Position numbers and translations under genes: made by a program
Assembly (NCBI GenBank): GCA_029858255.1
Contig: JAOUFJ010000005.1
Span: forward strand, 62,001-126,000
Source of the DNA: a candidate division WOR-3 bacterium
GTDB lineage: Bacteria > Hydrothermota > Tepidihabitantia > SM23-42
Direction of reading: 5' to 3'
Length of the DNA: 64,000 nucleotides
The notes under the pieces: generated by a model
Told to the model about the DNA's origin: nothing
The model's database searches: none
What the model saw: the letters and a program-made list of their open reading frames with translations, nothing else
Part shown: piece after piece, positions 1 through 64,000 of the stretch
Position numbering within the stretch: the first letter of the stretch is position 1
How the letters are laid out: every line of letters starts with the position of its first letter

Positions 1-1546
1 CAGCGGTGCCGTCGCAAACCAGCACCTGTCCTGCGTGGATCGAGTAACCGATGCCGACTCCGCCGCCGTGGTGTACCGAAACCCATGAGGCACCTGAAGC
101 GGTATTCAGCAGACCGTTCAGAATTGGCCAGTCAGCTATAGCATCTGAACCGTCGAGCATTCCTTCGGTCTCGCGATAAGGTGACGCTACCGAACCGGTG
201 TCCAGGTGGTCCCTGCCTATTACTATCGGGGCAGCGATCTTGCCGGTTCTTACGAGGCGGTTTATCTCCATGCCGAACCGGTCACGCTCACCATATCCGA
301 GCCACATGATACGAGCCGGCAAACCCTGGAAAGGGATTTTCTTCTGCGCCAGTTCGATCCATCTGCGTATCGACGGGTCGCCACCGAACATCTTGAGGAC
401 GACTCCGTCCAGATTGTGTATATCGCGCTTATCGCCAGACAATGCCGCCCATCGGAAAGGACCGCGTCCATGACAGAACAGAGGTCTGATGTATTCGGGC
501 ACGAAACCCGGTATTGCGAAGGGATTTTCGACGCCGGCTTTCTTTGCCTGCCCGCGTATGTTGTTACCATAGTCGAAAGCAACCGCTCCTTTCTTCTGTA
601 TCTCGAGCATTGCCTCCATCTGTCTGGCGATCGATTCGAGCGCGCGTTTCTTGTATTCTTCAGGATCTCTTGCACGCAACGAGTTGGCGTCGTCGAGGCT
701 CATGCCACCCGGAACATATCCGTTCAATTCATCATGTGCCGATGTCTGGTCGGTCAGGATGTCGGGTATGATATTTCTCTTCAGGAGTTCGGGTTCGATT
801 TCAGATGTGTTACCGACCAGACCGACCGAACGCGGTTGTTTTCTCTTCACCGCTTCAAAGACAAGATCGAGGGCCTCGTCAAGATCGTCAACCATGAAAT
901 CGCAAAAACCCTGGTCAACGCGCTTCCGAATGCGTGCTGGATCAACTTCGATAGCGAGGATCACGCCCTCATTCATAGTGGCAGCCAGGGGTTGGGCGCC
1001 GCTCATTCCACCCATGCCTCCGGTTAGAATCCACTTGCCTTTCAAACTTCCACCAAAGTGTTGCCGCGCGCATGCGGCAAAGGTCTCATAAGTTCCTTGA
1101 ATAATGCCTTGAGTGCCGATGTAGATCCATGAACCCGCAGTCATCTGTCCGTACATAATCAGACCGAGCGCTTCGAGTTTACGGAAATAATCCCAATTTG
1201 CCCAGTTGGGCACTAGCAGCGAGTTTGCGATCAGTACCCGGGGCGCATGTTTGAACGTACGGAAAACGCCGACTGGCTTGCCCGACTGGACCAGTAGTGT
1301 TTCATCGTTCTCGAGTTTCCTGAGTGTGTCAACGATCGCGTTGTAGCATTTCCAGTTCCGGGCGGCTCTACCGCTTCCTCCATAGACGACCAGTTCTTCT
1401 GGTTTTTCTGCGACCTCAGGATCGAGGTTGTTCTGCAGCATCCGGAGCGCAGCCTCTTGTTGCCAGCTCTTGCACGTTATTTTGGTTCCATGTGGTGCGG
1501 ATACAGGTTTGTACGCGTAATCTTTGATGGTACTGGTTTTCTTCAT
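1..1546 (-). CDS. hutU: Urocanate hydratase (urocanase), 3'-truncated by the window edge
   Basis: Second enzyme of histidine degradation: it hydrates urocanate to imidazolonepropionate using tightly bound NAD+. Reading the minus strand from the ATG at 1546 gives about 515 residues before the window ends; complete urocanases have about 550. Visible family marks are a glycine-rich NAD segment [10 protein letters not shown], the conserved-Cys segment [23 protein letters not shown] and, near the cut end, HHGGGVG. A strong ribosome site (AGGAGG) lies 5 nt before the ATG. The gene has its own promoter and is separated from hutH (7177-8700) by unrelated genes, so the two hut genes do not form one operon here. 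Confidence 0.96.
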
Positions 1547-1561
1547 GAGACCTCCTGGTTC

Positions 1562-1590
1562 ATTCTATGTGAAAAAGAATGATTTGTCAA
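1562..1590 (-). promoter_or_regulatory. Promoter of hutU
   Basis: On the minus strand TTGACA (1590-1585) is followed after 17 bp by TAGAAT (1567-1562). The expected start of transcription leaves a short leader that holds the AGGAGG ribosome site of hutU. The 17-bp spacer is one of only two exceptions to the 16-bp rule seen in this window. Confidence 0.65.
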
Positions 1591-1625
1591 GTTGACCGCC
1601 CTCGGTGTACTTGTCTCAGCTGTTG

Positions 1626-1653
1626 TTGACTCACCGTGCAAAATATGTATAAT
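1626..1653 (+). promoter_or_regulatory. Promoter giving a leaderless mRNA for the HEAT lipoprotein operon
   Basis: TTGACT (1626-1631), a 16-bp spacer and a perfect TATAAT (1648-1653) are followed after 7 nt by the ATG at 1661. Transcription would begin at or next to the start codon. No ribosome site fits between them. Confidence 0.75.
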
Positions 1654-1660
1654 AGCCAGG

Positions 1661-2635
1661 ATGAAAAAAATTGTATTGTTGGTGTTCATGTTATTGCTGA
1701 CTTGCGTTTCGAATGAATCGAAGGCAAAAAGGATACTCGACCAGGGGTTGAGCGATGCATCGCCCTTTGTACGGGTCAGTGCGGCAAAAGCGTTGATGAT
1801 GCTTGGCGATGTTCGGGGTAACAGACTGCTGATGGAAATGGCCGCGCAGGATGAAACAGAGCTGCAGGTGAACGCACTGAATGCTCTATACGAGGCAGGC
1901 TATGGAGAGCTCGAGCCGGTGGTGATCGGCCTGTGCAGTAACCCAAGCGCGGCTATTCGCGAGGCGGCATACCGGATCGTGGCTTCGAGCGATGAGCAGG
2001 AGGCGCGAACGATTCTCTTGCAGGGTATATATGATGAATTTTCCCGCGTGAGAGAGGTTGCTTATTCTGGTCTGGGTAAGTTCCAGGAGATGGACGCGTT
2101 GCTCCAGGGGTTACGTGATCCCGATCCACTTGTCCGCATTAGTGTTGCCAGAACACTGGGCGAGTTAGGATCCGACGGTATGTCTGATTTCATACGAGAG
2201 GAATTGAGAAAATTCCGGCCCGATGTGTGGGGCAAAGGCGTGATTGCCATTGCTGAAGTACGTGACACGACGAACATTCAATTTTTCAAGAGGTTACTGG
2301 AGGAGGGCACGGAGGAACTAAGGATACACGCGGCCGAGGCTCTCCTTATTCTCAATGATGATGCAGGCGTCCAGACGTTGTTGCGCTCCCTGCAGTCGAA
2401 AGACCCGTTCGTTCGCATAGGTGCGGTTGAAGTACTATCACGATATGATGTGCCGGATGCTTATGATGAACTGAGGACCGCAGTCCGGGATGAATACATC
2501 AATGTTGCTGTCCGGGCTGTCGAGGCATTGGCTAAACATGACGCGGCGAATCAGAAAGAACTCTTTGCCGAGCTGATGGATGCCTCGAACGTCTTGCTCA
2601 GGGTCAGTGCAGCATTCGCATATTTGAGGAGCTAA
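1661..2635 (+). CDS. HEAT-repeat lipoprotein
   Basis: A 324-residue protein that starts with a lipoprotein signal (MKKIVLLVFMLLLTC, lipobox LLTC at residues 12-15), so it is probably anchored in a membrane with the repeats in the periplasm. The rest is a run of HEAT/PBS-lyase-like helical repeats of about 30 residues with recurring 'DPLVRISVARTLGELG' and 'DPFVRIGAVEVLSR' patterns, a scaffold for protein binding. The ATG at 1661 is preferred over an in-frame TTG at 1592 because the promoter's -10 box lies between them. It is 1 nt from cysS and is probably co-transcribed with it. No enzymatic motif is visible and the binding partner is unknown. Confidence 0.8.
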   Translation: MKKIVLLVFMLLLTCVSNESKAKRILDQGLSDASPFVRVSAAKALMMLGDVRGNRLLMEMAAQDETELQVNALNALYEAGYGELEPVVIGLCSNPSAAIREAAYRIVASSDEQEARTILLQGIYDEFSRVREVAYSGLGKFQEMDALLQGLRDPDPLVRISVARTLGELGSDGMSDFIREELRKFRPDVWGKGVIAIAEVRDTTNIQFFKRLLEEGTEELRIHAAEALLILNDDAGVQTLLRSLQSKDPFVRIGAVEVLSRYDVPDAYDELRTAVRDEYINVAVRAVEALAKHDAANQKELFAELMDASNVLLRVSAAFAYLRS

Positions 2636-2636
2636 G

Positions 2637-4121
2637 ATGGGTTTGCGTTTGTATAATACAATGAGCGGAAAATTGGAGGAATTCAAGCCGTTGGGCGATA
2701 CAGTGAAGATTTACACGTGCGGCTTGACTGTTCAGAGTGAACCTCATGTCGGGCACATACGCGCCGCGATGGTTCGTGATACATTGATGCGATGGCTCGG
2801 GTATCTTGGATATAATGTAGTGGCGCTTGAGAATTTCACTGATGTGGACGACAAGATAATCGAAAAACAGAAAGAGTTTAACAAAGACTGGCGCATGATC
2901 GCCCAGGACAATATCGATACATATCTGTGGGCATGCGACCGATTAAATATCGAGAGGGCGACCTTTTATCCAAGGGCGTCACAGCACATGGAAGAAATAA
3001 TCGATCTCGTTGCTCGGTTGATTGAGAAAGGATTTGCGTACGAAAAGAAGGGTGACGTATATTTCCGTGTCCGCAAATTCCCCGACTACGGTAAATTGTC
3101 AAAAAAGAGCATTGATGATCTAGTGGCCGGGGCGCGCATTGCGCCGACCGAATCGAAGGATGACCCGTTGGATTTCGCACTGTGGAAGGCGGCAAAACCT
3201 GACGAACCCTACTGGCTCAGTCCATGGGGCAAAGGAAGGCCCGGCTGGCATATCGAATGCTCGGCGATGTCGATGCGGTATCTTGGAGAGACGTTTGACA
3301 TCCACACGGGCGGCGAGGACTTGATATTTCCCCATCATGAGAATGAACTCGCTCAGTCACTGGCGGCAACGGGCAAGCCGTTTGCCCGTTTCTGGCTTCA
3401 CAATGGGTGGGTTACGTTGACCGGGGAAAAAATGTCAAAATCCACCGGGCACTATTCGCCGATAAAAGAAGTGCTGAAAAAATACTCGGCTAATGTGATA
3501 CGCATGTTCATGCTCAAGACCCATTATCGCAAGCAACTCGCATACGATGATGAGAGGCTCGATGAAGCCCGGGCTGCCCTGACGACGATAAAGACTTATT
3601 TGGACAACGCCGCGAACAAATACGGGGAGATCAAGACGATATCAGAGCCAATGATGCTCGATACATTTGCTGAGGCGATGAACGACGATTTGAATACTTC
3701 GAGGGCGTTGAGTGTGATATACGAATTGATAAAGAAGGGTTATGAAGCCGATGATGTCAGAATCGCAGCCAGTGTCGAATACTATTTGGCTCTACTGGGT
3801 TTCATGAAAGAGTCTTCGGTCGCAGCCGAACCGTGCGCGGATGTAATGGTGATCTTGAGCGAGGTCAAGAAACGTCTGCAGAATGAAGAAAGGGACGAGC
3901 TGCTGAACGAGATCGCAGGTGATTGCCTTGGTTTGTTGGAGAGCAAGGGTGCTGGTGGTGTACGTCCAATCGTAATAGATCTGCTCCTGGACATCAGGAA
4001 CAAACTGAGAAAAGAAAAGAACTATGAGCTCGCCGATTACATAAGAGAAAGGCTGCAGGAGAATAACATCATCGTCGACGATCAGGGTGATGGCAGTACC
4101 TTCCGCTCGGGGACCGTATGA
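2637..4121 (+). CDS. cysS: Cysteinyl-tRNA synthetase
   Basis: Charges tRNA-Cys in the cytoplasm. The 494-residue length is normal for a class I CysRS. It carries the N-terminal zinc ligand in YTCGLTVQ, the HIGH-type signature HVGH, the zinc region GWHIECSAM followed by HHENE, and the KMSKS loop (EKMSKSTGH). The C-terminal helical tRNA-binding region (DALR-type) follows. The ATG sits 1 nt after the HEAT lipoprotein stop, with GAGGAG as ribosome site inside the end of that gene. Its own stop overlaps the efp start (ATGA), which indicates translational coupling. Confidence 0.97.
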
Positions 4122-4675
4122 TCCAGGCAACTCAGGTCAGGCGAGGGATGCTTGTTAAGATCGGCGATGACCCGCATGTCGTTTTGAGCGTTACTCACAT
4201 AACTCCGGGTAACAAACGGGGTATGATAATATGCAACTTGAGAAATCTTCAAACCGGTCTATCCACCGAGACAAGGTTCAGGTCGAGCGACCGGGTCGAA
4301 GAAGCCGAGATAGAGCAGGTTGAAATGGAATATATTTATTTCTCCGACGATAAATATTTCTTCATGAATTTGGAGACCTATGAGCAACTCGCGCTTGGTG
4401 CCGAACTTCTGGGTGATGGGGTAAAATTCCTCAAACCCAACGTTCGCGTCGGTGTTGAATTCTACGAGGGAAAACCTTTTGGTGTCATTTTGCCAAAGTA
4501 CGTGAACCTGAAGGTGCTGGAAACTCAAGCTAACATAAAGGACGCGACTGCCCAGGCGCAATCGAAGCCGGCGAAACTCGAAGGCGGGCACGTCTGCCAG
4601 GTTCCGTCGTTTGTTGTAGTTGGTGATCTTATTAAAGTGAACACCGAAACCGGTCAATATGTGGAACGTGTGTAG
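4118..4675 (+). CDS. efp: Translation elongation factor P, with an unusual tip loop
   Basis: Relieves ribosome stalling at polyproline stretches. The 185 residues cover the three beta-barrel domains (KOW-like, central OB, C-terminal OB). Conserved blocks include MLVKIGDDPHVVL, LRNLQTG, and the C-terminal region ending in KVNTETGQYVERV. The tip of domain I reads TPGNKRG. The position after PG, where classical EF-Ps have the modified Lys (PGKG), is Asn32, with Lys33 and Arg34 next. Which residue enters the peptidyl-transferase centre, and whether it is modified, cannot be told from the sequence. The start overlaps the cysS stop by 4 nt. Confidence 0.94.
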   Translation: MIQATQVRRGMLVKIGDDPHVVLSVTHITPGNKRGMIICNLRNLQTGLSTETRFRSSDRVEEAEIEQVEMEYIYFSDDKYFFMNLETYEQLALGAELLGDGVKFLKPNVRVGVEFYEGKPFGVILPKYVNLKVLETQANIKDATAQAQSKPAKLEGGHVCQVPSFVVVGDLIKVNTETGQYVERV

Positions 4676-4722
4676 CATATGGACTATGGGATCGGCGCAA
4701 TGCTTTCCACCAAGGAGGATTA

Positions 4723-5100
4723 GTGGCTGATGAACTGCTGGACGAAATAAAGAGAATCGCGGAGAAGATTCCCGGTTGCCGCTACACGAGTATTGTTGGG
4801 TATGATGGTATCTCCGTTGCCCAGCATGTCATACAGGCGAATTTCGACGTGAACTCATACGATGCCGAGATCTCCTCAATTATGCTCGTGGCGAAAGAGG
4901 TGAGGGAGAATCTTTCGCTCGGTGATACGCGTGAACTCATCTGGCTCACCGATGATCTATTTTTTATTATTCATCCGGTTGGTGCCGATTACTTCATCTA
5001 TGCATGTCTGAAAGCCACGGGGTCCAATCCGGGTGCGGCACGTATTGCACTCAACAAAGCAAGGCAGAAGATCCATAGTCTCATCTATCAGGAAGAATAA
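4723..5100 (+). CDS. Roadblock/LC7 domain protein
   Basis: A 125-residue single-domain protein of the roadblock/LC7 (MglB-like) superfamily. The family forms dimers that regulate small Ras-like GTPases; the match is in the pattern DGISVAQ, a central alpha-beta core and DYFIYACLKA near the end. It starts with GTG at 4723, chosen because AAGGAGG lies 5 nt upstream. It follows efp by 47 bp and ends in front of a terminator hairpin, so it is the last gene of the HEAT-cysS-efp unit. No MglA-type GTPase is in the window, so its partner is unknown. Confidence 0.85.
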   Translation: MADELLDEIKRIAEKIPGCRYTSIVGYDGISVAQHVIQANFDVNSYDAEISSIMLVAKEVRENLSLGDTRELIWLTDDLFFIIHPVGADYFIYACLKATGSNPGAARIALNKARQKIHSLIYQEE

Positions 5101-5174
5101 TTACCCGAGTATAACCTTCGGCACATAACAACTCATACACTGTTCCGATAAAGAAATCTTAACTGGCTTTGGAT

Positions 5175-5193
5175 GATACGGCCGAGCCGTATC
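5175..5193 (+). terminator. Rho-independent terminator after the roadblock gene
   Basis: Perfect 8-bp stem GATACGGC / GCCGTATC with a 3-nt loop, followed directly by TTTTCGTT. It closes the unit that begins at the 1626 promoter. Confidence 0.75.
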
Positions 5194-5281
5194 TTTTCGT
5201 TCGCCAGGATATTTTGCTATAAAAATATGGGCTTGTCATAGAGCCGGGGAGGAATAAATAAGGAATTTAGCTGTCGGTCTA

Positions 5282-7135
5282 TTGTTGTCGGTTGTACTCG
5301 GCATTATTATTCAGGCATTGTTCGCTCTTCCGGTATTGTATTACGTCCCTTTGATGGTGATCGCTTTTGTCATGTCTGTCTGGAAATACCATTTTCTTTG
5401 CGTGGCGGTGTTTGCCCTGGCGGCCTTGAACCTGGAGTACAACCGCTCCGTGGATATAGCACTGACAGAAAGGGATATGGAATATTCTGGTGTCGTGCTC
5501 GCTGAGGAAAGTTATGAACATTATACAAGGCTCTTCATCCGCGTGGACAGGGTACTCTTTTCTTCTGATACCGTATTTTGCGCTTTTCCAGTGGAATACT
5601 ACGCTCATGAACATGGTCAGTTCCTCGGCAAGCGAGTCACGGTCAAAGGTAAGGTCAGGGGAGCAAAACGCATTTACAGACCTGCTGTTTTAACCGGTGA
5701 GATCATTGAGTCAATTGGCCGTGAACATATTTTTGGAGTCGTTTTCAGCCCAATCAGGAAATATATCGACCGGCTGCTCAGTGGTTTCTTTGATCTTGAA
5801 CGGTACAGCATAGCCAGTGGTTTGACATTGGGTGGTAGCGGGCGATTGAGCAGGGAATTGAAGGATGTTTTCAGCAGGGCGGGAACATTGCATATCCTTG
5901 CGGTGTCCGGTTTACATGTCGGTTTTGTGGGAGCTTTTTTTGGTGCCGTGTTGCTTTTCATACCATTAGATTACCGGGCGAAATTCATCATCGTGATATG
6001 CGCACTGTTCATGTATGCAGGTGTGACAGGATTTCGTCCCAGCGTGTGCCGAGCGACGCTCATGGCATTCCTGTTTGGCCTGGCTTTGGTGTCGCAGAGA
6101 AATGTCGACAGCATGCATATCGTCAACATAACGGCAACTGTATTCCTGCTGGTCAACCCAGTGCTGCTATTCGATGTAGGCGCTCAGCTCTCATTTGCTG
6201 CGGTCTATGGCATATTGTATTTGTATCCAATACTTGAGGATAATTTTATCAAGAAAACACACACGCGATTTCTAAAGGGTGTGCTCAGGATGATGGCAGT
6301 GTCGTTCTCCGCACAGCTTTTTGTCGGGCCTTTGCTCATCTACTATTTCAACAGGTTACCAGTCTACGCTGTCGTCGCGAATCTGCTTATCGTCCCGCTC
6401 GCATCAGCAATAATCTTCATGCTATTTCTTTGCTTCACGATCGGCTGGATATCCTTTACCTTTGCGAGGATAATCGCATTACCAGCAGGCATTCTCATTG
6501 ATGTTCTGACTATACTTTCAAATTTCTTTGCAGGCCTTCGTTTCTCTGCACTGAAACTCAACATTACGCCGCTGGTGATCTTTCCACTCTACCTGCTGGC
6601 GTGGAAGAGGATCAGAAAACTTATGCTGTGGTCTGTAATGGTTCTTGTCCTTCTCCTTTCAGTTGCGTGGTCAGTTGATTGTCTGATCGTTTGTGCATCG
6701 CCGCGTGGGATTTTTATCGCGATGCCCGATGACACAAGAATCTACATTACCGACAGGGTGTCTGCTGCACAGCGTGCATTTCTGCAGAAGCATGGTGTCG
6801 ATGCCGTGGATTATCTCGTTGCCGGGTCAAGGAGTCATCCAGTGAAAAGAGATTTCGTCGAGTGGCCAGAAGATCTGCATTTTCTCGGATTCGAATGCGG
6901 TGATCTGGAGATCGCCATCTACGAGCGATTGCAGATAAAATACCGTGGGTGTAAGATGGAATATTCACGGTCTTTCTTTGATGAACAACCCGATGATGGA
7001 AAAATCAGGTATATTTTGTCCAATGGGAAGGTCTGCCATGTTGTTGAGGGTTCATTGTATAATACGATCTTCGAGCAAATGATCGTTGATTTGCGTACAG
7101 CTGTCGCCCGGATCAGATTACTTTTTTGTATTTAG
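5282..7135 (+). CDS. comEC: ComEC/Rec2-family DNA-uptake channel with a degenerate C-terminal domain
   Basis: Multi-spanning inner-membrane protein of the ComEC/Rec2 family, which carries single-stranded DNA across the membrane during transformation. It has an N-terminal hydrophobic block, a soluble OB-like region (DUF4131), then the competence core with the signature HILAVSGLHVGF and a run of membrane helices ending near residue 460. The last 150 residues sit where many ComECs have a metallo-beta-lactamase-like domain, but no HxHxDH motif is present. The start is unclear: TTG at 5282 is the first ordinary codon but lies 29 nt from a GGAGG at 5248-5252. An in-frame ATA at 5258, 5 nt after that site, would add the residues MRNLAVGL. 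Confidence 0.87.
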   Translation: MLSVVLGIIIQALFALPVLYYVPLMVIAFVMSVWKYHFLCVAVFALAALNLEYNRSVDIALTERDMEYSGVVLAEESYEHYTRLFIRVDRVLFSSDTVFCAFPVEYYAHEHGQFLGKRVTVKGKVRGAKRIYRPAVLTGEIIESIGREHIFGVVFSPIRKYIDRLLSGFFDLERYSIASGLTLGGSGRLSRELKDVFSRAGTLHILAVSGLHVGFVGAFFGAVLLFIPLDYRAKFIIVICALFMYAGVTGFRPSVCRATLMAFLFGLALVSQRNVDSMHIVNITATVFLLVNPVLLFDVGAQLSFAAVYGILYLYPILEDNFIKKTHTRFLKGVLRMMAVSFSAQLFVGPLLIYYFNRLPVYAVVANLLIVPLASAIIFMLFLCFTIGWISFTFARIIALPAGILIDVLTILSNFFAGLRFSALKLNITPLVIFPLYLLAWKRIRKLMLWSVMVLVLLLSVAWSVDCLIVCASPRGIFIAMPDDTRIYITDRVSAAQRAFLQKHGVDAVDYLVAGSRSHPVKRDFVEWPEDLHFLGFECGDLEIAIYERLQIKYRGCKMEYSRSFFDEQPDDGKIRYILSNGKVCHVVEGSLYNTIFEQMIVDLRTAVARIRLLFCI

Positions 7136-7176
7136 ACACGCGGAATCGAACAGGTCAGTCGTATTGAAGAATCAGA

Positions 7177-8700
7177 TCATCCAAGACTGCCCACTGCTTT
7201 TTCAACCGCTTCGAGTATTTCGCACGATTTGACGAGTCCTTTCATCTTGTTGTGATCGTCATACAAAGGACGGTCTTCTTCAAGGTGCTCGACGTGCTTG
7301 CGTATCGTTTTCTTTGCAGTTACGACACCTTTACCGGGTATGAAATCACGGAAATCGAGCGCCTGCGCTGCTGCCATGAATTCAATACCCAGTATCCCGT
7401 ACGCATTGTCAATGATCTGAGCATTCTTGAGCGCCGTGTTCATGCCCATCGAAACGAAATCCTCCTGATCTGCTGCTGCGGGTATCGACATCGTTGCTGC
7501 CGGGGCCGAAAGTATGCGTTGTTCGACAATGAGCGTATCCGCGGTGTATTGACTCAGCATCAATCCCGAGAACATGCCGGCTCCTTTGGTCAGGAACGCG
7601 GGCAAGCCGACGCTCAGGTTCGGGTTGGTCATCCGATTCAATCGTCTCTCCGAGAGCACACACACCATGGTCACCGCCGTACCTACCATCTCCATTGGAA
7701 GTGATACCGGGGTGCCCTGAAAATTGGCGCCGGTGATCGTCAGTTTATATTCAGGAAAAAATACCGGATTATCACCGACCCCGTTGAGTTCGATCTCGAC
7801 CTGTTTCTTCGCGTGAGCGACCGCATCGTGTGCCGCACCGATGACTTGAGGTGAGGATCGCATCGAATAGGCATCCTGGACCTTCATCTTGTGCTTGCCG
7901 GTAAGGAGGTCACTGCCTTCTATGCATTTCATGATTGCCCGGGCTGATCTGACAGCACCGGCAAAGCCGCGCGCTTCGTGCAACCTGCTATCATAAGGTT
8001 TCAGATTCGCAAGCAGTGCCTCGAGCGTCATGGCACAGGCGATCTCCGCTTGCTTTAACCATCGATTGATATCGAAGATCTGCAGCGCGCTGATCGCGGT
8101 GAGAAGGTTGGAACCATTTATGCAAGACAAACCATCGCGCGCCTGCAATCCAGGGATTTCTATGCCCGCTTTCTCCATTGCGACCTTTCCGGGCAGACGT
8201 TCACCCCTGTAAAACGCCTCGCCTTCTCCCATCAGAAGCAATGCGATCTGTGACATTGGGGCGAGATCACCGCATGCGCCGACCGAACCTTTCTGGCACA
8301 CCACCGGCGTTACCCCTTTGTTCAGCATTTCTGCATACGTAAGGGGTATTTCAGGCCGGCATCCGGATTTACCTTTGCTCATGACGTTTATTCGACTGGC
8401 CATGGCGCCTCTGACGTGCTCGATTGGAGCCGGGTCACCGATGCCTGCAGCGTGATTGTATATCAAATACCTCTGGAATTGTTTGACCTGTTCATCGCTG
8501 AGCACAACCTCGGACAGTTCACCTATGCCAGTATTGATGCCGTACATGATCTCCTTTGCTTTGATCTTTTCTTCGATCAGGACGCGGCATTCTTTGACCT
8601 TATCGAGTGACCCGGGTGCGATTTGGACCTTTTCATTGTTCCGGGCAATATCAACAAGTTTTTCGATCGTTAAATGCTCACCATCCAACACGATTGCCAT
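7177..8700 (-). CDS. hutH: Histidine ammonia-lyase with an Ala-Cys-Gly MIO triad
   Basis: First enzyme of histidine degradation: it eliminates ammonia from L-histidine to give urocanate, the substrate of HutU at 1-1546. The 507 residues include YGINTGIG (53-60), NHAAG with the His typical of histidine lyases (residue 83), and QEDFVSM near the C terminus. The electrophilic MIO group normally forms from Ala-Ser-Gly; here residues 142-144 read Ala-Cys-Gly (codons GCA TGC GGT at about 8268-8276). QEDFVSM and CINGSN also differ from the usual QEDHVSM and LNGTQ, so a different aromatic amino acid as substrate is possible. A GGAG ribosome site precedes the ATG. Confidence 0.9.
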   Translation of the reverse strand: MAIVLDGEHLTIEKLVDIARNNEKVQIAPGSLDKVKECRVLIEEKIKAKEIMYGINTGIGELSEVVLSDEQVKQFQRYLIYNHAAGIGDPAPIEHVRGAMASRINVMSKGKSGCRPEIPLTYAEMLNKGVTPVVCQKGSVGACGDLAPMSQIALLLMGEGEAFYRGERLPGKVAMEKAGIEIPGLQARDGLSCINGSNLLTAISALQIFDINRWLKQAEIACAMTLEALLANLKPYDSRLHEARGFAGAVRSARAIMKCIEGSDLLTGKHKMKVQDAYSMRSSPQVIGAAHDAVAHAKKQVEIELNGVGDNPVFFPEYKLTITGANFQGTPVSLPMEMVGTAVTMVCVLSERRLNRMTNPNLSVGLPAFLTKGAGMFSGLMLSQYTADTLIVEQRILSAPAATMSIPAAADQEDFVSMGMNTALKNAQIIDNAYGILGIEFMAAAQALDFRDFIPGKGVVTAKKTIRKHVEHLEEDRPLYDDHNKMKGLVKSCEILEAVEKAVGSLG

Positions 8701-8767
8701 AAATTCTCCTTTTTATCTAAATAACACAGCCGGTAGAATGAATTTGATTAATTTCACAGGATGATAG

Positions 8768-8795
8768 ATACTAACCAGAATCTACTAAAAGTCAA
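8768..8795 (-). promoter_or_regulatory. Promoter of hutH
   Basis: Minus strand TTGACT (8795-8790), 16-bp spacer, TAGTAT (8773-8768). It leaves a leader of about 60 nt before the hutH ATG. No clear HutC or HutP operator was recognised. Confidence 0.65.
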
Positions 8796-8881
8796 CCGTC
8801 GCGAGATGATGCCCGGCTGCGGTTCCGGGTAATCGTTGTTTCTTTGTTCGGTGCGTGTCGCGGTGGTCTTGTGGTGCATGC

Positions 8882-8910
8882 TTGACGTGGATTTCTCTGA
8901 CCACTATACT
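8882..8910 (+). promoter_or_regulatory. Promoter giving a leaderless mRNA for the radical SAM gene
   Basis: TTGACG (8882-8887), 17-bp spacer, TATACT (8905-8910), then 5 nt to the GTG at 8916. This supports the GTG as the start codon and predicts no 5' leader. Confidence 0.6.
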
Positions 8911-8915
8911 TTACG

Positions 8916-9953
8916 GTGCATTGCAGGTTATGCAAAAACGAGCGAAAAATATCCAGAACGATGCCTTATTGTTCGTGTTGTATACGCGATAGGTTTGAAG
9001 AAATAGAATTGAGTATTCTAAGAATACATGGTAACACAAGAAAACCTTATGCACTACCACGTGCGGTCCCTGATTGTGACACCGGTATCAGATGTCAGTT
9101 ATGCGTTAATGAGTGTAGTATTGCAGAAGGTGAATTCGGATATTGCGGTGTGCGGCAGAACGTAGCCGGTAGGATCGTCGGTCCGGACAAGAACTGGGCG
9201 TATGCTGATTGGTATCACGATCCCCTGCCGACCAATTGCGTTGCTGATTGGGTATGTAAAGGAAGCAGAGACCATGGTTATACCAACCTGGCAGTCTTCT
9301 ATGAATCGTGCACTTTCAATTGTCTTTTCTGCCAGAACTGGCATTACCGTGACCGTAAGACAAGGACCACGACCGAAGATCTGTTGCGGGCAGCTGATGC
9401 TACGACCAGCTGCGTGTGTTTTTTTGGCGGAGACCCGACGCCCTTTGCCATGCATAGTCTGGAGGCAGCAAAACAGCTTAAAGAAAGAACGAGAAAACTC
9501 CGGATTTGCTGGGAGACCAATGGTTCGATTTCTCCTGATTTGATGGAGAAATGGGTGGATTGTGCGCTCGCTACTGATGGCTGTATTAAGATCGATTTCA
9601 AGACGTTCAACGAGAATCTGAATATCGCGCTGTGCGGAGTATCGAATAAGAATACAAGGAAGAATATCGAACTGGTCGCTCGCTATATTGGGGCGAGAGA
9701 AAAACTTCCAATTCTCATTGTAAGCACACTGCTGATACCGGGCCATATCGATGAGGCCGAACTCAGTTCCATGGCGAAGTTCATCGCTTCAGTCAATAAG
9801 GACATACCATGGTCTTTTCTCGGATTCTACCCGCATTTTCGGTTTAATGATCTGCCTTGCACCTCACACAAACAGGCTGAGATGGCGCTGTCTATTGCCA
9901 GAGACTACGGGATCAATAATACGCATCTGGGCAATGTTCATCTTTTGCAGTGA
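8916..9953 (+). CDS. Radical SAM protein of the AmrS/PflA-activase-like family
   Basis: A 345-residue radical SAM enzyme. The CxxxCxxC cluster motif reads CTFNCLFCQNW at about residues 132-142 and FFGGDPTP is the glycine-rich SAM-binding strand. The N-terminal region is rich in paired cysteines (CRLC, CSCC, CQLC, CSIAEGEFGYCGVR), a layout seen in the AmrS radical SAM proteins of the AmmeMemoRadiSam system and in PflA-like activases. The Memo and AMMECR1 partners are not in the window, so the substrate is unknown. It starts with GTG immediately after a promoter, lacks a ribosome site, and is transcribed divergently from hutH. Confidence 0.85.
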   Translation: MHCRLCKNERKISRTMPYCSCCIRDRFEEIELSILRIHGNTRKPYALPRAVPDCDTGIRCQLCVNECSIAEGEFGYCGVRQNVAGRIVGPDKNWAYADWYHDPLPTNCVADWVCKGSRDHGYTNLAVFYESCTFNCLFCQNWHYRDRKTRTTTEDLLRAADATTSCVCFFGGDPTPFAMHSLEAAKQLKERTRKLRICWETNGSISPDLMEKWVDCALATDGCIKIDFKTFNENLNIALCGVSNKNTRKNIELVARYIGAREKLPILIVSTLLIPGHIDEAELSSMAKFIASVNKDIPWSFLGFYPHFRFNDLPCTSHKQAEMALSIARDYGINNTHLGNVHLLQ

Positions 9954-10110
9954 CATTGTGGACAAGTGATCTAGTGGTCTACATGACCATCACTGTAATC
10001 TTATGTCCGCATCACTGTCCCGCTGCGCGGGGATCCTCGAATTACTTTGAGTTAAATACAGAACGCGAAAATTCGGGATAATCGATATACGAAGTGTAAG
10101 CCTGTTCCCA

Positions 10111-10138
10111 TTGATTGTTACGGTATTTAGAGTATACT
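10111..10138 (+). promoter_or_regulatory. Promoter of the flippase gene
   Basis: TTGATT (10111-10116), 16-bp spacer, TATACT (10133-10138). Only 14 nt separate the -10 box from the ATG at 10153, so the leader is at most about 8 nt and has no ribosome site. Confidence 0.55.
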
Positions 10139-10152
10139 GAATCCATAAACAA

Positions 10153-11559
10153 ATGAAGAAGATATCAAGGAATTTTCTGGCGGTGTTCTTCAGTGATGGC
10201 ATAACGCGCATCATCGGGTTTGCGGCGACTGTTTACATAGCGCGGCTGCTCGCAGTTGAAGGATTTGGTCTGATAAATTTCGGACTGGCGTTTATCAGTT
10301 ACGCACTTCTATTTGCCAACCCAGGGTTGACAGTGATCGGCGCTCGCGAGGTCGCAAAGGATGCAAGTGACCGCCGTTACATCGAGGAGATTCTGGGTTT
10401 GCGTCTGTTCCTGGCTGCTGTCATTTTCATAATTTTCTTCGCAGGTACGTTTCTCATTTCTGATGAAAGCATGACCAAGCAGGTCATTCTTCTCTATTCA
10501 GTGACATTGTTCCCTTTTGCCGTGCTGTTGGAGTTCGTATTTCAAGGTAGGGAAGAGATGGCATATATTGGCGTCAGCCGTATTCTCCAGTATGCCGTAT
10601 ATCTGATAGGGCTCCTTATCTTTGTGAAAAGCACTCGTGATATTCTGTTCGTCCCGTTCTCATTCGTCCTCGGTTATGCAGCATCTGCATTATTTTTGTT
10701 TGTCATTTATGTCAGAAAATACCGGTCATTCAGGTTCCGTTTTTCTTTTTCGCAATGGCGCGTGATCCTGACGGCGTCAATCCCGGTTGGCCTGGCGATT
10801 ATCTTTAATCAGGTAACGATAAGCCTGCCGCCGATCGTCCTCGGTCTGTTCAAGACGAATTATGATGTCGGTATTTTCAGTGCGGCATACAAAGTAGTCT
10901 TTACATTGTTGATAATTGAAAGAGTATTCTACTATGTTTTCTTCCCGGTACTTTCGAGACAGTACGCCGAGAACCCGGAAAAACTGAAGAGTAATTTCTC
11001 TTTTCTAACCAGGTTCCTCTTCGCGCTCACCATTCCACTCTCGCTGGGAGGATTAATGCTTGCGCCAGGTATTATCCATATCATCTTTGGTCAGGCATTT
11101 CATGATGCCTCGAATGTTCTGCGCGTTCTGCTCTTGTATTTCATGATCGTGCCAATTAATACGATCTACGGTTACGGGTTGATAGCAATAGATAGAGAGA
11201 AACAATTTTTCAGGATTATCACAATAACGGCCGTCATCAGCGCGGTACTAATATTTCTGCTGGGATTGAAATTCGGATTCTATGGCGCGGCACTTGCGTT
11301 GTTGATCAGCGAGTCTCTTAGCATCTTTCTAATGCACCGGGCGTTGAAGAGGGTCGTCCCGTTTGAAAGTATAAGGTACGCTCTGAAACCTCTGGGTGCA
11401 TCAATAGTGATGGTCGTTGTTTTGTATCTGGTCCAACCGTGGCATTTATTTACAGCGATCATAGCCGGTATCTGTGCTTACCTTGCAGTTTTCTATCTGA
11501 TCCGGGGATTCTCGGTGCAGGATTTGAAAAACATCAGGCACATGTTCCGCATCGGGTGA
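10153..11559 (+). CDS. Wzx-type polysaccharide flippase (MOP superfamily)
   Basis: A 468-residue integral membrane protein with about 12-14 predicted hydrophobic helices, of the polysaccharide transport/O-antigen flippase family (MOP superfamily). Such proteins move lipid-linked sugars across the inner membrane. The N terminus is typical: a short basic start (MKKISRNFLAVFFSDGITRI), then AARLLAVEGFGLINFG-like residues corresponding to the family's 'LGPEGFG' region. No glycosyltransferases lie next to it, so the carried glycan is unknown. It is monocistronic, with its own promoter and a hairpin at 11585-11615 behind it. Confidence 0.88.
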   Translation: MKKISRNFLAVFFSDGITRIIGFAATVYIARLLAVEGFGLINFGLAFISYALLFANPGLTVIGAREVAKDASDRRYIEEILGLRLFLAAVIFIIFFAGTFLISDESMTKQVILLYSVTLFPFAVLLEFVFQGREEMAYIGVSRILQYAVYLIGLLIFVKSTRDILFVPFSFVLGYAASALFLFVIYVRKYRSFRFRFSFSQWRVILTASIPVGLAIIFNQVTISLPPIVLGLFKTNYDVGIFSAAYKVVFTLLIIERVFYYVFFPVLSRQYAENPEKLKSNFSFLTRFLFALTIPLSLGGLMLAPGIIHIIFGQAFHDASNVLRVLLLYFMIVPINTIYGYGLIAIDREKQFFRIITITAVISAVLIFLLGLKFGFYGAALALLISESLSIFLMHRALKRVVPFESIRYALKPLGASIVMVVVLYLVQPWHLFTAIIAGICAYLAVFYLIRGFSVQDLKNIRHMFRIG

Positions 11560-11584
11560 GCACGGTTGTTTACAGCATTTGAAT

Positions 11585-11615
11585 GCAAGAGGGCTGCCAT
11601 AGGCAGCCCTCTTGC
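11585..11615. terminator. Bidirectional hairpin between convergent genes
   Basis: Perfect 14-bp inverted repeat (GCAAGAGGGCTGCC and its complement) with a 3-nt loop, placed between the stop of the flippase gene (11559) and the stop of the minus-strand lipoprotein gene (11637). It lacks a clear T-run, so it may be a terminator working on both strands or an mRNA 3'-end stabiliser. Confidence 0.65.
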
Positions 11616-11636
11616 TGAAGATCTTTGCTACCAATT

Positions 11637-12260
11637 CTACTGAATTGTACTGCTGACCAATTCCTTGGTGAATTCAGTTGTTACTGCTGTTGTCGGTATG
11701 CTCATGATATGTCTGACAATACCGACACCATCGGCAAACCAGTTATCCTGGGTCTGCCCGAGTGACGTGTATCTGATATCCCAACAGTCTGCATATGTGC
11801 CGGCCGGGACAGTAACGTCGTCCTGCCCGATCACTTCGGCAGTGAGCGTATCGGTCGTATCCGCATACACGGTCCACGTGTTACCGTCTACGATGGGTAA
11901 GACCAGGCTCGTATCCGGCTCAGTATCTGCGACGTCATTATATATCAGCACATGATCTCCGGTCGATTGAATATAAGTGGTATCAACAGAGTTCGTCATG
12001 GTAGTATCATCCCACAGCATGGTCGTAACCTGCTCCAGTACGTCGATGTTGCTGTTCAGGGTCGTTTCGCGCGTGATCTCGGTCGTTGATGTGCCGGTAT
12101 ATTGAATCGTATCACTGGTCATGATCAACCTGTATACAACGTCATAATTCCACACGTTCCCGACCGCAAGCGGGAAGTAGTGTTCGCCATTATTATCACT
12201 CTCGCCGTTGCAGCTGAATATTAATGTCACTAATGGCAGTAACCAGATCAGTTTTTTCAC
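11637..12260 (-). CDS. Small secreted lipoprotein, paralogue of the next gene
   Basis: A 207-residue protein of unknown function with a lipoprotein signal (MKKLIWLLPLVTLIFSC). It is related along its length to the product of 12414-13001: both share 'HY.PLAVG..W.Y', 'T..TTEITRE', an Asp/Thr-rich middle with 'EPDTSLVLP' and 'GNTWTV', then 'DVTVPAGTYADCW' and 'WFADGVGIV' near the end. These blocks are common in short beta-rich lipoproteins of FCB-group bacteria. It starts with GTG, with AGGAG 7 nt upstream. It has its own promoter and meets the flippase gene tail to tail. Confidence 0.8.
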   Translation of the reverse strand: MKKLIWLLPLVTLIFSCNGESDNNGEHYFPLAVGNVWNYDVVYRLIMTSDTIQYTGTSTTEITRETTLNSNIDVLEQVTTMLWDDTTMTNSVDTTYIQSTGDHVLIYNDVADTEPDTSLVLPIVDGNTWTVYADTTDTLTAEVIGQDDVTVPAGTYADCWDIRYTSLGQTQDNWFADGVGIVRHIMSIPTTAVTTEFTKELVSSTIQ

Positions 12261-12293
12261 ATTGTCTCCTTTCGTTGTAGTATGTGAATGCTA

Positions 12294-12321
12294 AATATAC
12301 AAAGAAATATGAGATAGTCAA
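12294..12321 (-). promoter_or_regulatory. Promoter of the 11637-12260 lipoprotein
   Basis: Minus strand TTGACT (12321-12316), 16-bp spacer, TATATT (12299-12294). This shows that the two tandem paralogues are transcribed separately. Confidence 0.6.
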
Positions 12322-12413
12322 GAGGTATTACTCTGTGCAGAGCATTCGCATACGTGTATGAAATACAGAATATAGCATTGTCTGTGCACTTCGTTGTGCT
12401 CTTGTGTTGCCCG

Positions 12414-13001
12414 TTATCTTCGGTTGAAATATGTCAGTTCTTTCAAAAATTCGCTTGTTGAACTGACCGATTGATGTTCAATAAGACCGACGTCAATTGC
12501 AAACCAGCTGTGGCCCGTAGCATTCAGTCCTGTATATTCGACGTGCCAGCATTCGGTGAACGTGCCGGCGGGAAGGGTGACATCCTCTAAACCAACTGCC
12601 TCGCCGGTCATATCTCCCCACGGTTCGGTACGCACGGTCCAGGTATTTCCGAGAACCAGCGGTAATACCAGCAGTGTGTCGGGCTCTGAATCATTCAGGT
12701 CACTGTAGAACAGAACATTGCCATCCTTTTCTTGAAGATATGAGGTATCAAGCCAGGCAGTCGTCGACGTGTCATCCCAGGTGGTTGATGTGACTTGTTC
12801 ATACAGCAGACCATGGGGTGAAGAGACTTCAGCAGTGATCGTGGAGGTTTGTACGCCGGTGTTTATGATCGTATCGGTCTGGGTTACAGCATATTCCCAC
12901 TGAAGCCCGACCGCCAGTGGATGATAGTCATCGATATCTTCCTCGGCACCACAGCTAATGATCAAGATCGCGGCCGGTATCAACAACAGATTTTTCTTCA
13001 T
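12414..13001 (-). CDS. Small secreted lipoprotein, paralogue of the preceding gene
   Basis: A 195-residue lipoprotein (MKKNLLLIPAAILIISC signal, Cys at residue 17) of unknown function. It shares 'YHPLAVGLQWEY', 'SEPDTLLVLPLVLGNTWTV', 'DVTLPAGTFTECWHVEY' and 'SWFAIDVGLIEH' with its tandem neighbour, which points to a local duplication followed by divergence. The ATG at 13001 is chosen over longer in-frame options because it follows GGGAGG by 7 nt and directly begins the signal peptide. A promoter lies upstream at 13058-13031. Confidence 0.8.
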   Translation of the reverse strand: MKKNLLLIPAAILIISCGAEEDIDDYHPLAVGLQWEYAVTQTDTIINTGVQTSTITAEVSSPHGLLYEQVTSTTWDDTSTTAWLDTSYLQEKDGNVLFYSDLNDSEPDTLLVLPLVLGNTWTVRTEPWGDMTGEAVGLEDVTLPAGTFTECWHVEYTGLNATGHSWFAIDVGLIEHQSVSSTSEFLKELTYFNRR

Positions 13002-13030
13002 AATGATTCCTCCCGTTCTTTCAGAAGACC

Positions 13031-13091
13031 AGTATAAAACTATGTCACAAGTTGTCAACCGTGTTGACTTTGCCAAATAAATATATATAAT
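13031..13091. promoter_or_regulatory. Back-to-back divergent promoters
   Basis: Minus strand: TTGACA (13058-13053), 16 bp, TATACT (13036-13031) for the lipoprotein. Plus strand: TTGACT (13064-13069), 16 bp, TATAAT (13086-13091) for the aldehyde dehydrogenase. The two -35 boxes are only 5 bp apart, so polymerase can probably occupy only one promoter at a time. Confidence 0.7.
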
Positions 13092-13175
13092 AAAATACTG
13101 GGGTGTTTTACGGCCCTTTTTTTGAACAATTTCAGATTGTTTGACCACAAACAAATACAAGAAACAGGAGGATTT

Positions 13176-14663
13176 GTGAAGAAGTATCAAAATCTAGTTA
13201 ACGGCAAATTGATGGATTCCAAATCAGGCCGCACATTTGAAAACCGCAATCCTGCGAACTGGGATGAAGTAGTTGGAGTATTTCCAAAATCAAATGTCGA
13301 GGACCTGAATCTGGCTATTGCCGCAGCAAAGAAGGCGTATAAGAAATGGCGCGCAGTACCATGGCCAAAACGGTCAGAGATCATGCGTCGGGCTGCCGAT
13401 ATCATGGTCGAAAAAAAAGAACACGTTTCACAGATCATGACGCGCGAGATGGGGAAGGTAATAAAGGAGACCAGGGGTGATATGCAGGAAGGCATCGACA
13501 CGGCATTGTATGCCGGGATTGAAGGCAGGAAATACTTTGGTTATACATTACCATCGGAGTTACCTGACAAATCCTGCATGACCAGACGCGACCCAATGGG
13601 TGTTTGGGGTCTGATCACGCCCTGGAATTTTCCAATTGCCATACCGTCCTGGAAGATATTTCCCTGTTTATTGAGCGGCAACACGGCTGTCATAAAACCC
13701 GCCACCTATACTCCTGCCAGCGTCGGTGAGCTGGCGCAGATCCTGCAGGAAGCAGGGTTGCCAGATGGTGTTCTTAATGTAATATACGGCGGCGGCGGCG
13801 AGATCGGGGAGGGTTTATTGAACCACCCGGACATTGCGGGCATTTCATTCACAGGGTCATCAGATATCGGAAGCAGGATCGGTGAGGTTTGCGGCAAGAC
13901 ACTGAAGCGCTGTTCCCTTGAACTGGGCGGCAAGAACGGCCAGGTTGTGCTCAAGGACGCGAATCTCGAGCTCGCCCTTGATGGTGTACTCTGGGGGGCA
14001 TTTGGCACCACCGGTCAGCGCTGTACCGCAACTTCAAGGCTGATAGTTGAAGAACCCGTGTACGACAAATTCGTTGAGATGCTGAAAGCCCACACCGAGA
14101 AGCTCAAGCTCGGGAACGGTTTGAACGAAGACGTCGATGTTGGACCGACCGTTAGCGAATCGCAAAGAGAATCGGTTCACGCGTACGTGGAGATCGGTAA
14201 GAAAGAGGGCGCCAAAATGATCACGGGCGGCACGTCATACACTGAAGGAGAATGCGCCAAGGGATGGTTCTACAAACCAACGATATTCATCGATGTCCTG
14301 CCAAACATGAGAATCGCGCAGGAAGAGATTTTTGGACCGGTACTTTCGGTAATCAAAGCCAGGAACTTTGAGGATGCAATCGATATACTCAACGGAACTA
14401 TATACGGTCTTTCATCGAGCATCTACACCAGCGACCTGAACCTTGCACACAAAGCGATCGAACTTGCCGAAACAGGGATCGTTTACATCAATGCGCCGAC
14501 GATCGGTGCAGAGTGTCATCTTCCGTTTGGTGGCATGAAGAACACGGGAAATGGTCACCGCGAGGGCGGCTGGACCGCTTACGAAATATTTACTGAAATA
14601 AAAACCGTGTATATCGACTACTCAAACAGGTTGCAGAAGGCGCAGATCGACACATGGGATTGA
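13176..14663 (+). CDS. NAD(P)-dependent aldehyde dehydrogenase
   Basis: Oxidises an aldehyde to the acid. The 495 residues follow the ALDH superfamily plan: [11 protein letters not shown] with the active-site Asn, the Rossmann glycine motif FTGSSDIG, the catalytic Glu in LELGGKNG and the catalytic Cys in TGQRCTA. The last segment resembles alpha-ketoglutaric-semialdehyde and aminoadipate-semialdehyde dehydrogenases. It overlaps a class III aminotransferase by 10 nt. The pair probably turns an omega-amino acid or diamine into a dicarboxylate (for example GABA, lysine or ornithine breakdown). GTG at 13176 is chosen over an upstream ATG at 13122 because it follows CAGGAGG by 5 nt. The leader is about 80 nt. 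Confidence 0.92.
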
Positions 14664-16081
14664 TAAGAGCAAAGGCAAATATGGTCATGATCAATTCGAA
14701 GAAAGACGTTCGCAAGAACAGACGAATGAACGCTGCGAAAAGGAATAACACGAAAAAACCAACTATCTTAACAACTCTGCCCGGTCCAAAGGCGAAGGTG
14801 ATATTGAACAAAGACCACAAGTTCGTATCGCCGTCCTACACGCGTTCTTACCCTGCGGTGGTGGAGCGCGGCAAGGGTGTATGGGTGACCGATGTCGATG
14901 GCAACGTGTTTCTGGATTTTTCTGCCGGCATTGGTGTTGTTTCAACGGGTCATTGTCATCCTGCGGTCGTCAAGGTGATAAGGGACCAGGCAGGAAAACT
15001 CCTCCACATGTCCGGAACCGATTTCTACTATCCGAATCAGGCGAACCTGGCTGAGAAACTGGCCGAGATCGTACCCGGGGCGAAGAATAAAAAAGTATTC
15101 TTCGGCAATTCGGGGGCCGAGGCAGTGGAGTGTGCCATGAAGCTCGCACGGTATCACAAGAGAAGGGCGAGATACATCGCGTTCACCGGCGCATTTCACG
15201 GCCGCACTTTTGGAGCATTGTCATTGACCGCTTCTAAGGCAACACAGCGCAGGTACTTTGCTCCGCTTCTCTCAGGTGTAAGCCACGTCTCCTATGCCTA
15301 TTGCTATCGCTGTCCCTTTAATCTCCAGTACCCTTCATGTGATGTGGCTTGTGTTAAGCACATCGAGGACGTATTGTTGAAGAAGGTCGTGCCCGCCGAA
15401 GAAGTCGCCGCAGTATTTGTGGAGCCGATCCAGGGCGAAGGTGGTTACATAGTGCCGCCGCCAGGGTTCATGCCGGCGCTGCGGGCATTATGCGACAAGT
15501 ATGAGATTCTGCTCGTTGACGATGAGGTACAGTCGGGAATGGGCAGGACCGGTAAGATGTTTGCGATCGAGCATTTCAATACCAAGGCGGATATTTACTG
15601 CATAGCCAAGGGTGTTGCGTCAGGTTTGCCGCTCGGTGCATGTGTTGCGCGATCAGGGATTATGGACTGGGCACCCGGTTCTCATGCTTCGACTTTTGCC
15701 GGTAACCCGGTGAGTTGCGCGGCCGCTCTCAAGACGATAGAACTGCTGGAAAATGGTTTGATCGAGAATGCAGCACGGCTCGGTGAGATCGCACTTGCGC
15801 GTCTGACCGCGCTAAAAGAACACTATGATTTCATCGGCGATGTGCGCGGCAAGGGTCTGATGATCGGTGTTGAACTGGTGGGTGATGCGATTACCAAGGA
15901 GCCGGTAAAGGATCGGCGCAATGCCGTCGTGTATGAAGCTTTCAAGAACGGGCTGTTATTGCTTGGAGCCGGTGAATCGACCGTGCGGTTCATTCCACCG
16001 CTTGTTATAAATGAAAATGAGCTGCACATGGGCCTCGAGATATTTGAGCGAGCCCTGAAAAAAGTTTTTGGATTGAGATAA
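14654..16081 (+). CDS. Class III aminotransferase (ornithine/lysine/GABA type)
   Basis: PLP-dependent omega-aminotransferase, fold type I. It shows the family's SGAEAVECAMKLAR phosphate-side region, AFHGRT, the Asp of LLVDDEVQSGMGRTG and the PLP lysine in CIAKGVASG. The insertion YCYRCPFNLQYPSCDVAC is typical of an archaeal/bacterial clade that includes broad-specificity ornithine and lysine aminotransferases. Upstream of the homologous core lie about 35 very basic residues (KKDVRKNRRMNAAKR), which may mean the true start is one of the later ATGs (14681, 14687 or 14726). It would supply the aldehyde oxidised by the overlapping dehydrogenase. A terminator follows. Confidence 0.9.
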   Translation: MGLIRAKANMVMINSKKDVRKNRRMNAAKRNNTKKPTILTTLPGPKAKVILNKDHKFVSPSYTRSYPAVVERGKGVWVTDVDGNVFLDFSAGIGVVSTGHCHPAVVKVIRDQAGKLLHMSGTDFYYPNQANLAEKLAEIVPGAKNKKVFFGNSGAEAVECAMKLARYHKRRARYIAFTGAFHGRTFGALSLTASKATQRRYFAPLLSGVSHVSYAYCYRCPFNLQYPSCDVACVKHIEDVLLKKVVPAEEVAAVFVEPIQGEGGYIVPPPGFMPALRALCDKYEILLVDDEVQSGMGRTGKMFAIEHFNTKADIYCIAKGVASGLPLGACVARSGIMDWAPGSHASTFAGNPVSCAAALKTIELLENGLIENAARLGEIALARLTALKEHYDFIGDVRGKGLMIGVELVGDAITKEPVKDRRNAVVYEAFKNGLLLLGAGESTVRFIPPLVINENELHMGLEIFERALKKVFGLR

Positions 16082-16088
16082 AAAAAAG

Positions 16089-16107
16089 GGGCCGCTTTGA
16101 GCGGCCC
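16089..16107. terminator. Terminator after the ALDH-aminotransferase pair
   Basis: 7-bp stem GGGCCGC / GCGGCCC with a TTTGA loop, followed by TATTTTTTC and preceded by a run of A. It can therefore also end the minus-strand lipoprotein transcript that approaches from 16143. Confidence 0.85.
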
Positions 16108-16142
16108 TATTTTTTCAATTCTTTTGTTCTTTATTCCGACAC

Positions 16143-16619
16143 CTATGGCACCATCCAGATCCCGAACCAGACTTCCGCAGTATCGGTGTTCTCGAAATAC
16201 TCATCGACGGCGACGAAGCGCAGCAAGGCCCTGGCTGATTCGTTGGGACCTAGGTAATCACGCGCTGGGCCGAGTGGTACCCATATGTTTTCGAGAATGA
16301 ATGTGTCGACGACAGAAGGTGAGACAATGCCTTCGATCTTACCGTAGACTGAAATGGGTGGAGTCGAATAAAACACTAAAGTGTCGTCGGCATAGTAATC
16401 GATCGTGAATTCCTTTAGATAGCTGTCTATTGAATTTTCGGCTATGAAGTAGATTTCGGCAATTGGTGCGGCAAAAAGTGAGTCACCTTGCCAGGTATAC
16501 CATGCGACCGGGTTTATCCAGGTGATTTCAATGTCAGGTTTTAACTCCAGCGAATCCTTGGCGTAATCACATGCCATGAAAATCATCGCCAGCAGAATAA
16601 GTATCATCAACTTCTTCAT
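16143..16619 (-). CDS. Small lipoprotein of unknown function
   Basis: A 158-residue protein with a clear lipoprotein signal (MKKLMILILLAMIFMAC, Cys at 17). The mature part is acidic and aromatic-rich, predicted mainly beta, and looks like a single immunoglobulin-like or jelly-roll domain. No family was recognised. AGGAGG precedes the ATG, and a promoter with TTGACA lies upstream (16671-16644). It shares the terminator at 16089-16107 with the aminotransferase unit. Confidence 0.75.
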   Translation of the reverse strand: MKKLMILILLAMIFMACDYAKDSLELKPDIEITWINPVAWYTWQGDSLFAAPIAEIYFIAENSIDSYLKEFTIDYYADDTLVFYSTPPISVYGKIEGIVSPSVVDTFILENIWVPLGPARDYLGPNESARALLRFVAVDEYFENTDTAEVWFGIWMVP

Positions 16620-16643
16620 TATTCCTCCTTTTCGATTCTGTAA

Positions 16644-16671
16644 ATTTTATACAATATTTCAAATTTGTCAA
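16644..16671 (-). promoter_or_regulatory. Promoter of the 16143-16619 lipoprotein
   Basis: Minus strand TTGACA (16671-16666), 16-bp spacer, TAAAAT (16649-16644). A competing TATAAA at 16651-16646 would leave only 14 bp. Confidence 0.55.
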
Positions 16672-16717
16672 GTATTAATTTGTTTTGATTGCTCTCGCCC
16701 AGCTGGTATTGCCACTG

Positions 16718-17116
16718 TTATTTTCTGCCGCGCGGATTACGCCTTGATTTTTCTATATCGGGATGGTATTTCTGCACAAAAACATCCTCAAAATCATATA
16801 CATCTTTGAAATCATCGATGCTGTCCTCGGGTGTCTTGCTGAGGATGTGTTCATTAACCATGTTAATAACTATATTGCCGAAGTCGAGCGTATTTGTCAC
16901 TCCCCAGTGTTCAAAAACCATCTTTGTCATGGCCCCATAGCGCTTCAGGGCAAGATTCCTGATGCCTTCGAGCAATTGCCGTCCGGTGACATGCCCGCTC
17001 AACCCGAGCTCATGGCGTGTGTGATCCAATGCCTCCAGCGCGAATAAATATGCATCGACACTATATCTTGGATCGTTCTTAGCGATTTCTTTGATGTTCT
17101 TTTCGCTGCCGTTCAT
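16718..17116 (-). CDS. Minf_1886-family conserved protein
   Basis: A 132-residue soluble protein that resembles the uncharacterised Minf_1886 family: an N-terminal 'NDPRYSVDAYLFALEALDHT' block, the middle 'GHVTGRQLLEGIRNLALKRYG', then 'VFEHWGV..T.DFGNIVINM'. The C terminus is basic (RRNPRGRK). It lies 82 bp downstream of korC in the same direction and may be the last gene of the large energy operon. The function is unknown; the family is widespread in anaerobes and Planctomycetes-Verrucomicrobia. Confidence 0.72.
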   Translation of the reverse strand: MNGSEKNIKEIAKNDPRYSVDAYLFALEALDHTRHELGLSGHVTGRQLLEGIRNLALKRYGAMTKMVFEHWGVTNTLDFGNIVINMVNEHILSKTPEDSIDDFKDVYDFEDVFVQKYHPDIEKSRRNPRGRK

Positions 17117-17198
17117 ATCCTATAGACGCCTATGAGTCAAACTTGGAAGATGCGCACGAATACTATGGCGCACCGGTCAGAGATCTTCTTGCCGCTTA

Positions 17199-17741
17199 CT
17201 AATTCTGCTTGAGGCAGTCCTTGCCGTATGCGTAACCCTTCTCAAAACCCTTGAGATTCAAGGCGAGTGCCCGATCAGGTACTGAACCCGGGATCGCTTT
17301 TTTCATTGCTTCATAACTCACGACATCGGTGACTGCCGTGAAGAAACCCAGCATGACGAGGTTGGCAATGATCCTGTTGCCCAGTTCTTCGGCGAAGCGC
17401 GTGGCGGGTATTTTGAAGATCTTTATTTTTCCTCGAGGTCTTGGTGTAACGAGGTCTTCGTCAATTATCAGGGTTCCGTCTTCTTTGAGTTCTGACTCGT
17501 ATTTCTCATATGCCTCACGGGACATGGAGACGAGGATATGGGGTTTTGTGATGTATGGATAGAGTATTCTATCTTCGCTGACAACGAGCTGGGAACTGCA
17601 AGCACTACCTCGTGCTTCTGGACCAAAACTCTGGGTCATTGTTGCATTCTTGTTGTCGAAGATCGAGCTTGCCCTTCCGACGATGAAACCGGAACGGATG
17701 ATGCCCTGTCCGCCTAAACCAGAAAATCTAATCTCATACAT
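17199..17741 (-). CDS. korC: 2-oxoacid:ferredoxin oxidoreductase, gamma subunit
   Basis: A 180-residue gamma subunit of a four-subunit oxidoreductase that decarboxylates 2-oxoglutarate (or another 2-oxoacid) to the acyl-CoA and reduces ferredoxin, or runs in reverse. Family marks are the N-terminal GLGGQGIIRSG and SFGPEARGSACSSQLVVS. Together with the alpha and beta genes upstream it completes the catalytic core. Its ATG lies inside the last codons of korB (8-nt overlap), so the two are translationally coupled. It is the final subunit gene of the operon. Confidence 0.93.
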   Translation of the reverse strand: MYEIRFSGLGGQGIIRSGFIVGRASSIFDNKNATMTQSFGPEARGSACSSQLVVSEDRILYPYITKPHILVSMSREAYEKYESELKEDGTLIIDEDLVTPRPRGKIKIFKIPATRFAEELGNRIIANLVMLGFFTAVTDVVSYEAMKKAIPGSVPDRALALNLKGFEKGYAYGKDCLKQN

Positions 17742-18651
17742 TACCCGCCTCCTTGGACTCTGGTTTGGCAGTTATGCCGTACGGTACATAACGGCTGCCG
17801 AACACGGAACCGAAACGCTGGTTCATTGCGTCGATGAATGTGGGGCGCTTGCGATCGATGAATTTACCGACGACGATCGGTTTTTGGAAGTCGATGTTAA
17901 GTTCTTTTGTATCCGCATTATGTTTGGTTATGCTCTGTTCGTGGTAATATTTCATTATGTCGAGCCCGGAACCCAGCCGGTTCCAGCGTGCATACAGGGT
18001 AGAACAAGGAGCGATAACTTCAATGAAGGAGAATCCCGGTTTGTTAAAAGCATCGACAATGGAATTCGTTAGTCGCCTGATGTGCAGAGCGGTCCAGCGT
18101 GCTACATATGAAGCACCACAGGAATCCATCAGGAAAGGAAGGTTGAACGGGGGCTCGAAATTACCGTAAGGGCTTGTTGAACAGCGGGCGGTTTCAGGCG
18201 TCGTGGCCGCAACCTGGCCGCCGGTCATGCCGTAGATAAAATTGTTCACGCAGATCACGATTAAGTCCATATTGCGCCGAGCCGCATGAATCAGGTGATT
18301 ACCACCGATGGCAACAAGATCACCGTCACCGGAAAAAACAACGACCTTCAGTTCCGGATTCGCAATTTTCAACCCGGTGGCAAATGGTATTGCACGGCCA
18401 TGAGTCGTATGGAACGAGTCGAGTTTCACGTAACCGGCCACGCGACCGGTGCAGCCGATTCCCGATACGATCGAGATCTTGTCGAGGTCGAGTTGCGACT
18501 TCTCGAGTGCGTTGATGAATGCAGTCACTGCCGTACCGATGCCGCATGCCGGACACCAGATATGCGGGATCCGGTCCATGCGGAGCAGCTGTTCCATCGG
18601 GTGGTATTCTGTGGTCTGTTTTTTGGTATCAGATATGTCAACTGCGCTCAT
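17734..18651 (-). CDS. korB: 2-oxoacid:ferredoxin oxidoreductase, beta subunit (TPP-binding)
   Basis: The thiamine-diphosphate and [4Fe-4S] subunit. At 305 residues it shows the cluster cysteines in HIWCPACGIGT (33 and 36), GIGCTG and IAPCSTLY. The TPP/Mg motif is intact: GDGDLVAIGG, then NNFIYGMTGGQ, with HTTHGRAIPFATGLK before it. This gene is the active reference for the two degenerate copies at 31972-33530. It overlaps korA by 4 nt (ATGA). KorB/KorA-type proteins act mostly on 2-oxoglutarate, but related branched-chain enzymes look similar, so the substrate is an inference. Confidence 0.94.
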   Translation of the reverse strand: MSAVDISDTKKQTTEYHPMEQLLRMDRIPHIWCPACGIGTAVTAFINALEKSQLDLDKISIVSGIGCTGRVAGYVKLDSFHTTHGRAIPFATGLKIANPELKVVVFSGDGDLVAIGGNHLIHAARRNMDLIVICVNNFIYGMTGGQVAATTPETARCSTSPYGNFEPPFNLPFLMDSCGASYVARWTALHIRRLTNSIVDAFNKPGFSFIEVIAPCSTLYARWNRLGSGLDIMKYYHEQSITKHNADTKELNIDFQKPIVVGKFIDRKRPTFIDAMNQRFGSVFGSRYVPYGITAKPESKEAGNV

Positions 18652-19805
18652 TGTAGCGCCTCCTTGATTTTTGCCAGTATGTCCTGGGGATCATGAACCC
18701 AACCACCACCATGTGGCGCGAGAATAGTTTTGCACTTTCCGTGCGCACAGCGCTCAACCTCGAGTGCAACCTGGCCGTAGTTCATTTCGACCGTGACCAG
18801 TGCCTTGGTTTTCGCGGCGAGCTCTTCAATTCTCTTTTCAGGAAATGGCCAAACAACGATCAATCGCATGAAGCCGACCTTGATCCCCTGCTTTCGAGCA
18901 AGAGCGATTGCGCGGTAGGCGACCCGCGAGCTTATTCCGTATGAGATAATGACGACATCGGCGCCATCCGTATTTTCCTCTTCGTAGCGGTAGATCTGGT
19001 CGGCATTCTTCTGTATCTTTTCGATGAGCCTTCTGACCAGGACTTCCTGACACTGCCAGTTCATTACCGGATACCCGCGTTCATCGTGCGTCAATCCAGT
19101 CACGTGAAAGCGATAGCCGTCACCGGCTTTAACCATGGGTGGAATCATATCGTTATCGGGTTTGAAAGGCAGGTACTTGCTTTTATCCCCCTGATAATAT
19201 TTTCGTTCCACCAGTTCTATTTGCTCGGCCTTCGGGATGACGACCCTCTCGGTCATGTGGCCGACGCACTCGTCGGCCATGAGAAATGTCGGTACGCGGT
19301 ATTTCTCGGCCAGGTTGAAACAATCGATCGTGAAATCAAAACACTCCTGCGGCGAATTCGGCGCAAGGGCGATTATTTCATAATCGCCATGCGAACCCCA
19401 GCGTACCTGCATCATATCTGCCTGACCGGGCAGGGTGGGCAGACCGGTTGATGGTCCGCCGCGCTGTACATTCACAAGGACACACGGTGTTTCGAGCATT
19501 GCCGCGAGGCCGATGTGCTCTTGCATCAACGAGAAACCCGGCCCCGAGGTAACGGTCATAGATTTCTTACCTGCCCAGGCCGCACCGATGATGGCAATGG
19601 AAGAAGCCAATTCGTCTTCCATCTGTATGAAAGCACCGCCGCATTCGGGAAAGCGCGCCGCGATTCTTTCGGCAACTTCGGTGGAGGGCGTGATCGGGTA
19701 TCCGGCAAAGAAACGACAACCAGCGGCGATGGCCCCCTCGGCGCATGCATGATCACCATCGAGATAGTGAGCACCGGTCAAGACGCCTTTTGGATCTGCT
19801 TTCAT
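18648..19805 (-). CDS. korA: 2-oxoacid:ferredoxin oxidoreductase, alpha subunit
   Basis: A 385-residue alpha subunit that pairs with KorB. It carries the signature GYPITPSTEV, EDELASSIAIIGAAWAGKKSMTVTSGPGFSLM and the conserved RGGPSTGLPTLPGQADM segment, followed by the 'swinging' C-terminal pyrimidine-type domain. The ATG at 19805 has GGAGAAAG in front. It lies 21 bp after the tfrA-like gene, so carbon-linked ferredoxin reduction and fumarate/succinate chemistry are encoded in one transcript. Confidence 0.95.
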   Translation of the reverse strand: MKADPKGVLTGAHYLDGDHACAEGAIAAGCRFFAGYPITPSTEVAERIAARFPECGGAFIQMEDELASSIAIIGAAWAGKKSMTVTSGPGFSLMQEHIGLAAMLETPCVLVNVQRGGPSTGLPTLPGQADMMQVRWGSHGDYEIIALAPNSPQECFDFTIDCFNLAEKYRVPTFLMADECVGHMTERVVIPKAEQIELVERKYYQGDKSKYLPFKPDNDMIPPMVKAGDGYRFHVTGLTHDERGYPVMNWQCQEVLVRRLIEKIQKNADQIYRYEEENTDGADVVIISYGISSRVAYRAIALARKQGIKVGFMRLIVVWPFPEKRIEELAAKTKALVTVEMNYGQVALEVERCAHGKCKTILAPHGGGWVHDPQDILAKIKEALQ

Positions 19806-19826
19806 CTTTCTCCTTCCATCATCAGG

Positions 19827-21482
19827 CTAGAATACATCGATCATTCTTGCCAGTGCTGCCTTACCACGGTAATCGGGTAGTAGAATGGGTGCTCTTCGCG
19901 TGGGTTTTATACCTGCTTCCTTCAGCATCTGCACGTATGATTGTAGATGACCGAGCGTCAGTTTTGCCGAGTTCTTGCGGTTCTTTACATACTCTGCGGC
20001 ATTGATTCCGGCACGGCGCCCGAATACGAGGCAATCAAGCGTGGAATTGCCCATTAATCGGTTCTTGCCGTGCACGCCGCCAGAGACTTCACCGGCTACC
20101 CAGAGTCCTTCGACACTCGTCCTTCCCCAGTCATCGGTTTCTACGCCGCCATTTTGATAGTGAAGGGTCGGGAAGACAAGTACAGGATCCTTGCGCATGT
20201 CGATGTCGTAGCGCGTGAACATTCTCATCATGCCCGGGAATGCCTTTTCGGTAAAACCGGTTCCGTTCTTTAGCTCAATGAGTGGTGTATCGAGCCAGAC
20301 GCCCCTGAGCCCGGTGGGTGTTGTTATTCCCTTATCACGCACATAGCATTCTCTGATGAACGAAGCCGCCTCGACGTCCCTTGGTTCCAAGGCGTAGACA
20401 AAGGCTTCGCCATCGATGTTTACTGGTTGGGCGCCGCTGCCCCGTAGCTTTTCGGTTAACAGGTGACCAACGATCTGGATGGGATATGCCGCGCCCGTGG
20501 GATGGTATTGAACGGCGTCTATGTCGCGCAACTTAGCGCCTGCACGGTAGGCCAGGACAACACCGTCGAAAGTAGCACCGTAGTGATTCGTGGTCGGAAA
20601 ACCCCTGATATGCAAACGTCCGAAACCGCCGGTGGCGATGATCGTCGACTGTGCCTTTACGATCTTGTATTCTCCCGTTTCCATATTCCAGAGCACGGCA
20701 CCGGTGACGCGGTTTCCGTCGGTCAGTAACTCAATAACAGGATAATGCTCGAGACAAGGTATTTCCCGGCTTCTGAATTCATCTCGTAGGACACGCAATT
20801 CTTCGAGGCCCGTATAATCGCGGCAGGAATGCATACGCTTCCTGGAGATCCCGCCGGCAAGTTTCTCTTCGAGATCGCCGTCTTCCTTGCGGTCGAATAT
20901 CGCGCCTAGTTCGCAAAGCCATTTCATCACAAGCGGTGCATCCTCAACGAGTGCGCGAACGACGTCGGGTTTATTGGCAAAATGGCCCCCGCCGATCGTG
21001 TCCAGGTAGTGTTTATCCGGTGCATCATTTGCGCGGTCGGCAGCTTGTGTACCGCCTTCGGCCATTATCGAATTCGCATCACCGTGCCTGAGTTTGTTGG
21101 TGAGAAGAATGTCTCCTATCGGCAATCCCGAGTCGTTTGCCAAGAGAGCAGCTGACGTTCCGGCGAGTCCGCCTCCGACGATCAGAATCTTCGTATCATA
21201 ATCAGCACGCGATAGGTCAACATCATTTTGTTCGATTAGGGGATAAGCCTCGAGCAGGTCGACAACCTCATTGGAACCACGTTCGCCTTTGTTAGGGCCA
21301 ACCTTGATTTCTCTTTTGCCGCCGGTAGCGAAATCAGGATGCACCTGCAGTACCTCGTCCCTTTCCTTCATGGTCATTGCTGGCGGTGTGTAGTTGACAC
21401 GTTTTTCTCTCGTCTTGCTGACCTTCTCGATCAACTTTCTCATGTATTCCGGATAACCGCCGATATATTTAATTTCTGCCAT
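19827..21482 (-). CDS. tfrA: Flavoprotein subunit of a soluble fumarate reductase/succinate dehydrogenase
   Basis: A 551-residue FAD protein of the SdhA/FrdA/NadB superfamily. The dinucleotide motif is GGGLAGTSAALLA at about residues 98-110; SIMAEGGTQAA (FAD contact), the substrate-site HPTG, and HYQNGGVETDDWGRTSVEGLW/AGEVSGGVHG follow. It starts with about 90 extra residues before the FAD motif and ends soon after the flavin-binding part, shorter at the C terminus than respiratory SdhA. With the iron-sulfur protein next to it and HdrB/HdrC, it most resembles thiol:fumarate reductase (Tfr) or non-classical (class E) enzymes. No membrane anchor subunit is present. Confidence 0.85.
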   Translation of the reverse strand: MAEIKYIGGYPEYMRKLIEKVSKTREKRVNYTPPAMTMKERDEVLQVHPDFATGGKREIKVGPNKGERGSNEVVDLLEAYPLIEQNDVDLSRADYDTKILIVGGGLAGTSAALLANDSGLPIGDILLTNKLRHGDANSIMAEGGTQAADRANDAPDKHYLDTIGGGHFANKPDVVRALVEDAPLVMKWLCELGAIFDRKEDGDLEEKLAGGISRKRMHSCRDYTGLEELRVLRDEFRSREIPCLEHYPVIELLTDGNRVTGAVLWNMETGEYKIVKAQSTIIATGGFGRLHIRGFPTTNHYGATFDGVVLAYRAGAKLRDIDAVQYHPTGAAYPIQIVGHLLTEKLRGSGAQPVNIDGEAFVYALEPRDVEAASFIRECYVRDKGITTPTGLRGVWLDTPLIELKNGTGFTEKAFPGMMRMFTRYDIDMRKDPVLVFPTLHYQNGGVETDDWGRTSVEGLWVAGEVSGGVHGKNRLMGNSTLDCLVFGRRAGINAAEYVKNRKNSAKLTLGHLQSYVQMLKEAGIKPTRRAPILLPDYRGKAALARMIDVF

Positions 21483-21494
21483 TTTTACCCCTTA

Positions 21495-22253
21495 TTATTC
21501 TGGTTCTATATCTCGCTCAGTGTATTTCTTTCTGAGTTCATCATTAGAACATGAGATCATCGTATCGAGTGCCCTTTTGAATTGTCCTTTTCCGATTTCT
21601 TCGACCCGCTTACGCAGGTGTTCTGGTACGCCCAGTTCATTACGCCCGTACATCCTCCTGCCCAATTGGCCGACGTGATACTGTACGATCTCAGCTGGAC
21701 AGCGCATCGCGCAGAGTCCACACTGTATACAGTCGAATGAATCCCTCGCCAGTGCCGGGAAGTCACCGCGCAGGGCTGCCTGTATATAGTCCATAACTTC
21801 AAGATCCTGCGGACACGCCTTGGTGCACGTGTTACAGGAAACACAGCGCGCGACTTCAGGGTAATGCTTGATAAGGACTGCGGGTCCGTATGTTTCCTTG
21901 TTGAGATCGTAGTTCGCTTTCTCGGCCGGAGTAAAAGGTATCTGGACGAGATACATGCCATCGTCGGCCCTGGTCTGACATGCCATGTCGGTCTGTAGTT
22001 TGTAATCACCCTTTTTCCTGAATACAGTAGCGCAGGCGCCACAGAAACCCTGCCGACACCCGACGCTGCGGACGAATTTGTATCCGGCATATTCCATGGC
22101 CGCGAGGATTGTGAGATCAGCCGGGACCTTATAACCACGTCCCATTATGTAAATAGTTATCCAATCTTTGATATCTTTAGCGTCAATGCCCGTTGTCGCC
22201 GATTTGTTCGCCTCGGCGATCCTGTCCATGATCGGGCTTTTTGTCTCTTCCAT
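21495..22253 (-). CDS. tfrB: Iron-sulfur subunit of the soluble fumarate reductase
   Basis: A 252-residue electron-transfer subunit. The N-terminal half is a plant-type [2Fe-2S] domain (SVGCRQGFCGAC, then TDMAC). The second half has two [4Fe-4S] motifs, CVSCNTCTKACP and CIQCGLCAMRCP. In methanogen TfrB these domains are fused to an HdrB-like CCG region; here the protein stops and the CCG protein is the separate next gene (22269-23207). That split suggests TfrA-TfrB-HdrB form one unit. The ATG is 15 bp from hdrB and the stop is 12 bp from tfrA. Confidence 0.87.
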   Translation of the reverse strand: MEETKSPIMDRIAEANKSATTGIDAKDIKDWITIYIMGRGYKVPADLTILAAMEYAGYKFVRSVGCRQGFCGACATVFRKKGDYKLQTDMACQTRADDGMYLVQIPFTPAEKANYDLNKETYGPAVLIKHYPEVARCVSCNTCTKACPQDLEVMDYIQAALRGDFPALARDSFDCIQCGLCAMRCPAEIVQYHVGQLGRRMYGRNELGVPEHLRKRVEEIGKGQFKRALDTMISCSNDELRKKYTERDIEPE

Positions 22254-22268
22254 GATTTGTTCTCCTGT

Positions 22269-23207
22269 TTATTTCTTCAACAGATTCTTCTTTTTCAGCA
22301 GAGTTACTGGATCAACAAAATTTTGATCAAATCCATAGAACTTCGCATCCAGATCAAAAGCGAGTGCCATAAGTTGAGTTACATAGAAAACCGGCATCTT
22401 TTCAAAATCAGGATATTTTTCGATCACTTCCTTCTGCCGATTGTCGAGATTAAAGGCGCACAGGGGACAGGTTGTAGCGATCGCTTCGGCTCCTGCTTTC
22501 CTCGCGTGACTAAGTATATCGTGAGCCAGTTCGGCAACCATATACTTATCCTGAACGGTTTGATAACTGCCGCAACACACCTTGTTGTAGGGTGTGCGTA
22601 CGATTTGAACACCTAATGCCGCGATCAAGTCATCAAGTATGGTTGGCGATTCAGGGTCGTCGATGCTTACCTCTTTTGGCCGCAGGATCATGCATCCGTA
22701 GTATGGCGCGATCTTCAATTCGCCCAGATTTTTCTTGACCGCGCGTTTTACCTTTCCGAACCCGATATCGCGCACCAATTCAAGGAAATGCAGCACTTCC
22801 ACGTGTCCCTGATAATCCTCTTCACGGTACATCAGGTCATTGATTTTCTTCATGTCCTCGGGGTTCTCATGAACCCTCAGATTTGCGCGCTTCAGCGTGT
22901 TGAAGCACATCGAGCACAGGGTCACAAGACGGCGTTCATTGGTAACGATACCTTGCTTGTTCATTTCCTGGACGCGGATCAGGTTCCTGACCGAGGCAAC
23001 ATGATGGATCAGATCATCGGCGGAGAGTGAGAATACGGTGCCGCAGCAATTCCAGCGCGGTAATTCGACGAGTTCGATGCCAAGCGCGCGTGCCGAGGCA
23101 ATGGCTGAATTCTCAAAGTTGCGTGCGGTCGTTTTGAGTGTACAACCTGGAAAGTATGGTATCTTAGATCCGTCGAGCAATAAATCCAAGTTTTTTTCAG
23201 CGTTCAT
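22269..23207 (-). CDS. hdrB: Heterodisulfide reductase subunit B-like CCG protein
   Basis: A 312-residue protein with two complete CCG domains: RWNCCGTVFS plus TLCSMCFN, and KVCCGSYQ plus TTCPLCAFN, with the leading Cys of the N-terminal PYFPGCTLK. In HdrB such motifs hold a pair of non-cubane [4Fe-4S] clusters that cleave disulfides. In class E succinate dehydrogenases an equivalent subunit (SdhE) hands electrons to the iron-sulfur subunit. Because it lies between tfrB and hdrC, it could serve either the Tfr unit or the Hdr unit, or link both. The acceptor cannot be told from sequence. Confidence 0.92.
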   Translation of the reverse strand: MNAEKNLDLLLDGSKIPYFPGCTLKTTARNFENSAIASARALGIELVELPRWNCCGTVFSLSADDLIHHVASVRNLIRVQEMNKQGIVTNERRLVTLCSMCFNTLKRANLRVHENPEDMKKINDLMYREEDYQGHVEVLHFLELVRDIGFGKVKRAVKKNLGELKIAPYYGCMILRPKEVSIDDPESPTILDDLIAALGVQIVRTPYNKVCCGSYQTVQDKYMVAELAHDILSHARKAGAEAIATTCPLCAFNLDNRQKEVIEKYPDFEKMPVFYVTQLMALAFDLDAKFYGFDQNFVDPVTLLKKKNLLKK

Positions 23208-23216
23208 CTGGCCTCC

Positions 23217-23621
23217 CTAACCCGTGAATTTTCTACAGGCACTCACCATTGCGATCTGAGGTAGCTGCTCCAATTCTTCCTTGGGTATGGCTTTGATGTC
23301 GATGTGATCTATAGCCTTTCTCAGAATGATCTGACGTAAAGCCTCGGCAACTTTCGAAACATCGAGACCGCGCGGACATCGCACAGTGCACGTATAACAT
23401 GACGCGCATACCCATATCGTTTTCGAGTCCAATACATCCTTCATGCCCAGCTGAGAGAATTTCATCAGTTGAGAAGGCGTGACATCCATTTCGCCTACCA
23501 TGGGGCAGCCACCTGAGCACGTGCCACACTGTTCGCACATCGTGACGATTTCACCGCTCAACTCGCTGATCTTGCGCATGAATTCTTCATTTTCAGAAGA
23601 GATGATCATTTTCTTAGACAT
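23217..23621 (-). CDS. hdrC: Heterodisulfide reductase subunit C-like ferredoxin protein
   Basis: A 134-residue protein with two [4Fe-4S] motifs, CEQCGTCSGGCP and CASCYTCTVRCP, in the HdrC arrangement, and a short helical tail. It carries electrons between HdrA and HdrB. The ATG at 23621 has a GGAGG ribosome site and lies 19 bp after mvhD; the stop is 9 bp from hdrB. Confidence 0.92.
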   Translation of the reverse strand: MSKKMIISSENEEFMRKISELSGEIVTMCEQCGTCSGGCPMVGEMDVTPSQLMKFSQLGMKDVLDSKTIWVCASCYTCTVRCPRGLDVSKVAEALRQIILRKAIDHIDIKAIPKEELEQLPQIAMVSACRKFTG

Positions 23622-23640
23622 CGTGTCCTCCTAAGAACTG

Positions 23641-24054
23641 TTATGCCCCGATTTTCAGCGGGCCAAGTGCGGCCATCTCATCAATGAATTGATTGACTAC
23701 CTTCTGGAATTTGCCGCCTTCATTAGCCGATATCCACTCGAGGCGTACTCTCTTTGATTCAATGCCCAGTTCGTCCAATAGATTCTTGAGCAATGCTACT
23801 CGTCTCTGGGTTTTGTAGTTGCCATTCACGTAGTGACAGTCTCCAGGATGACATCCCGCAACGAGCACACCCCAGGCACCTTTCTTGAAAGACTCCAAGA
23901 TCAGTTCGGGGTCGATTCGACTCGAGCACATCGTTCTGATGACTCTGAAATTTGGTTTGATCTGGAGTCGTGCAGTTCCGGCAGCATCGGCGCCTGCATA
24001 AGAACACCAGTTACAGCAGAATGCAATTATCTTCGGACCCGAATTGTCTTTCAT
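23641..24054 (-). CDS. mvhD: MvhD-type [2Fe-2S] subunit
   Basis: A 137-residue protein of the MvhD/FlpD family, which connects an electron donor (a hydrogenase, formate dehydrogenase or other partner) to HdrA. The five family cysteines are visible: CCNWCSYAGAD, MCSSRI and GCHPGDCHYVNGN. No hydrogenase or formate dehydrogenase genes are near, so the donor may be reduced ferredoxin, NAD(P)H or the Kor complex. The start is the ATG at 24054, which overlaps the hdrA stop (TCATGA) and follows GGAGG. A longer in-frame extension upstream lies wholly inside hdrA and is rejected. Confidence 0.92.
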   Translation of the reverse strand: MKDNSGPKIIAFCCNWCSYAGADAAGTARLQIKPNFRVIRTMCSSRIDPELILESFKKGAWGVLVAGCHPGDCHYVNGNYKTQRRVALLKNLLDELGIESKRVRLEWISANEGGKFQKVVNQFIDEMAALGPLKIGA

Positions 24055-26003
24055 GATTCCTCCTCGCCAAGTGCTGCGTTGATCATTGCTCTCAATTGCA
24101 CGGTTCTGAACCAGTGCTGTTGTGAAGCTCCGGAAGGACAGGCGGCCGAACACGAGCCGCAGCCCTGACATAGTATCTCGTTGACCTTAGCGACTCGTTT
24201 ATCGGCCCTCATTTCGGTTTTGATCGCATCATACGGACATACACTCACGCAGGTACCGCATCCGCAGCAGAGGTCCTCATCAACGATTGCCGTGATCGGT
24301 TCGACTTCGTACTCGCCTTTGTTCATCAAACGAATTGCTCGCGCCGCCGCGGCACTTGCCTGTGCGACCGTATCCGGGATGTCCTTTGGTCCTTGTGCAC
24401 AACCACAAATAAAGACTCCATCGGTCAGGGTATCGACCGGACGGAATTTAGGATGTGCTTCCTGGATAAATCCACCCGGGCTTTTTATCAAATGTAATTG
24501 CTCGGAAACCTTTTTCGTTCCTTCGCTCGGTTGCATGCCAACCGAAAGCACCACAAGGTCGAATTCCGATTCTATGATCTGACGACTCAACGTGTCTTCG
24601 GCCTTGAGCAGAACCTTCTTGGTCATTGGATCTTCGTACAATTCGGCAACCCGTCCGCGTATGAACTTAACGCCCGTGTTGGCCGCTCTCTTGTAGTATT
24701 CTTCAAAACCTTTGCCATAGGCACGAAGGTCAGTGTAAAATACGTAGACATCTCTTTTCGGGTCCGCCCTTTTCATCAGCTGAGAGAGTTTTGCTGCATA
24801 CATGCAGCAAATTCGTGAACAGTACTCATTACCGACCTGTTCGTCCCTCGAGCCAACGCACTGAATGAAGGCGATGCGTTTGCCGACATCCCTGATGGGA
24901 CTTCCTTCTGCTTCATGTACTATCATTCTCTCCATATCAAGGGCGGTTATGATATTCTCGCTGGGGCCAAAATTGTAGACCTTTTTCTCACGCGCATCAA
25001 AGATGTCATAACCGGTTGCGACGATGATCGTGTCTACGGTGAAGTTCAAACGTTCTGGCTTTTCGTCATAATTTATCGCACCCGGTTCGCACACGTCATA
25101 GCATTTACTGCAAGCGAGTGGGAATAATCCCAGACAGGATTTGTCATCGAGTATGTAGGAGTGTGGTACGGCAATAGGATTGGGTATGTAAATGGCTTTT
25201 CGTGACGTGAGTCCTTCGTCGTGTTCGTTGGGTACGACTACCGGGCAAACATCTGTGCAGTCATTGCACGCAGTACACTTCTCAAGATCGACGTACCTCG
25301 GTCTTTTCAAAACCGTAACATCATAATTGCCAAGATAGCCTTTGACTTCCTGTATCTCGGCATTCGTTATGAGTTCAATATTGGTGTTTGAAGGGACGTC
25401 AGCCATTTTCGGTGATAGAATGCACGCTGCGCAGTCTTCGGTCGGAAAGGTCCGCGCGAGTTTCACCATCTTACCACCGATGGACGGTTCCTTTTCAACA
25501 AGATAGACCTTGAATCCTGAGTCACCGAGGTCGAGCGCGGCTTGAATCCCGGCGATACCTGCACCGATGACCAGCGCGCGTTTGCCAATGGGCGATGTCT
25601 TTTTTGCCAGGGGTTCGTCCAGACGTGCCTTGGCGATCGCCATGTGTACGATGTCCTTCGCTTTTTCAGTAGCCATCTTTGGTTCACTGTAGTGAGGCCA
25701 CGAACACTGCTCTCGTATATTGGCCATCTCCATGACATAAGGATTCAATCCTGCCTTATCCACCGTTCCCATGAAGGTTTTCCCGTGAAATTGCGGCGAA
25801 CAGGCAGCCACCACGACCTTATCCAACCCCTGCGTCTTGATGTCCTCGATAACCATGTTACGGCCAACATCTGAGCACACGTGTGCATGTTCTTTGACCA
25901 TAACTACGTCACCCTGTTTCTCGGCAAAGGACATGACTTCTTTGATATCGACGACTTCTGAAATATTGCCGCCGCAACGACAGACATAAACGCCGATTTT
26001 CAT
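24051..26003 (-). CDS. hdrA: Heterodisulfide reductase subunit A (FAD, electron-bifurcating flavoprotein)
   Basis: A 650-residue HdrA, the flavoprotein that splits electron pairs in HdrABC complexes. It has the N-terminal CRCGGNI motif, the thioredoxin-reductase-like FAD motif GAGIAGIQAALDLG at about residues 147-160, a central Fe-S insertion (CTACNDCTDVCP; CSKCYDVCEP), a second dinucleotide fold with ATGYDIFD, and two C-terminal [4Fe-4S] sites, CCGCGTCVSVCP and CQGCGSCSAACP. It is the first large gene of the operon. Its ATG overlaps the stop of a 27-codon ORF upstream (ATGA), so its translation may depend on that ORF. AGGAGAAAG lies 3 nt before the start. Confidence 0.96.
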   Translation of the reverse strand: MKIGVYVCRCGGNISEVVDIKEVMSFAEKQGDVVMVKEHAHVCSDVGRNMVIEDIKTQGLDKVVVAACSPQFHGKTFMGTVDKAGLNPYVMEMANIREQCSWPHYSEPKMATEKAKDIVHMAIAKARLDEPLAKKTSPIGKRALVIGAGIAGIQAALDLGDSGFKVYLVEKEPSIGGKMVKLARTFPTEDCAACILSPKMADVPSNTNIELITNAEIQEVKGYLGNYDVTVLKRPRYVDLEKCTACNDCTDVCPVVVPNEHDEGLTSRKAIYIPNPIAVPHSYILDDKSCLGLFPLACSKCYDVCEPGAINYDEKPERLNFTVDTIIVATGYDIFDAREKKVYNFGPSENIITALDMERMIVHEAEGSPIRDVGKRIAFIQCVGSRDEQVGNEYCSRICCMYAAKLSQLMKRADPKRDVYVFYTDLRAYGKGFEEYYKRAANTGVKFIRGRVAELYEDPMTKKVLLKAEDTLSRQIIESEFDLVVLSVGMQPSEGTKKVSEQLHLIKSPGGFIQEAHPKFRPVDTLTDGVFICGCAQGPKDIPDTVAQASAAAARAIRLMNKGEYEVEPITAIVDEDLCCGCGTCVSVCPYDAIKTEMRADKRVAKVNEILCQGCGSCSAACPSGASQQHWFRTVQLRAMINAALGEEES

Positions 26004-26083
26004 CGCTTTCTCCTTTTGGATGTCAGCCTTTCAGGTAGCGCTAAATCCGCAATTTCTCCAGCGAAGTTATCAATTGCAGTCAT
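26000..26083 (-). CDS. 27-residue small ORF coupled to hdrA
   Basis: A 27-codon ORF, MTAIDNFAGEIADLALPERL followed by TSKRRKR. It begins with ATG 6 nt after AAGGAG and its stop overlaps the hdrA start in the sequence ATGA. It lies about 110 nt downstream of the predicted transcription start, after a leader hairpin. The peptide has an acidic N-terminal half and a very basic C terminus (five basic residues in the last five) and no membrane segment. It could be a leader peptide that controls the energy operon or a small subunit. No family was recognised. The coupling and the ribosome site make a chance ORF less likely. Confidence 0.55.
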   Translation of the reverse strand: MTAIDNFAGEIADLALPERLTSKRRKR

Positions 26084-26110
26084 AAAACTTCTCCTTATAA
26101 CTTATTAATC

Positions 26111-26164
26111 AGCCCGTTAGGCCAAAAAACATATTTAGACATGTTTTATGATATCTGACGGGCT
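26111..26164 (-). promoter_or_regulatory. Leader hairpin of the hdr-tfr-kor operon
   Basis: Nested inverted repeat in the predicted 5' leader: outer 7-bp arms AGCCCGT (26111-26117) and ACGGGCT (26158-26164), inner 7-bp arms AAAACAT (26126-26132) and ATGTTTT (26141-26147). In the minus-strand RNA it is not followed by a U-run, so it is probably not an intrinsic terminator. It may be a regulatory or protective structure ahead of the small ORF. Confidence 0.5.
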
Positions 26165-26201
26165 ATTATTATGTAATTTCAGGTATGAATCGTAAAGGTT
26201 T

Positions 26202-26229
26202 ATTATAGTTAAAATTGACTTTTTGTCAA
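26202..26229 (-). promoter_or_regulatory. Promoter of the hdr-tfr-kor operon
   Basis: Perfect consensus on the minus strand: TTGACA (26229-26224), 16-bp spacer, TATAAT (26207-26202). Transcription would start near 26195 and leave about 190 nt of leader before hdrA, holding the hairpin and the 27-codon ORF. From here to the korD stop (26230-26409) nothing coding was seen; a short TGCCC/GGGCA hairpin at about 26236-26247 may end the korD transcript. Confidence 0.75.
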
Positions 26230-26409
26230 CGACAAATGCCCTCGGGCACGTAAGTTGCTGTAAGACCGGTTTTCTTTCAGGTGTCCAGCCATAGTTCTTT
26301 CCAGAATATCTAAGCATTAGGTCTGTTTTTATGATGTGGGTTAGGACTCCCCTGTTGTGGTTGTTCTATTGAGTGCAGGTACGGAAACGACTTAAATGGC
26401 AAAAGACCT

Positions 26410-26700
26410 CTATTTTTTATCGGTCATTAATGTTTCTTTATTTTCTTCCTTCAAGATAACATAAATCGCGAATTCGGGGCAAAGCATTTCACACAGGTGA
26501 CATTCGACACAGGCATCACCATCTACCACGATCGGTGGATGATAGCCCTTCAGGTTGAATTCCTCGGACAGTTCCAGGACATCTCTCGGACAGTATTCGA
26601 CACAGAACCCACAGCCCTTGCAGCGCTCCTTAAGGATATGGATATCACCATGGGCTACTTTTATCTTATCGCTGTCCAATGGTTTTCTCCAGTGGCTCAT
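26410..26700 (-). CDS. korD: 2-oxoacid:ferredoxin oxidoreductase delta-type ferredoxin
   Basis: A 96-residue 2[4Fe-4S] ferredoxin with CKGCGFCVEYCP and CVECHLCEMLCP, the arrangement of KorD/VorD delta subunits, and a short N-terminal extension. It probably accepts electrons from KorAB. It has its own promoter and is separated from the operon that holds korABC by the hdr-tfr genes and a 327-bp gap. The start is the ATG at 26700, 6 nt after AAGGAG; the ATG at 26715 lies upstream of that ribosome site. Confidence 0.88.
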   Translation of the reverse strand: MSHWRKPLDSDKIKVAHGDIHILKERCKGCGFCVEYCPRDVLELSEEFNLKGYHPPIVVDGDACVECHLCEMLCPEFAIYVILKEENKETLMTDKK

Positions 26701-26717
26701 TATTTCTCCTTGCACTT

Positions 26718-26775
26718 ATTATATGCAGAAAGAGTAATGTGTCAATATTGACGAATACCCATGATATGTTATAAT
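26718..26775. promoter_or_regulatory. Back-to-back divergent promoters of korD and tamB
   Basis: Minus strand: TTGACA (26745-26740), 16 bp, TATAAT (26723-26718) for korD. Plus strand: TTGACG (26748-26753), 16 bp, TATAAT (26770-26775) for tamB. The -35 boxes are 2 bp apart and form a near-palindrome (TGTCAATATTGACG). The tamB start codon follows its -10 box by 7 nt, so that mRNA is predicted to be leaderless. Confidence 0.75.
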
Positions 26776-26782
26776 CATCGTG

Positions 26783-29700
26783 ATGAAGAAGCTCTTTCTG
26801 ATACCGATAGTACTGGTCACGCTGCCGATAATTCTCTTCATCGCGGCTGGTACGCCGTTCGTCCTTGATTTTGTCAGGCAGAAGATCGAGGCGACCGTTG
26901 GAGATAATCTCGGGATACCAATGAGGATCGGGTCGGTGAGCGGTAACCTTTTCTTTGTTCTGCGCGCAAGAGATATTGAAGCGCAGGGATTGGGTCGAGT
27001 TGATGAGATAAGGATCGTCTATAATCCATTCGGATTGCTGTCCCGCCACGTAGACATCAGGTCTTTGCGCATAGACGGTATTGAATTGGACGTTGATCGT
27101 CTCGCCGACGTCATGTCTAACCTCCCCAGGAAGACAGACTCACTGCCGTCAAAGTCGTCTCCGCTGAGAATACAGATCGAGAAGTTCTCGATCGCCAACG
27201 GCGGGTTAAGCGTGAGCCTGGGACAAACGTCATTGAATGTGGTGCTCTCTTCGCGTGGCATGGTGCTGCACGATCGCCTGATAGTAGATAGCCTTCATAT
27301 AGAGACCAAAAGATCGGTTGCCATTCTGAAAGGGGTGGTGCCGTTGGTCAAAGCCGGTGATCTTGACGTGGCCTTTGATATAGATCTGGCAGCAGAGGAT
27401 CTGGGTGTGCCGGCATTGACCGGAGACTTGACGAGCACGGGCACGATTAAGGGTAAATTCTCTTCACCCATGATAGCGGCCACGACCCGGGTCGGCGCCA
27501 GGATTCTAGAGAACAATGTCATGGGCGTCATCGACGTGGCCTGGCATCTTCCTCATTTCGACAGCCTGGAGGTCAAAGGCGATTTGAGATTGAACACCGC
27601 CACCCTGCAAAAGGGGATGAGCGGATATGACACATGGGATGCTAAAGTTTTGTTGGAGCGAACACAAGTCTCTGCCGAAGTGCTGTCCCGCTATGGTAAT
27701 TTGCAGGCACGTGGAATGCTGAAAGGAGAGGTATCACGACCCCAGTTCGAGGGCGCGGTTTCTGGCCGCTTCGATTATCGGGGGTTCAAGCCTTCATTCG
27801 AAGGACAGGTATACTACGGCGATGATATTTTGAAATTCACACATTTCAAACTGGCCAGCAGGAGAGTTACGATGGCTTTGGGGGCGCGCTATAATCACAG
27901 GACAAAGAGAATCACCGATACGGAACTCTCGATATACTGCAACGATTTGGGCGTGGCGAGAAGTATCATCGATGCACCAGAAGATATATCCGGAGAATTG
28001 TGGTTGGATGTTGATGTTTCAGGAACCATTGAGAATCCTGATGTGGTCGCCCGTTTGAGGCTCTCGGAATTGGTGGCTTTCGGCGAAGTGGTGACCTCGG
28101 CAAGATTGCATGCTTCGATGAAAAACAATGTTGCGCGCCTCGACTCAGGGACCATCCAGAGTGCGAGGGGTCTCATAGATCTTCAGGGTCACTATGATTT
28201 AAGGAGGGAGGACTTCGCCCTACAGTTAAACAGCGACCGGCTCGCCTTCGATGCTCCTGGAGTATTCGGGACCGATACCCTGCTGCTGGGCGGCACGGTC
28301 CGTCTGGATGTGGTGTTTTCGGGAGATATCCGGAATCCCCGTGGCCAGGGAGAGATTGCGCTCATTGAAGTCGTCTATGACACCATGCCGCTCGGCACGT
28401 ATTCTCTCGAGTTCACGCTCGTTGATACCACGGTACGATTATCGCTGGCGAACGAACAAAAAAGTTTGACCCTCGCTGCCGAGGCACTCCTGAATAGTGA
28501 ACTTCCATTCAACGCCAGCGCAGAAATCAGGCATTTCGTTGTAGACCGGTTTGTCTCGCCGGCTTTCGGCTACGTAACCGCCGGCATGACCGCGAGGGGA
28601 TATCTTTCTGACCTTGCGCGGACCGCGATTGCGTTGCGGGTCGATACTGTTGAACTAACATTCGAAAACAATAGGTTGCACAATATTGAACCGGTGGTCG
28701 TGGATATGGAAGATGGTATGATCAAACTACATGCCTTCACACTTGGTCTTGCCGGACAGACCATCCACCTCCAAGGAATAATGCCGGTCGATTTTGAGAC
28801 CGCCGCCATGGATATCTCAGGCAAATCGTCAAATATACTACTATCTGAGATCGCATATCTCTTGCCGGGGAATCCACCGATTTCTGGCGATCTGAAGTTC
28901 GACATTCGAGTACAGGGCAAGCCGCGGCAGCTGGATATCGACGGTAATCTTATTCTTGATAATGGGAATTATGCGATCAAGGATGTACTGTTCGATTCCG
29001 TATCTGGCCGGTTCCTTTTCAGAAACGGTCTGGTCACTTGTGAAACTTTTTCGGGAAAAATCAACAATGGACGTTTCGAGGTAAATGGTTTTGCAGATGT
29101 GTCACACGGTCGCCTCGACACTGCGTTGATTAAGATCGACCTCAAGCGCATCGATTTCGCTAACAAGGATTTCGGTCGTATACTTGTTGATGCAGATATG
29201 CGAGCCGATGGCCGGAGAGATTCCTTGCGGATCAACGGTGAAATAACCTTAGTAGAAGGTGTTTACGACGCTCCCATGAAACTTCAGAAAATAGTGGGTC
29301 TTCTCACTGCGGCGAACCGTCCAGTGCCGCAGCAGCCCGAAATATCGAGAAGGATCTATTGCGACATCGGTATTACAGTACCAGACAGTATTACAGTTGC
29401 TAACAACGTGGCCAATCTTTCGGCAAAGGCTGATCTTCAGTTGAAAGGGTATCTATCGAGGCTAAACGCGTACGGTACGATCACTTCGGTCGGACAGGGT
29501 ACCATTCAATATCTTGGCAAGAAGTTCAACATTGTCAGCGCGGTAATACAGTTTGATGATCCATATAAGCTGGATCCTGTTATTGACCTTGTTGCGACTT
29601 CGACCATCGCGGCGGCCGATGGTGATTATGAAATATACCTTGTGCTGAACGGTACGGTCAGTACCTGGCAGCTCGAGTTGAGTTCAAGTCCCCCACTACC

Positions 29701-30094
29701 GCAGCAGGATATCGTGAGCCTTTTGCTTATCGGGCAGCGCCGGCCCGGCGGAGTCGGCAGCACGGTCAAGGATATCGATCTGAAAGGCAAGGCAAAGAAC
29801 TACGCTCTCGATGCAGTGCGTTATGGAATTGAAAAGTCGGGCGAAAGGTTATTGGGCCTGGATAAATTTACAGTAACCGGTGAGCTGGATAATCCTTCAT
29901 CTGTACGGATCGGAATTGAGAAGAGCATAACGAAAGGCTTCACGTTCCTTTACACGACGGGCATAGAATCATGGGAATTGCATCAGGTTGGCGCGAGTTA
30001 CGACATTACCGATCATATCTCTGTATTCACGCTGTATGACCAGGAGAACCTCAACACCAGCGTGGATCTGGATTTTCACTTCAAGCTGAAATGA
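26783..30094 (+). CDS. tamB: TamB-like translocation and assembly module protein
   Basis: An 1103-residue AsmA/TamB-superfamily protein. It has one N-terminal membrane anchor (residues about 3-28), then a very long beta-strand-rich region of repeating 'G.I..D' patterns, and the conserved C-terminal DUF490/TamB domain (from about 780, including 'QQDIVSLLLIGQ' and a Phe-terminated beta strand). TamB spans the periplasm as a groove thought to carry lipids to, or help insert proteins in, the outer membrane. Its stop overlaps the start of an Omp85 gene by 4 nt, the usual tamBA partnership. ATG 26783 is preferred to GTG 26780 from the spacing to the -10 box. Confidence 0.9.
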   Translation: MKKLFLIPIVLVTLPIILFIAAGTPFVLDFVRQKIEATVGDNLGIPMRIGSVSGNLFFVLRARDIEAQGLGRVDEIRIVYNPFGLLSRHVDIRSLRIDGIELDVDRLADVMSNLPRKTDSLPSKSSPLRIQIEKFSIANGGLSVSLGQTSLNVVLSSRGMVLHDRLIVDSLHIETKRSVAILKGVVPLVKAGDLDVAFDIDLAAEDLGVPALTGDLTSTGTIKGKFSSPMIAATTRVGARILENNVMGVIDVAWHLPHFDSLEVKGDLRLNTATLQKGMSGYDTWDAKVLLERTQVSAEVLSRYGNLQARGMLKGEVSRPQFEGAVSGRFDYRGFKPSFEGQVYYGDDILKFTHFKLASRRVTMALGARYNHRTKRITDTELSIYCNDLGVARSIIDAPEDISGELWLDVDVSGTIENPDVVARLRLSELVAFGEVVTSARLHASMKNNVARLDSGTIQSARGLIDLQGHYDLRREDFALQLNSDRLAFDAPGVFGTDTLLLGGTVRLDVVFSGDIRNPRGQGEIALIEVVYDTMPLGTYSLEFTLVDTTVRLSLANEQKSLTLAAEALLNSELPFNASAEIRHFVVDRFVSPAFGYVTAGMTARGYLSDLARTAIALRVDTVELTFENNRLHNIEPVVVDMEDGMIKLHAFTLGLAGQTIHLQGIMPVDFETAAMDISGKSSNILLSEIAYLLPGNPPISGDLKFDIRVQGKPRQLDIDGNLILDNGNYAIKDVLFDSVSGRFLFRNGLVTCETFSGKINNGRFEVNGFADVSHGRLDTALIKIDLKRIDFANKDFGRILVDADMRADGRRDSLRINGEITLVEGVYDAPMKLQKIVGLLTAANRPVPQQPEISRRIYCDIGITVPDSITVANNVANLSAKADLQLKGYLSRLNAYGTITSVGQGTIQYLGKKFNIVSAVIQFDDPYKLDPVIDLVATSTIAAADGDYEIYLVLNGTVSTWQLELSSSPPLPQQDIVSLLLIGQRRPGGVGSTVKDIDLKGKAKNYALDAVRYGIEKSGERLLGLDKFTVTGELDNPSSVRIGIEKSITKGFTFLYTTGIESWELHQVGASYDITDHISVFTLYDQENLNTSVDLDFHFKLK

Positions 30095-31800
30095 TAGGTT
30101 TCATCTTTCTCCTTTTGTGCGGCGGTGAATTTCATGTGACGGCGATCGATTTCAGCGGCAATGAATATCACAATGCATCAACGATCAAGAAGATCATGCT
30201 GACCAAAACGAAAGGTTTGTTCCGCAAAGGTATTTTCAACGATGATGTATTTAGGGGGGATTTAGATGCAATCGAGAATCTTTATGTCTATGATGGATTC
30301 CTTGATATAGTTGTCGGTCACGAATTACATTATGATAGCGCCAATAATGGGATCGCTGTCTCGATAGAAATCAATGAGGGCAGGCAGAGTTTTGTGAAGA
30401 GCATAAATTTCGGCGGCAACACCGTGTTTCAAGCAGAGTCTCTGGCGAAACTGCTTGTGATTGAACGCGGTAACATTTTCGATCCACGGAAGGTCGACGT
30501 CGACAATTATATCATCAGATACTCTTATGACGATATAGGATATGCCGATGTTGAGGTTGAGTCCGACTTCCAACGCGAGGGCGATAGTATCTCCGTGCGG
30601 CATCTTATTAGTGAGGGTGCGGTACAATTCGTTGGGGACATGGAGATTGTGGGTTTGGAACGGACGCGCGAATCAGTCGTGCGCCGGGAACTCAGGATCA
30701 GTGACGGCGATTTATTCCGTTATGCAAGAATACTGGAAGGCGAACGCAGACTCTACAGGCTGGGCATATTTTCAACGATCAGAACCCAGATTGAAGCTGC
30801 AAAGACCGAAAATCACAAGGATATCCGCTTCATACTGAGTGAAAGGAAACGTATCAGCATGAACTTTCGTGTCGGTTACGGCACGAGAGATAGGATAAGA
30901 TTAGGAGTTGGCGTTGCGCACAACAATATGTTCGGCAGGGCTTGGCAGGGTAGGATCGACAGCAAGTTAAGCTTCGTTGAACAAAGAGTCAGTGCGCAAG
31001 TGACATTTCCGAGATCGATTCTTCTTCCGGGTGATTTTGGCCTCGCGTTTTTCTTCAGGCGATTAGAGGAAATTGGTTATGAAACACAGTCGCTCGGCGG
31101 AAATATTTCCACGCGATTTCTGCTCGATGCAAGTGAAATATCTGCGAAGTATGAAGTCGAGCGGATTAGGACCTATTACCTCGCAGAAGACAGCGTGGAG
31201 CGCGACCTGCTCCACGGTTTTGTCGTCGGATGGCTGAGAGACAAGCGAGATAATCCATTCTATACCACAAAGGGCAGCTATCTCGGAGCAAACCTTGAGA
31301 TCAATGGTGTCGTTCTGCCCTCAGACATTGATTATCTGAGACCGACAATGCAGATGCGTTTTTACCGACCCTTTATCGGGTTGATTCTTGCAGCGGCTTT
31401 CAAAGCGGGAATGGTGAAACCCGTTGCGCCAACGGTCAATGTCCCTGTTTACAAACGTTTCTATTGCGGCGGGACATCTTCGGTACGGGGCTATCCGGAG
31501 CGGGGGATCGGCCCCGTCGATGAGAATGATAATCCTTTGGGGGGTAGATTCCTCGGTGAGATTTCAGCCGAAGTACGCTTTCCTATATACAAGGTCTTGG
31601 GGGGTGTTCTGTTCGTGGACGGAGGAAATATCTGGCAGAACCAGGAGGAGATAGATACAGACCTGCGGTGGGGCGTAGGCGTCGGATTGCGACTCAAAAG
31701 TTTCCTGGGTAGTATCAGACTCGATTACGGATTCAAACTTGCCCGTGAAGAAGACGAGTCGGTGGGTGTACTACACTTCGCGATTGGCGAAGCATTCTGA
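30091..31800 (+). CDS. tamA: TamA-like Omp85 outer-membrane protein
   Basis: A 569-residue Omp85-family barrel with a short signal (MIGFIFLLLCGG) and about three POTRA domains in residues 15-240, the number typical of TamA rather than BamA (five). A C-terminal 16-strand barrel follows, with the VRGYPERG motif of the L6 lid loop and a last strand ending in Phe (HFAIGEAF). It cooperates with the overlapping tamB gene upstream in outer-membrane assembly. It could also be the only Omp85 of the cell and act as BamA. The signal peptide is unusually short. Confidence 0.9.
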   Translation: MIGFIFLLLCGGEFHVTAIDFSGNEYHNASTIKKIMLTKTKGLFRKGIFNDDVFRGDLDAIENLYVYDGFLDIVVGHELHYDSANNGIAVSIEINEGRQSFVKSINFGGNTVFQAESLAKLLVIERGNIFDPRKVDVDNYIIRYSYDDIGYADVEVESDFQREGDSISVRHLISEGAVQFVGDMEIVGLERTRESVVRRELRISDGDLFRYARILEGERRLYRLGIFSTIRTQIEAAKTENHKDIRFILSERKRISMNFRVGYGTRDRIRLGVGVAHNNMFGRAWQGRIDSKLSFVEQRVSAQVTFPRSILLPGDFGLAFFFRRLEEIGYETQSLGGNISTRFLLDASEISAKYEVERIRTYYLAEDSVERDLLHGFVVGWLRDKRDNPFYTTKGSYLGANLEINGVVLPSDIDYLRPTMQMRFYRPFIGLILAAAFKAGMVKPVAPTVNVPVYKRFYCGGTSSVRGYPERGIGPVDENDNPLGGRFLGEISAEVRFPIYKVLGGVLFVDGGNIWQNQEEIDTDLRWGVGVGLRLKSFLGSIRLDYGFKLAREEDESVGVLHFAIGEAF

Positions 31801-31869
31801 TGGTCTCATAAATCATCACGCAATTGCTGCAAACCGAGCAACAGATTGTTTTTTTTGTCGAACCATTTC

Positions 31870-31897
31870 TTGACAATTCGTGAAAAACGAATATGAT
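31870..31897 (+). promoter_or_regulatory. Promoter of the korB-like/nfn operon
   Basis: TTGACA (31870-31875), 16-bp spacer, TATGAT (31892-31897). Transcription would begin near 31904, about 70 nt before the first korB-like gene. The leader also holds a 29-codon ORF (31929-32018) in another frame with no ribosome site of its own. Confidence 0.65.
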
Positions 31898-31971
31898 AAG
31901 CTGTTCCAAAAAACGGTTGAATAACAAAATGCCAGACATTATATGCGAGATAGAGATAGTTAGGAGGCTTT

Positions 31972-32748
31972 ATCGGAAGTTTTTCACAGACAGACCGTCA
32001 GAATACTCATCCCTTTGACCAATTCATAAAATCAGATCTGTTAGTCAATGCCTGGTGCCCGGGTTGTGGGATCGGCACCACGGTTAATGCCTTTTTCCAG
32101 GGTGTACGGAGGGCCGGGATCACTCCGCAGGACATCCTTGTGCTCAGTGGATTGGGGTGTACCGGGAAGATCATATCATCGATCAACCTGGAGGGTATCC
32201 AGACGATCGAAGTTTTGTCTGTTGAACGTGCGGCAGTCGAGAAAAAATCCTCGCCCGGGAAACAAATTGTGGTGTTTCTGAATGATGCCGACCTCATTGC
32301 ACACGGGGTCGATGGATTTATTGAGACGGCGCGCGCTGCTCCCGATATCTTGGTTATTTACATCAACAGCCTGGTATATTCCATCGCCCAGTGTCTGCCT
32401 GTTTCACAGGCAGCAGGACATTCCGTTTACGAGAGTCGCGAGTTGCCGTATAATATTCCGTACCTGGCGATGTCATGTGGCGCTCACTATGTTGCGAGGT
32501 GGACGTCGCTGCATACGAGGAGGTTGACATTTTCTATCGCCGATGCTCTGAGAATCAAGAAGTTGTCGGTCATTGAGGTAATATCGCCATGTCTGATGTA
32601 CTACGCAAAGCTTCACCCGGTCAATACGTCCCTTGAGCGTGCAGCACACCTGGCGAGGTCAATATTGAATCACGGTGAACTCGTGGAAAATCTCGATGTA
32701 AGACGAAGCGACGAGATCATCATGGGTATTTTCAAGAACCCGAAATAA
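31972..32748 (+). CDS. KorB-like protein with degenerate TPP site, copy 1
   Basis: About 258 residues, homologous to KorB of this window. It keeps the four cluster cysteines: AWCPGCGIGT (two), LGCTGK and ISPCLMYY. Where KorB has GDGD for Mg-TPP it has NDAD, NNFIYGMTGG is replaced by NSLVYSIAQC, and the HGR.IPFATGLK segment is lost. It is probably an electron carrier without 2-oxoacid chemistry. No ATG, GTG or TTG exists in frame between the stop at 31957 and GTG 32140, which would cut off the first cysteine pair. The best start is ATC at 31972, 4 nt after AGGAGG, giving residues before HPFDQF as in its paralogues. A frameshift from the ATG ORF at 31929 is the alternative. Confidence 0.78.
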   Translation: MGSFSQTDRQNTHPFDQFIKSDLLVNAWCPGCGIGTTVNAFFQGVRRAGITPQDILVLSGLGCTGKIISSINLEGIQTIEVLSVERAAVEKKSSPGKQIVVFLNDADLIAHGVDGFIETARAAPDILVIYINSLVYSIAQCLPVSQAAGHSVYESRELPYNIPYLAMSCGAHYVARWTSLHTRRLTFSIADALRIKKLSVIEVISPCLMYYAKLHPVNTSLERAAHLARSILNHGELVENLDVRRSDEIIMGIFKNPK

Positions 32749-33530
32749 TGGAGAGTAATATCCTGGAGAGAACGCATCCGATCGATGACATACTTTGTAC
32801 TGACCGCCTGCCATCGGTGTGGTGTCCCGGATGCAGTATAGGAACTGTAGTATATTCGTTTGCCGAGGCGTTGAGGGAAGCGCAGATCGATCATGAAAGC
32901 ATCACACTGATCACCGGTGCGGGGTGCACGGCTTGCGTGGGTGACTATGTGAATCTTAGATCGCAGCGAAGCAAAGACCGGTATTTATTGGATAGTGCGG
33001 CGGATACTAAACTCGTCGACCCGGCTTCAAGAGTTGTTGTGTTCATGAATAATGTCGATCTCCTGATGTCCGGTGCCCGCGACCTTGCCCGTGTGACCAG
33101 GCGTTGTGTACCCATGCTCGTGATCTATATCAATAACATTTTGTATATGCTGACCAAAGATGGGGCGGTAATCAATTGTCCTTATACGCGGCCCTCCTGG
33201 GACGGGAAATTCGAATTGCCTTTCAATGTACCCGGGCTGGCTATCGAATATGGGGCACGCTATGTAGCACGCTGGACTCAGTTGCATGCGGGCTGGCTGA
33301 AGTATTCGATCTTTGAGGCATTCTCGAGGACTGGTCTGTCATTAGTTGAAATCGTGGTCCCGTGTCTTGTCTATAAAACTGATACTGGTCTTATTGGTGA
33401 AGTATCTGAGCGAGTGAGAATTTACGATACGCGTACGGATTTGCACACGGTTGACAAAATGCATGAACTCGATGTCAGAAATCCGAAGCACATCGTCATC
33501 GGCAAGTTATTTGATGGAAACGATACATGA
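32748..33530 (+). CDS. KorB-like protein with degenerate TPP site, copy 2
   Basis: A 260-residue second KorB-like protein, overlapping copy 1 at TAATG. The cluster cysteines are kept: VWCPGCSIGT (C26, C29), GAGCTA (C60) and VVPCLVY. The GDGD of KorB reads NNVD (101-104). The following NN is present (N129-N130) but YGMTGGQ has become YMLTKDG, and the pyrophosphate-loop HGR segment is missing. It is as divergent from copy 1 as from KorB, so the pair is an old duplication, perhaps forming a heterodimer. No alpha or gamma subunit gene is adjacent. The downstream ferredoxin overlaps it (ATGA). Confidence 0.85.
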   Translation: MESNILERTHPIDDILCTDRLPSVWCPGCSIGTVVYSFAEALREAQIDHESITLITGAGCTACVGDYVNLRSQRSKDRYLLDSAADTKLVDPASRVVVFMNNVDLLMSGARDLARVTRRCVPMLVIYINNILYMLTKDGAVINCPYTRPSWDGKFELPFNVPGLAIEYGARYVARWTQLHAGWLKYSIFEAFSRTGLSLVEIVVPCLVYKTDTGLIGEVSERVRIYDTRTDLHTVDKMHELDVRNPKHIVIGKLFDGNDT

Positions 33531-33769
33531 GTAATGCGGCAAAGGCAGAGGTTTTTGTCATCAGCGAACGCTGCAAGGGCTGCGGTATTTGCATCGAGGT
33601 CTGCCAGGCTCAAGTTCTGGAAAAATCGACCGCAGCAAATAATGATGGCTACTACCTTCCCCAGATAAAAGATCCGGACGCATGCCTCGGATGCGGAATG
33701 TGTGAAATGCTCTGTCCGGACTTCGCAATATGGGTGAGGGTCGTTGAAACAGAGGAGACTTCTTCGTGA
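33527..33769 (+). CDS. 2[4Fe-4S] ferredoxin of the korB-like/nfn operon
   Basis: An 80-residue KorD-like ferredoxin. Cluster motifs are CKGCGICIEVCQ (with Gln in place of the usual Pro) and CLGCGMCEMLCP. It resembles KorD at 26410-26700 but lacks its N-terminal extension. It overlaps the KorB-like copy 2 at its start and the NfnA-like gene at its end (GTGA), which is strong evidence of co-translation and of a common complex. It probably passes electrons between the flavoproteins and the KorB-like subunits. Confidence 0.88.
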   Translation: MSNAAKAEVFVISERCKGCGICIEVCQAQVLEKSTAANNDGYYLPQIKDPDACLGCGMCEMLCPDFAIWVRVVETEETSS

Positions 33770-34608
33770 GCCACAGGGTAATGCGCAAAGAGAAATTGGG
33801 TGGTGATACTTACCGGTATGAGATTGAATCTTCACTTGCCGCCTCGCGATTCAGACCTGGTCAATTCGTCATAATACGGATCACGGAAAAGGGTGAGAGG
33901 ATACCTTTAACCATAGCAGGCGTGGATCCGCAGAAAGGAACGGTAACACTGATCGTTCAGGCGCTGGGGAAGAGCACTAAAGATCTGGCCGAGACCAATG
34001 AAGGTGATGCAATAGAGGACTGTGTAGGACCTCTGGGAAATCCGAGCGAGATAGCGAAATACGGCCGGGTGGTTTGTATCGGCGGGGGCACAGGTATTGC
34101 CTGTATTTTTCCGATCATAGAAGCTCTTGCCGATGCCGGTAATGAGGTGATATCAATCATCGGGGCGCGTACGGGTTCGCTTTTGTTTCTGGAAGATGAA
34201 ATCGGCTCATTGAGTAAGGAGATCTATGTTACCACAGATGATGGTTCAAGAGGACAGCGTGGCTTCGTAACCGATGCACTTTGCACTGTGCTAAAGAGAT
34301 ATGACAGTGGTGGCATTCAGCGGGTCATGGCGATCGGCCCGCCGCTCATGATGAAGGCGGTGGCTGATGCTACAAGACCGTATGCTGTTAAGACAGTCGT
34401 CAGTCTGAACACGATCATGGTTGATGGCACCGGGATGTGTGGTGCGTGCAGGGTCTATGTGGACGGTGAGATGAAATTCGCATGCATCGATGGCCCGGAA
34501 TTCGACGCGCATAAGGTCAATTTCGAAGATTTGATAAGCAGATTGACGATGTTCGAAAAGAAAGAAAAGATCGCCTGCACGCAATGCCGGCAGGAAAGGA
34601 AGGATTGA
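33766..34608 (+). CDS. nfnA: NfnA-like ferredoxin:NAD(P) oxidoreductase, FAD/[2Fe-2S] subunit
   Basis: A 280-residue protein of the SudB/NfnA/PyrK group. It has an FAD-binding barrel (RFRPGQFVIIRI, RIPLTIAG), the NAD(H)-binding GGGTGIACIFPI and the [2Fe-2S] region DGTGMCGACRV plus FACIDGPEF. In Thermotoga and Clostridium NfnAB this is the small subunit that holds the NAD(H) site. GTG at 33766 overlaps the ferredoxin stop. The next gene begins at its stop codon (TGATG). Related sulfide dehydrogenases cannot be excluded as the function. Confidence 0.9.
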   Translation: MSHRVMRKEKLGGDTYRYEIESSLAASRFRPGQFVIIRITEKGERIPLTIAGVDPQKGTVTLIVQALGKSTKDLAETNEGDAIEDCVGPLGNPSEIAKYGRVVCIGGGTGIACIFPIIEALADAGNEVISIIGARTGSLLFLEDEIGSLSKEIYVTTDDGSRGQRGFVTDALCTVLKRYDSGGIQRVMAIGPPLMMKAVADATRPYAVKTVVSLNTIMVDGTGMCGACRVYVDGEMKFACIDGPEFDAHKVNFEDLISRLTMFEKKEKIACTQCRQERKD

Positions 34609-35999
34609 TGCTGGAGATCGGCGGCAAAAGGGTTCAAATGGCTGAACAGCCGGCGGACGAGCGGAGAAAGAATTTTCGCTCGGTACCATTGGGCTACACG
34701 GTCGAAGAAGCGATGGTCGAGGCACAACGATGCATTCAGTGCGAATACGCACCATGCGAGCGCCACTGTCCGGTGCGCATGAAACTGAAGGCGATCATCC
34801 GCAAAATTGCCACCGGGAAATTCCGTGATGCCTTTCTCATTGCCAAACAGGACAATCCGATTCCGGCCATCGCCGGATTGGTCTGTCCGCAAGAAGATCA
34901 ATGTGAGGGCGTGTGTCCGCTGGCCTGCCATGGCCAGGGGATTAACATTGGGAAGCTTGAGGCGTTCATCGCACAGTGGGCAATGGACAACAATGTCAAG
35001 GAGGAATTCCATATCGCTGATAAGCCAGCCCGTGTCGCGGTAATAGGTTCAGGGCCAGCCGGGATAAGTTGCGCCGTTGACCTGCGACGCTATGGCTACG
35101 GGGTCACAGTTTTTGAAGCGCTGCACATGGCCGGGGGCGTTCTCCAGTACGGCATTCCTGCTTTCAGGCTACCCAAGGATATCGTTGACTACGAGATATC
35201 TTATCTTGAAGAGATCGGTGCCGAGGTCAGGCTCAATCATATAGTCGGGCAGAATATCACTTTCGAGGAGCTGAGGCGCGAATATGATGCTATCTTCATC
35301 GGGACTGGTGCGGGTGCGCCGCAATTTCTGGGCATCGAAGGGGAGCGTTTGAAGGGAGTCTACTCGGCAAACGAATTTCTGATCCGTGCCAATCTAATGA
35401 AAGCCTATCTCTTCCCTGAATATGATACGCCCATTATTTGCGGGGATCGCGTGGGCGTGATAGGTGCGGGCAACGTGGCAATGGATGTTGCGCGCTGCGC
35501 GGTGAGGCTCGGCGCTGGTGAGGTATTCATTTTGTATCGGCGAACCCGCAAGGAATCACCCGCAAGGGAGGAGGAGGTTCAGCACGGGCTCGAGGAAGGA
35601 ATCATCTTCGTTGAACTGGTCAGCCCGGTAAGAGTGCTTGGTGGTGATGATGGCTGGGTCAAAGCGATCGAGCTACAAAGAATGCGTCTTGGTGAACCTG
35701 ATAAGAGTGGGCGGCCTCGTCCAGTCAAAATAGAAGGAAGCGAATTCACCATGGACCTGGATACAGTCGTCGAGTCACTCGGAACACAGCCAAATCGGCT
35801 ATTTCTCGATAAATTGCCTCAACTGGACAAAACAGAGTGGGGTACGATAAAGGTTGATGATACGCTTAGGACCAACCTTGATGGTATCTATGCAGGTGGT
35901 GATGCCATCCGTGGTAACGCGACGGTCATCCTTGCGCTTGGTGATGGAAGGAAGGCCGCGCGGTCGATTCACGAATTCATTGCGGCCAAGAACAAATAA
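34608..35999 (+). CDS. nfnB: NfnB-like NADPH-dependent subunit (glutamate synthase small-chain family)
   Basis: A 463-residue flavoprotein of the GltD/NfnB family. It has an N-terminal Fe-S helical domain (CIQCEYAPCERHCP; CPQEDQCEGVCPLAC), an FAD motif GSGPAGISCAVDL, an NADPH motif GAGNVAMDVARCA and the final FAD motif AGGDAIRGNATVILALGDGR. In NfnAB it carries the bifurcating FAD and reduces or oxidises NADPH. Here it completes an NfnAB pair downstream of two KorB-like proteins and a ferredoxin. ATG 34608 is chosen over 34584 because it overlaps the upstream stop and follows GGAAAGG. It ends base-to-base with the convergent AI-2E gene. Confidence 0.92.
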   Translation: MLEIGGKRVQMAEQPADERRKNFRSVPLGYTVEEAMVEAQRCIQCEYAPCERHCPVRMKLKAIIRKIATGKFRDAFLIAKQDNPIPAIAGLVCPQEDQCEGVCPLACHGQGINIGKLEAFIAQWAMDNNVKEEFHIADKPARVAVIGSGPAGISCAVDLRRYGYGVTVFEALHMAGGVLQYGIPAFRLPKDIVDYEISYLEEIGAEVRLNHIVGQNITFEELRREYDAIFIGTGAGAPQFLGIEGERLKGVYSANEFLIRANLMKAYLFPEYDTPIICGDRVGVIGAGNVAMDVARCAVRLGAGEVFILYRRTRKESPAREEEVQHGLEEGIIFVELVSPVRVLGGDDGWVKAIELQRMRLGEPDKSGRPRPVKIEGSEFTMDLDTVVESLGTQPNRLFLDKLPQLDKTEWGTIKVDDTLRTNLDGIYAGGDAIRGNATVILALGDGRKAARSIHEFIAAKNK

Positions 36000-37151
36000 T
36001 CACACTCCAATTTCCAGAAAATGATTCATGAATTCACGTACGAATATCGTGACCGGGATGGCTAATAATACTCCCCAGATCCCAAAAGTGGCTCCCCCAA
36101 TGATAAGGGCGATCATAACGACCAGCGGGTGCAGACGGGAAGCCCGACCGATGATCACCGGTCCGAGATAGAAGTTTTCCAGGACCTGCTCACCAACGTA
36201 CACCGATACTATCTTTATCAGACTCAGGAGGGGATTGGCACTCGTCAGTCCTATCAACAGAGCGGGGATGAAACTCAAGATGTAGCCAATGTTGGGGATC
36301 AAGTTACAGATGCCTGCAACCAAGCCCAGGAGCAGATAGTATCTGATACCCAATAACCACAGCGCAGCGCCGACAATGAATCCGACGACCGTCATAAGAA
36401 CTATTTGACCGCGGAAGAATCGCGCCAGAGAATAGTTGAGGGTTTGGATAAAACCATCGATCTGTTTGCGCTCAGGAGGAAGGAAAAGATTGCGAAACCA
36501 GGCCATGATCCTCTTCCGATCAGCAAGGAGTAAGTATGCGGAAAGTGGGATGATAACGAGATTGTATATGACGAGGATGATACTGCCGATACCTCTGCCT
36601 ATCTGACTCATGGTGTTGAAAATACCACTGAGAATGCTATTCAGCTGGTTCGTTATGGTGTTAGTGAGGATGCTGGGATCGATATCCATACCGAGCTCGG
36701 TTAATTTCTCGATCCCGGTACGGAAATACTGCTGGCCCTGCTGTATCACTGCAGGTATTATCTTGATCAAGCCCTGCATTTCATGGACCAATCCCGAGAC
36801 TATGAAAAAAATGACAAGAGGCAAGACCGCAATGACGGGAATCAGGCAAACCAGTATGGCAAGGATCTTCGGGATTTTTCTTTTTTCCAGCAGGTCCACT
36901 ATCGGCGCCAGGATGTATGCAAGCCCGATCCCAATAATGAAGGGAACCAAGATTGTGAAATAGCTGAATAATAGGGATAGGAGCAATAAGAGTATGCTCA
37001 TGATAAATATCGGTCTCACGCTGCTCTTCTTCCTCTGTGACCACAGCATTGCCATCACGACCAGGAGCAGCCAGATCGGGGAAAAAGTGTTTGAAAGTAT
37101 CACGAACGTGGCGATGAATATGAAGGCGAGGTAAAGGACTACGTTATGCAT
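36000..37151 (-). CDS. AI-2E family transporter (PerM-like)
   Basis: A 383-residue integral membrane protein of the AI-2E/PerM family with about eight helices. Typical parts are the N-terminal hairpin of helices, a long amphipathic middle region (residues about 110-200), the RGQIVLMTVVGFIVGAALWLLGIRY segment, IPNIGYILSFIPALLIGL and the C-terminal LHPLVVMIALIIGGATFGIWG motif. Members are exporters or ion/proton antiporters; the substrate is unknown. The start is 6 nt from a TATAAT box, so the mRNA is predicted leaderless. It converges on nfnB with no gap. Confidence 0.9.
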   Translation of the reverse strand: MHNVVLYLAFIFIATFVILSNTFSPIWLLLVVMAMLWSQRKKSSVRPIFIMSILLLLLSLLFSYFTILVPFIIGIGLAYILAPIVDLLEKRKIPKILAILVCLIPVIAVLPLVIFFIVSGLVHEMQGLIKIIPAVIQQGQQYFRTGIEKLTELGMDIDPSILTNTITNQLNSILSGIFNTMSQIGRGIGSIILVIYNLVIIPLSAYLLLADRKRIMAWFRNLFLPPERKQIDGFIQTLNYSLARFFRGQIVLMTVVGFIVGAALWLLGIRYYLLLGLVAGICNLIPNIGYILSFIPALLIGLTSANPLLSLIKIVSVYVGEQVLENFYLGPVIIGRASRLHPLVVMIALIIGGATFGIWGVLLAIPVTIFVREFMNHFLEIGV

Positions 37152-37157
37152 TGCATG

Positions 37158-37216
37158 ATTATACGTGACAGCGCCGCGAAATCAAGGCTTGACTTCTGGT
37201 TTTGTTTATGTAGAAT
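37158..37216. promoter_or_regulatory. Back-to-back divergent promoters
   Basis: Minus strand: TTGATT (37185-37180), 16 bp, TATAAT (37163-37158), then 6 nt to the AI-2E start codon (leaderless). Plus strand: TTGACT (37189-37194), 16 bp, TAGAAT (37211-37216), followed by a short leader with AAAGGAG for the SurA-like lipoprotein. The -35 boxes are 3 bp apart. Confidence 0.7.
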
Positions 37217-37233
37217 AGCAAAAAGGAGACGGT

Positions 37234-38523
37234 ATGCATCATCTGAAATACATATCCATTCCACTTTTTTTATTCATTGTCGGATGTTCTTTCGAAGACA
37301 AAACTCTTGTTACTATTGGCGAAAGTAAATATTCGGTTGCAGATTTCAATGAAAGATACCAGTTTACTGCGGCCGACGATTCTGTCAGGAGGATGAACCT
37401 GATTGATGAATATATAAACCAGATGTTGGTCGTCGAAGAGGCCAAAGAGCAGGGCTATGAGGATGACCCCGTTGTGCAGGCAGCTTTTGAGACGAACCAA
37501 CGCGATGTGATCTGGCGGTCTTACTACAGTGATGTCATTCTCGGCAAACTCAAGGTTAGCGATAGCGAGGTTCGAGATACATACAACAAGATCGTCGAAC
37601 AGTATCACCTGGCACAGATAGTGGTGGCTGAGGAATCCCTGGCGAATTACGTTAGCAATGAGCTCAAGAAGGGTGCGTCATTCGAGGACATGCTTGTGTT
37701 TTCACTCGATACAATGTCAGCTGATGGAGACATCGGTACTTTCTCAATCATGTCAATACCGCCTGAAATCATGACCCCGTTGAAGAAAGCAAAAGAAGGG
37801 GGAGTGACGGAGCCCATACAGTTCGGCGAGTACTACATGATCTTCAAGGTGGTTGACCATATGATTGCCGAGAGCCCCAAGTACGACGAAGTGAAGGAAA
37901 ATATCAGAAATAACCTGCGGCAGGAAAAAGCACGGGCCGAAGGTGAGAAATATTTCACTAAATTAATGGAGCGGGCAAGAGTCGAGTATAACCAGGAAGG
38001 ATTGGATATCCTTTTGAAGCCAGAATCACTAATTACTGAGAATGATCTCAATACGTGGGTGGTGAAAAAGTACGACACAGCCTTCGTGTATGTCCGTTCG
38101 GTCATAGATGCGGTGCGATATCTGCATGCCGGTTCGCGTGTCGATCCGAAGTATTTGATTGACCAGGAGCTGATACCTGACCTGATATATGAGGAGGCAA
38201 TAAGTAAATATCATCACAAACAAAAGGCGACAAAAAGGAAGCTTGACAACACTCACTCTATGTTGGTCTATCAGAAATTCTATTCGGATAATGTGACCGG
38301 TAAAGTAACGGTTGATTCGGCAGACGTCCGGGAGTACTTCAGAGAACACCGCGATGAGTTCAAGGATATGGACACAAAGAGGGCTCACTCAATAATAACC
38401 GTGAGGCTGAGAGATGGAATTGTACAGAACTTGCGGAACGATCTCTTCAGCGGGTTGAATGAAAAATACAAGCCCGAGGTCAACGAGGCGGTGCTGGCCC
38501 GGTTGTTGAAGGAGGAAAAGTGA
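37234..38523 (+). CDS. SurA-like peptidyl-prolyl isomerase lipoprotein 1
   Basis: A 429-residue lipoprotein (signal ending IVGC, Cys at 18). The N-terminal SurA-like helical region contains the family's 'LIDEYINQMLVVEEAKEQG' pattern. A degenerate parvulin domain follows at about residues 125-215 (HLAQIVV, GDIGTFSIMSIPPEIM, GVTEPIQFGEYYMIFKV), and a long helical C-terminal chaperone-like part. It is the first of three such genes. They probably act together on unfolded outer-membrane proteins in the periplasm, tethered to a membrane. Its stop overlaps the next start by 4 nt. Confidence 0.84.
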   Translation: MHHLKYISIPLFLFIVGCSFEDKTLVTIGESKYSVADFNERYQFTAADDSVRRMNLIDEYINQMLVVEEAKEQGYEDDPVVQAAFETNQRDVIWRSYYSDVILGKLKVSDSEVRDTYNKIVEQYHLAQIVVAEESLANYVSNELKKGASFEDMLVFSLDTMSADGDIGTFSIMSIPPEIMTPLKKAKEGGVTEPIQFGEYYMIFKVVDHMIAESPKYDEVKENIRNNLRQEKARAEGEKYFTKLMERARVEYNQEGLDILLKPESLITENDLNTWVVKKYDTAFVYVRSVIDAVRYLHAGSRVDPKYLIDQELIPDLIYEEAISKYHHKQKATKRKLDNTHSMLVYQKFYSDNVTGKVTVDSADVREYFREHRDEFKDMDTKRAHSIITVRLRDGIVQNLRNDLFSGLNEKYKPEVNEAVLARLLKEEK

Positions 38524-39338
38524 AGTATTTTGTTTGCCTGTTGGCGCTGATGTTTCTTTTCAGTTGTGCGCCCAAGGAAAAAAATGTCATAGTGACCGTA
38601 AATGGTTCGAAGCTCACAATGGAAGAGTTTGAGCAATACGTGCCAGATGTGGATTACCAGCAGATCGGCGAGGACCGGATCCGAGCGTTTCTCGATGACT
38701 GGGTTCAACAGGAAATTCTGTATCTCCAGGCTAAGAAACTTGGTGTCGATAAGGAAGACTCGGTCAGATTCGTTCTCGATCAGTACACGAAAAATTTCCT
38801 GGCCATGGAATTGGTACGCCGCGAGTTTGGCGCGACGACCGTTACTGAAAAAGAAATAAGGGACTACTTTGAACAGCACAAGGATGAATTCCTGTATGCC
38901 GTCAAATTGGGTCAAATAGTTCTACCGACAAGGGAACTCGCATTGCGGACTTCTGAGGAGATAAAAGCAGGTGCTGATTTCTTCAAACTTGCACGCGAGC
39001 GATCCCTGACCCGCTACCAGGATCCTGAAAACCCTCGGATTATCACGGAATTCCTGCCGCGCGGGGTGATTGCCGATTTTGCGATCGAGGAAATGATATT
39101 CGGAATGAAAACGGGTGAAATATCAGAGGCAATACCCTACGTGCAGGGGACGTATTTGATTGTGGAATTGATCGATAAGAGAAAGATCAAAGCACAGGCC
39201 GAATTGACCGATGAGGTGAAGGGGCAGATATATAATTACCTGTTAGCCAGCAAATATCAGGGGTTCCTCACTGAATATGTAGATAGTCTCAGGGAGACCT
39301 ACAAGATCACCACTGACCTTACACCGCTGAAAAAATGA
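38520..39338 (+). CDS. SurA-like peptidyl-prolyl isomerase lipoprotein 2
   Basis: A 272-residue lipoprotein (MKYFVCLLALMFLFSC, Cys at 16). 'DDWVQQEILYLQAKKLG' marks the SurA-type N domain, and a parvulin-like domain lies at about residues 125-225 (KLGQIVL, FLPRGVIADFAIEEMIFGMKTGEISEA, YLIVELID). The GTG start at 38520 overlaps the stop of the first SurA-like gene (GTGA). It is the shortest of the three paralogues and has no extra C-terminal region. Confidence 0.84.
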   Translation: MKYFVCLLALMFLFSCAPKEKNVIVTVNGSKLTMEEFEQYVPDVDYQQIGEDRIRAFLDDWVQQEILYLQAKKLGVDKEDSVRFVLDQYTKNFLAMELVRREFGATTVTEKEIRDYFEQHKDEFLYAVKLGQIVLPTRELALRTSEEIKAGADFFKLARERSLTRYQDPENPRIITEFLPRGVIADFAIEEMIFGMKTGEISEAIPYVQGTYLIVELIDKRKIKAQAELTDEVKGQIYNYLLASKYQGFLTEYVDSLRETYKITTDLTPLKK

Positions 39339-39379
39339 TGAAACGAAACCCTGGTAGAATCCGCGCTGGATAGCCGAAA

Positions 39380-40621
39380 ATGTTCCTGATATTATTCTTA
39401 AGCGCAGCTCTCGCTGATCAGATCGCTGCTTTCGTGGCCGATGACGTAATCTTGTGGAGCGAGGTTCAGGAGAATGTTAGCATATTGAATAATGACCCGG
39501 TCGCGCGGAGAATGTTCACCACGGAAGAGGAGATCGACGAGTACGTTGTGGATCAGCTCATCGCCAACAAACTGTTGTTGATCGAGGCTGAGCGCGAGTC
39601 TGTTTTTGTTGAAGATGACGCCGTTGCACCTCTGGTGACCCAGAACATCGAGAAACTAAAGAGCAACTTCCCCTCGGAGGCGAATTTCTTCGCATACCTG
39701 GAAGAGCAGGGAATTAACATCGAGGAATTGAAGGAATACTACCACGATAATATAAAATCTCAGATGATAATGGAAAGATTGATCGCAAAAAAATTCGCCT
39801 CGAAAATAATGATCTCACCGATCGCGGTCAAGAAATTCTACGAAGAGAACAAAGACTCTATTGCCACTGTTCCCGGAAGGGTCAAGCTTTCGCATATCCT
39901 CCTGCCGGTCCTGCCGAGTCAGGGAGAGATGGTGAGGGGTTTTGAGCGGGCGACCGATGTCTACAAACTGCTCCTTGCCGGCGGGGATTTTGCCGTTCTT
40001 GCCGGGGAGTTCTCTGAAGATGAGAGTTCGAGGAGAAAAGGTGGAATGCTTGGCAGGATAAGGAGGGGCGAGACAATTGAGGATTTCGAGGCAATTGTTT
40101 TTGACCTGAAGCCCGGTACTGTTTCACAGCCGTTCGCCACAAGGTTGGGGTATCATATTGTCGAGGTCATGAACAAAAGCGCTGACTGGGTTTTGCTCAG
40201 ACAGATACTCATCAAGGTTGGTGTCGACCGGCAGGATACGCTGCGGACGAAGGAGGTTGCCAACCGGCTAAAGGGCTTGATCGAACAAGGGGCTGATTTT
40301 GACAGCCTGGCCAAGGAATATTCGAGAGATCCCAACATTGATCTTGGTGAATTTTTCATAGAGCGTTTAACACCGCCGTTCGATACAGTAGTTGCCGATA
40401 TGGCACAGGGAGAAATCAGCGAGCCTATCCTGACGCCGTACGGATATCACCTTCTGTACGTCAAAGAAAAAGTCGCAGAACGCACCATGAGTTTTGATGA
40501 GATGCGGGATCAGATAATGCAGTACCTTTATCAACAGGAAGTGCAGGAAAAATACGACGAGCTGATCGCAGACCTCAGGGCGAGGATTTACGTTAAGAAG
40601 TTCTACCCAAGCCCCGGGTAA
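39380..40621 (+). CDS. surA: SurA-type periplasmic chaperone with two parvulin domains
   Basis: A 413-residue protein with a short secretory signal (MFLILFLSAALA) and no lipobox Cys. It has the SurA N-terminal chaperone region (IAAFVADDVILWSEV, VVDQLIANKLLLIEAE) followed by two rotamase domains: about residues 170-265 (KLSHILLPV, GGMLGRIRRGE, PFATRLGYHIVEV) and 270-370 (LRQILIKV, IDLGEFFIERL, PILTPYGYHLLYVK). It is the most canonical of the three tandem SurA-like proteins and presumably escorts outer-membrane proteins to the Omp85 machinery. Between its stop and the cca promoter (40622-40786) nothing else was recognised. Confidence 0.9.
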   Translation: MFLILFLSAALADQIAAFVADDVILWSEVQENVSILNNDPVARRMFTTEEEIDEYVVDQLIANKLLLIEAERESVFVEDDAVAPLVTQNIEKLKSNFPSEANFFAYLEEQGINIEELKEYYHDNIKSQMIMERLIAKKFASKIMISPIAVKKFYEENKDSIATVPGRVKLSHILLPVLPSQGEMVRGFERATDVYKLLLAGGDFAVLAGEFSEDESSRRKGGMLGRIRRGETIEDFEAIVFDLKPGTVSQPFATRLGYHIVEVMNKSADWVLLRQILIKVGVDRQDTLRTKEVANRLKGLIEQGADFDSLAKEYSRDPNIDLGEFFIERLTPPFDTVVADMAQGEISEPILTPYGYHLLYVKEKVAERTMSFDEMRDQIMQYLYQQEVQEKYDELIADLRARIYVKKFYPSPG

Positions 40622-40786
40622 ACGTCGTTAGTGTAAATAATCACATCACATAATCAGATACACGCACTTTTATAGAATCTTCAATTTCAGCGGTATGTTC
40701 AACAAATATCCATTTCGGTGTTTTGATTTAGCGAGGGGAATGAGTAAAAAAATCATTTTTTGTTGTCCTGTGGATGGATAAACAAG

Positions 40787-40814
40787 TTGACAGCCATGTA
40801 CCCATGGGTAGAAT
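40787..40814 (+). promoter_or_regulatory. Promoter giving a leaderless mRNA for cca
   Basis: TTGACA (40787-40792), 16-bp spacer, TAGAAT (40809-40814), then 6 nt to the GTG at 40821. Confidence 0.7.
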
Positions 40815-40820
40815 TGTGAC

Positions 40821-42179
40821 GTGAAGAAACTTGCAGAATACATAAGAAGGGACGCCCACATTCAGAATATCGCCGGTCTGAGAGGTGAGCGGGACCTCTA
40901 CATCGTCGGCGGAACGATCCGGGATATTCTATTGGACGTGCAGCCGAAGGATTACGACTTCTCGGTCGAAGGTTCGGGTATAGAATTTGCCCGGCATGTC
41001 GCACGGAGAATAGATGGTGCACTTGTGGTCCTTGATGAAAAAGCAGATGAGGCCCGTGTGGTGATAGATAATATTATCTATGATTTCATCGGTTTAGACC
41101 AGGGCGGTGTTGTTCCCGATCTTTTGAGGCGTGACTTCACGATAAACGCAATGGCCGTGAATGTAGAGACGCTTGATCTTATTGATCCGTGTCACGGGTC
41201 GCGTGATTTGAAGAAGAGAGTTATCCGACCCGCCTCTGCTGATGCACTGATCGCTGATCCCCTGCGGATATTGAGAGGATTCAGATTCGCCCTCCAACTT
41301 AATTTCAACTTGCACAGGGATTTCAACAAGTTCGCCAAGAATATCTCTCTACAAGAAGTCGCTGCCGAGCGTGTTGGCGAAGAGCTATTGCGCATAATGT
41401 CGGCGCCAAACTCCTTTGAAATAATATTGAAGATCAACCAGCTGGGAATATTCAAACAAGTATTTCAGGAAGCGCAGAAACTGATCGAAGATTTTGACCT
41501 CTGGAATCATTCGCTCAATACCTACGGAGCGGCAGAGAATCTGATCGAGCACGGGTTCTTTACGAAGCTCGAACCCGAATACACCAGTTACTTTGCGGAG
41601 ACCAACCGGGTTGCACTCTGTAAACTCGCGGGGCTATTTCATGATGTTGCCAAGCCGGATACGTTCCTTATAAAGGAAGGTGAGATCCATTTCTACGGCC
41701 ATGATTCAATAGGTGCAAAGATGATCGAAAAGATTGCGCACCGCCGCCTAAGGTTTTCCCGGCACGATACCGACGTTCTGAAGAAATTGGTCAAAGAACA
41801 CATGAGGCTGCATCTTCTGGCGACCAACCCGGACCTCACCGATCGTGCTATTCGCCGCTTCTTCCGTCACCTTGGTGTTGATTGGTTCGGGGCGATGATC
41901 ATTGCCTGGGCCGATGGTTATGCAACCGGCGGCAGGACAGGTCATCTGGAGAGGGCATTTCTAAGGATGGTTGAATTATATCGTGCCGACAGCGCAAAAC
42001 CAAAGGTCGAAAGACTCGTCAACGGCTACGACCTCATCGCCCTGGGTATGAAACCTGGTCCCAGTTTCAAGTTGATATTACAAGAACTGCTCGACATGCA
42101 GTTGGAGGGTAGCATTGAAGAGAAGGCTGAAGCCCTCGAACAGGCAAAAAAGATCGCAAAGAAGATCGATGCAATGTAG
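40821..42179 (+). CDS. cca: CCA tRNA nucleotidyltransferase / poly(A) polymerase family with HD domain
   Basis: Adds or repairs the 3' CCA of tRNAs, or polyadenylates RNA. At 452 residues it has the class II nucleotidyltransferase signature: GGTIRDILL, the catalytic DYDF pair, RRDFTINAMAV and DPLRILRGFRFA. A central HD domain (FHDVAKPDT) and a C-terminal helical part follow. The HD version is shared by CCA-adding enzymes and by A-adding enzymes, so the exact split of activities is uncertain. It starts with GTG 6 nt after a -10 box, without a ribosome site. Confidence 0.92.
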   Translation: MKKLAEYIRRDAHIQNIAGLRGERDLYIVGGTIRDILLDVQPKDYDFSVEGSGIEFARHVARRIDGALVVLDEKADEARVVIDNIIYDFIGLDQGGVVPDLLRRDFTINAMAVNVETLDLIDPCHGSRDLKKRVIRPASADALIADPLRILRGFRFALQLNFNLHRDFNKFAKNISLQEVAAERVGEELLRIMSAPNSFEIILKINQLGIFKQVFQEAQKLIEDFDLWNHSLNTYGAAENLIEHGFFTKLEPEYTSYFAETNRVALCKLAGLFHDVAKPDTFLIKEGEIHFYGHDSIGAKMIEKIAHRRLRFSRHDTDVLKKLVKEHMRLHLLATNPDLTDRAIRRFFRHLGVDWFGAMIIAWADGYATGGRTGHLERAFLRMVELYRADSAKPKVERLVNGYDLIALGMKPGPSFKLILQELLDMQLEGSIEEKAEALEQAKKIAKKIDAM

Positions 42180-42205
42180 AAAGAACGCTTCTCAGGTTGA
42201 AACAT

Positions 42206-42233
42206 TTGACAGCAGGTTACGAATGAGTATAAT
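42206..42233 (+). promoter_or_regulatory. Promoter giving a leaderless mRNA for hslV
   Basis: TTGACA (42206-42211), 16-bp spacer, TATAAT (42228-42233), a full consensus promoter. Eight nt separate the -10 box from the ATG at 42242. Confidence 0.8.
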
Positions 42234-42241
42234 ATCCTTGT

Positions 42242-42766
42242 ATGAAGTCAACGACGATAATCGGGGTACGGCACAAGGGCAGTGTTGTCATTGGATGTGA
42301 CGGGCAGGTGACAACGGGCGAGACCGTCGTGAAACGGACGGCGCGCAAAATACGGAAGATCTACAACGATCGGATTCTAACGGGATTTGCCGGGTCAACG
42401 GCTGATGCCCTGACGCTGTTTGAACGATTCGAGTCGAAATTGGAGGAATTCAGGGGAAATCTGCCGCGAAGTGTTGTCGAGCTCGCCAAGGATTGGCGGC
42501 AGGATAAAGTACTGCGCAGGTTGGAAGCCTTGCTCGCGATTCTCGACACAGAGCATGCTTATGTCGTATCTGGCTCCGGAGATGTGATCGAACCCGATGA
42601 TGGGATCGTGGCGATAGGTTCTGGAGGGCCCTACGCGCTCGCTGCCTGCCGTGGCTTGATCAATCATTCGAACCTGTCAACGCGAGAAATAGTCGAGCAG
42701 TCCATAAAGATAGCAGCGAGCATTTGTATATACACAAATACTGAAATATACACTGAAGAGCTATAA
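42242..42766 (+). CDS. hslV: HslV (ClpQ) proteasome-like peptidase
   Basis: A 174-residue threonine peptidase of the HslUV (ClpYQ) protease. The mature active-site Thr is expected after removal of MKS, giving TTIIGVR at the new N terminus. [23 protein letters not shown] and CIYTN are conserved. The full-length match is to HslV and not to 20S beta subunits. The ATPase partner HslU is usually the next gene, but the next gene here is on the other strand, so hslU must lie elsewhere or be absent. Confidence 0.94.
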
Positions 42767-42823
42767 GTTACTTTCTCCTTCAATGATTTGAGCCGGCCTT
42801 GGAATGACGTGCCTGCGCGTGGA

Positions 42824-43699
42824 TTATGTGTGGTCGATGTTTTGCCTTGAGATGACAATTTTCAGCTTGCGCAGCGCGTTCTCTTTGATCTGACGTACGC
42901 GTTCACGCGTGATATTCATGATCCTGCTTATCTCCTCGAGTGTGTGCGGTTCATATTCACCCAAACCGAAATTTCTTTCCAGTACCTCCCGCTCCCGCGG
43001 CCCGATTTTGCTCAACGCCTGCTGTAATTTCTCCTTTTCTGCTTTCTTCTGGAATATCACATCTGGGGGCGGTGAAATGAGATTGTCTGATCCTTGGATA
43101 TCGAGACGAACGGATTCGATGTAAGGATTTTCTGAATCCTCAAACGCTTCGTCGAGAGAATAGGCTGGGATGAGTTCGGACAGGGCGAGGGCGACTGCGC
43201 TGGAGTCGACCTTGAGTACGCGGGCCAGTTCTTCGGGCGTTGGTTCCCTTCCATGCTTTTGAATGAATTTCTTTGTTTCGGTCTGTGTTCGGCGGGCAAG
43301 AAAGCTCTTACGGACAATGCCTCTTTGTGCACTGATCGCCTCGTAAATAGACCGTTTTATCCACCATACAGAATAGGTGTTGAAACGATAGCCTTTTCGT
43401 TCGTCAAATTTATCGGCTGCATGGATGAGTCCTTCGTTTCCGGCGTTGATCAATTCGGAAAGACCCAACCGTTCGTCTTGAAATCTCTTGGCAATGAATA
43501 CGACAATTCTGAGATTTGCACAAATGAGCTTTTTCTTGGCTTCGGTGTCGTTGTGTTCTCTCGCCCGCTTTGCCAGAGCGAATTCTTCCTCTTTAGTTAG
43601 TATTTTGTACTGGCTTATTTCCTCAAAATACTGTTTTAATCCGCGGTCGCTTACAACCCTGAACATGAGATTATCCGGTTGCTGGGTCGCCTGGTGCAC
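42824..43699 (-). CDS. RNA polymerase sigma-70 family factor (group 1/2 type)
   Basis: A 291-residue sigma factor with region 1.2 (RGLKQYFEEIS), region 2 (ANLRIVVFIAKRFQ, GLSELINAGNEGLIHAADKFDERKGYRFNTYSVWWIKRSI), region 3 and region 4 (LEEISRIMNITRERVRQIKENALRKL). It lacks the acidic region 1.1 of large RpoD proteins. It may be the housekeeping sigma factor of a small-sigma lineage or a group 2 factor. The sharp TTGACA/TATAAT promoters of the window fit such a factor. It is the last gene of the rplM-to-degQ run. GTG 43699 is 20 nt after the degQ stop; the ribosome site is weak. Confidence 0.9.
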   Translation of the reverse strand: MHQATQQPDNLMFRVVSDRGLKQYFEEISQYKILTKEEEFALAKRAREHNDTEAKKKLICANLRIVVFIAKRFQDERLGLSELINAGNEGLIHAADKFDERKGYRFNTYSVWWIKRSIYEAISAQRGIVRKSFLARRTQTETKKFIQKHGREPTPEELARVLKVDSSAVALALSELIPAYSLDEAFEDSENPYIESVRLDIQGSDNLISPPPDVIFQKKAEKEKLQQALSKIGPREREVLERNFGLGEYEPHTLEEISRIMNITRERVRQIKENALRKLKIVISRQNIDHT

Positions 43700-43719
43700 T
43701 CATATGATTTCCGATGCTG

Positions 43720-45213
43720 CTATGGAGTCATTGCAATATAGAGCTTGCGTTCTCCACGCTGGACGTGGAAAATAACAGGTTTCCCTTGCTTCAGTCCCTT
43801 GACCGCAGCACGATATTTGGCAATGTTCGAGATCTCATTTCCCCCGATACCAAGGATCAGATCACCAACCTGGAAACCTGCTTGGTCAGCCGGAGTCCCG
43901 GATTTGATGCTGATAACGACAACACCACCCGTCGATTTGGGTTCAAAACGTTCGGCACGCGGATCTGAGATATCGATGACCTGCAGTCCCAATTCATATT
44001 CTTCATCCGGTACCTCGGCCGCAGCGGCGACAGTTTCCGGCATCTCGTCGATCTTGACCGTCAGTTCCTTTGATTTCCCGGCTCTGAATATTTTGACCTT
44101 GACTGACTTGCCGATGGCCGTTGATGCGACCATGATTTTGAATGAGGCCAGGTCATTGACGTTCTTACCATCGAATTCCGTTACCACATCGCCTGCCTTA
44201 ACGCCAGCGCGGCTTGCAGGTGTGTTATCAACAACTTCGCTGATCAGGACTCCCTCGAGCGTTGGCAGGTCCATTGCGTCCTTTAGGTCTTCGGTTATTT
44301 CCTGCAGGTAGACTCCCAGATATCCTCGCGTTACCTTACCTTTGGTCCTCAGTTCTTCGATCACTGACCTTGCGAGGTGTGCGGGTATTGCGAACCCGAT
44401 GCCAACATTACCGCCACTCGGTGAAGTGATCGCGGTGCTAATACCGATGACCTTACCTTGAATATTTACCAGCGGCCCGCCGGAGTTCCCGGGATTTATG
44501 GCAGCATCGGTTTGCAGGAAACTCTGGAAATCCGGTCCTTCAGGCAGAACTATGCCAGCCCGTCCTTTGGCTGAGATAACACCGACGGTGACCGTTCCTT
44601 CGAGATGGAATGGATTTCCGAAGGCGATCGCCCAGTCTCCGACTTTTACTTTTTCTGAATCACCGAACTCAAGATATGGTAGTTTGTCGCCATTATCGAT
44701 CTTGAGCAGGGCAATGTCGGTTCGGGAGTCAGTGCCTACGATTTTCACCTCATCGCCCCGGAACTCTTGTTTGTTCGTGAGCTTGACGACGATGTCGGAA
44801 GCACCCCTGATGACATGGTAATTCGTAACGAGATATCCGTCCTCGGAAATGAAAAAACCGGAACCGAGTGTCTGTGTCTTCTGTTCTGACCTGGGGGTGC
44901 CTCTGAAAAAGTCCTTGAAGAGGTCATCCAATGGACCTTCGAACCGCCATTCGAACCCAGGAAAAGTGCTTGTGACTGTTCGTTCTGCGGAGATATTGGC
45001 TACAGCAGGGGAGACCTCTTCAGCCACAATGGCAAAAGGGCTTTCTCCTCCTCTACTCACCAGTGCCATCGCCGGGTTTTGCTCAGGACTTGCTTCACCG
45101 CGGTTGGCGAAACTTGGTATGCTTGCGGTTATTATCATTCCGAAGAGAAATGCAAAAATAGCCGCAGCGCCGGCTATGATCCCGGCGTTACGAAGTGATA
45201 TATTTGTGTGCAT
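43720..45213 (-). CDS. degQ: DegQ/HtrA-family periplasmic serine protease
   Basis: A 497-residue trypsin-like protease with an N-terminal anchor or signal (residues about 12-36). The catalytic triad is visible as NYHVI (His), TDIALL (Asp) and GNSGGPL (Ser). Two PDZ domains follow (about 285-375 and 400-490), with GVLISEVVDNTPASRAGVKAGD and GVVVISIKSGTPADQAGF. It degrades or refolds damaged periplasmic proteins and would work with the SurA and Tam proteins nearby. AGGAGG precedes the ATG. It sits between a small unknown gene and the sigma-factor gene. Confidence 0.96.
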   Translation of the reverse strand: MHTNISLRNAGIIAGAAAIFAFLFGMIITASIPSFANRGEASPEQNPAMALVSRGGESPFAIVAEEVSPAVANISAERTVTSTFPGFEWRFEGPLDDLFKDFFRGTPRSEQKTQTLGSGFFISEDGYLVTNYHVIRGASDIVVKLTNKQEFRGDEVKIVGTDSRTDIALLKIDNGDKLPYLEFGDSEKVKVGDWAIAFGNPFHLEGTVTVGVISAKGRAGIVLPEGPDFQSFLQTDAAINPGNSGGPLVNIQGKVIGISTAITSPSGGNVGIGFAIPAHLARSVIEELRTKGKVTRGYLGVYLQEITEDLKDAMDLPTLEGVLISEVVDNTPASRAGVKAGDVVTEFDGKNVNDLASFKIMVASTAIGKSVKVKIFRAGKSKELTVKIDEMPETVAAAAEVPDEEYELGLQVIDISDPRAERFEPKSTGGVVVISIKSGTPADQAGFQVGDLILGIGGNEISNIAKYRAAVKGLKQGKPVIFHVQRGERKLYIAMTP

Positions 45214-45282
45214 TCTGCCTCCTTACATCTAAATGGATTGTTTCCGCGCCAAGTACGTTTACCGGCTGCCGCATAAGGATGG

Positions 45283-45597
45283 TTACTTCTTTTTCGGCAG
45301 GCCTTTACCTATTTTCTCATACTCTGAATTTTTCTTCTCCAGATTCCGAGCGATCGTCCTGATCTTGCGCACGGCGCTCTTCACTTTTTTTGTTTTCTGC
45401 CAGTCGCCCGTCTTTTTTACGTAGACCGCATCATAGATCTCACCGCCCAGTTCAGTGAAGGCATCTCTGAGTTTGCGGTTCAGTTCAAATATCTCAAGCT
45501 TCAGGGTTCCTTTTTGAGTCAAATCACCCGCTTCCTTTCCGACCACCTTGGAGGCGTCGTCCAGCCATTTCACGAGATCATCCCATATGTTTGCCAT
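45283..45597 (-). CDS. Small coiled-coil protein of unknown function
   Basis: A 104-residue protein with no recognised family. It starts MANIWDDLVKWLDDASKVVG, has an amphipathic helical middle part (KLEIFELNRKLRDAFTELGGEIYDAVYVKK) that suggests a coiled coil, and ends with a Lys-rich tail (GKGLPKKK). It has no signal peptide or membrane helix. GGAGG precedes the ATG. The place between frr and degQ in a growth-related gene run suggests a housekeeping or envelope-stress role, but this is only context. Confidence 0.75.
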   Translation of the reverse strand: MANIWDDLVKWLDDASKVVGKEAGDLTQKGTLKLEIFELNRKLRDAFTELGGEIYDAVYVKKTGDWQKTKKVKSAVRKIRTIARNLEKKNSEYEKIGKGLPKKK

Positions 45598-45698
45598 TAT
45601 TCCTCCTTAGTTGTTAGACAAAACGAGGGTTGTTTGGGTTTACCACGCAAATCTCCTTTCTGAAGAGTATGTGACTCTACAGAGAGTGTACGCCCAGA

Positions 45699-46256
45699 TC
45701 AGGTTTCGCGGATTTCCTTTTCTTTGTCTCTCTGAACTTCATCGACTTTCTGGATATATTGATCGGTGGCATGTTGCACATCTTCTTGAGCTTTGAATGA
45801 AGCGTCTTCCGAGATTTTCTTGTCCTTCTCGAGCTTTTTGATCTCATTGTTTGATTCGCGCCGGATGTTTCGGATCGCTACTTTTGTCTCTTCGGCCATT
45901 CTCAAAGTGAGTTTGATGAGTTCCTCGCGTCGCTCGGTGGTCAAAGGAGGCACGGCAAGCCGTATTACATTGCCATCGTTGTTCGGCGTCAGGCCGACCG
46001 AAGACTTGAATATCGCTTTCTCAATACTTGCCAGGGCAGATTTATCCCATGGTTGGATTATGATCAGCCGCGGCTCGGGTATGCTTATCGTTGCCACTTG
46101 GTTGAGCGGCAACTGGCTTTCGTAGTATTCTACCTTGATACCCTCTAATAAAGCAGGCGACGCACGCCCGGTTCTTAACTTGGCGAGTTCCTGGGCAAAT
46201 AGAGAAAGTGATTTCTTCATTTTTTCATCAGTGCTCTTCTTGATTTCCTCAACCAT
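45699..46256 (-). CDS. frr: Ribosome recycling factor
   Basis: A 185-residue protein that splits post-termination ribosomes together with EF-G. Typical parts are the N-terminal helix (KMKKSLSLFAQELAKLRTGRASPALLEGIKVEYY), PLNQVATISIPEPR, the DKSALASIEKAI segment and the C-terminal helices with RNIRRESNNEIKKLEKDK. ATG 46256 is chosen over an in-frame start at 46355 because it follows GGAGG by 6 nt and gives the normal length. The upstream pyrH stop lies 1 nt before it. Confidence 0.96.
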   Translation of the reverse strand: MVEEIKKSTDEKMKKSLSLFAQELAKLRTGRASPALLEGIKVEYYESQLPLNQVATISIPEPRLIIIQPWDKSALASIEKAIFKSSVGLTPNNDGNVIRLAVPPLTTERREELIKLTLRMAEETKVAIRNIRRESNNEIKKLEKDKKISEDASFKAQEDVQHATDQYIQKVDEVQRDKEKEIRET

Positions 46257-46257
46257 T

Positions 46258-46977
46258 TCATCCTCCACTAATGATTGTTCCGATCTTTCTGCCGGATAAT
46301 ACACCCCGCAGGTCGTGTTCAAAGAAATTGTAGACGTAGATCGGAATGCCGGCATCCCGGCATGTGTTAAATGCAGCGAGATCCATGACCCTTAAATGTT
46401 TCTTGATCACTTGTTCATAGCTTATTCCTTTATAGAAAGTAGCGTTCTTGTTTAGGACGGGATCGGCTGAATATACGCCGGCTACTTTCGTGCCTTTGAT
46501 CAGCACATCGGCGTGGAATTCAGCTGCTCTGAGTGCGGCCGCTGTGTCAGTGGTGAAAAGCGGATTGCCAGTCCCACCAACGAATATCACAATGCCACCC
46601 GAATCAAAGAATTCCAGATCCGTGAATTTGTTGAACTTTTCCGCAATGCCTTCCACTGCAAGACCACTACTCAGTTTTACTCTTTGTCCCTTCCTTTCGA
46701 GCAACGAGTGAAGCACGATACCGTTGATCACAGTGCCGACCATTCCGCAGAGGTCTGCATCGATCTTGTCGAGCCAGTCGGCATCGCGTCCCCGTATGAT
46801 GTTACCCCCACCGACGACGACACCAATTTTTGTGCCCATGTTCTTGGCCTGGAGGATTTGTTCTACGACATAATTTATAGCTGTCTCGTTGAAAGTTTTA
46901 TCATCATTGCCAAAAAATTCTCCAGATAACTTGAGGATGATTCTGTGGTATTTGGTACGGTGGGGCTTTTTTTTCAT
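46258..46977 (-). CDS. pyrH: UMP kinase
   Basis: A 239-residue cytoplasmic kinase of the amino-acid-kinase fold that phosphorylates UMP to UDP. It shows ILKLSGEFFG, VVGGGNIIRG, FVGGTGNPLFTTDTAAALRA, TKVAGVYSADPVLNK and a C-terminal MDLAAF...CRDAGIPIYVYNF block. The tsf-pyrH-frr order is conserved in many bacteria. The start overlaps the tsf stop by 4 nt and the stop lies 1 nt before the frr ATG. Confidence 0.97.
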   Translation of the reverse strand: MKKKPHRTKYHRIILKLSGEFFGNDDKTFNETAINYVVEQILQAKNMGTKIGVVVGGGNIIRGRDADWLDKIDADLCGMVGTVINGIVLHSLLERKGQRVKLSSGLAVEGIAEKFNKFTDLEFFDSGGIVIFVGGTGNPLFTTDTAAALRAAEFHADVLIKGTKVAGVYSADPVLNKNATFYKGISYEQVIKKHLRVMDLAAFNTCRDAGIPIYVYNFFEHDLRGVLSGRKIGTIISGG

Positions 46978-47561
46978 TCACCGAGGCGAAAACGTACGAA
47001 ACGCCTCACGACGATGTTTTCACCGAATTTTGCTATCTGTTCTTTCAAATAATCGTCGACCGTTTTTTCGGGTATCTTTACAAATGGTTGTTCAAGCAGG
47101 CATACATCTGAGTAGAATTTCTCGAGTTTACCGGCCACTATCTTTTCGACAATTTCCGGTTTTTTCTTCATGTCCTGCACCATGCTTCGGTAAATTTCTT
47201 TCTCCCGTTCGATCACCTCGGGGGATAGCTCTTCGCGCGTTACCACCATCGGTTCGCTTGCCGCAATCTGCAGGGCGATATCGCGGACAAACCTGCGGAA
47301 CTCGGTGTTCCGCGCGACAAAATCTGTTTCACAGTTGACTTCCACTAAAACGCCCAGACGGTCACCGGGGTGTATGTATGCATCTACGATGCCCTCTTTG
47401 GTTATTCGGCCTACTTTCTTGGCGGCGAGGGCCAGTCCTTTCTTTCTTAGTGTCTCGACCGCTTTGTCGAGATCACCACCCGCTTCGTCGAGAGCTTTCT
47501 GGCAATCGACGATGCCGGCCCCGGTTCTTTCTCTAAGCTCTCTCAGTTTCTCCCGATCCAT
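46974..47561 (-). CDS. tsf: Translation elongation factor Ts (short form)
   Basis: A 195-residue nucleotide exchange factor for EF-Tu. It begins with the UBA-like N domain (LRELRERTGAGIVDCQKALDEAGGDLDKAVETLRKKG) and has CETDFVARNTEF in the core. It is shorter than the 280-residue E. coli form and probably has only one core subdomain, as in some other phyla. ATG 47561 is chosen because homology starts there. Its first 29 nt overlap the end of rpsB, and GAAGGAAG serves as ribosome site. Confidence 0.94.
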   Translation of the reverse strand: MDREKLRELRERTGAGIVDCQKALDEAGGDLDKAVETLRKKGLALAAKKVGRITKEGIVDAYIHPGDRLGVLVEVNCETDFVARNTEFRRFVRDIALQIAASEPMVVTREELSPEVIEREKEIYRSMVQDMKKKPEIVEKIVAGKLEKFYSDVCLLEQPFVKIPEKTVDDYLKEQIAKFGENIVVRRFVRFRLGE

Positions 47562-48267
47562 ATGCTTCCTTCTCTTCTGCCTCGAATCCTTTTCTTCCTT
47601 CAATGACCGCGTTGGCAATGATCTGGGTGACGAGTGAGATCGATCTGATAGAATCGTCGTTAGCTGGTATTGGATAGCTTATCTCGGTTGGGTCGACATT
47701 CGTGTCGACGATCGCCGCAACCGGGATATTGACCCTGAGTGCTTCACGAAGTGCGGTTTCATCTTTCTTTATGTCCACGATGAAGACCATCCCCGGCAGG
47801 CGGTCCATTTCTTTTATGCCTTCGAAGTTTTTGTGCAGTTTCTGATATTCCCTTTCGGCTCGGGATAATTCTTTTTTCGATACCATTGTCCAGCGACCAT
47901 CTTCTTTCATCCGTTCGAATTCACGGAGTCTTGAGATACGTTGACTCAGGACCTCGAAATTCGTAAGCAGTCCTCCTAACCATCTTTCGGTAACATAGAA
48001 TATCTGTGCCTTAATTGCCTCTTCTTTGATTATGTCTTTGGCCTGCTTCTTGGTGCCGACGAAGAGAATGCCCTTGCCCTCTTCAGCAACGCGAACGGTT
48101 GCCTCATATGCGTGCTTCAAGCCTTCCTGCGTATGCCGTAGGTCGATAATGTGTATGCCATTTCTCTTGCCGAAAATGTATTTCCCCATCTTTGGATTCC
48201 AACGCTTGGTGCGGTGTCCGAAGTGACATCCTGAGCTAACGAGTCGCTCGAAAGTTATCTGTTCCAA
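47533..48267 (-). CDS. rpsB: 30S ribosomal protein S2
   Basis: A 244-residue S2 with the expected LVSSGCHFGHRTKRWNPKM start, GILFVGTKKQA, ERWLGGLLTNF, LPGMVFIVDIKKD and AIVDTNVDP, and an acidic C-terminal tail. It lies in the rplM-rpsI-rpsB-tsf-pyrH-frr order, in front of tsf with a 29-nt overlap. Confidence 0.97.
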   Translation of the reverse strand: MEQITFERLVSSGCHFGHRTKRWNPKMGKYIFGKRNGIHIIDLRHTQEGLKHAYEATVRVAEEGKGILFVGTKKQAKDIIKEEAIKAQIFYVTERWLGGLLTNFEVLSQRISRLREFERMKEDGRWTMVSKKELSRAEREYQKLHKNFEGIKEMDRLPGMVFIVDIKKDETALREALRVNIPVAAIVDTNVDPTEISYPIPANDDSIRSISLVTQIIANAVIEGRKGFEAEEKEAYGSGETERA

Positions 48268-48276
48268 AGTGCCTCC

Positions 48277-48660
48277 TTATCGCTTCGAGAACTGGAATCT
48301 CTTGCGGCGTTTGGCCAAGCCATACTTGCACCGTTCTTTCTTTCTCGGATCTCTCTTCAGCAGTCCAGCACTTTTCAGAGTGGGTCTCAGTTCCGGATTG
48401 AATTTGACGAGCGCTCGGGCGATACCGTGACACATGGCTCCTGCCTGACCTGCTATTCCACCACCCGATATTCTTGCTTTGATATCAACTGAACCTTTTA
48501 CGCCGGCAGTGGTCAGCGGAAGATTGACCAGGTCGACGAGGTCCTGGCGGCCAAAATACTGCAGGGGATCGCGGTTATTGACCCTGACGACCCCGCTGCC
48601 CGAAGACAGTATGATCTTTGCCGTAGCTGTTTTCCTCGATCCGGTTAGTATTTCCGGCAT
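48277..48660 (-). CDS. rpsI: 30S ribosomal protein S9
   Basis: A 127-residue S9 with GSRKTATAKI, GGGIAGQAGA, the GIARALVKFNPELRPTLK block and the basic C-terminal tail ending FQFSKR, whose last Arg reaches the P-site tRNA. It lies 13 bp after rplM and shares its transcript. GGAGG precedes the ATG. Confidence 0.97.
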   Translation of the reverse strand: MPEILTGSRKTATAKIILSSGSGVVRVNNRDPLQYFGRQDLVDLVNLPLTTAGVKGSVDIKARISGGGIAGQAGAMCHGIARALVKFNPELRPTLKSAGLLKRDPRKKERCKYGLAKRRKRFQFSKR

Positions 48661-48673
48661 ATATATCTCCTCC

Positions 48674-49102
48674 TTACAGTTCGATTAATCTAGGCGACTG
48701 TGCAGTATGGGGATGTTTAGAATCCGTATATATCTTAAGTCGCCTCAACCGCCGCGCTCTCAATTTATTCTTGGGCAACATGCCGCTGATTGCGTGGTAG
48801 AAAACACGTTCTGGATGCTTTTTCAGCATTAATTCTAAATGTATCTTCTTCAAACCGCCCGGGTGGAAAGAGTGAGAATAATATATCTTGTCCTTCATTT
48901 TGTTCCCGGTGACTCGGAATTTGTCGGCATTTATGACTACAACAAAATCCCCGCAGTCCACGTGCGGAGAGTATTGTGGTTTGTTCTTACCGATAAGAAC
49001 ACGGGCAATTTTCGAAGCCAACCGCCCCAAGATCTTACCCGTGGCGTCGACTATGTACCAATTGCGCTTGATCTCAGATTTCTTTAGGACTTTTGTCTTC
49101 AT
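48674..49102 (-). CDS. rplM: 50S ribosomal protein L13
   Basis: A 142-residue L13 with WYIVDATGKILGRLASKIA, YSPHVDCGDFVVVINADK, YYSHSFHPGGLKK and AISGMLPKNKL. It is the first gene of the long run that ends with the sigma factor. The ATG lies 8 nt from a full TATAAT box, so this ribosomal operon is predicted to begin with a leaderless message; no autoregulatory leader fits. Confidence 0.97.
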   Translation of the reverse strand: MKTKVLKKSEIKRNWYIVDATGKILGRLASKIARVLIGKNKPQYSPHVDCGDFVVVINADKFRVTGNKMKDKIYYSHSFHPGGLKKIHLELMLKKHPERVFYHAISGMLPKNKLRARRLRRLKIYTDSKHPHTAQSPRLIEL

Positions 49103-49110
49103 TAGCCACT

Positions 49111-49138
49111 ATTATATATAATTTCTCGGCAATGTCAA
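49111..49138 (-). promoter_or_regulatory. Promoter of the rplM operon (leaderless)
   Basis: Minus strand full consensus: TTGACA (49138-49133), 16-bp spacer, TATAAT (49116-49111), then 8 nt to the rplM ATG (49102). Confidence 0.8.
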
Positions 49139-49226
49139 TACCAAGACGATCCTATGGCAGATAGGATCAAGTTCTACCCCGGAGTGGATCCAGCTAAATA
49201 ACGGCAAAGCGCATCAGCGAATCAGA

Positions 49227-49355
49227 ATAATAATGTTGCTTGTTGCATGTTGTAGCGGCCAGTATTGTACATGGGTTTGGTTATAGGTCCGTCCAAAATC
49301 AAACCACAACCAAACTGGCAGCTAAACCCTACAACATACAGCAATGAGTATTATC
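49227..49355. repeat. Long imperfect inverted repeat between rplM and polA
   Basis: About 55-nt arms around a loop at 49283-49307. Matching blocks, from outside in: ATAATA / TATTAT; ATGTTGTAG (49247-49255) with CTACAACAT (49329-49337); GCCAGT (49258-49263) with ACTGGC (49314-49319); GTTTGGTT (49275-49282) with AACCAAAC (49308-49315). Direct copies of a TTTAGGATTT motif follow at about 49371-49400. This explains most of the 313-bp gap 49103-49415, which has no gene. It may be a decayed miniature transposable element or a structured RNA. Confidence 0.6.
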
Positions 49356-49415
49356 ATGGTAGCGCATTCGTTTAGGATTTAGGGTTCAGTGTTTAGGATT
49401 TTGGTTTTGTTTAGC

Positions 49416-51860
49416 TTAGTGTGCTTCGTCCCAGTCTGGACCGATGCCGATCGAGGTGACGATCGGGACATTTGTTTCAATAGCACTCTCCATGCAATGT
49501 TTGATGATCTCTTTGGCTTCGTCGATCCTGTCATTTTCTATCTCGAATAACAACTCATCATGGATCGACAAGAGAAGACCACGATTGAATTTGCCTCCGG
49601 TCAGTCTGTTTTCAACATCGATCATCGCGATCTTCACAAGGTCTGCGGCACTGCCCTGGATCGGCGTGTTAATGGCGGCCCGTTTTGAAAATTCGCGCAG
49701 GTTATAGTTCCGCGAGTGCAGGTCGGCCAGTGGCCTTCGGCGTTTGAAAATGGTTTCTGCGTATCCTTTTTCCTCTGCCGACCGCACTGCTTGTTCGCGC
49801 CAGGCCGCTACACCGGGGTACAAATCATAATAGGATTGGATGAATTGTGCTGCCTCTTCGTGGGCAATATCAAATCGCTGGGCGAGGCCGTAATCACTCA
49901 TGCCGTAGATAAGCCCGTAATTAACCACTTTGGCCATTCTGCGTTGTTTGTCGTCGACCTTTTCTTCGGGAATACCGAAGACTACGCTTGCCGTGTGCCG
50001 GTGTATATCATCGCCCTTCATGAATGCCTGGATGAGGTTTTTGTCATCTGCGATATGGGCAAGCAATCTCAGTTCGATCTGAGAGTAATCGGCCGAAATT
50101 AGCGTGTAGCCTTCGCTTGCGACAAAGCCCTTTCTTATTTTCCTGCCAAGGTCGCTCCGTATGGGTATGTTTTGAATGTTCGGATTCGAAGAAGACAGAC
50201 GGCCGGTCGCCGTTCCGGTCTGGTTGAAAGTCGTGTGGATACGGCCTTCCTGGCTCAACATGATCAATGGCTCGAGGTATGTCGATTTCATTTTGGCAAG
50301 TTCGCGGAACCTGAGCAGTTCTCTGGGCACTGCATGGCTGAGGCTGAGTTGAGTCAGCACTTCAAAATCGGTTGAATAGTGTTTCTTGCCGCGTTTCGTC
50401 GGCTTGAGTTTCAGCTCTTCGAAGAGCACTCCAGCGAGTTGTTTAGGTGAATTGATGTTGAACGAATGGCCGACGATTTCATAGATACTTTTTTCGGCTT
50501 CGCGCAGATGCTGTTCGACTTCTACATTGAGTTCTTCCAGGTATATTACGTCAAGGCCGATACCGCGTTTTTCCATCTTCGTCAATACGTGTATGAGCGG
50601 TTCTTCGATATTGTTGTAGAGATCGAACATGTCCTTTTCCTGCAATTTGTCCTTGAGAACAGGATACAGTTGATGGCTCAGAAGGGCGATAGTTTCCGGA
50701 GCGTCTCCCGGGCATGATTTCAGGTTTTGAAGGCAGATATCGTCAAATGAGTATGAACGGCGATTGGGATCGAGCAGCCAGGAAACGACCTGGAGATCGA
50801 AGAGGGGTGGTTTTATGGTCGTGGCGTGTGCAAGAGTCTTCAGGTCATAGCCGACCGTGATGATTCCTTCCCGGGCCAGGATTTCAGCGATTTGATCATG
50901 CCCGCTGCGGTACACATTGTCTTCGTCGGTGCTGAGAAATACCTCGTTATCACCCAGCGCAATACCGATCATTTTAACATCCATTGCCACATCTTTGCCA
51001 TTCAATTCCTGCACCTCGATACCGGCGTGGATGCCCCTTGAGAGTTCTTTGATGTATGCATGGAATTCGAGATCGACGAGGATCGGCATGACCTTGTCCA
51101 TATCGGGTTCTTTAGTGCGCAAGTTATCAAGGGAAAAGTCCAGTGGCACGTCGGTCTTCAGTTCGATCAATTCATGCGATAGTTCTGCTTTTTCCTTGTG
51201 CTGGGTAAGGCGAGGGTCTTTTTCGAGAGCTTCGTTGAAATCGGCATATTTCTTTATTATTTCCTGGGCGCGCTTGGGCCCGATGCCCGGCACTCCGGGA
51301 ACATTGTCTATTGTATCGCCGGTGAGTGCAAGATACATGGGGATTTGCTCGGGAGCGATTCCGTATTTTTCAGAGACCTTGTCGCGGTCGATTATTTCAT
51401 CTCGGTAGGCATCATAGACAAAGACATTATCACCGACGAGCTGGAGCAGGTCTTTGTCCGATGTCGCGATGTAGACCTCGCCTTGCTCTTTTAGCTTGAC
51501 CGCAAGGGTCGCCAGGATATCGTCGGCTTCATAGCCTTCGACCTCGAATTGAGGTATGCCCATGCATTCGGACAGCTCCTTTACCTTCTCGATCTGGAAT
51601 GGAATGTCAGGCGGCGGGGGAGGCCGGGTCGCCTTATAATCTTCGAATATCTCATCGCGGAACGTGACCCCCGGCGCATCAAAGGCAAGAACAAGATATT
51701 CGGTCGGCAGTCTTTTCTTTATCTTTTCAAGGGTGTTAACGAAGCCGAATATGCCGGAAGTGTTCTGGCCGCGGGAATTCTTCAGCGGGTTCTTTATGAA
51801 TGCGAAATAAGAGCGGAAGATGATCGAATACGCATCGATGATGACGAATTTCTTTATCAT
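49416..51860 (-). CDS. polA: DNA polymerase I
   Basis: An 814-residue family A polymerase for repair and Okazaki-fragment processing. The 5'-nuclease domain (residues 1 to about 290) has FDAPGVTFR, EGYEADDILA, TSDKDLLQLV and the helix-hairpin-helix GVPGIGPKRA. The 3'-5' exonuclease-like domain is short and lacks a clear DxE start, so proofreading is doubtful. The polymerase domain has ADYSQIELR, RRMAKVVNYGLIYGMS, the R.AINTPIQGSAADL helix and SIHDELLFE. ATG 51860 is taken instead of an in-frame TTG at 51866 because that TTG overlaps the -10 box. Leaderless start. Confidence 0.96.
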   Translation of the reverse strand: MIKKFVIIDAYSIIFRSYFAFIKNPLKNSRGQNTSGIFGFVNTLEKIKKRLPTEYLVLAFDAPGVTFRDEIFEDYKATRPPPPPDIPFQIEKVKELSECMGIPQFEVEGYEADDILATLAVKLKEQGEVYIATSDKDLLQLVGDNVFVYDAYRDEIIDRDKVSEKYGIAPEQIPMYLALTGDTIDNVPGVPGIGPKRAQEIIKKYADFNEALEKDPRLTQHKEKAELSHELIELKTDVPLDFSLDNLRTKEPDMDKVMPILVDLEFHAYIKELSRGIHAGIEVQELNGKDVAMDVKMIGIALGDNEVFLSTDEDNVYRSGHDQIAEILAREGIITVGYDLKTLAHATTIKPPLFDLQVVSWLLDPNRRSYSFDDICLQNLKSCPGDAPETIALLSHQLYPVLKDKLQEKDMFDLYNNIEEPLIHVLTKMEKRGIGLDVIYLEELNVEVEQHLREAEKSIYEIVGHSFNINSPKQLAGVLFEELKLKPTKRGKKHYSTDFEVLTQLSLSHAVPRELLRFRELAKMKSTYLEPLIMLSQEGRIHTTFNQTGTATGRLSSSNPNIQNIPIRSDLGRKIRKGFVASEGYTLISADYSQIELRLLAHIADDKNLIQAFMKGDDIHRHTASVVFGIPEEKVDDKQRRMAKVVNYGLIYGMSDYGLAQRFDIAHEEAAQFIQSYYDLYPGVAAWREQAVRSAEEKGYAETIFKRRRPLADLHSRNYNLREFSKRAAINTPIQGSAADLVKIAMIDVENRLTGGKFNRGLLLSIHDELLFEIENDRIDEAKEIIKHCMESAIETNVPIVTSIGIGPDWDEAH

Positions 51861-51865
51861 GGCCA

Positions 51866-51893
51866 ATTATACGCAATAATAAGGCATAAGCAA
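51866..51893 (-). promoter_or_regulatory. Promoter of polA (leaderless)
   Basis: Minus strand TTGCTT (51893-51888), 16-bp spacer, TATAAT (51871-51866), then 5 nt to the ATG at 51860. Confidence 0.65.
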
Positions 51894-51901
51894 GTCTACA
51901 C

Positions 51902-52027
51902 TGGGGACAGGCATAAACTTTTAAACTTCTTACTGCTTTTTCTTTTGAAATATCATCGTATCTGTAGATGCTATTGTTGCATGTGCTGCACACGCGGCAA
52001 AAGTTTAAAAGTTTATGCCTGTCCCCA
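51902..52027. mobile_element. 126-bp palindromic element with perfect 27-bp terminal inverted repeats
   Basis: The arms 51902-51928 (TGGGGACAGGCATAAACTTT and 7 more) and 52001-52027 are exact reverse complements over 27 bp and enclose a 72-bp AT-rich core. The GGGGACAGGC end sequence resembles REP-like palindromes mobilised by Y1 (RAYT/IS200-like) transposases in other genomes; this is from memory, not a search. No transposase is nearby and no target duplication is visible. It sits exactly between the divergent polA and lipid-kinase promoters, 9-12 bp from each -35 box. Confidence 0.75.
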
Positions 52028-52038
52028 TGATTTGTGTA

Positions 52039-52066
52039 TTGACAGCGTACTGATTATGCGTAGTAT
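52039..52066 (+). promoter_or_regulatory. Promoter of the lipid kinase gene (leaderless)
   Basis: TTGACA (52039-52044), 16-bp spacer, TAGTAT (52061-52066), then 6 nt to the GTG at 52073. Confidence 0.7.
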
Positions 52067-52072
52067 TGAACA

Positions 52073-53008
52073 GTGGTTCACCAGAAAAAGGTCCACGCGA
52101 TCATTAACCCGCACGCCGGCTACGGCAAAGCCGGCAAGAGATGGCCCCAAATATTAGAATGTCTAGAGTCTTCAGGGTTCGATGTCACCTGGCGGTTGAC
52201 CGAGAGAAGGTGGCATGCTTATGACATTGCGCTGGAGTATGCGCGGGAAGGAGCAAGGCTCATAATCAGTGTCGGAGGTGAGGGTGTGATGAATGAGATC
52301 GTGAACGGCTTGTTCGCCTATAAGAAGACATCCGGTACTATGCCCACACTCGCCATGATCCCGGCAGGAACCGGAACCGATCTATCAAGGACCCTGCATA
52401 TTTCCAAAGATTATCGCCAGGCGGTTGAGGTGATCAAAACCGGGCGCGAGATGTTAATGGACGCGGGTAGGATGGTCTTCCAGCGTGACGGCAGGACCTG
52501 GGCGCGCTATTTCATCAATGCAGCAGATACTGGATTGGGCGGAGCCGTGGCAAGACTCAGTAACAGCCTTCCAAAAGTCCTGGGTGGATTCTTGACCTTC
52601 TTGCTCGCCAGTCTCGCTGCGTTACTCAGTTTCAAGCGGATGACATTGAAGATTTGGGTTGATGGCAAGCTGGTTGGCAGCGGGCTCATGACCATCGTTG
52701 GCGCGCTCAACGGGCAGTATTTCGGCGGCGGTATGCATGCCGCGCCAATGGCCGTGGTCGATGATGGAATAATGGAATTTCTGTACGTTAAGGATACCGG
52801 GTTTTTCAAATTCGTCAGCAAGGTCCTGGCGAAGGTGTACACAGGAGAACACCTGGCATACCACAAGGTTCATCTTTGTAAAGGCCGGCAATTGAAGGTG
52901 CAGAGCGAGAAGGTATTCCTTGCTGAAGTTGACGGCGAGGTCGAAAGGGCAAGTACGATCTGCCTTGATGTTTTGCCCAAGTCGGTCGGTATGTTGGTGG
53001 TTAAGTAG
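52073..53008 (+). CDS. Diacylglycerol kinase-family lipid kinase
   Basis: A 311-residue DAGK-catalytic-domain protein (DgkB/YegS type) that phosphorylates a lipid such as diacylglycerol. It has INPHAGYGKAGK, the nucleotide-loop region SVGGEGVMNEIVNG, IPAGTGTDLSR, and a C-terminal beta-sandwich with FGGGMHAAPMAVVDDGIMEFL and the EVDGE motif. The normally invariant GGDG reads GGEG, a conservative Asp-to-Glu change. It starts with GTG without a ribosome site and ends next to the convergent nadD stop. Confidence 0.9.
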   Translation: MVHQKKVHAIINPHAGYGKAGKRWPQILECLESSGFDVTWRLTERRWHAYDIALEYAREGARLIISVGGEGVMNEIVNGLFAYKKTSGTMPTLAMIPAGTGTDLSRTLHISKDYRQAVEVIKTGREMLMDAGRMVFQRDGRTWARYFINAADTGLGGAVARLSNSLPKVLGGFLTFLLASLAALLSFKRMTLKIWVDGKLVGSGLMTIVGALNGQYFGGGMHAAPMAVVDDGIMEFLYVKDTGFFKFVSKVLAKVYTGEHLAYHKVHLCKGRQLKVQSEKVFLAEVDGEVERASTICLDVLPKSVGMLVVK

Positions 53009-53578
53009 TTAGACCTTGTAAAGATCGTTGGTTGTGATGTAGTTATACACTTCTGGTTTTAACATGTATCTTACTGAAAGCCCCTTTCTGATTCTTGTGC
53101 GGATCATCGTTGATGAAATGTCGATCATTGGTGCGGTGCTGACCATGATCCGGTCGAAGAATCTTGCCTCTTTTGACACATCATAATTCGGTCGCCGCAT
53201 AACAACTACACGGCACTCGCGGAAGAGTTCTTCTGGATCTTTCCAGGTTTCGATCTCATGCCACTGGTCACTGCCGATCATCAAATATAGTTCATCATCT
53301 TTTTCTATGTGCAGTCTCCTGATCACTTCGATGGTGTAGGTTTTATCCGTAAATGTTCTCTCGACATCGCTGACCGCAAACATTTCGTTATCCTCCACCG
53401 CGAATTGGGTCATAGTGTACCGGTCTTCATATTTTGAGTAGTCTGTTTTATGGGGTGGGTTTCCAGATGGCACGAAAAGAATCTTCTGGAGGTGGAATTC
53501 CTCCAGGACATGCTGGGCAATTATCAGATGCCCGACATGCGGAGGATCAAAGAGTCCTCCGAAGACACCGGTTCTCAT
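53009..53578 (-). CDS. nadD: Nicotinate-nucleotide adenylyltransferase
   Basis: A 189-residue cytidylyltransferase-like enzyme that makes nicotinate adenine dinucleotide in NAD synthesis. It shows the nucleotide-binding GGLFDPPHVGHL, FVPSGNPPHK, the LIGSDQW region and the C-terminal ISSTMIRTRI motif. AGGAGG lies before the ATG. It is the last gene of the divIVA-bamD run and abuts the convergent lipid-kinase gene. Confidence 0.96.
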   Translation of the reverse strand: MRTGVFGGLFDPPHVGHLIIAQHVLEEFHLQKILFVPSGNPPHKTDYSKYEDRYTMTQFAVEDNEMFAVSDVERTFTDKTYTIEVIRRLHIEKDDELYLMIGSDQWHEIETWKDPEELFRECRVVVMRRPNYDVSKEARFFDRIMVSTAPMIDISSTMIRTRIRKGLSVRYMLKPEVYNYITTNDLYKV

Positions 53579-53589
53579 CGGTACTCCTC

Positions 53590-54327
53590 CTAACTATTCT
53601 TTTCAAGGTCGGCAATGCGGTCGGCGGCCCTTTTTTGCCAATTTTCGTCTTCGAGGAGTTCTTTATACAACTCCAGGGCTTCCTCAAACTGCCCTTGCTT
53701 TTCAAGGATGCGGGCTCTGCGGTATGTTGCTTCGCCTGCCGATTCTGTTTCCGGATAGTTATTGCGTATGTATTCGTAGTATAAAAGAGCCGCTTCAGGC
53801 TCCTTCAGCTTTTCATATAACTTACCGTTCTCCAATTCTTTTTTAGCCAACAGATTTCGTGCGGTCAGTATCTCCTTTCTCGCTTCATCGGTGTATTCAG
53901 AGTTAGGATAGCGTGTAAGGAATTCATCGAAGAGTTGGATCGCTCTTTTCAGGTCACTCAGGTCTTTCTCATAGCTTGGGGCACCCAGGAGGTTGGCTTT
54001 TGCCCGGTAGAAGTGAGCCTGCTCAACGAGTGCCGAGTTCGGGAAGTTGCGTATAAGGTAGTTGAATTCAATCACTGCTTGATCGTAATCTTTCATCTCA
54101 AGGTACGCGCGTGACAACCAGTATTGTGCGTCATCGACATACTCTGATGAGGGGTAGTAGAATAATATTCTCTCAAAGGCTTCTGCTGCTTTCTGGTACT
54201 GTTTTTTGTCGAAGAGCGACATTGCGCGTTCATATTCACTGACCGGCTCGAGTGGAACGAGCGTCTCTCGCGCCGCGCACGACAGGACGATCAGAACGAA
54301 AGCCAAGAGAATCGGGTTAGATCTCAT
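53590..54327 (-). CDS. bamD: BamD/YfiO-like outer-membrane assembly lipoprotein
   Basis: A 245-residue lipoprotein (signal MRSNPILLAFVLIVLSC, Cys at 17) made of about five TPR units. 'YERAMSLFDKKQYQKAAEAFERILFYYPSSEYVDDAQYWL' is the typical BamD/YbgF opening. It probably belongs to the outer-membrane protein insertion machine with the Omp85 protein at 30091. CpoB/YbgF-like proteins are the alternative. It overlaps the upstream TPR gene by 4 nt. Confidence 0.85.
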   Translation of the reverse strand: MRSNPILLAFVLIVLSCAARETLVPLEPVSEYERAMSLFDKKQYQKAAEAFERILFYYPSSEYVDDAQYWLSRAYLEMKDYDQAVIEFNYLIRNFPNSALVEQAHFYRAKANLLGAPSYEKDLSDLKRAIQLFDEFLTRYPNSEYTDEARKEILTARNLLAKKELENGKLYEKLKEPEAALLYYEYIRNNYPETESAGEATYRRARILEKQGQFEEALELYKELLEDENWQKRAADRIADLEKNS

Positions 54328-55205
54328 TTTTTCTCCTTTATTTCCTTCATCCGCTCCTTTGCCTTTTTGGTCATTTCGCCTTTCTGATACGGATCGAGCC
54401 GTATTACCTTTTTATATAATTCGAGAGCCGTGTCGAAGTTACCTCGCGCGTAGTATATTTCGGCCGTGTAAAAATATGCATCATCGAGCATCGATTTAGG
54501 TTCGCCGTTGGCGATGATATGGCCGAAGTAGATCTCTGCACTGTCAAGTATCCCGGCGCCGAAATGTCTGGTGCCAAGCGATAGCTGTATTTCACTTACA
54601 AGCAAAAGATTTGCTGCGGTTTTCAATTTTTCGTATTCGAACATGGCCATTGATAATGCCGAGGTGAAGTCGCCGGTGGCGGCAAGTGCTCGGATCAAGT
54701 TTGGTTTGGCATTTCTGGCTTCCCGAGACGTTGAATCAATCTGCAGGGCACGTCTGTAAGCTCTGATCGCTGCTTCATAATTACCGTTCTCAAAATTCAG
54801 GTCACCAATAAGAAACAAGTTGCCGGCCTGTTCATATTCGGGCACGAGTTTTGCGATTTCCTGGTAAAGGAACAGCGCACGTTCGGGTTCGTTGATCTTC
54901 AATGCGTTCTGGGAAAGGGTATTGTATACTCTTATTATGCTGTCTTTGAATGTCGTATCTATGTTCAAGGAGGCGCCGAAATATTCCAGGGCCTCTGCAT
55001 ATTCATTTTTTCTTAAGTAGCAATAACCTATGATATATTGTATTTCTGAATCTTTGTCTTTGCGCAGTGAAATGATTTCGGTCAACGCCCGGTCGTAGTT
55101 CCATTCCGCTATGAACTTGCGGGCATTGCTGATACGTTCTTCCTTACGGGCGCAGTGGAGGCACAGACATATTGAAAGGATAACCAACCAGTTACGTTTA
55201 TTCAT
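54324..55205 (-). CDS. TPR-repeat lipoprotein
   Basis: A 293-residue lipoprotein (MNKRNWLVILSICLCLHC, Cys at 18) with six or more tetratricopeptide repeats ('GYCYLRKNEYAEALEYFGASLNID', 'NFENGNYEAAIRAYRRALQID', 'ARGNFDTALELYKKVIRLDP'). It is a protein-binding scaffold in the periplasm, perhaps with BamD, whose start overlaps its end. ATG 55205 is chosen because it begins the signal peptide; the longer frame upstream lies in the phosphorylase remnant. Its first codons overlap the end of that remnant by 8 nt. Confidence 0.85.
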   Translation of the reverse strand: MNKRNWLVILSICLCLHCARKEERISNARKFIAEWNYDRALTEIISLRKDKDSEIQYIIGYCYLRKNEYAEALEYFGASLNIDTTFKDSIIRVYNTLSQNALKINEPERALFLYQEIAKLVPEYEQAGNLFLIGDLNFENGNYEAAIRAYRRALQIDSTSREARNAKPNLIRALAATGDFTSALSMAMFEYEKLKTAANLLLVSEIQLSLGTRHFGAGILDSAEIYFGHIIANGEPKSMLDDAYFYTAEIYYARGNFDTALELYKKVIRLDPYQKGEMTKKAKERMKEIKEKK

Positions 55206-55395
55206 GGTTGAGAATAGATCGGAGACGCCCGACGACACCGAGTATGATCTTTGTCAGCTTGAGTTCTGCAATCGACGCCGCTTTGATGCTCGTTGCGAGT
55301 CTATCCAGACCAGTGCCGAGAATTATACCTGCGCCGGGTTTGATACTGCTTTGTTGTTCTATGTATCCGGCAGCCTCTTTTGCCTTCTTTCTCAC
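55198..55395 (-). pseudogene. Remnant of a purine nucleoside phosphorylase gene (N-terminal part)
   Basis: An ORF of 65 codons that begins like family 2 purine nucleoside phosphorylases: helix 'KAKEAAGYIEQQSSIKP' and phosphate-loop 'GAGIILGTGLDRLATSI'. It continues with a region that can be aligned only loosely to the family's '..STVxGHxGRL..' block (SIAELKLTKIILGVVGRL) and stops there. A full enzyme has about 270 residues, so over three quarters, including the purine site, is missing. It still overlaps divIVA (GTGA) and the next gene, so the deletion kept the operon intact. It could instead be a short functional peptide. Confidence 0.6.
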
Positions 55396-55841
55396 TTCTT
55401 TTCCAGTCTCTCGAGCAGACGCAGGTATGATTCCAGCAGTCCGCGAAATTCAGATACGAGCAGGAGTTTTTGATGCTCGACGATTTTCGTTTCTTCTCTT
55501 ATTCTGCCGAGTTCGGTCTGCGCTTCTTTCAGGAATCGCTGAGCTTCGACGCGAGCATTCGCGATGATCGTCTCGGCTTCCTTTTTTGCGCCGCTCTTCA
55601 AGTCATCGGCAGCTTTCTGTGTTGTGGTCAGTGTATCCTGAAGTATCTGTTCCATGCGTCTGTAGTCTGCGATCTTCAGATCCATGTCCTTTACCCGCTC
55701 TGATAGACCGGCGTTTGCCCGCAGGAGCTCTTCTAGTTCGGTGGCGACCATGTCCAGGAATTCGCGCACCTCGTGAGGATCGTAGCCACGTACTTTCTTC
55801 TTAAATTCCTGCTTGCGGATTTCCAGTGGTGTGATTGGCAT
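55392..55841 (-). CDS. DivIVA-domain protein
   Basis: A 149-residue DivIVA-like protein. It has the N-terminal membrane-curvature motif region (ITPLEIRKQEFKKKVRGYDPHEVREFLDMVA) followed by a long coiled coil to the C terminus with the typical 'AKKEAETIIANARVEAQRFLKEA' segment. Such proteins mark cell poles or division sites and recruit partners. GGAGG lies before the ATG. It heads the run divIVA, phosphorylase remnant, TPR lipoprotein, bamD, nadD. Confidence 0.92.
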   Translation of the reverse strand: MPITPLEIRKQEFKKKVRGYDPHEVREFLDMVATELEELLRANAGLSERVKDMDLKIADYRRMEQILQDTLTTTQKAADDLKSGAKKEAETIIANARVEAQRFLKEAQTELGRIREETKIVEHQKLLLVSEFRGLLESYLRLLERLEKK

Positions 55842-55930
55842 ATTACCTCCGCTTTTGCGTCAACTTAATATAACTAAAGCCGAATAGTACATGAATTTTC
55901 TTTTCAATAATCAATCGGACCTTCTGTCTG

Positions 55931-56935
55931 CTAATCATAAGCGAAAACCGTACTACCGCCCAGACGCTTGGCTTTTCGAAGCGATTGTTCGGCTTTCTTG
56001 ATCATTTCCTTCACGCCGCCGGCGTCCTCGGGGAAGCCGACCACGCCTATGGACAGACTTATCTCTTTTACCCGTAGATCTTCCTTGAAGAAATCATGAT
56101 TTCTCACGCTGCGCAATATCCTCTGGGCTGTCTGCTTTGCAGAGGCCTTTTTCGTTTCGGGGAGGAGCGCAGCGAATTCGTCGCTGTCGTATCGTGCAAG
56201 GATATCAACACTCCTCAGGCTGCGTTCGAGGACACGCGCAAGTTGCTGTAGTACACTGTCTCCGGTCCGGATGTCGAATTCCTTGTTCACTGCGCCAAGC
56301 CCGTCGACATCCATCAGAATGACCGCAAGGCTGTGTTCGTAGCGCGAGGCGCGTTGCAGTTCTGTGTTCAGCTGCTTGTCAAAGTACTTCCTGTTGAAAA
56401 CACCGGTCAGGCTGTCAATCCAGTTCTGCTGTTTTACACGTGAGTAGAAGCAGTTGGGTTGTATTAGATGCTCGACAAAAACATATGGGTGGGTCTTCAG
56501 AGTCTCCACGAGTTCGAACGAACTTATCGTGCTTACGTCATATGTGCAGAGGATGAAAATCCTGTAGTCGGGCTGGCGGCTCAGGTCGTCAAGACCGTCC
56601 TCAAATTCAACGTGGCTGCTATTACATTCGACCAAGACCCTCAAGCCCTCACGGCTTTTGGGTATTTTTTTGTATTCACGCTTCAACCATCTCACCAGTG
56701 ATTTTGCATGGACACCTTCACTGACCGTGGTGATGCGGTTTCTGAAATTCTTGCGCAGCAATTTGCACGTGTGTTCGTTGCCTATGAAGACAACCCTTTC
56801 GCGTCGCTCGATGCCATCATTGATGAGCGTGAAAATATTATCGATCAACTGTTCAGACCCGCGGTGTACGTAAAGCGCGTGCACGGGCAGATCTATTTCA
56901 ACACCTTCGTAACCGATCTTTACGGATCTCGGCAT
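55931..56935 (-). CDS. MEDS-like sensor with a degenerate GGDEF domain
   Basis: A 334-residue cytoplasmic protein. Residues 1-165 resemble the MEDS/DcmR-like sensor domain (PVHALYVHRGSEQLIDNIFTLINDGIERRERVVFIG ... IDS). Residues 170-334 form a GGDEF domain (DSLTGVFNRKYFDKQL, LMDVDGLGAVN, ISLSIGVVGFP). The catalytic GGDEF reads YDSDEF, with both Gly replaced, so cyclic-di-GMP synthesis is unlikely or altered; it may bind GTP or a partner. It lies 3 nt after the aminotransferase gene and is the last gene of the SPFH-amzA unit. Confidence 0.86.
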   Translation of the reverse strand: MPRSVKIGYEGVEIDLPVHALYVHRGSEQLIDNIFTLINDGIERRERVVFIGNEHTCKLLRKNFRNRITTVSEGVHAKSLVRWLKREYKKIPKSREGLRVLVECNSSHVEFEDGLDDLSRQPDYRIFILCTYDVSTISSFELVETLKTHPYVFVEHLIQPNCFYSRVKQQNWIDSLTGVFNRKYFDKQLNTELQRASRYEHSLAVILMDVDGLGAVNKEFDIRTGDSVLQQLARVLERSLRSVDILARYDSDEFAALLPETKKASAKQTAQRILRSVRNHDFFKEDLRVKEISLSIGVVGFPEDAGGVKEMIKKAEQSLRKAKRLGGSTVFAYD

Positions 56936-56938
56936 CGG

Positions 56939-58027
56939 TTAGCTCATCTCCTTGCTGACAACTGCCTCTAAGACATCCAGCGCACCGCGCAGCTTCTCGA
57001 TTGAATAATTCCCCATATGACCAATACGGATGATAGTGCCTCTGAGATCTGCCTGACCATTGGCAAAGAGAATACCGTGCTGTTCTTTTATCTCATTGAT
57101 TATCGCCGTACTGTCCTTCCCCGGCGGCATTTTCATTACGGTGAGCGCGTTAGAAGGGTTTTCTGGCATCAATTCGAATCCGATCTCGGATACTCTCTTC
57201 CGGACATACCCGGCGATGTCTTTGTGCTTTTTGAAGTTGTTTTCCAGTCCTTTGTCGATGATCATGTTCAATCCTTTGTTGAGCCCGCAGAGTATCGTTA
57301 TTGCCGGTGTGAACGGGGTTTGATTCTTGCTTCTGAATTTCTCGTAGGTCCTGATGTTGAAATAGTACTTGGGCAGATCCGAGCCATTGGCCCGCTCGAG
57401 GGCGCGTTTTGACAGTGAAACAAAAGCGATCCCCGGCGGCGCCATGAAGGCCTTTTGAGATGCGCCGACCAGAGCGTCGATGTGCCACTCATCCTGCGGG
57501 CAGTAATCAGCGCCCAGTCCTGCAACACCATCGACCACAAGATAAGCGTCGTGTTTCGTTGAGATCTCGCCGAATTGCCGTATGTCGTTGAGCGCGCCAG
57601 TAGAAGTCTCCGTCAGTGTCGTTAAGATAACGGTCGATTTCGGTACATTGCCAAGAGCTTCTTCGATCTGGTGCGGCTCGATCGATTTTCCGTATTCGGC
57701 CCTGATGACGATCGGGTCAAGACCGTAAGTGTTGCACAGCTCAAGCCAGCGCTCGCCGAACTTGCCAGAGATGGCAACGATCGGCCTGTCTTTGCGTGAT
57801 AGTAGATTGCAGCATGCGGCTTCCATTGCCCCAGTACCCGATGCCGTGAAAATGAAAATGTCGCATCCCTGGGCGAAGAGTATTTTTTTCAGATTTTCGG
57901 TGACTGCATTATACAGCTCACCGAATGCGTTTTCGCGGTGATACAGCAGAGGGCACGACGCTTCCCGCAGCACCTCTTCAGGCACATCAATCGGGCCCGG
58001 CGTGAAAAGGATATACTTACCTTTCAA
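56939..58027 (-). CDS. Class V aminotransferase (alanine-glyoxylate/serine-pyruvate type)
   Basis: A 362-residue PLP enzyme, fold type I. The N-terminal FTPGPIDVPEEV, GTGAMEAACCNLL, the PLP Asp region VDGVAGLGADY and the lysine in GASQKAFMAPPG match small-subunit hydrogenase/AgxT/SpuC-like aminotransferases. The substrate is probably alanine, serine or phosphoserine-like with glyoxylate or pyruvate, but cannot be fixed from sequence. Its start overlaps the archaemetzincin end by 11 nt. Confidence 0.9.
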   Translation of the reverse strand: MKGKYILFTPGPIDVPEEVLREASCPLLYHRENAFGELYNAVTENLKKILFAQGCDIFIFTASGTGAMEAACCNLLSRKDRPIVAISGKFGERWLELCNTYGLDPIVIRAEYGKSIEPHQIEEALGNVPKSTVILTTLTETSTGALNDIRQFGEISTKHDAYLVVDGVAGLGADYCPQDEWHIDALVGASQKAFMAPPGIAFVSLSKRALERANGSDLPKYYFNIRTYEKFRSKNQTPFTPAITILCGLNKGLNMIIDKGLENNFKKHKDIAGYVRKRVSEIGFELMPENPSNALTVMKMPPGKDSTAIINEIKEQHGILFANGQADLRGTIIRIGHMGNYSIEKLRGALDVLEAVVSKEMS

Positions 58028-58502
58028 TCTCCCTCCTGCATTGTATGCAGAGACTCATGCCCTTGTTGTCAGTGTCCTCAATGGTGTTGGAGAAGTGCAT
58101 TACGCAACTCGGGTCACCGCAATGATCAAGTCCCAACAAATGCCCGGTTTCGTGTACAACTTCCTTACCCAGCCTTTCCTCCAACCGCGGGCCGGACAAC
58201 CGAAATAATGAGACGATTGCAGAACGAAGCAATGGATTGGCAATTCCGAAGATGAAATTAGTACTGTGGGTATATATATCAACACCGACGATGCCAATAC
58301 GGTAATCGGAATCAGAACTATTGAGTTCGATCAGGCTGCTGATGAACCCTGTTGGATCGTATTGCTTTCGCAGTATGTTATACGATTTAGCAGGTACATC
58401 GAAATGACCTCCAAAGCGCACGTCTAATTTCAGATGGTTCTGCAATGATTTCTCAACGAGCCCGAAACAATCCAACCCTTTCTGCTGATATACTGTCGTC
58501 AC
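58017..58502 (-). CDS. amzA: Archaemetzincin zinc protease
   Basis: A 161-residue metalloprotease with the full archaemetzincin signature: [11 protein letters not shown], then CGDPSC.M with 17 residues to CIQC. The three His bind the catalytic zinc, Glu is catalytic, and the four Cys bind a second zinc. The length matches the compact archaeal form. The family is common in archaea and scattered in bacteria, so transfer is possible. GTG 58502 overlaps the SPFH stop (GTGA), which suggests a linked role in membrane-protein quality control. No signal peptide is visible. Confidence 0.92.
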
Positions 58503-59251
58503 TTTTCTTTTTCAAGTTTCTTGAGGAAGGGGGCAAACAGATCGATCGGAACCGGGAAGATGGTCGTCGAATTTTTTTCGGTCGCAACCTCGGTCAGGGT
58601 CTGTAGAAAACGCAGCTGAATGCCCACATTGGTTTCGCCGATGATCTTTGCTGCTCGGTTGAGCTTGTCAGCGGCCTGCAGTTCTCCTTCTGCATGTATT
58701 ACTTTGGCGCGGCGTTCACGCTCGGCTTCGGCTTGACGGGCAATTGCCCGCTGCATTTCCTGTGGTATGTCGACATGCTTGATCTCGACCGTAGAAACCT
58801 TTATACCCCAGGGATCGGTTTGCTGATCAATGATCTTCTGTAATCGTACGTTGATTTTCTCACGTTGCATGAGGATCTCGTCGAGTTCATATTCTCCAAG
58901 GACGCTGCGTAGCGTTGTCTGAGCCAGCTGGCTCGTTGCATATAGAAAATCTTCTACCTCGAGTATCGATTTGGCGGGTTCAAAGACACGAAAATACCCG
59001 ACCGCATTGACTTTGATCGATATATTATCCTTTGTGATGACATCTTGGGGCGGCACATCCATCGTGATTACGCGCAAATGGACTTTTGCCATTTTGTCGA
59101 TACCGGGCCAGAGTATGAAGATGCCCGGACCTTTTACCTTTATGAATCGGCCGAGTCTGAACACGATCGCCCTTTCGTATTCTTTGAGAACTTTGATTGA
59201 ACTGAGGATGATCAGCACTACTACAATGATGAGAATTGTCGGTAACGTCAT
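58499..59251 (-). CDS. SPFH/stomatin-like membrane protein (slipin)
   Basis: A 250-residue slipin: one N-terminal membrane helix ([17 protein letters not shown]), the SPFH domain ([54 protein letters not shown]) and a C-terminal coiled coil with [19 protein letters not shown]. Such proteins form rings that organise membrane microdomains and often partner NfeD proteins or proteases. Here no NfeD gene is adjacent; an archaemetzincin overlaps it instead. AGGAGG precedes the ATG. Confidence 0.95.
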
Positions 59252-59268
59252 AGGTCCTCCTTTGCAAT

Positions 59269-59296
59269 ATTCTATGTAAATTCATGATGAAGTCAA
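59269..59296 (-). promoter_or_regulatory. Promoter of the SPFH-amzA unit
   Basis: Minus strand TTGACT (59296-59291), 16-bp spacer, TAGAAT (59274-59269), followed by a short leader with AAAGGAGG. Confidence 0.7.
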
Positions 59297-59359
59297 TACG
59301 AGAGTTGTCTGGAATTGTTTCTGGCGTGTTTCGGTAAGGGGTGAGGGTGAAATACGAAA

Positions 59360-59387
59360 TTGACACGGGCATCTTTTTGGATAGATT
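59360..59387 (+). promoter_or_regulatory. Promoter of the GHL10 gene (leaderless)
   Basis: TTGACA (59360-59365), 16-bp spacer, TAGATT (59382-59387), then 5 nt to the ATG at 59393. An in-frame TTG start at 59360 is part of the -35 box and is rejected. Confidence 0.65.
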
Positions 59388-59392
59388 ATTCT

Positions 59393-60454
59393 ATGCTTCT
59401 ATTAACATTGGTGCTCTCTTTCTCCCTTGATTTTCGCGGGATATGGGTTCCGCGCTGGTCGATCGATGACCATGAAAATATCTTCGCGACGCTCGACAAT
59501 AGATTCAATCATGTTTTCCTGCAGGTTTTTGCCCTTGGTGAGGCATACTATCCTTCTGAAAACACCGTCGTGAAGCGGTACGACGACCAGTGGCTGAGGG
59601 ATTTCCTGACCGAGGCTCACCGCAGAAACATAAAAGTTTCGGCCTGGCTGAACGTTTTCTATTCATGGGGCTACGCGGATCGGACGAGAGACATGCGCCA
59701 TCCCATCAATCGCCATCCCAATTGGTATGCAGAGGATAGAACAGGCACATCGATTCTCGATTATGGAGTCGAGGAGTTGAAGCACATGGGCATCGAAGGC
59801 TACTATCTGACGCCGGCGAACAACCAGGTTTTCGACTACATAATGGAGGTCGCCACCGAGTTACTGGAAAAATATGAATTTGATGGCGTTCACCTCGACT
59901 ATTGCCGATATCCGTCGCGCAGGTTCATATATGATGTATCTCTGAGAAGCAAATTCATGCGGGAATACAGTGTTGACCCGACCGATTTCGGGTCCCCTGA
60001 ATTCGAGCAGAGGTTCAGTATCTGGGGGAGTGCCGATCTCGATAACAGAATGCAGAAAGTCGTGCGTGACGACCTCACGCGTTTCGTCGGCGCATTGAGC
60101 GCCCGGGTAAAACGCTCCAGGCCATACATCGAAGTGTCTGTTGCCGTGAAGGCCGATTACCAGTCGGCAGCCGCCGATTTCTACCAGGATTGGCCGCTGT
60201 GGCTGAATACCGGACTGGTCGATTATGTTTGTTTGATGGCATACGGCAATGACATCGGGGGGATTCTGGACAAGGCCATGAGGATTGTCGATGACCCGCA
60301 AAAGGTTGCGGTTGGGCTCGGTGTGTATCGCTTGAACACTGACCGGATCGCAGCTCAGGTAAGGCAGGTTGCCTCTTTGCCGTTTTCCGGTGTGGTATTC
60401 TTCTCATATGAAGAACTCAGAAAGAATCGTGGATATCTTGGTGTTTTTCCTTAG
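59393..60454 (+). CDS. Secreted GHL10-family (YngK-like) glycoside hydrolase-like protein
   Basis: A 353-residue protein with a short secretion signal (MLLLTLVLSFSLD). It matches the GHL10/DUF187 TIM-barrel family: FRGIWVPRWSI, HVFLQVF.LGEAYYPS, RNIKVSAWLNVFYS, the conserved DGVHLDYCRYP, and VCLMAYGNDI. Members are thought to cut peptidoglycan or other glycans; the Asp of HLDYCRYP would be catalytic. It is monocistronic and diverges from the SPFH gene. Confidence 0.9.
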   Translation: MLLLTLVLSFSLDFRGIWVPRWSIDDHENIFATLDNRFNHVFLQVFALGEAYYPSENTVVKRYDDQWLRDFLTEAHRRNIKVSAWLNVFYSWGYADRTRDMRHPINRHPNWYAEDRTGTSILDYGVEELKHMGIEGYYLTPANNQVFDYIMEVATELLEKYEFDGVHLDYCRYPSRRFIYDVSLRSKFMREYSVDPTDFGSPEFEQRFSIWGSADLDNRMQKVVRDDLTRFVGALSARVKRSRPYIEVSVAVKADYQSAAADFYQDWPLWLNTGLVDYVCLMAYGNDIGGILDKAMRIVDDPQKVAVGLGVYRLNTDRIAAQVRQVASLPFSGVVFFSYEELRKNRGYLGVFP

Positions 60455-60481
60455 CTGCTGCAGACCGGCTCGACTATTTTC

Positions 60482-60509
60482 TTGACAACGGATGTCTTTA
60501 GAGTAGAAT
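60482..60509 (+). promoter_or_regulatory. Promoter of folK (leaderless)
   Basis: TTGACA (60482-60487), 16-bp spacer, TAGAAT (60504-60509), then 7 nt to the ATG at 60517. Confidence 0.75.
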
Positions 60510-60516
60510 AGTAGCA

Positions 60517-61002
60517 ATGAAGAAGATTTTTCTTCTGCTTGGTACGAATTTGGGGGACCTGAAGGAGAATCTTGAGTGTGCTGCCAAAGCCATAGAATCA
60601 CGCGGTATCAAGATCCTGAAAAAATCAAAGATATACAAAACAAAGCCATGGGGTGTATCTGAACAGCCCGATTTTCTGAATCAGGCGCTGGAAGTGGATA
60701 CCGATCTCTCGGCCGCCGAGCTCCTGAAGATATTCAAAGATATCGAAACCCGGATGGGCAGAGACAATGGGCACGGGAGATGGGAGCCCAGAGTGATAGA
60801 TATAGATATTGTTTTCATGGGCAGCCTCGTCATCGACCGCGAGGATCTGAAAGTCCCTCATGAGCAATTTTTCAAACGCGGGTTTGCGATCAAGATACTG
60901 TCTGAGATTGCGCCAGATTTCCACCCCCCTGGTTCGGCAAAGGCTTTGATTGAGTACGCAAGAGGAGAAAGTAATGAGGGAATTCAAGTTTATTGCGATT
61001 GA
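60517..61002 (+). CDS. folK: 2-amino-4-hydroxy-6-hydroxymethyldihydropteridine pyrophosphokinase (HPPK)
   Basis: A 161-residue folate enzyme that moves pyrophosphate from ATP to the pterin. It has LLLGTNLGD, SKIYKTKPWGVSEQPDFLNQA, the ATP-site RMGRDNGHGRWEPRVIDIDIVF and LKVPHEQFFKRGFAI. It starts 7 nt after a -10 box. Its end overlaps the deoxynucleoside kinase gene by 29 nt. With panB it forms a small cofactor and nucleotide operon. Confidence 0.95.
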   Translation: MKKIFLLLGTNLGDLKENLECAAKAIESRGIKILKKSKIYKTKPWGVSEQPDFLNQALEVDTDLSAAELLKIFKDIETRMGRDNGHGRWEPRVIDIDIVFMGSLVIDREDLKVPHEQFFKRGFAIKILSEIAPDFHPPGSAKALIEYARGESNEGIQVYCD

Positions 61003-61606
61003 AGGCGTAATCGGCGCCGGCAAAACTTCCCTCACCAAGATTTTGTCGAACAAGTTGCATGCTGGTGCTTTGCTTGAGGAGTTCGAAGAAAACCCTTTTC
61101 TCACGAAATTCTACGCAGACCGGAAGAAATATGCGTTTCATACTCAGATATATTTTCTCATGTCGAGGTATCGGAAGCAGAGAGATATGGCGCAGATCGA
61201 TCTCTTCAATTCAAAGTTGATCACTGACTACCTTTTTGTTAAGGACCGTATTTTTGCCGAAGTTAATCTGAGTGAAGATGAATTTGCGCTTTACGACAAG
61301 ATATACTCAATTCTCTCGGTCGATATACCGCGACCCGATCTCGTCATCTACTTGCAGGCAAATCCGGAAGCTCTTTATAAGAGGATCAAACAGCGGGGTC
61401 GGGTTTACGAGCGCGATATCGAGTTTGAATACATCGAAAAACTCAGTGAGGCTTATAATACTTTCTTCTTTCACTACAATTCATCGCCCATGTTGATAGT
61501 AAACATCAAAGGATTTGATTTTCTGGCGAATCCAAGGGACCTTGATCTACTGTGTAACGAGATAAAGGATCTCAAGGAACCGCGCCGGGTCTTATCAAGA
61601 GAATGA
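60974..61606 (+). CDS. Deoxynucleoside kinase (deoxyadenosine/deoxycytidine kinase type)
   Basis: A 210-residue salvage kinase with the P-loop EGVIGAGKTSL, the KYAFHTQIYFLMSRY segment, the DYLFVKDRIFAEVNL region that replaces the usual 'DRS' motif area, and RPDLVIYLQANPEALYKRIKQRGR. It phosphorylates a deoxynucleoside; the exact base is not clear. ATG 60974 is chosen over 60950 because it follows AGAGGAG by 7 nt. Its stop overlaps panB (ATGA). Salvage kinases with folK and panB are a frequent arrangement in this type of genome. Confidence 0.9.
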   Translation: MREFKFIAIEGVIGAGKTSLTKILSNKLHAGALLEEFEENPFLTKFYADRKKYAFHTQIYFLMSRYRKQRDMAQIDLFNSKLITDYLFVKDRIFAEVNLSEDEFALYDKIYSILSVDIPRPDLVIYLQANPEALYKRIKQRGRVYERDIEFEYIEKLSEAYNTFFFHYNSSPMLIVNIKGFDFLANPRDLDLLCNEIKDLKEPRRVLSRE

Positions 61607-62394
61607 TAACGGTTGATACGATCATCGCCAAGAAGAAGACCGGCGAAAAGATCGTTAGTCTCACGGCCTACGATTTCATAAGCGCTCGTATCCTCGATGA
61701 AGCTGGTATCGACATAATCCTTGTTGGTGATTCAGCCGCCAATGTTTTTGCAGGCGAAAAAACAACGCTGCCCATCACCATGGAGGAAATGCTGTACCAT
61801 ACCAGAGTTGTAGCGCGGGCCGTGAAAAACAGTCTGGTGATCGCCGACATGCCTTTTATGTCCTACCAGATTTCCATTGAGACCGCAGTATGCAATGCGG
61901 GACGGTTCTTGCAGGGAGGAGCGTGTGGGGTCAAGCTGGAGGGAGGAGCACCCATGGTGCAGACCGTGAAGAGGTTGGTTGACCTTGGCATTCCAGTCAT
62001 GGGTCATCTCGGTCTTACTCCCCAATCGATACACAAATTCGGTGGTTACAGGATACAGGGCGTTGGCGAAGAGGCAGCGCAGCGAATGCTCGACGATGCA
62101 AAATCCCTCCAGGCAGCAGGGTGTTTTTCAATCGTGCTTGAAAAGATCCCGCAGGAACTTGCCAGAAGAATTACCGGGGCGATCGAAATCCCGACCATCG
62201 GCATTGGTGCCGGTCCACATTGTGACGGTCAGGTGCTCGTGTTGCATGACATACTCGGCCTGTTCGAAGACTTCACACCCAAATTCGTCAAGCGGTATGC
62301 CAGCCTGGCTAAAGAGATACGACGCGCCGTTGATCAATACAAAAAAGAGGTAGAGGGGGGGATCTTCCCGGATCAGGAGCACTCCTTTGATTGA
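61603..62394 (+). CDS. panB: 3-methyl-2-oxobutanoate hydroxymethyltransferase
   Basis: First committed enzyme of pantothenate (CoA) synthesis: it adds a hydroxymethyl group from methylene-tetrahydrofolate to 2-oxoisovalerate, so it uses the folate that FolK helps make. At 263 residues it has SLTAYDFISARILDEAGIDIILVGDSAAN, the metal Asp of VIADMPFMSYQ, GGACGVKLEGG, GHLGLTPQSIHKFGGYRIQG and GIGAGPHCDGQVLVLHDILGL. The gene overlaps the kinase by 4 nt. Confidence 0.97.
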   Translation: MITVDTIIAKKKTGEKIVSLTAYDFISARILDEAGIDIILVGDSAANVFAGEKTTLPITMEEMLYHTRVVARAVKNSLVIADMPFMSYQISIETAVCNAGRFLQGGACGVKLEGGAPMVQTVKRLVDLGIPVMGHLGLTPQSIHKFGGYRIQGVGEEAAQRMLDDAKSLQAAGCFSIVLEKIPQELARRITGAIEIPTIGIGAGPHCDGQVLVLHDILGLFEDFTPKFVKRYASLAKEIRRAVDQYKKEVEGGIFPDQEHSFD

Positions 62395-62482
62395 ATGCTG
62401 GTAACCCGTATTGCGTTTCCCCTTACCGGCATTTCCGACATTGAATTTGACCTATTTTTCTTGATGAACCAGTCTTTTCATT

Positions 62483-63796
62483 ATGTTGAGTAATACTATC
62501 TTGGTCTACGCGCTGTTGGGCGCTGATTTTCCTATCTGCGTGGTCAATGATTTCCAGCAATATGCCGAGGTGGAGTTCGCTAACGATCTTTTCTATGTTT
62601 TTTGGATCGACCGGCGTTACTACTTCGTCAATGAGAAATTCGCACTATATGGTGCACGCGTCGGTATGGACGGTCATGTCATCGACCCGAACGGTAAGAT
62701 GTTATTCTGTGACAGCACGGCTGATGGTTTGGACGTCGCCAGCGATCCGAATAACCTCTTTATTGTCAGCCGTAACCATTGCTGAAGCGACGGTGATATC
62801 ATCGGAGTGCGTGTCACTCCTTCCTGTGATACACTTTATTCGGTACCGATCTGCACTCGGCCGTCGGTGCAGGCGGACCCCGTGGTTGCCTACACCGGCG
62901 CGAAGTACGTTGTTGCCTGGTCTGACTCATGGCTCACGGGCGGGTTTTATTGGATTGCAGCTTCGTGTGTTGATACGGCTGGTGCGGTTATCGATACGGG
63001 TGATTTTATCGGGTCGCAGGCGATGCGTAGTGAATGCCGTCCGGACATCGCATTCGATAATGATCGGTGCCTCGTCACGTGGTACAATGACGACCAACCG
63101 TTCGGAGTGTACGGCAGATTTGTTGATGAATTCGGTCTGCCAGAGGATACCGTGTTGACGATCGCTGTGACCCTTGCCAGCTTCAATGTGAATCCGAGTA
63201 TAGTCTTTGCCGGTGACCGATATCTTGTTGCCTGGGCAGACAAACGTCCTGGTTATAGTGACCTGGATATCTGCGCGCAGTTCGTTTCGACGCAGGGTGA
63301 GATGATCGGTGCGCCAATGGTGATCGCTACCGGCTCGAGTAACCAGCTTGATCCGGCAGTTGCCTATGATGGGAATCTTTTGCTCGTTACCTGGTGCGAG
63401 GACCCGGTTGCGATATTCGGGCAGAGATTGTATCTTGACGGCAGTTTGCTCGGCGGTAATTTCAGAATTTCAAATGACCTGCCGTACTACAGGATAGACC
63501 CTGCTGTCCAGGCCTCGACGCAAAACTTCCTTGTTGCCTGGAGTGAAACGCGTGATGGTGAGAGCGACATTTTTGGCAACATTGATGTGGCAGCACCGGT
63601 GGAGGAGCCGGCCCTGCCTCCGACGGGATGGCCGTGCGCTACACTGTTCATCGATCGATTCGAATTGCTATTCGAAGGCGACTATCGTGTTTATGATGTA
63701 AGCGGACGTGATGTTACCGGCCTGCCCGTGTCCCGCGGCATTTATTTCATCGAGTTCGGTGATCACCGTGTGCAAAAAGTGATCAAAGTAAGATAG
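62483..63796 (+). pseudogene. Secreted beta-rich protein with T9SS-like tail, interrupted by an in-frame TGA
   Basis: Two open segments in the same frame, 62483-62785 and 62786-63796, are separated only by a TGA at 62783-62785. The code on both sides is continuous: 'NNLFIVSRNHC', stop, then 'SDGDIIGVRVTPSCDT'. Together they give about 437 residues with a signal-like start (MLSNTILVYALLGADF) and repeats such as 'RYLVAWADKR', 'LLLVTWCED' and 'NFLVAWSETRDG'. The C terminus 'YRVYDVSGRDVTGLPVSRGIYFIEF' resembles type IX secretion sorting domains. The TGA may be a nonsense mutation, a sequencing error, or recoding. Translation may restart at GTG 62807 for the second part. Confidence 0.65.
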
Positions 63797-63811
63797 CAAC
63801 CAGTCGCTCCA

Positions 63812-64000
63812 ATGAGAAAACCCAAAAGAGGAGACAATGTTGTCATCAGGCGGGGGCGGGTCACTGATGATGTTGCGCTGGCAAAGCTGTTGTGTGAGCT
63901 GGGCTACCACAGCAGTCCAAATTTCGCGCGCAAAAAGATCAGGCAGCTGTCAGGCACAGAAACCGATCGCGTTTTTGTAGCCGTGGCGGAGAAGGTGGTG
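63812..64000 (+). CDS. GNAT-family acetyltransferase, N-terminal part (cut by the window end)
   Basis: Sixty-three codons are visible from ATG 63812. The pattern 'VVIRRGRVTDDVALAKLLCELGYHSSPNFARKKI' and 'DRVFVAVAEKVV' matches the first strand, helix and second strand of GNAT N-acetyltransferases. The acetyl-CoA site would lie beyond the window. It starts 15 bp after the preceding secreted-protein gene. The substrate is unknown. Confidence 0.75.
   Translation, partial: MRKPKRGDNVVIRRGRVTDDVALAKLLCELGYHSSPNFARKKIRQLSGTETDRVFVAVAEKVV

Follow-up and report, generated by a model that had tools for sequence, protein, structure and literature searches.

TIRtrons were named in 2013. They are described, in the cited sections of the literature, as RAYT-like genes with terminal inverted repeats that commonly contain GGGGWSAS, accompanied by dispersed families of the same terminal repeats (PMC3733652, PMC6006769). 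The terminal repeats of these elements, also called TIRYTs, are moderately abundant and occur both singly and in pairs (PMC3733652). Subclass 2.1 of the TnpA_Y1 transposases, equated with RAYT group 1, is characterized in the cited part of PMC6006769 by a Y1 core followed by a C-terminal helix-turn-helix, by GGGG[AT][CG]A[CG] repeats and by the motifs NHxH and YxxxNP. REPINs are composed of two inverted ends separated by a variable spacer, form a hairpin and depend on a Y1 enzyme acting in trans (PMC3116915, in the sections cited). The element considered here is very probably a non-autonomous miniature with two arms and without transposase, belonging to a genus-specific TIRtron-like family (family A) on which a Y1 enzyme would act in trans.

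The element and its insertion site

The window, i.e. the whole stretch of 64,000 nucleotides analysed here, includes divergent polA and lipid kinase genes, with the element in the gap between their promoters. The features of this region are as follows.

49416 to 51860, minus strand: polA (DNA polymerase I; Pfam DNA_pol_A and 5_3_exonuc).
51866 to 51893, minus strand: polA core promoter, TTGCTT-16-TATAAT, separated from the element by 8 bp and kept in relatives.
51902 to 51928, plus strand: left terminal inverted-repeat arm, with the family boundary at GGGG (51903); based on the inverted repeat and on copies elsewhere.
51903 to 51914, plus strand: left-arm head box GGGGACAGGCAT, read from the sequence; fits the GGGGWSAS published for TIRYT ends (PMC3733652, in the part cited).
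51915 to 51930, plus strand: doublet of direct repeats in the left arm, AAACTTTT followed by AAACTTCT; read from the sequence, with the doublet test on driver arms.
51929 to 52000, no strand assigned: element interior, in which no coding function was seen.
51999 to 52014, minus strand: doublet of direct repeats in the right arm, two copies of AAACTTTT; same basis as the left doublet.
52001 to 52027, minus strand: right terminal inverted-repeat arm, complementary to the left arm at every position.
52039 to 52066, plus strand: kinase core promoter, TTGACA-16-TAGTAT, listed by promoter prediction and kept in relatives, 11 bp from the element.
52073 to 53008, plus strand: YegS/diacylglycerol-kinase-type gene (Pfam DAGK_cat/YegS_C).

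An earlier note, made from the letters of the window, had reported a perfect 27-bp inverted repeat between the two divergent promoters. The inverted-repeat search of the window recovered it exactly, the perfect 27-nt arms (51902-51928/52001-52027) lying 72 nt apart. The distance to the -35 boxes, put at 9-12 bp in that note, was close to the measured 8 and 11 bp. The outermost T/A pair of the arms was not conserved in the family and the element proper, delimited by the conserved GGGG boundary, was 124 bp long (51903-52026). Both arms displayed GGGGWSAS as GGGGACAG, as did the driver ends. The very stable hairpin announced in the same note was also recovered, one strand of the whole element folding far beyond its shuffles (z -10.0 as RNA and z -10.0 as single-stranded DNA), and the window was without any match in Rfam.

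On the minus strand, the -35-like box of polA (TTGCTT) was located at 51888-51893 and its -10 box (TATAAT) at 51866-51871, while the kinase gene displayed TTGACA at 52039-52044 and TAGTAT at 52061-52066. Promoter prediction listed the kinase promoter only, and the polA promoter was assigned on its conservation among relatives. Relatives were collected by a polA search of 100 genomes. Examination of empty sites, as the earlier note had proposed, was informative: the polA site was empty and both core promoters were kept in all four readable relatives (G003, G007, G004 and G002), i.e. same-genus genomes in which polA and the kinase gene are still back to back. Genome G006 carried other sequence upstream of polA and no element, the contig of G001 stopped at polA, and no polA match was obtained for G005 in this search. 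Since the site is empty in the readable relatives, the simplest account of the polA-site copy is an insertion specific to this lineage. Counted by eye, the -35 boxes were 13-15 bp apart in the empty-site relatives vs 145 bp in the window, a shift that the insertion would have produced while sparing both core promoters. No convincing relative of the interior was found elsewhere in the host genome by genome-wide search. The sole match was a stretch of 23 nt at C5:22107; a copying of the interior from this place was dropped, the match sitting within unrelated sequence.

Both transcription starts lie downstream of the element, whose hairpin is therefore not expected in either messenger, and an influence as RNA on polA or kinase mRNA, which the earlier note had considered, is unlikely. 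An action on both promoters as spacer DNA is possible. Judging from polymerase footprints, two polymerases could hardly sit together at -35 boxes 13-15 bp apart. The likeliest local effect would therefore be one of spacing, polA and the kinase gene being transcribed without two polymerases competing for space.

Copies, range and anatomy of the family

The earlier note had called for a search for other copies of the arm, and many were found in a genome-wide search of the host genome (2.72 Mb in 82 contigs, 96.6% complete). In this genome, TGGGGACAGGC with at most one mismatch occurred at 92 places vs 31 for the reversed pattern. Among 66 genomes, GGGGACAGGCATAMACTTTT with at most one mismatch was present in all eight genomes of the genus and in none of the 58 others, the reversed-pattern control giving 0. 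An exact arm scan of named genomes returned three records, all from candidate division WOR-3. As far as these searches indicate, the family appears restricted to the genus of its host, within candidate division WOR-3; a shorter core, GGGGACAGGC, exceeded its reversed control in 8/8 genomes of the genus, as well as in certain other relatives.

Arms were conserved throughout the family and interiors mostly differed. In each arm, the head GGGGACAGGCAT preceded a unit of 8-9 bp that was present twice in direct orientation, this unit being encountered as AAACTTTT, ACACTTTTT, AACATTTTT, AACCTTTT or AAACTTCT. At loci around the GGGGACAGGCATAMACTTTT matches, a list which includes one place only from G006 and mostly leaves out AACAT-type copies, 157 arm-like sites (at most five mismatches) formed 41 convergent pairs, 88-227 bp long. 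The first-unit subtype agreed between both arms in 29 of these pairs, as compared with 19.6 +/- 2.3 when right arms were shuffled within genomes (p 0.0002). The terminal repeats were dispersed as single arms and as convergent pairs, as is characteristic of TIRtrons/TIRYTs, and neighboured many unrelated genes. All four single arms that were folded were unstructured. The flanks of 144 arms displayed just a C/T bias beside GGGG and, farther out, a weak A/C bias. Inspection by eye of the flanks of the paired arms revealed no target-site duplications.

Transposase genes

The transposase search was confined to the Y1 family, and Pfam Y1_Tnp genes were found in all eight genomes of the genus. The RAYT/IS200-type transposase that the earlier note had proposed to look for was encountered in relatives: G007, G005 and G003 carry Y1 genes of 291-314 aa between family A arms. 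No driver gene with such arms was found in the host genome itself (96.6% complete, 82 contigs). A further open Y1 frame, of 323 codons and with A-type ends alongside, was present in G001. In a tree that left out this frame, the three A drivers and the G000 gene at C47 formed one clade (support 100/100). This C47 gene (L098 1118-2129), the A-clade member of the host genome, was placed on a long branch and was bordered by unrelated 33-bp terminal repeats. The driver of the host genome may have been lost, may lie in a gap or may have been replaced by C47 acting in trans. The G005 driver (L195 373-1464) was bordered on either side by doubled, nested arms, an arrangement that would arise if one element inserted into the terminus of a second.

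The A drivers displayed SHIH as HuH motif and YIHRQ as tyrosine motif, and were matched by the NCBIfam model for REP-associated tyrosine transposases below its cut-off. Their C-terminus weakly resembled HTH_23 in two cases (E 3.5e-5 and 0.0059, both under the Pfam cut-off) and gave no match in the third. When the G007 driver was compared with the PDB by phmmer, only weak matches were retrieved, the best being the putative transposase 2fyx (E 0.14).

Most Y1 genes examined were bracketed by terminal repeats of ~20-36 bp starting with GGGGTCA or (G)GGGAC, many of them with an inner direct doublet. This doublet was detected at p < 0.05 in 15 of 20 non-B arms and was absent from both B arms, the 22 arms tested not being independent by descent. 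This suggests that head-plus-doublet is a general plan of such Y1 ends.

Sister family B, with GGGACAGGCTACTTTTT ends, was represented in the host genome by a 219-aa Y1 gene (C2:178770-179473, L097) and by miniatures of ~111-117 bp with the same ends (C2:203920-204030, C4:114204-114315 and C33:849-965). This joint presence of driver and miniatures in one genome was counted in favour of the driver/miniature reading. Near-perfect terminal repeats, mostly GGGGTCARATCT followed by a 7-bp doublet, were also displayed by 330-aa Y1 genes from WOR-3 relatives (L095, L096, L168-L192 and L208), and the C-terminal parts of two such proteins from the host genome were weakly similar to DnaA or sigma-70 models. 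Hairpins of REP-like type, each occurring singly and matching GGGGACAGGCACCTTNCGGAGCCAGTCCCC exactly or closely, were further located in the host genome at C17:48523, C19:18929, C19:19144, C19:37285, C34:12537, C39:9866, C41:6768, C41:9355, C50:5125, C60:2844 and C60:2906.

Scattered copies mostly carried the subtype of the driver of their own genome. The AACAT subtype was displayed by 38 of 61 arms in genomes with an AACAT driver (G003, G001 and G004) vs 6 of 48 in those with an AAAC driver (G007 and G005; p 1.5e-7), a comparison omitting G000, G002 and G006, where no arm-bearing driver was found or the listing was incomplete. Likewise, TTCT arms amounted to 11 of 30 in G005 vs 4 of 97 in G001-G004 and G007 (p 1.7e-5), the incompletely listed G000 and G006 being omitted. 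Both tests are hand counts excluding driver arms, and independence holds neither between arms of one pair nor between shared sites. Genome G004 went against the trend, with ends of AACAT type in the vicinity of an open Y1 frame and yet mostly AAAC copies (AACAT, 4/18).

Shared sites and proximity to promoters

Clustering of 144 arms (at most three mismatches) by outward flank resulted in 100 clusters, 21 of which were encountered in more than one genome. Site S1 was occupied by an element or a remnant in seven of the eight genomes of the genus, upstream of the -35 box of the same gene. Its right arm was decayed in G003, a single intact arm with a different upstream neighbour was found in G001, and G005 displayed no element and a different neighbour. 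Over six sites, interiors could not be aligned (z < 3) in 13 of 15 orthologous comparisons. Between G004 and G002, the flanks of S1 were 96/95% identical while interiors were unrelated and arm subtypes different, the G002 interior resembling other loci. The G000-G002 comparison at S1 was an exception among the 15 (interior z 5.1). At S8, the other exception, the interiors of G002 and G004 were aligned (z 28.4) and both arms had switched subtype together. From these alignments at a few family A sites, occupied sites appear to persist across species with interior and arm subtype being swapped.

An outward TTGACA was located within 45 nt of 19 of 100 arms collapsed by orthology, and in reverse orientation for two. 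Intergenic positions chosen at random, with a gene start ahead of them, gave a corresponding proportion of 5.9%, a rough control drawn from the window only and based on greedy gene calling. Among 52 arms facing only a gene end, 39 were situated at most 14 nt from the stop codon. Compact intergenic space together with the purging of harmful insertions may explain such adjacency without any choice of target.

Nature of the element and proposed mechanism

The element is read as mobile because copies occur genome-wide and because, in relatives, the site is empty and a Y1 gene is found inside the same arms. Counting against the miniature reading are the arm-bearing driver not found in the host genome, the deviating terminal repeats and long branch of C47, the interior without a sister copy, the behaviour of G004, and the YIHRQ motif and weak helix-turn-helix match of the A drivers. 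A regulatory palindrome evolved locally for polA and the kinase gene, as operator, insulator or attenuator, is improbable. The flush position between two promoters, the excess of outward TTGACA over random positions and the persistence of S1 in 7/8 genomes are in its favour; the polA site is nevertheless empty in 4/4 readable relatives despite their kept core promoters, many arm copies stand beside unrelated genes, arms bracket transposase genes, and an attenuator is ruled out by the position upstream of both transcripts. The earlier note had reserved a local regulatory function for an arm without other copies and a locus conserved in every relative, neither of which was found. That note rather favoured a REP-like palindrome moved by a Y1 transposase, of which the mobile repeat from the Y1 world was retained and the REP palindrome was not, the GGGGACAGGC arm being unstructured and devoid of a conserved guide tetranucleotide. 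An origin as a REPIN or REP doublet, with a REP-associated RAYT as its mover, is accordingly quite improbable, although two inverted ends, a variable spacer and compensatory changes form a common plan (PMC3116915, in the part cited): REPs are defined by a hairpin end and a guide, so that their definition does not apply to 4/4 unstructured single arms, nor to 144 arm flanks without any conserved GTAG-like guide outside the arm. REP identity was dropped once single arms proved unfolded. Perfect terminal repeats and small size would agree with a MITE derived from an ordinary double-strand (DDE) transposon, but this reading is very improbable, as the ends belong to Y1 genes and no target-site duplications were visible in the flanks.

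The preferred reading thus remains that of a miniature of a TIRtron-like family, which on sequence grounds is apparently moved by a single-strand-cutting transposase. This enzyme would act in trans on single-stranded DNA, e.g. the lagging-strand template, on which both arms could pair into one long hairpin. Its HUH/Tyr core would cut at the GGGGAC head and its C-terminal helix-turn-helix would read the doublet. A wider scheme can be envisaged tentatively, though taken as a whole it is somewhat doubtful: a TIRtron family whose ends follow a modular code, in which a fixed GGGGAC head would correspond to the HUH core and a tandem doublet, changing along with the driver, to the helix-turn-helix, and in which miniatures would be swapped at standing docking sites upstream of -35 boxes. 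If such docking sites are real, occupancy would be kept while the occupant turned over.

Comparison with known systems

Like REPINs in the cited sections, the elements of this family combine a pair of inverted ends, a variable spacer and a hairpin with a Y1 enzyme that would act in trans; unlike them, their ends are not self-palindromic and no conserved GTAG/GTGG guide was found on the 5' side. With TnpA_Y1 subclass 2.1 as delineated in the cited part of PMC6006769, they share the Y1 core and GGGG[AT][CG]A[CG] repeats. The A drivers nevertheless display SHIH and YIHRQ instead of NHxH and YxxxNP, and were not filed under this subclass because the class-2 tyrosine signature YxxxNP is absent; the 330-aa WOR-3 Y1 genes fit the published description better.

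Neither the family nor its doublet was found in the open-licence literature searched and, among the matches listed for the bare motif GGGGACAGGC, none was on bacterial repeats by title. To judge by its sequences, the closest known kind of element is the TIRtron/TIRYT. As in the cited descriptions of these elements, a RAYT-like Y1 gene is situated inside terminal inverted repeats that are not REPs (G007, G005 and G003), and long terminal repeats with GGGGWSAS are dispersed singly and in pairs. Unlike TIRtrons/TIRYTs as described in the cited part of PMC3733652, the WOR-3 family displays an arm doublet, driver-matched subtypes and swapping at fixed sites. New are the arm doublet, the subtype common to both arms, the swapping of occupants at kept sites and the copies abutting outward -35 boxes. 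With drivers, passengers, empty sites and matched subtypes all present in several near-complete genomes, the genus lends itself directly to testing how ends are recognised by a Y1 enzyme in the absence of REP hairpins, and whether miniatures swap at fixed promoter-edge sites.
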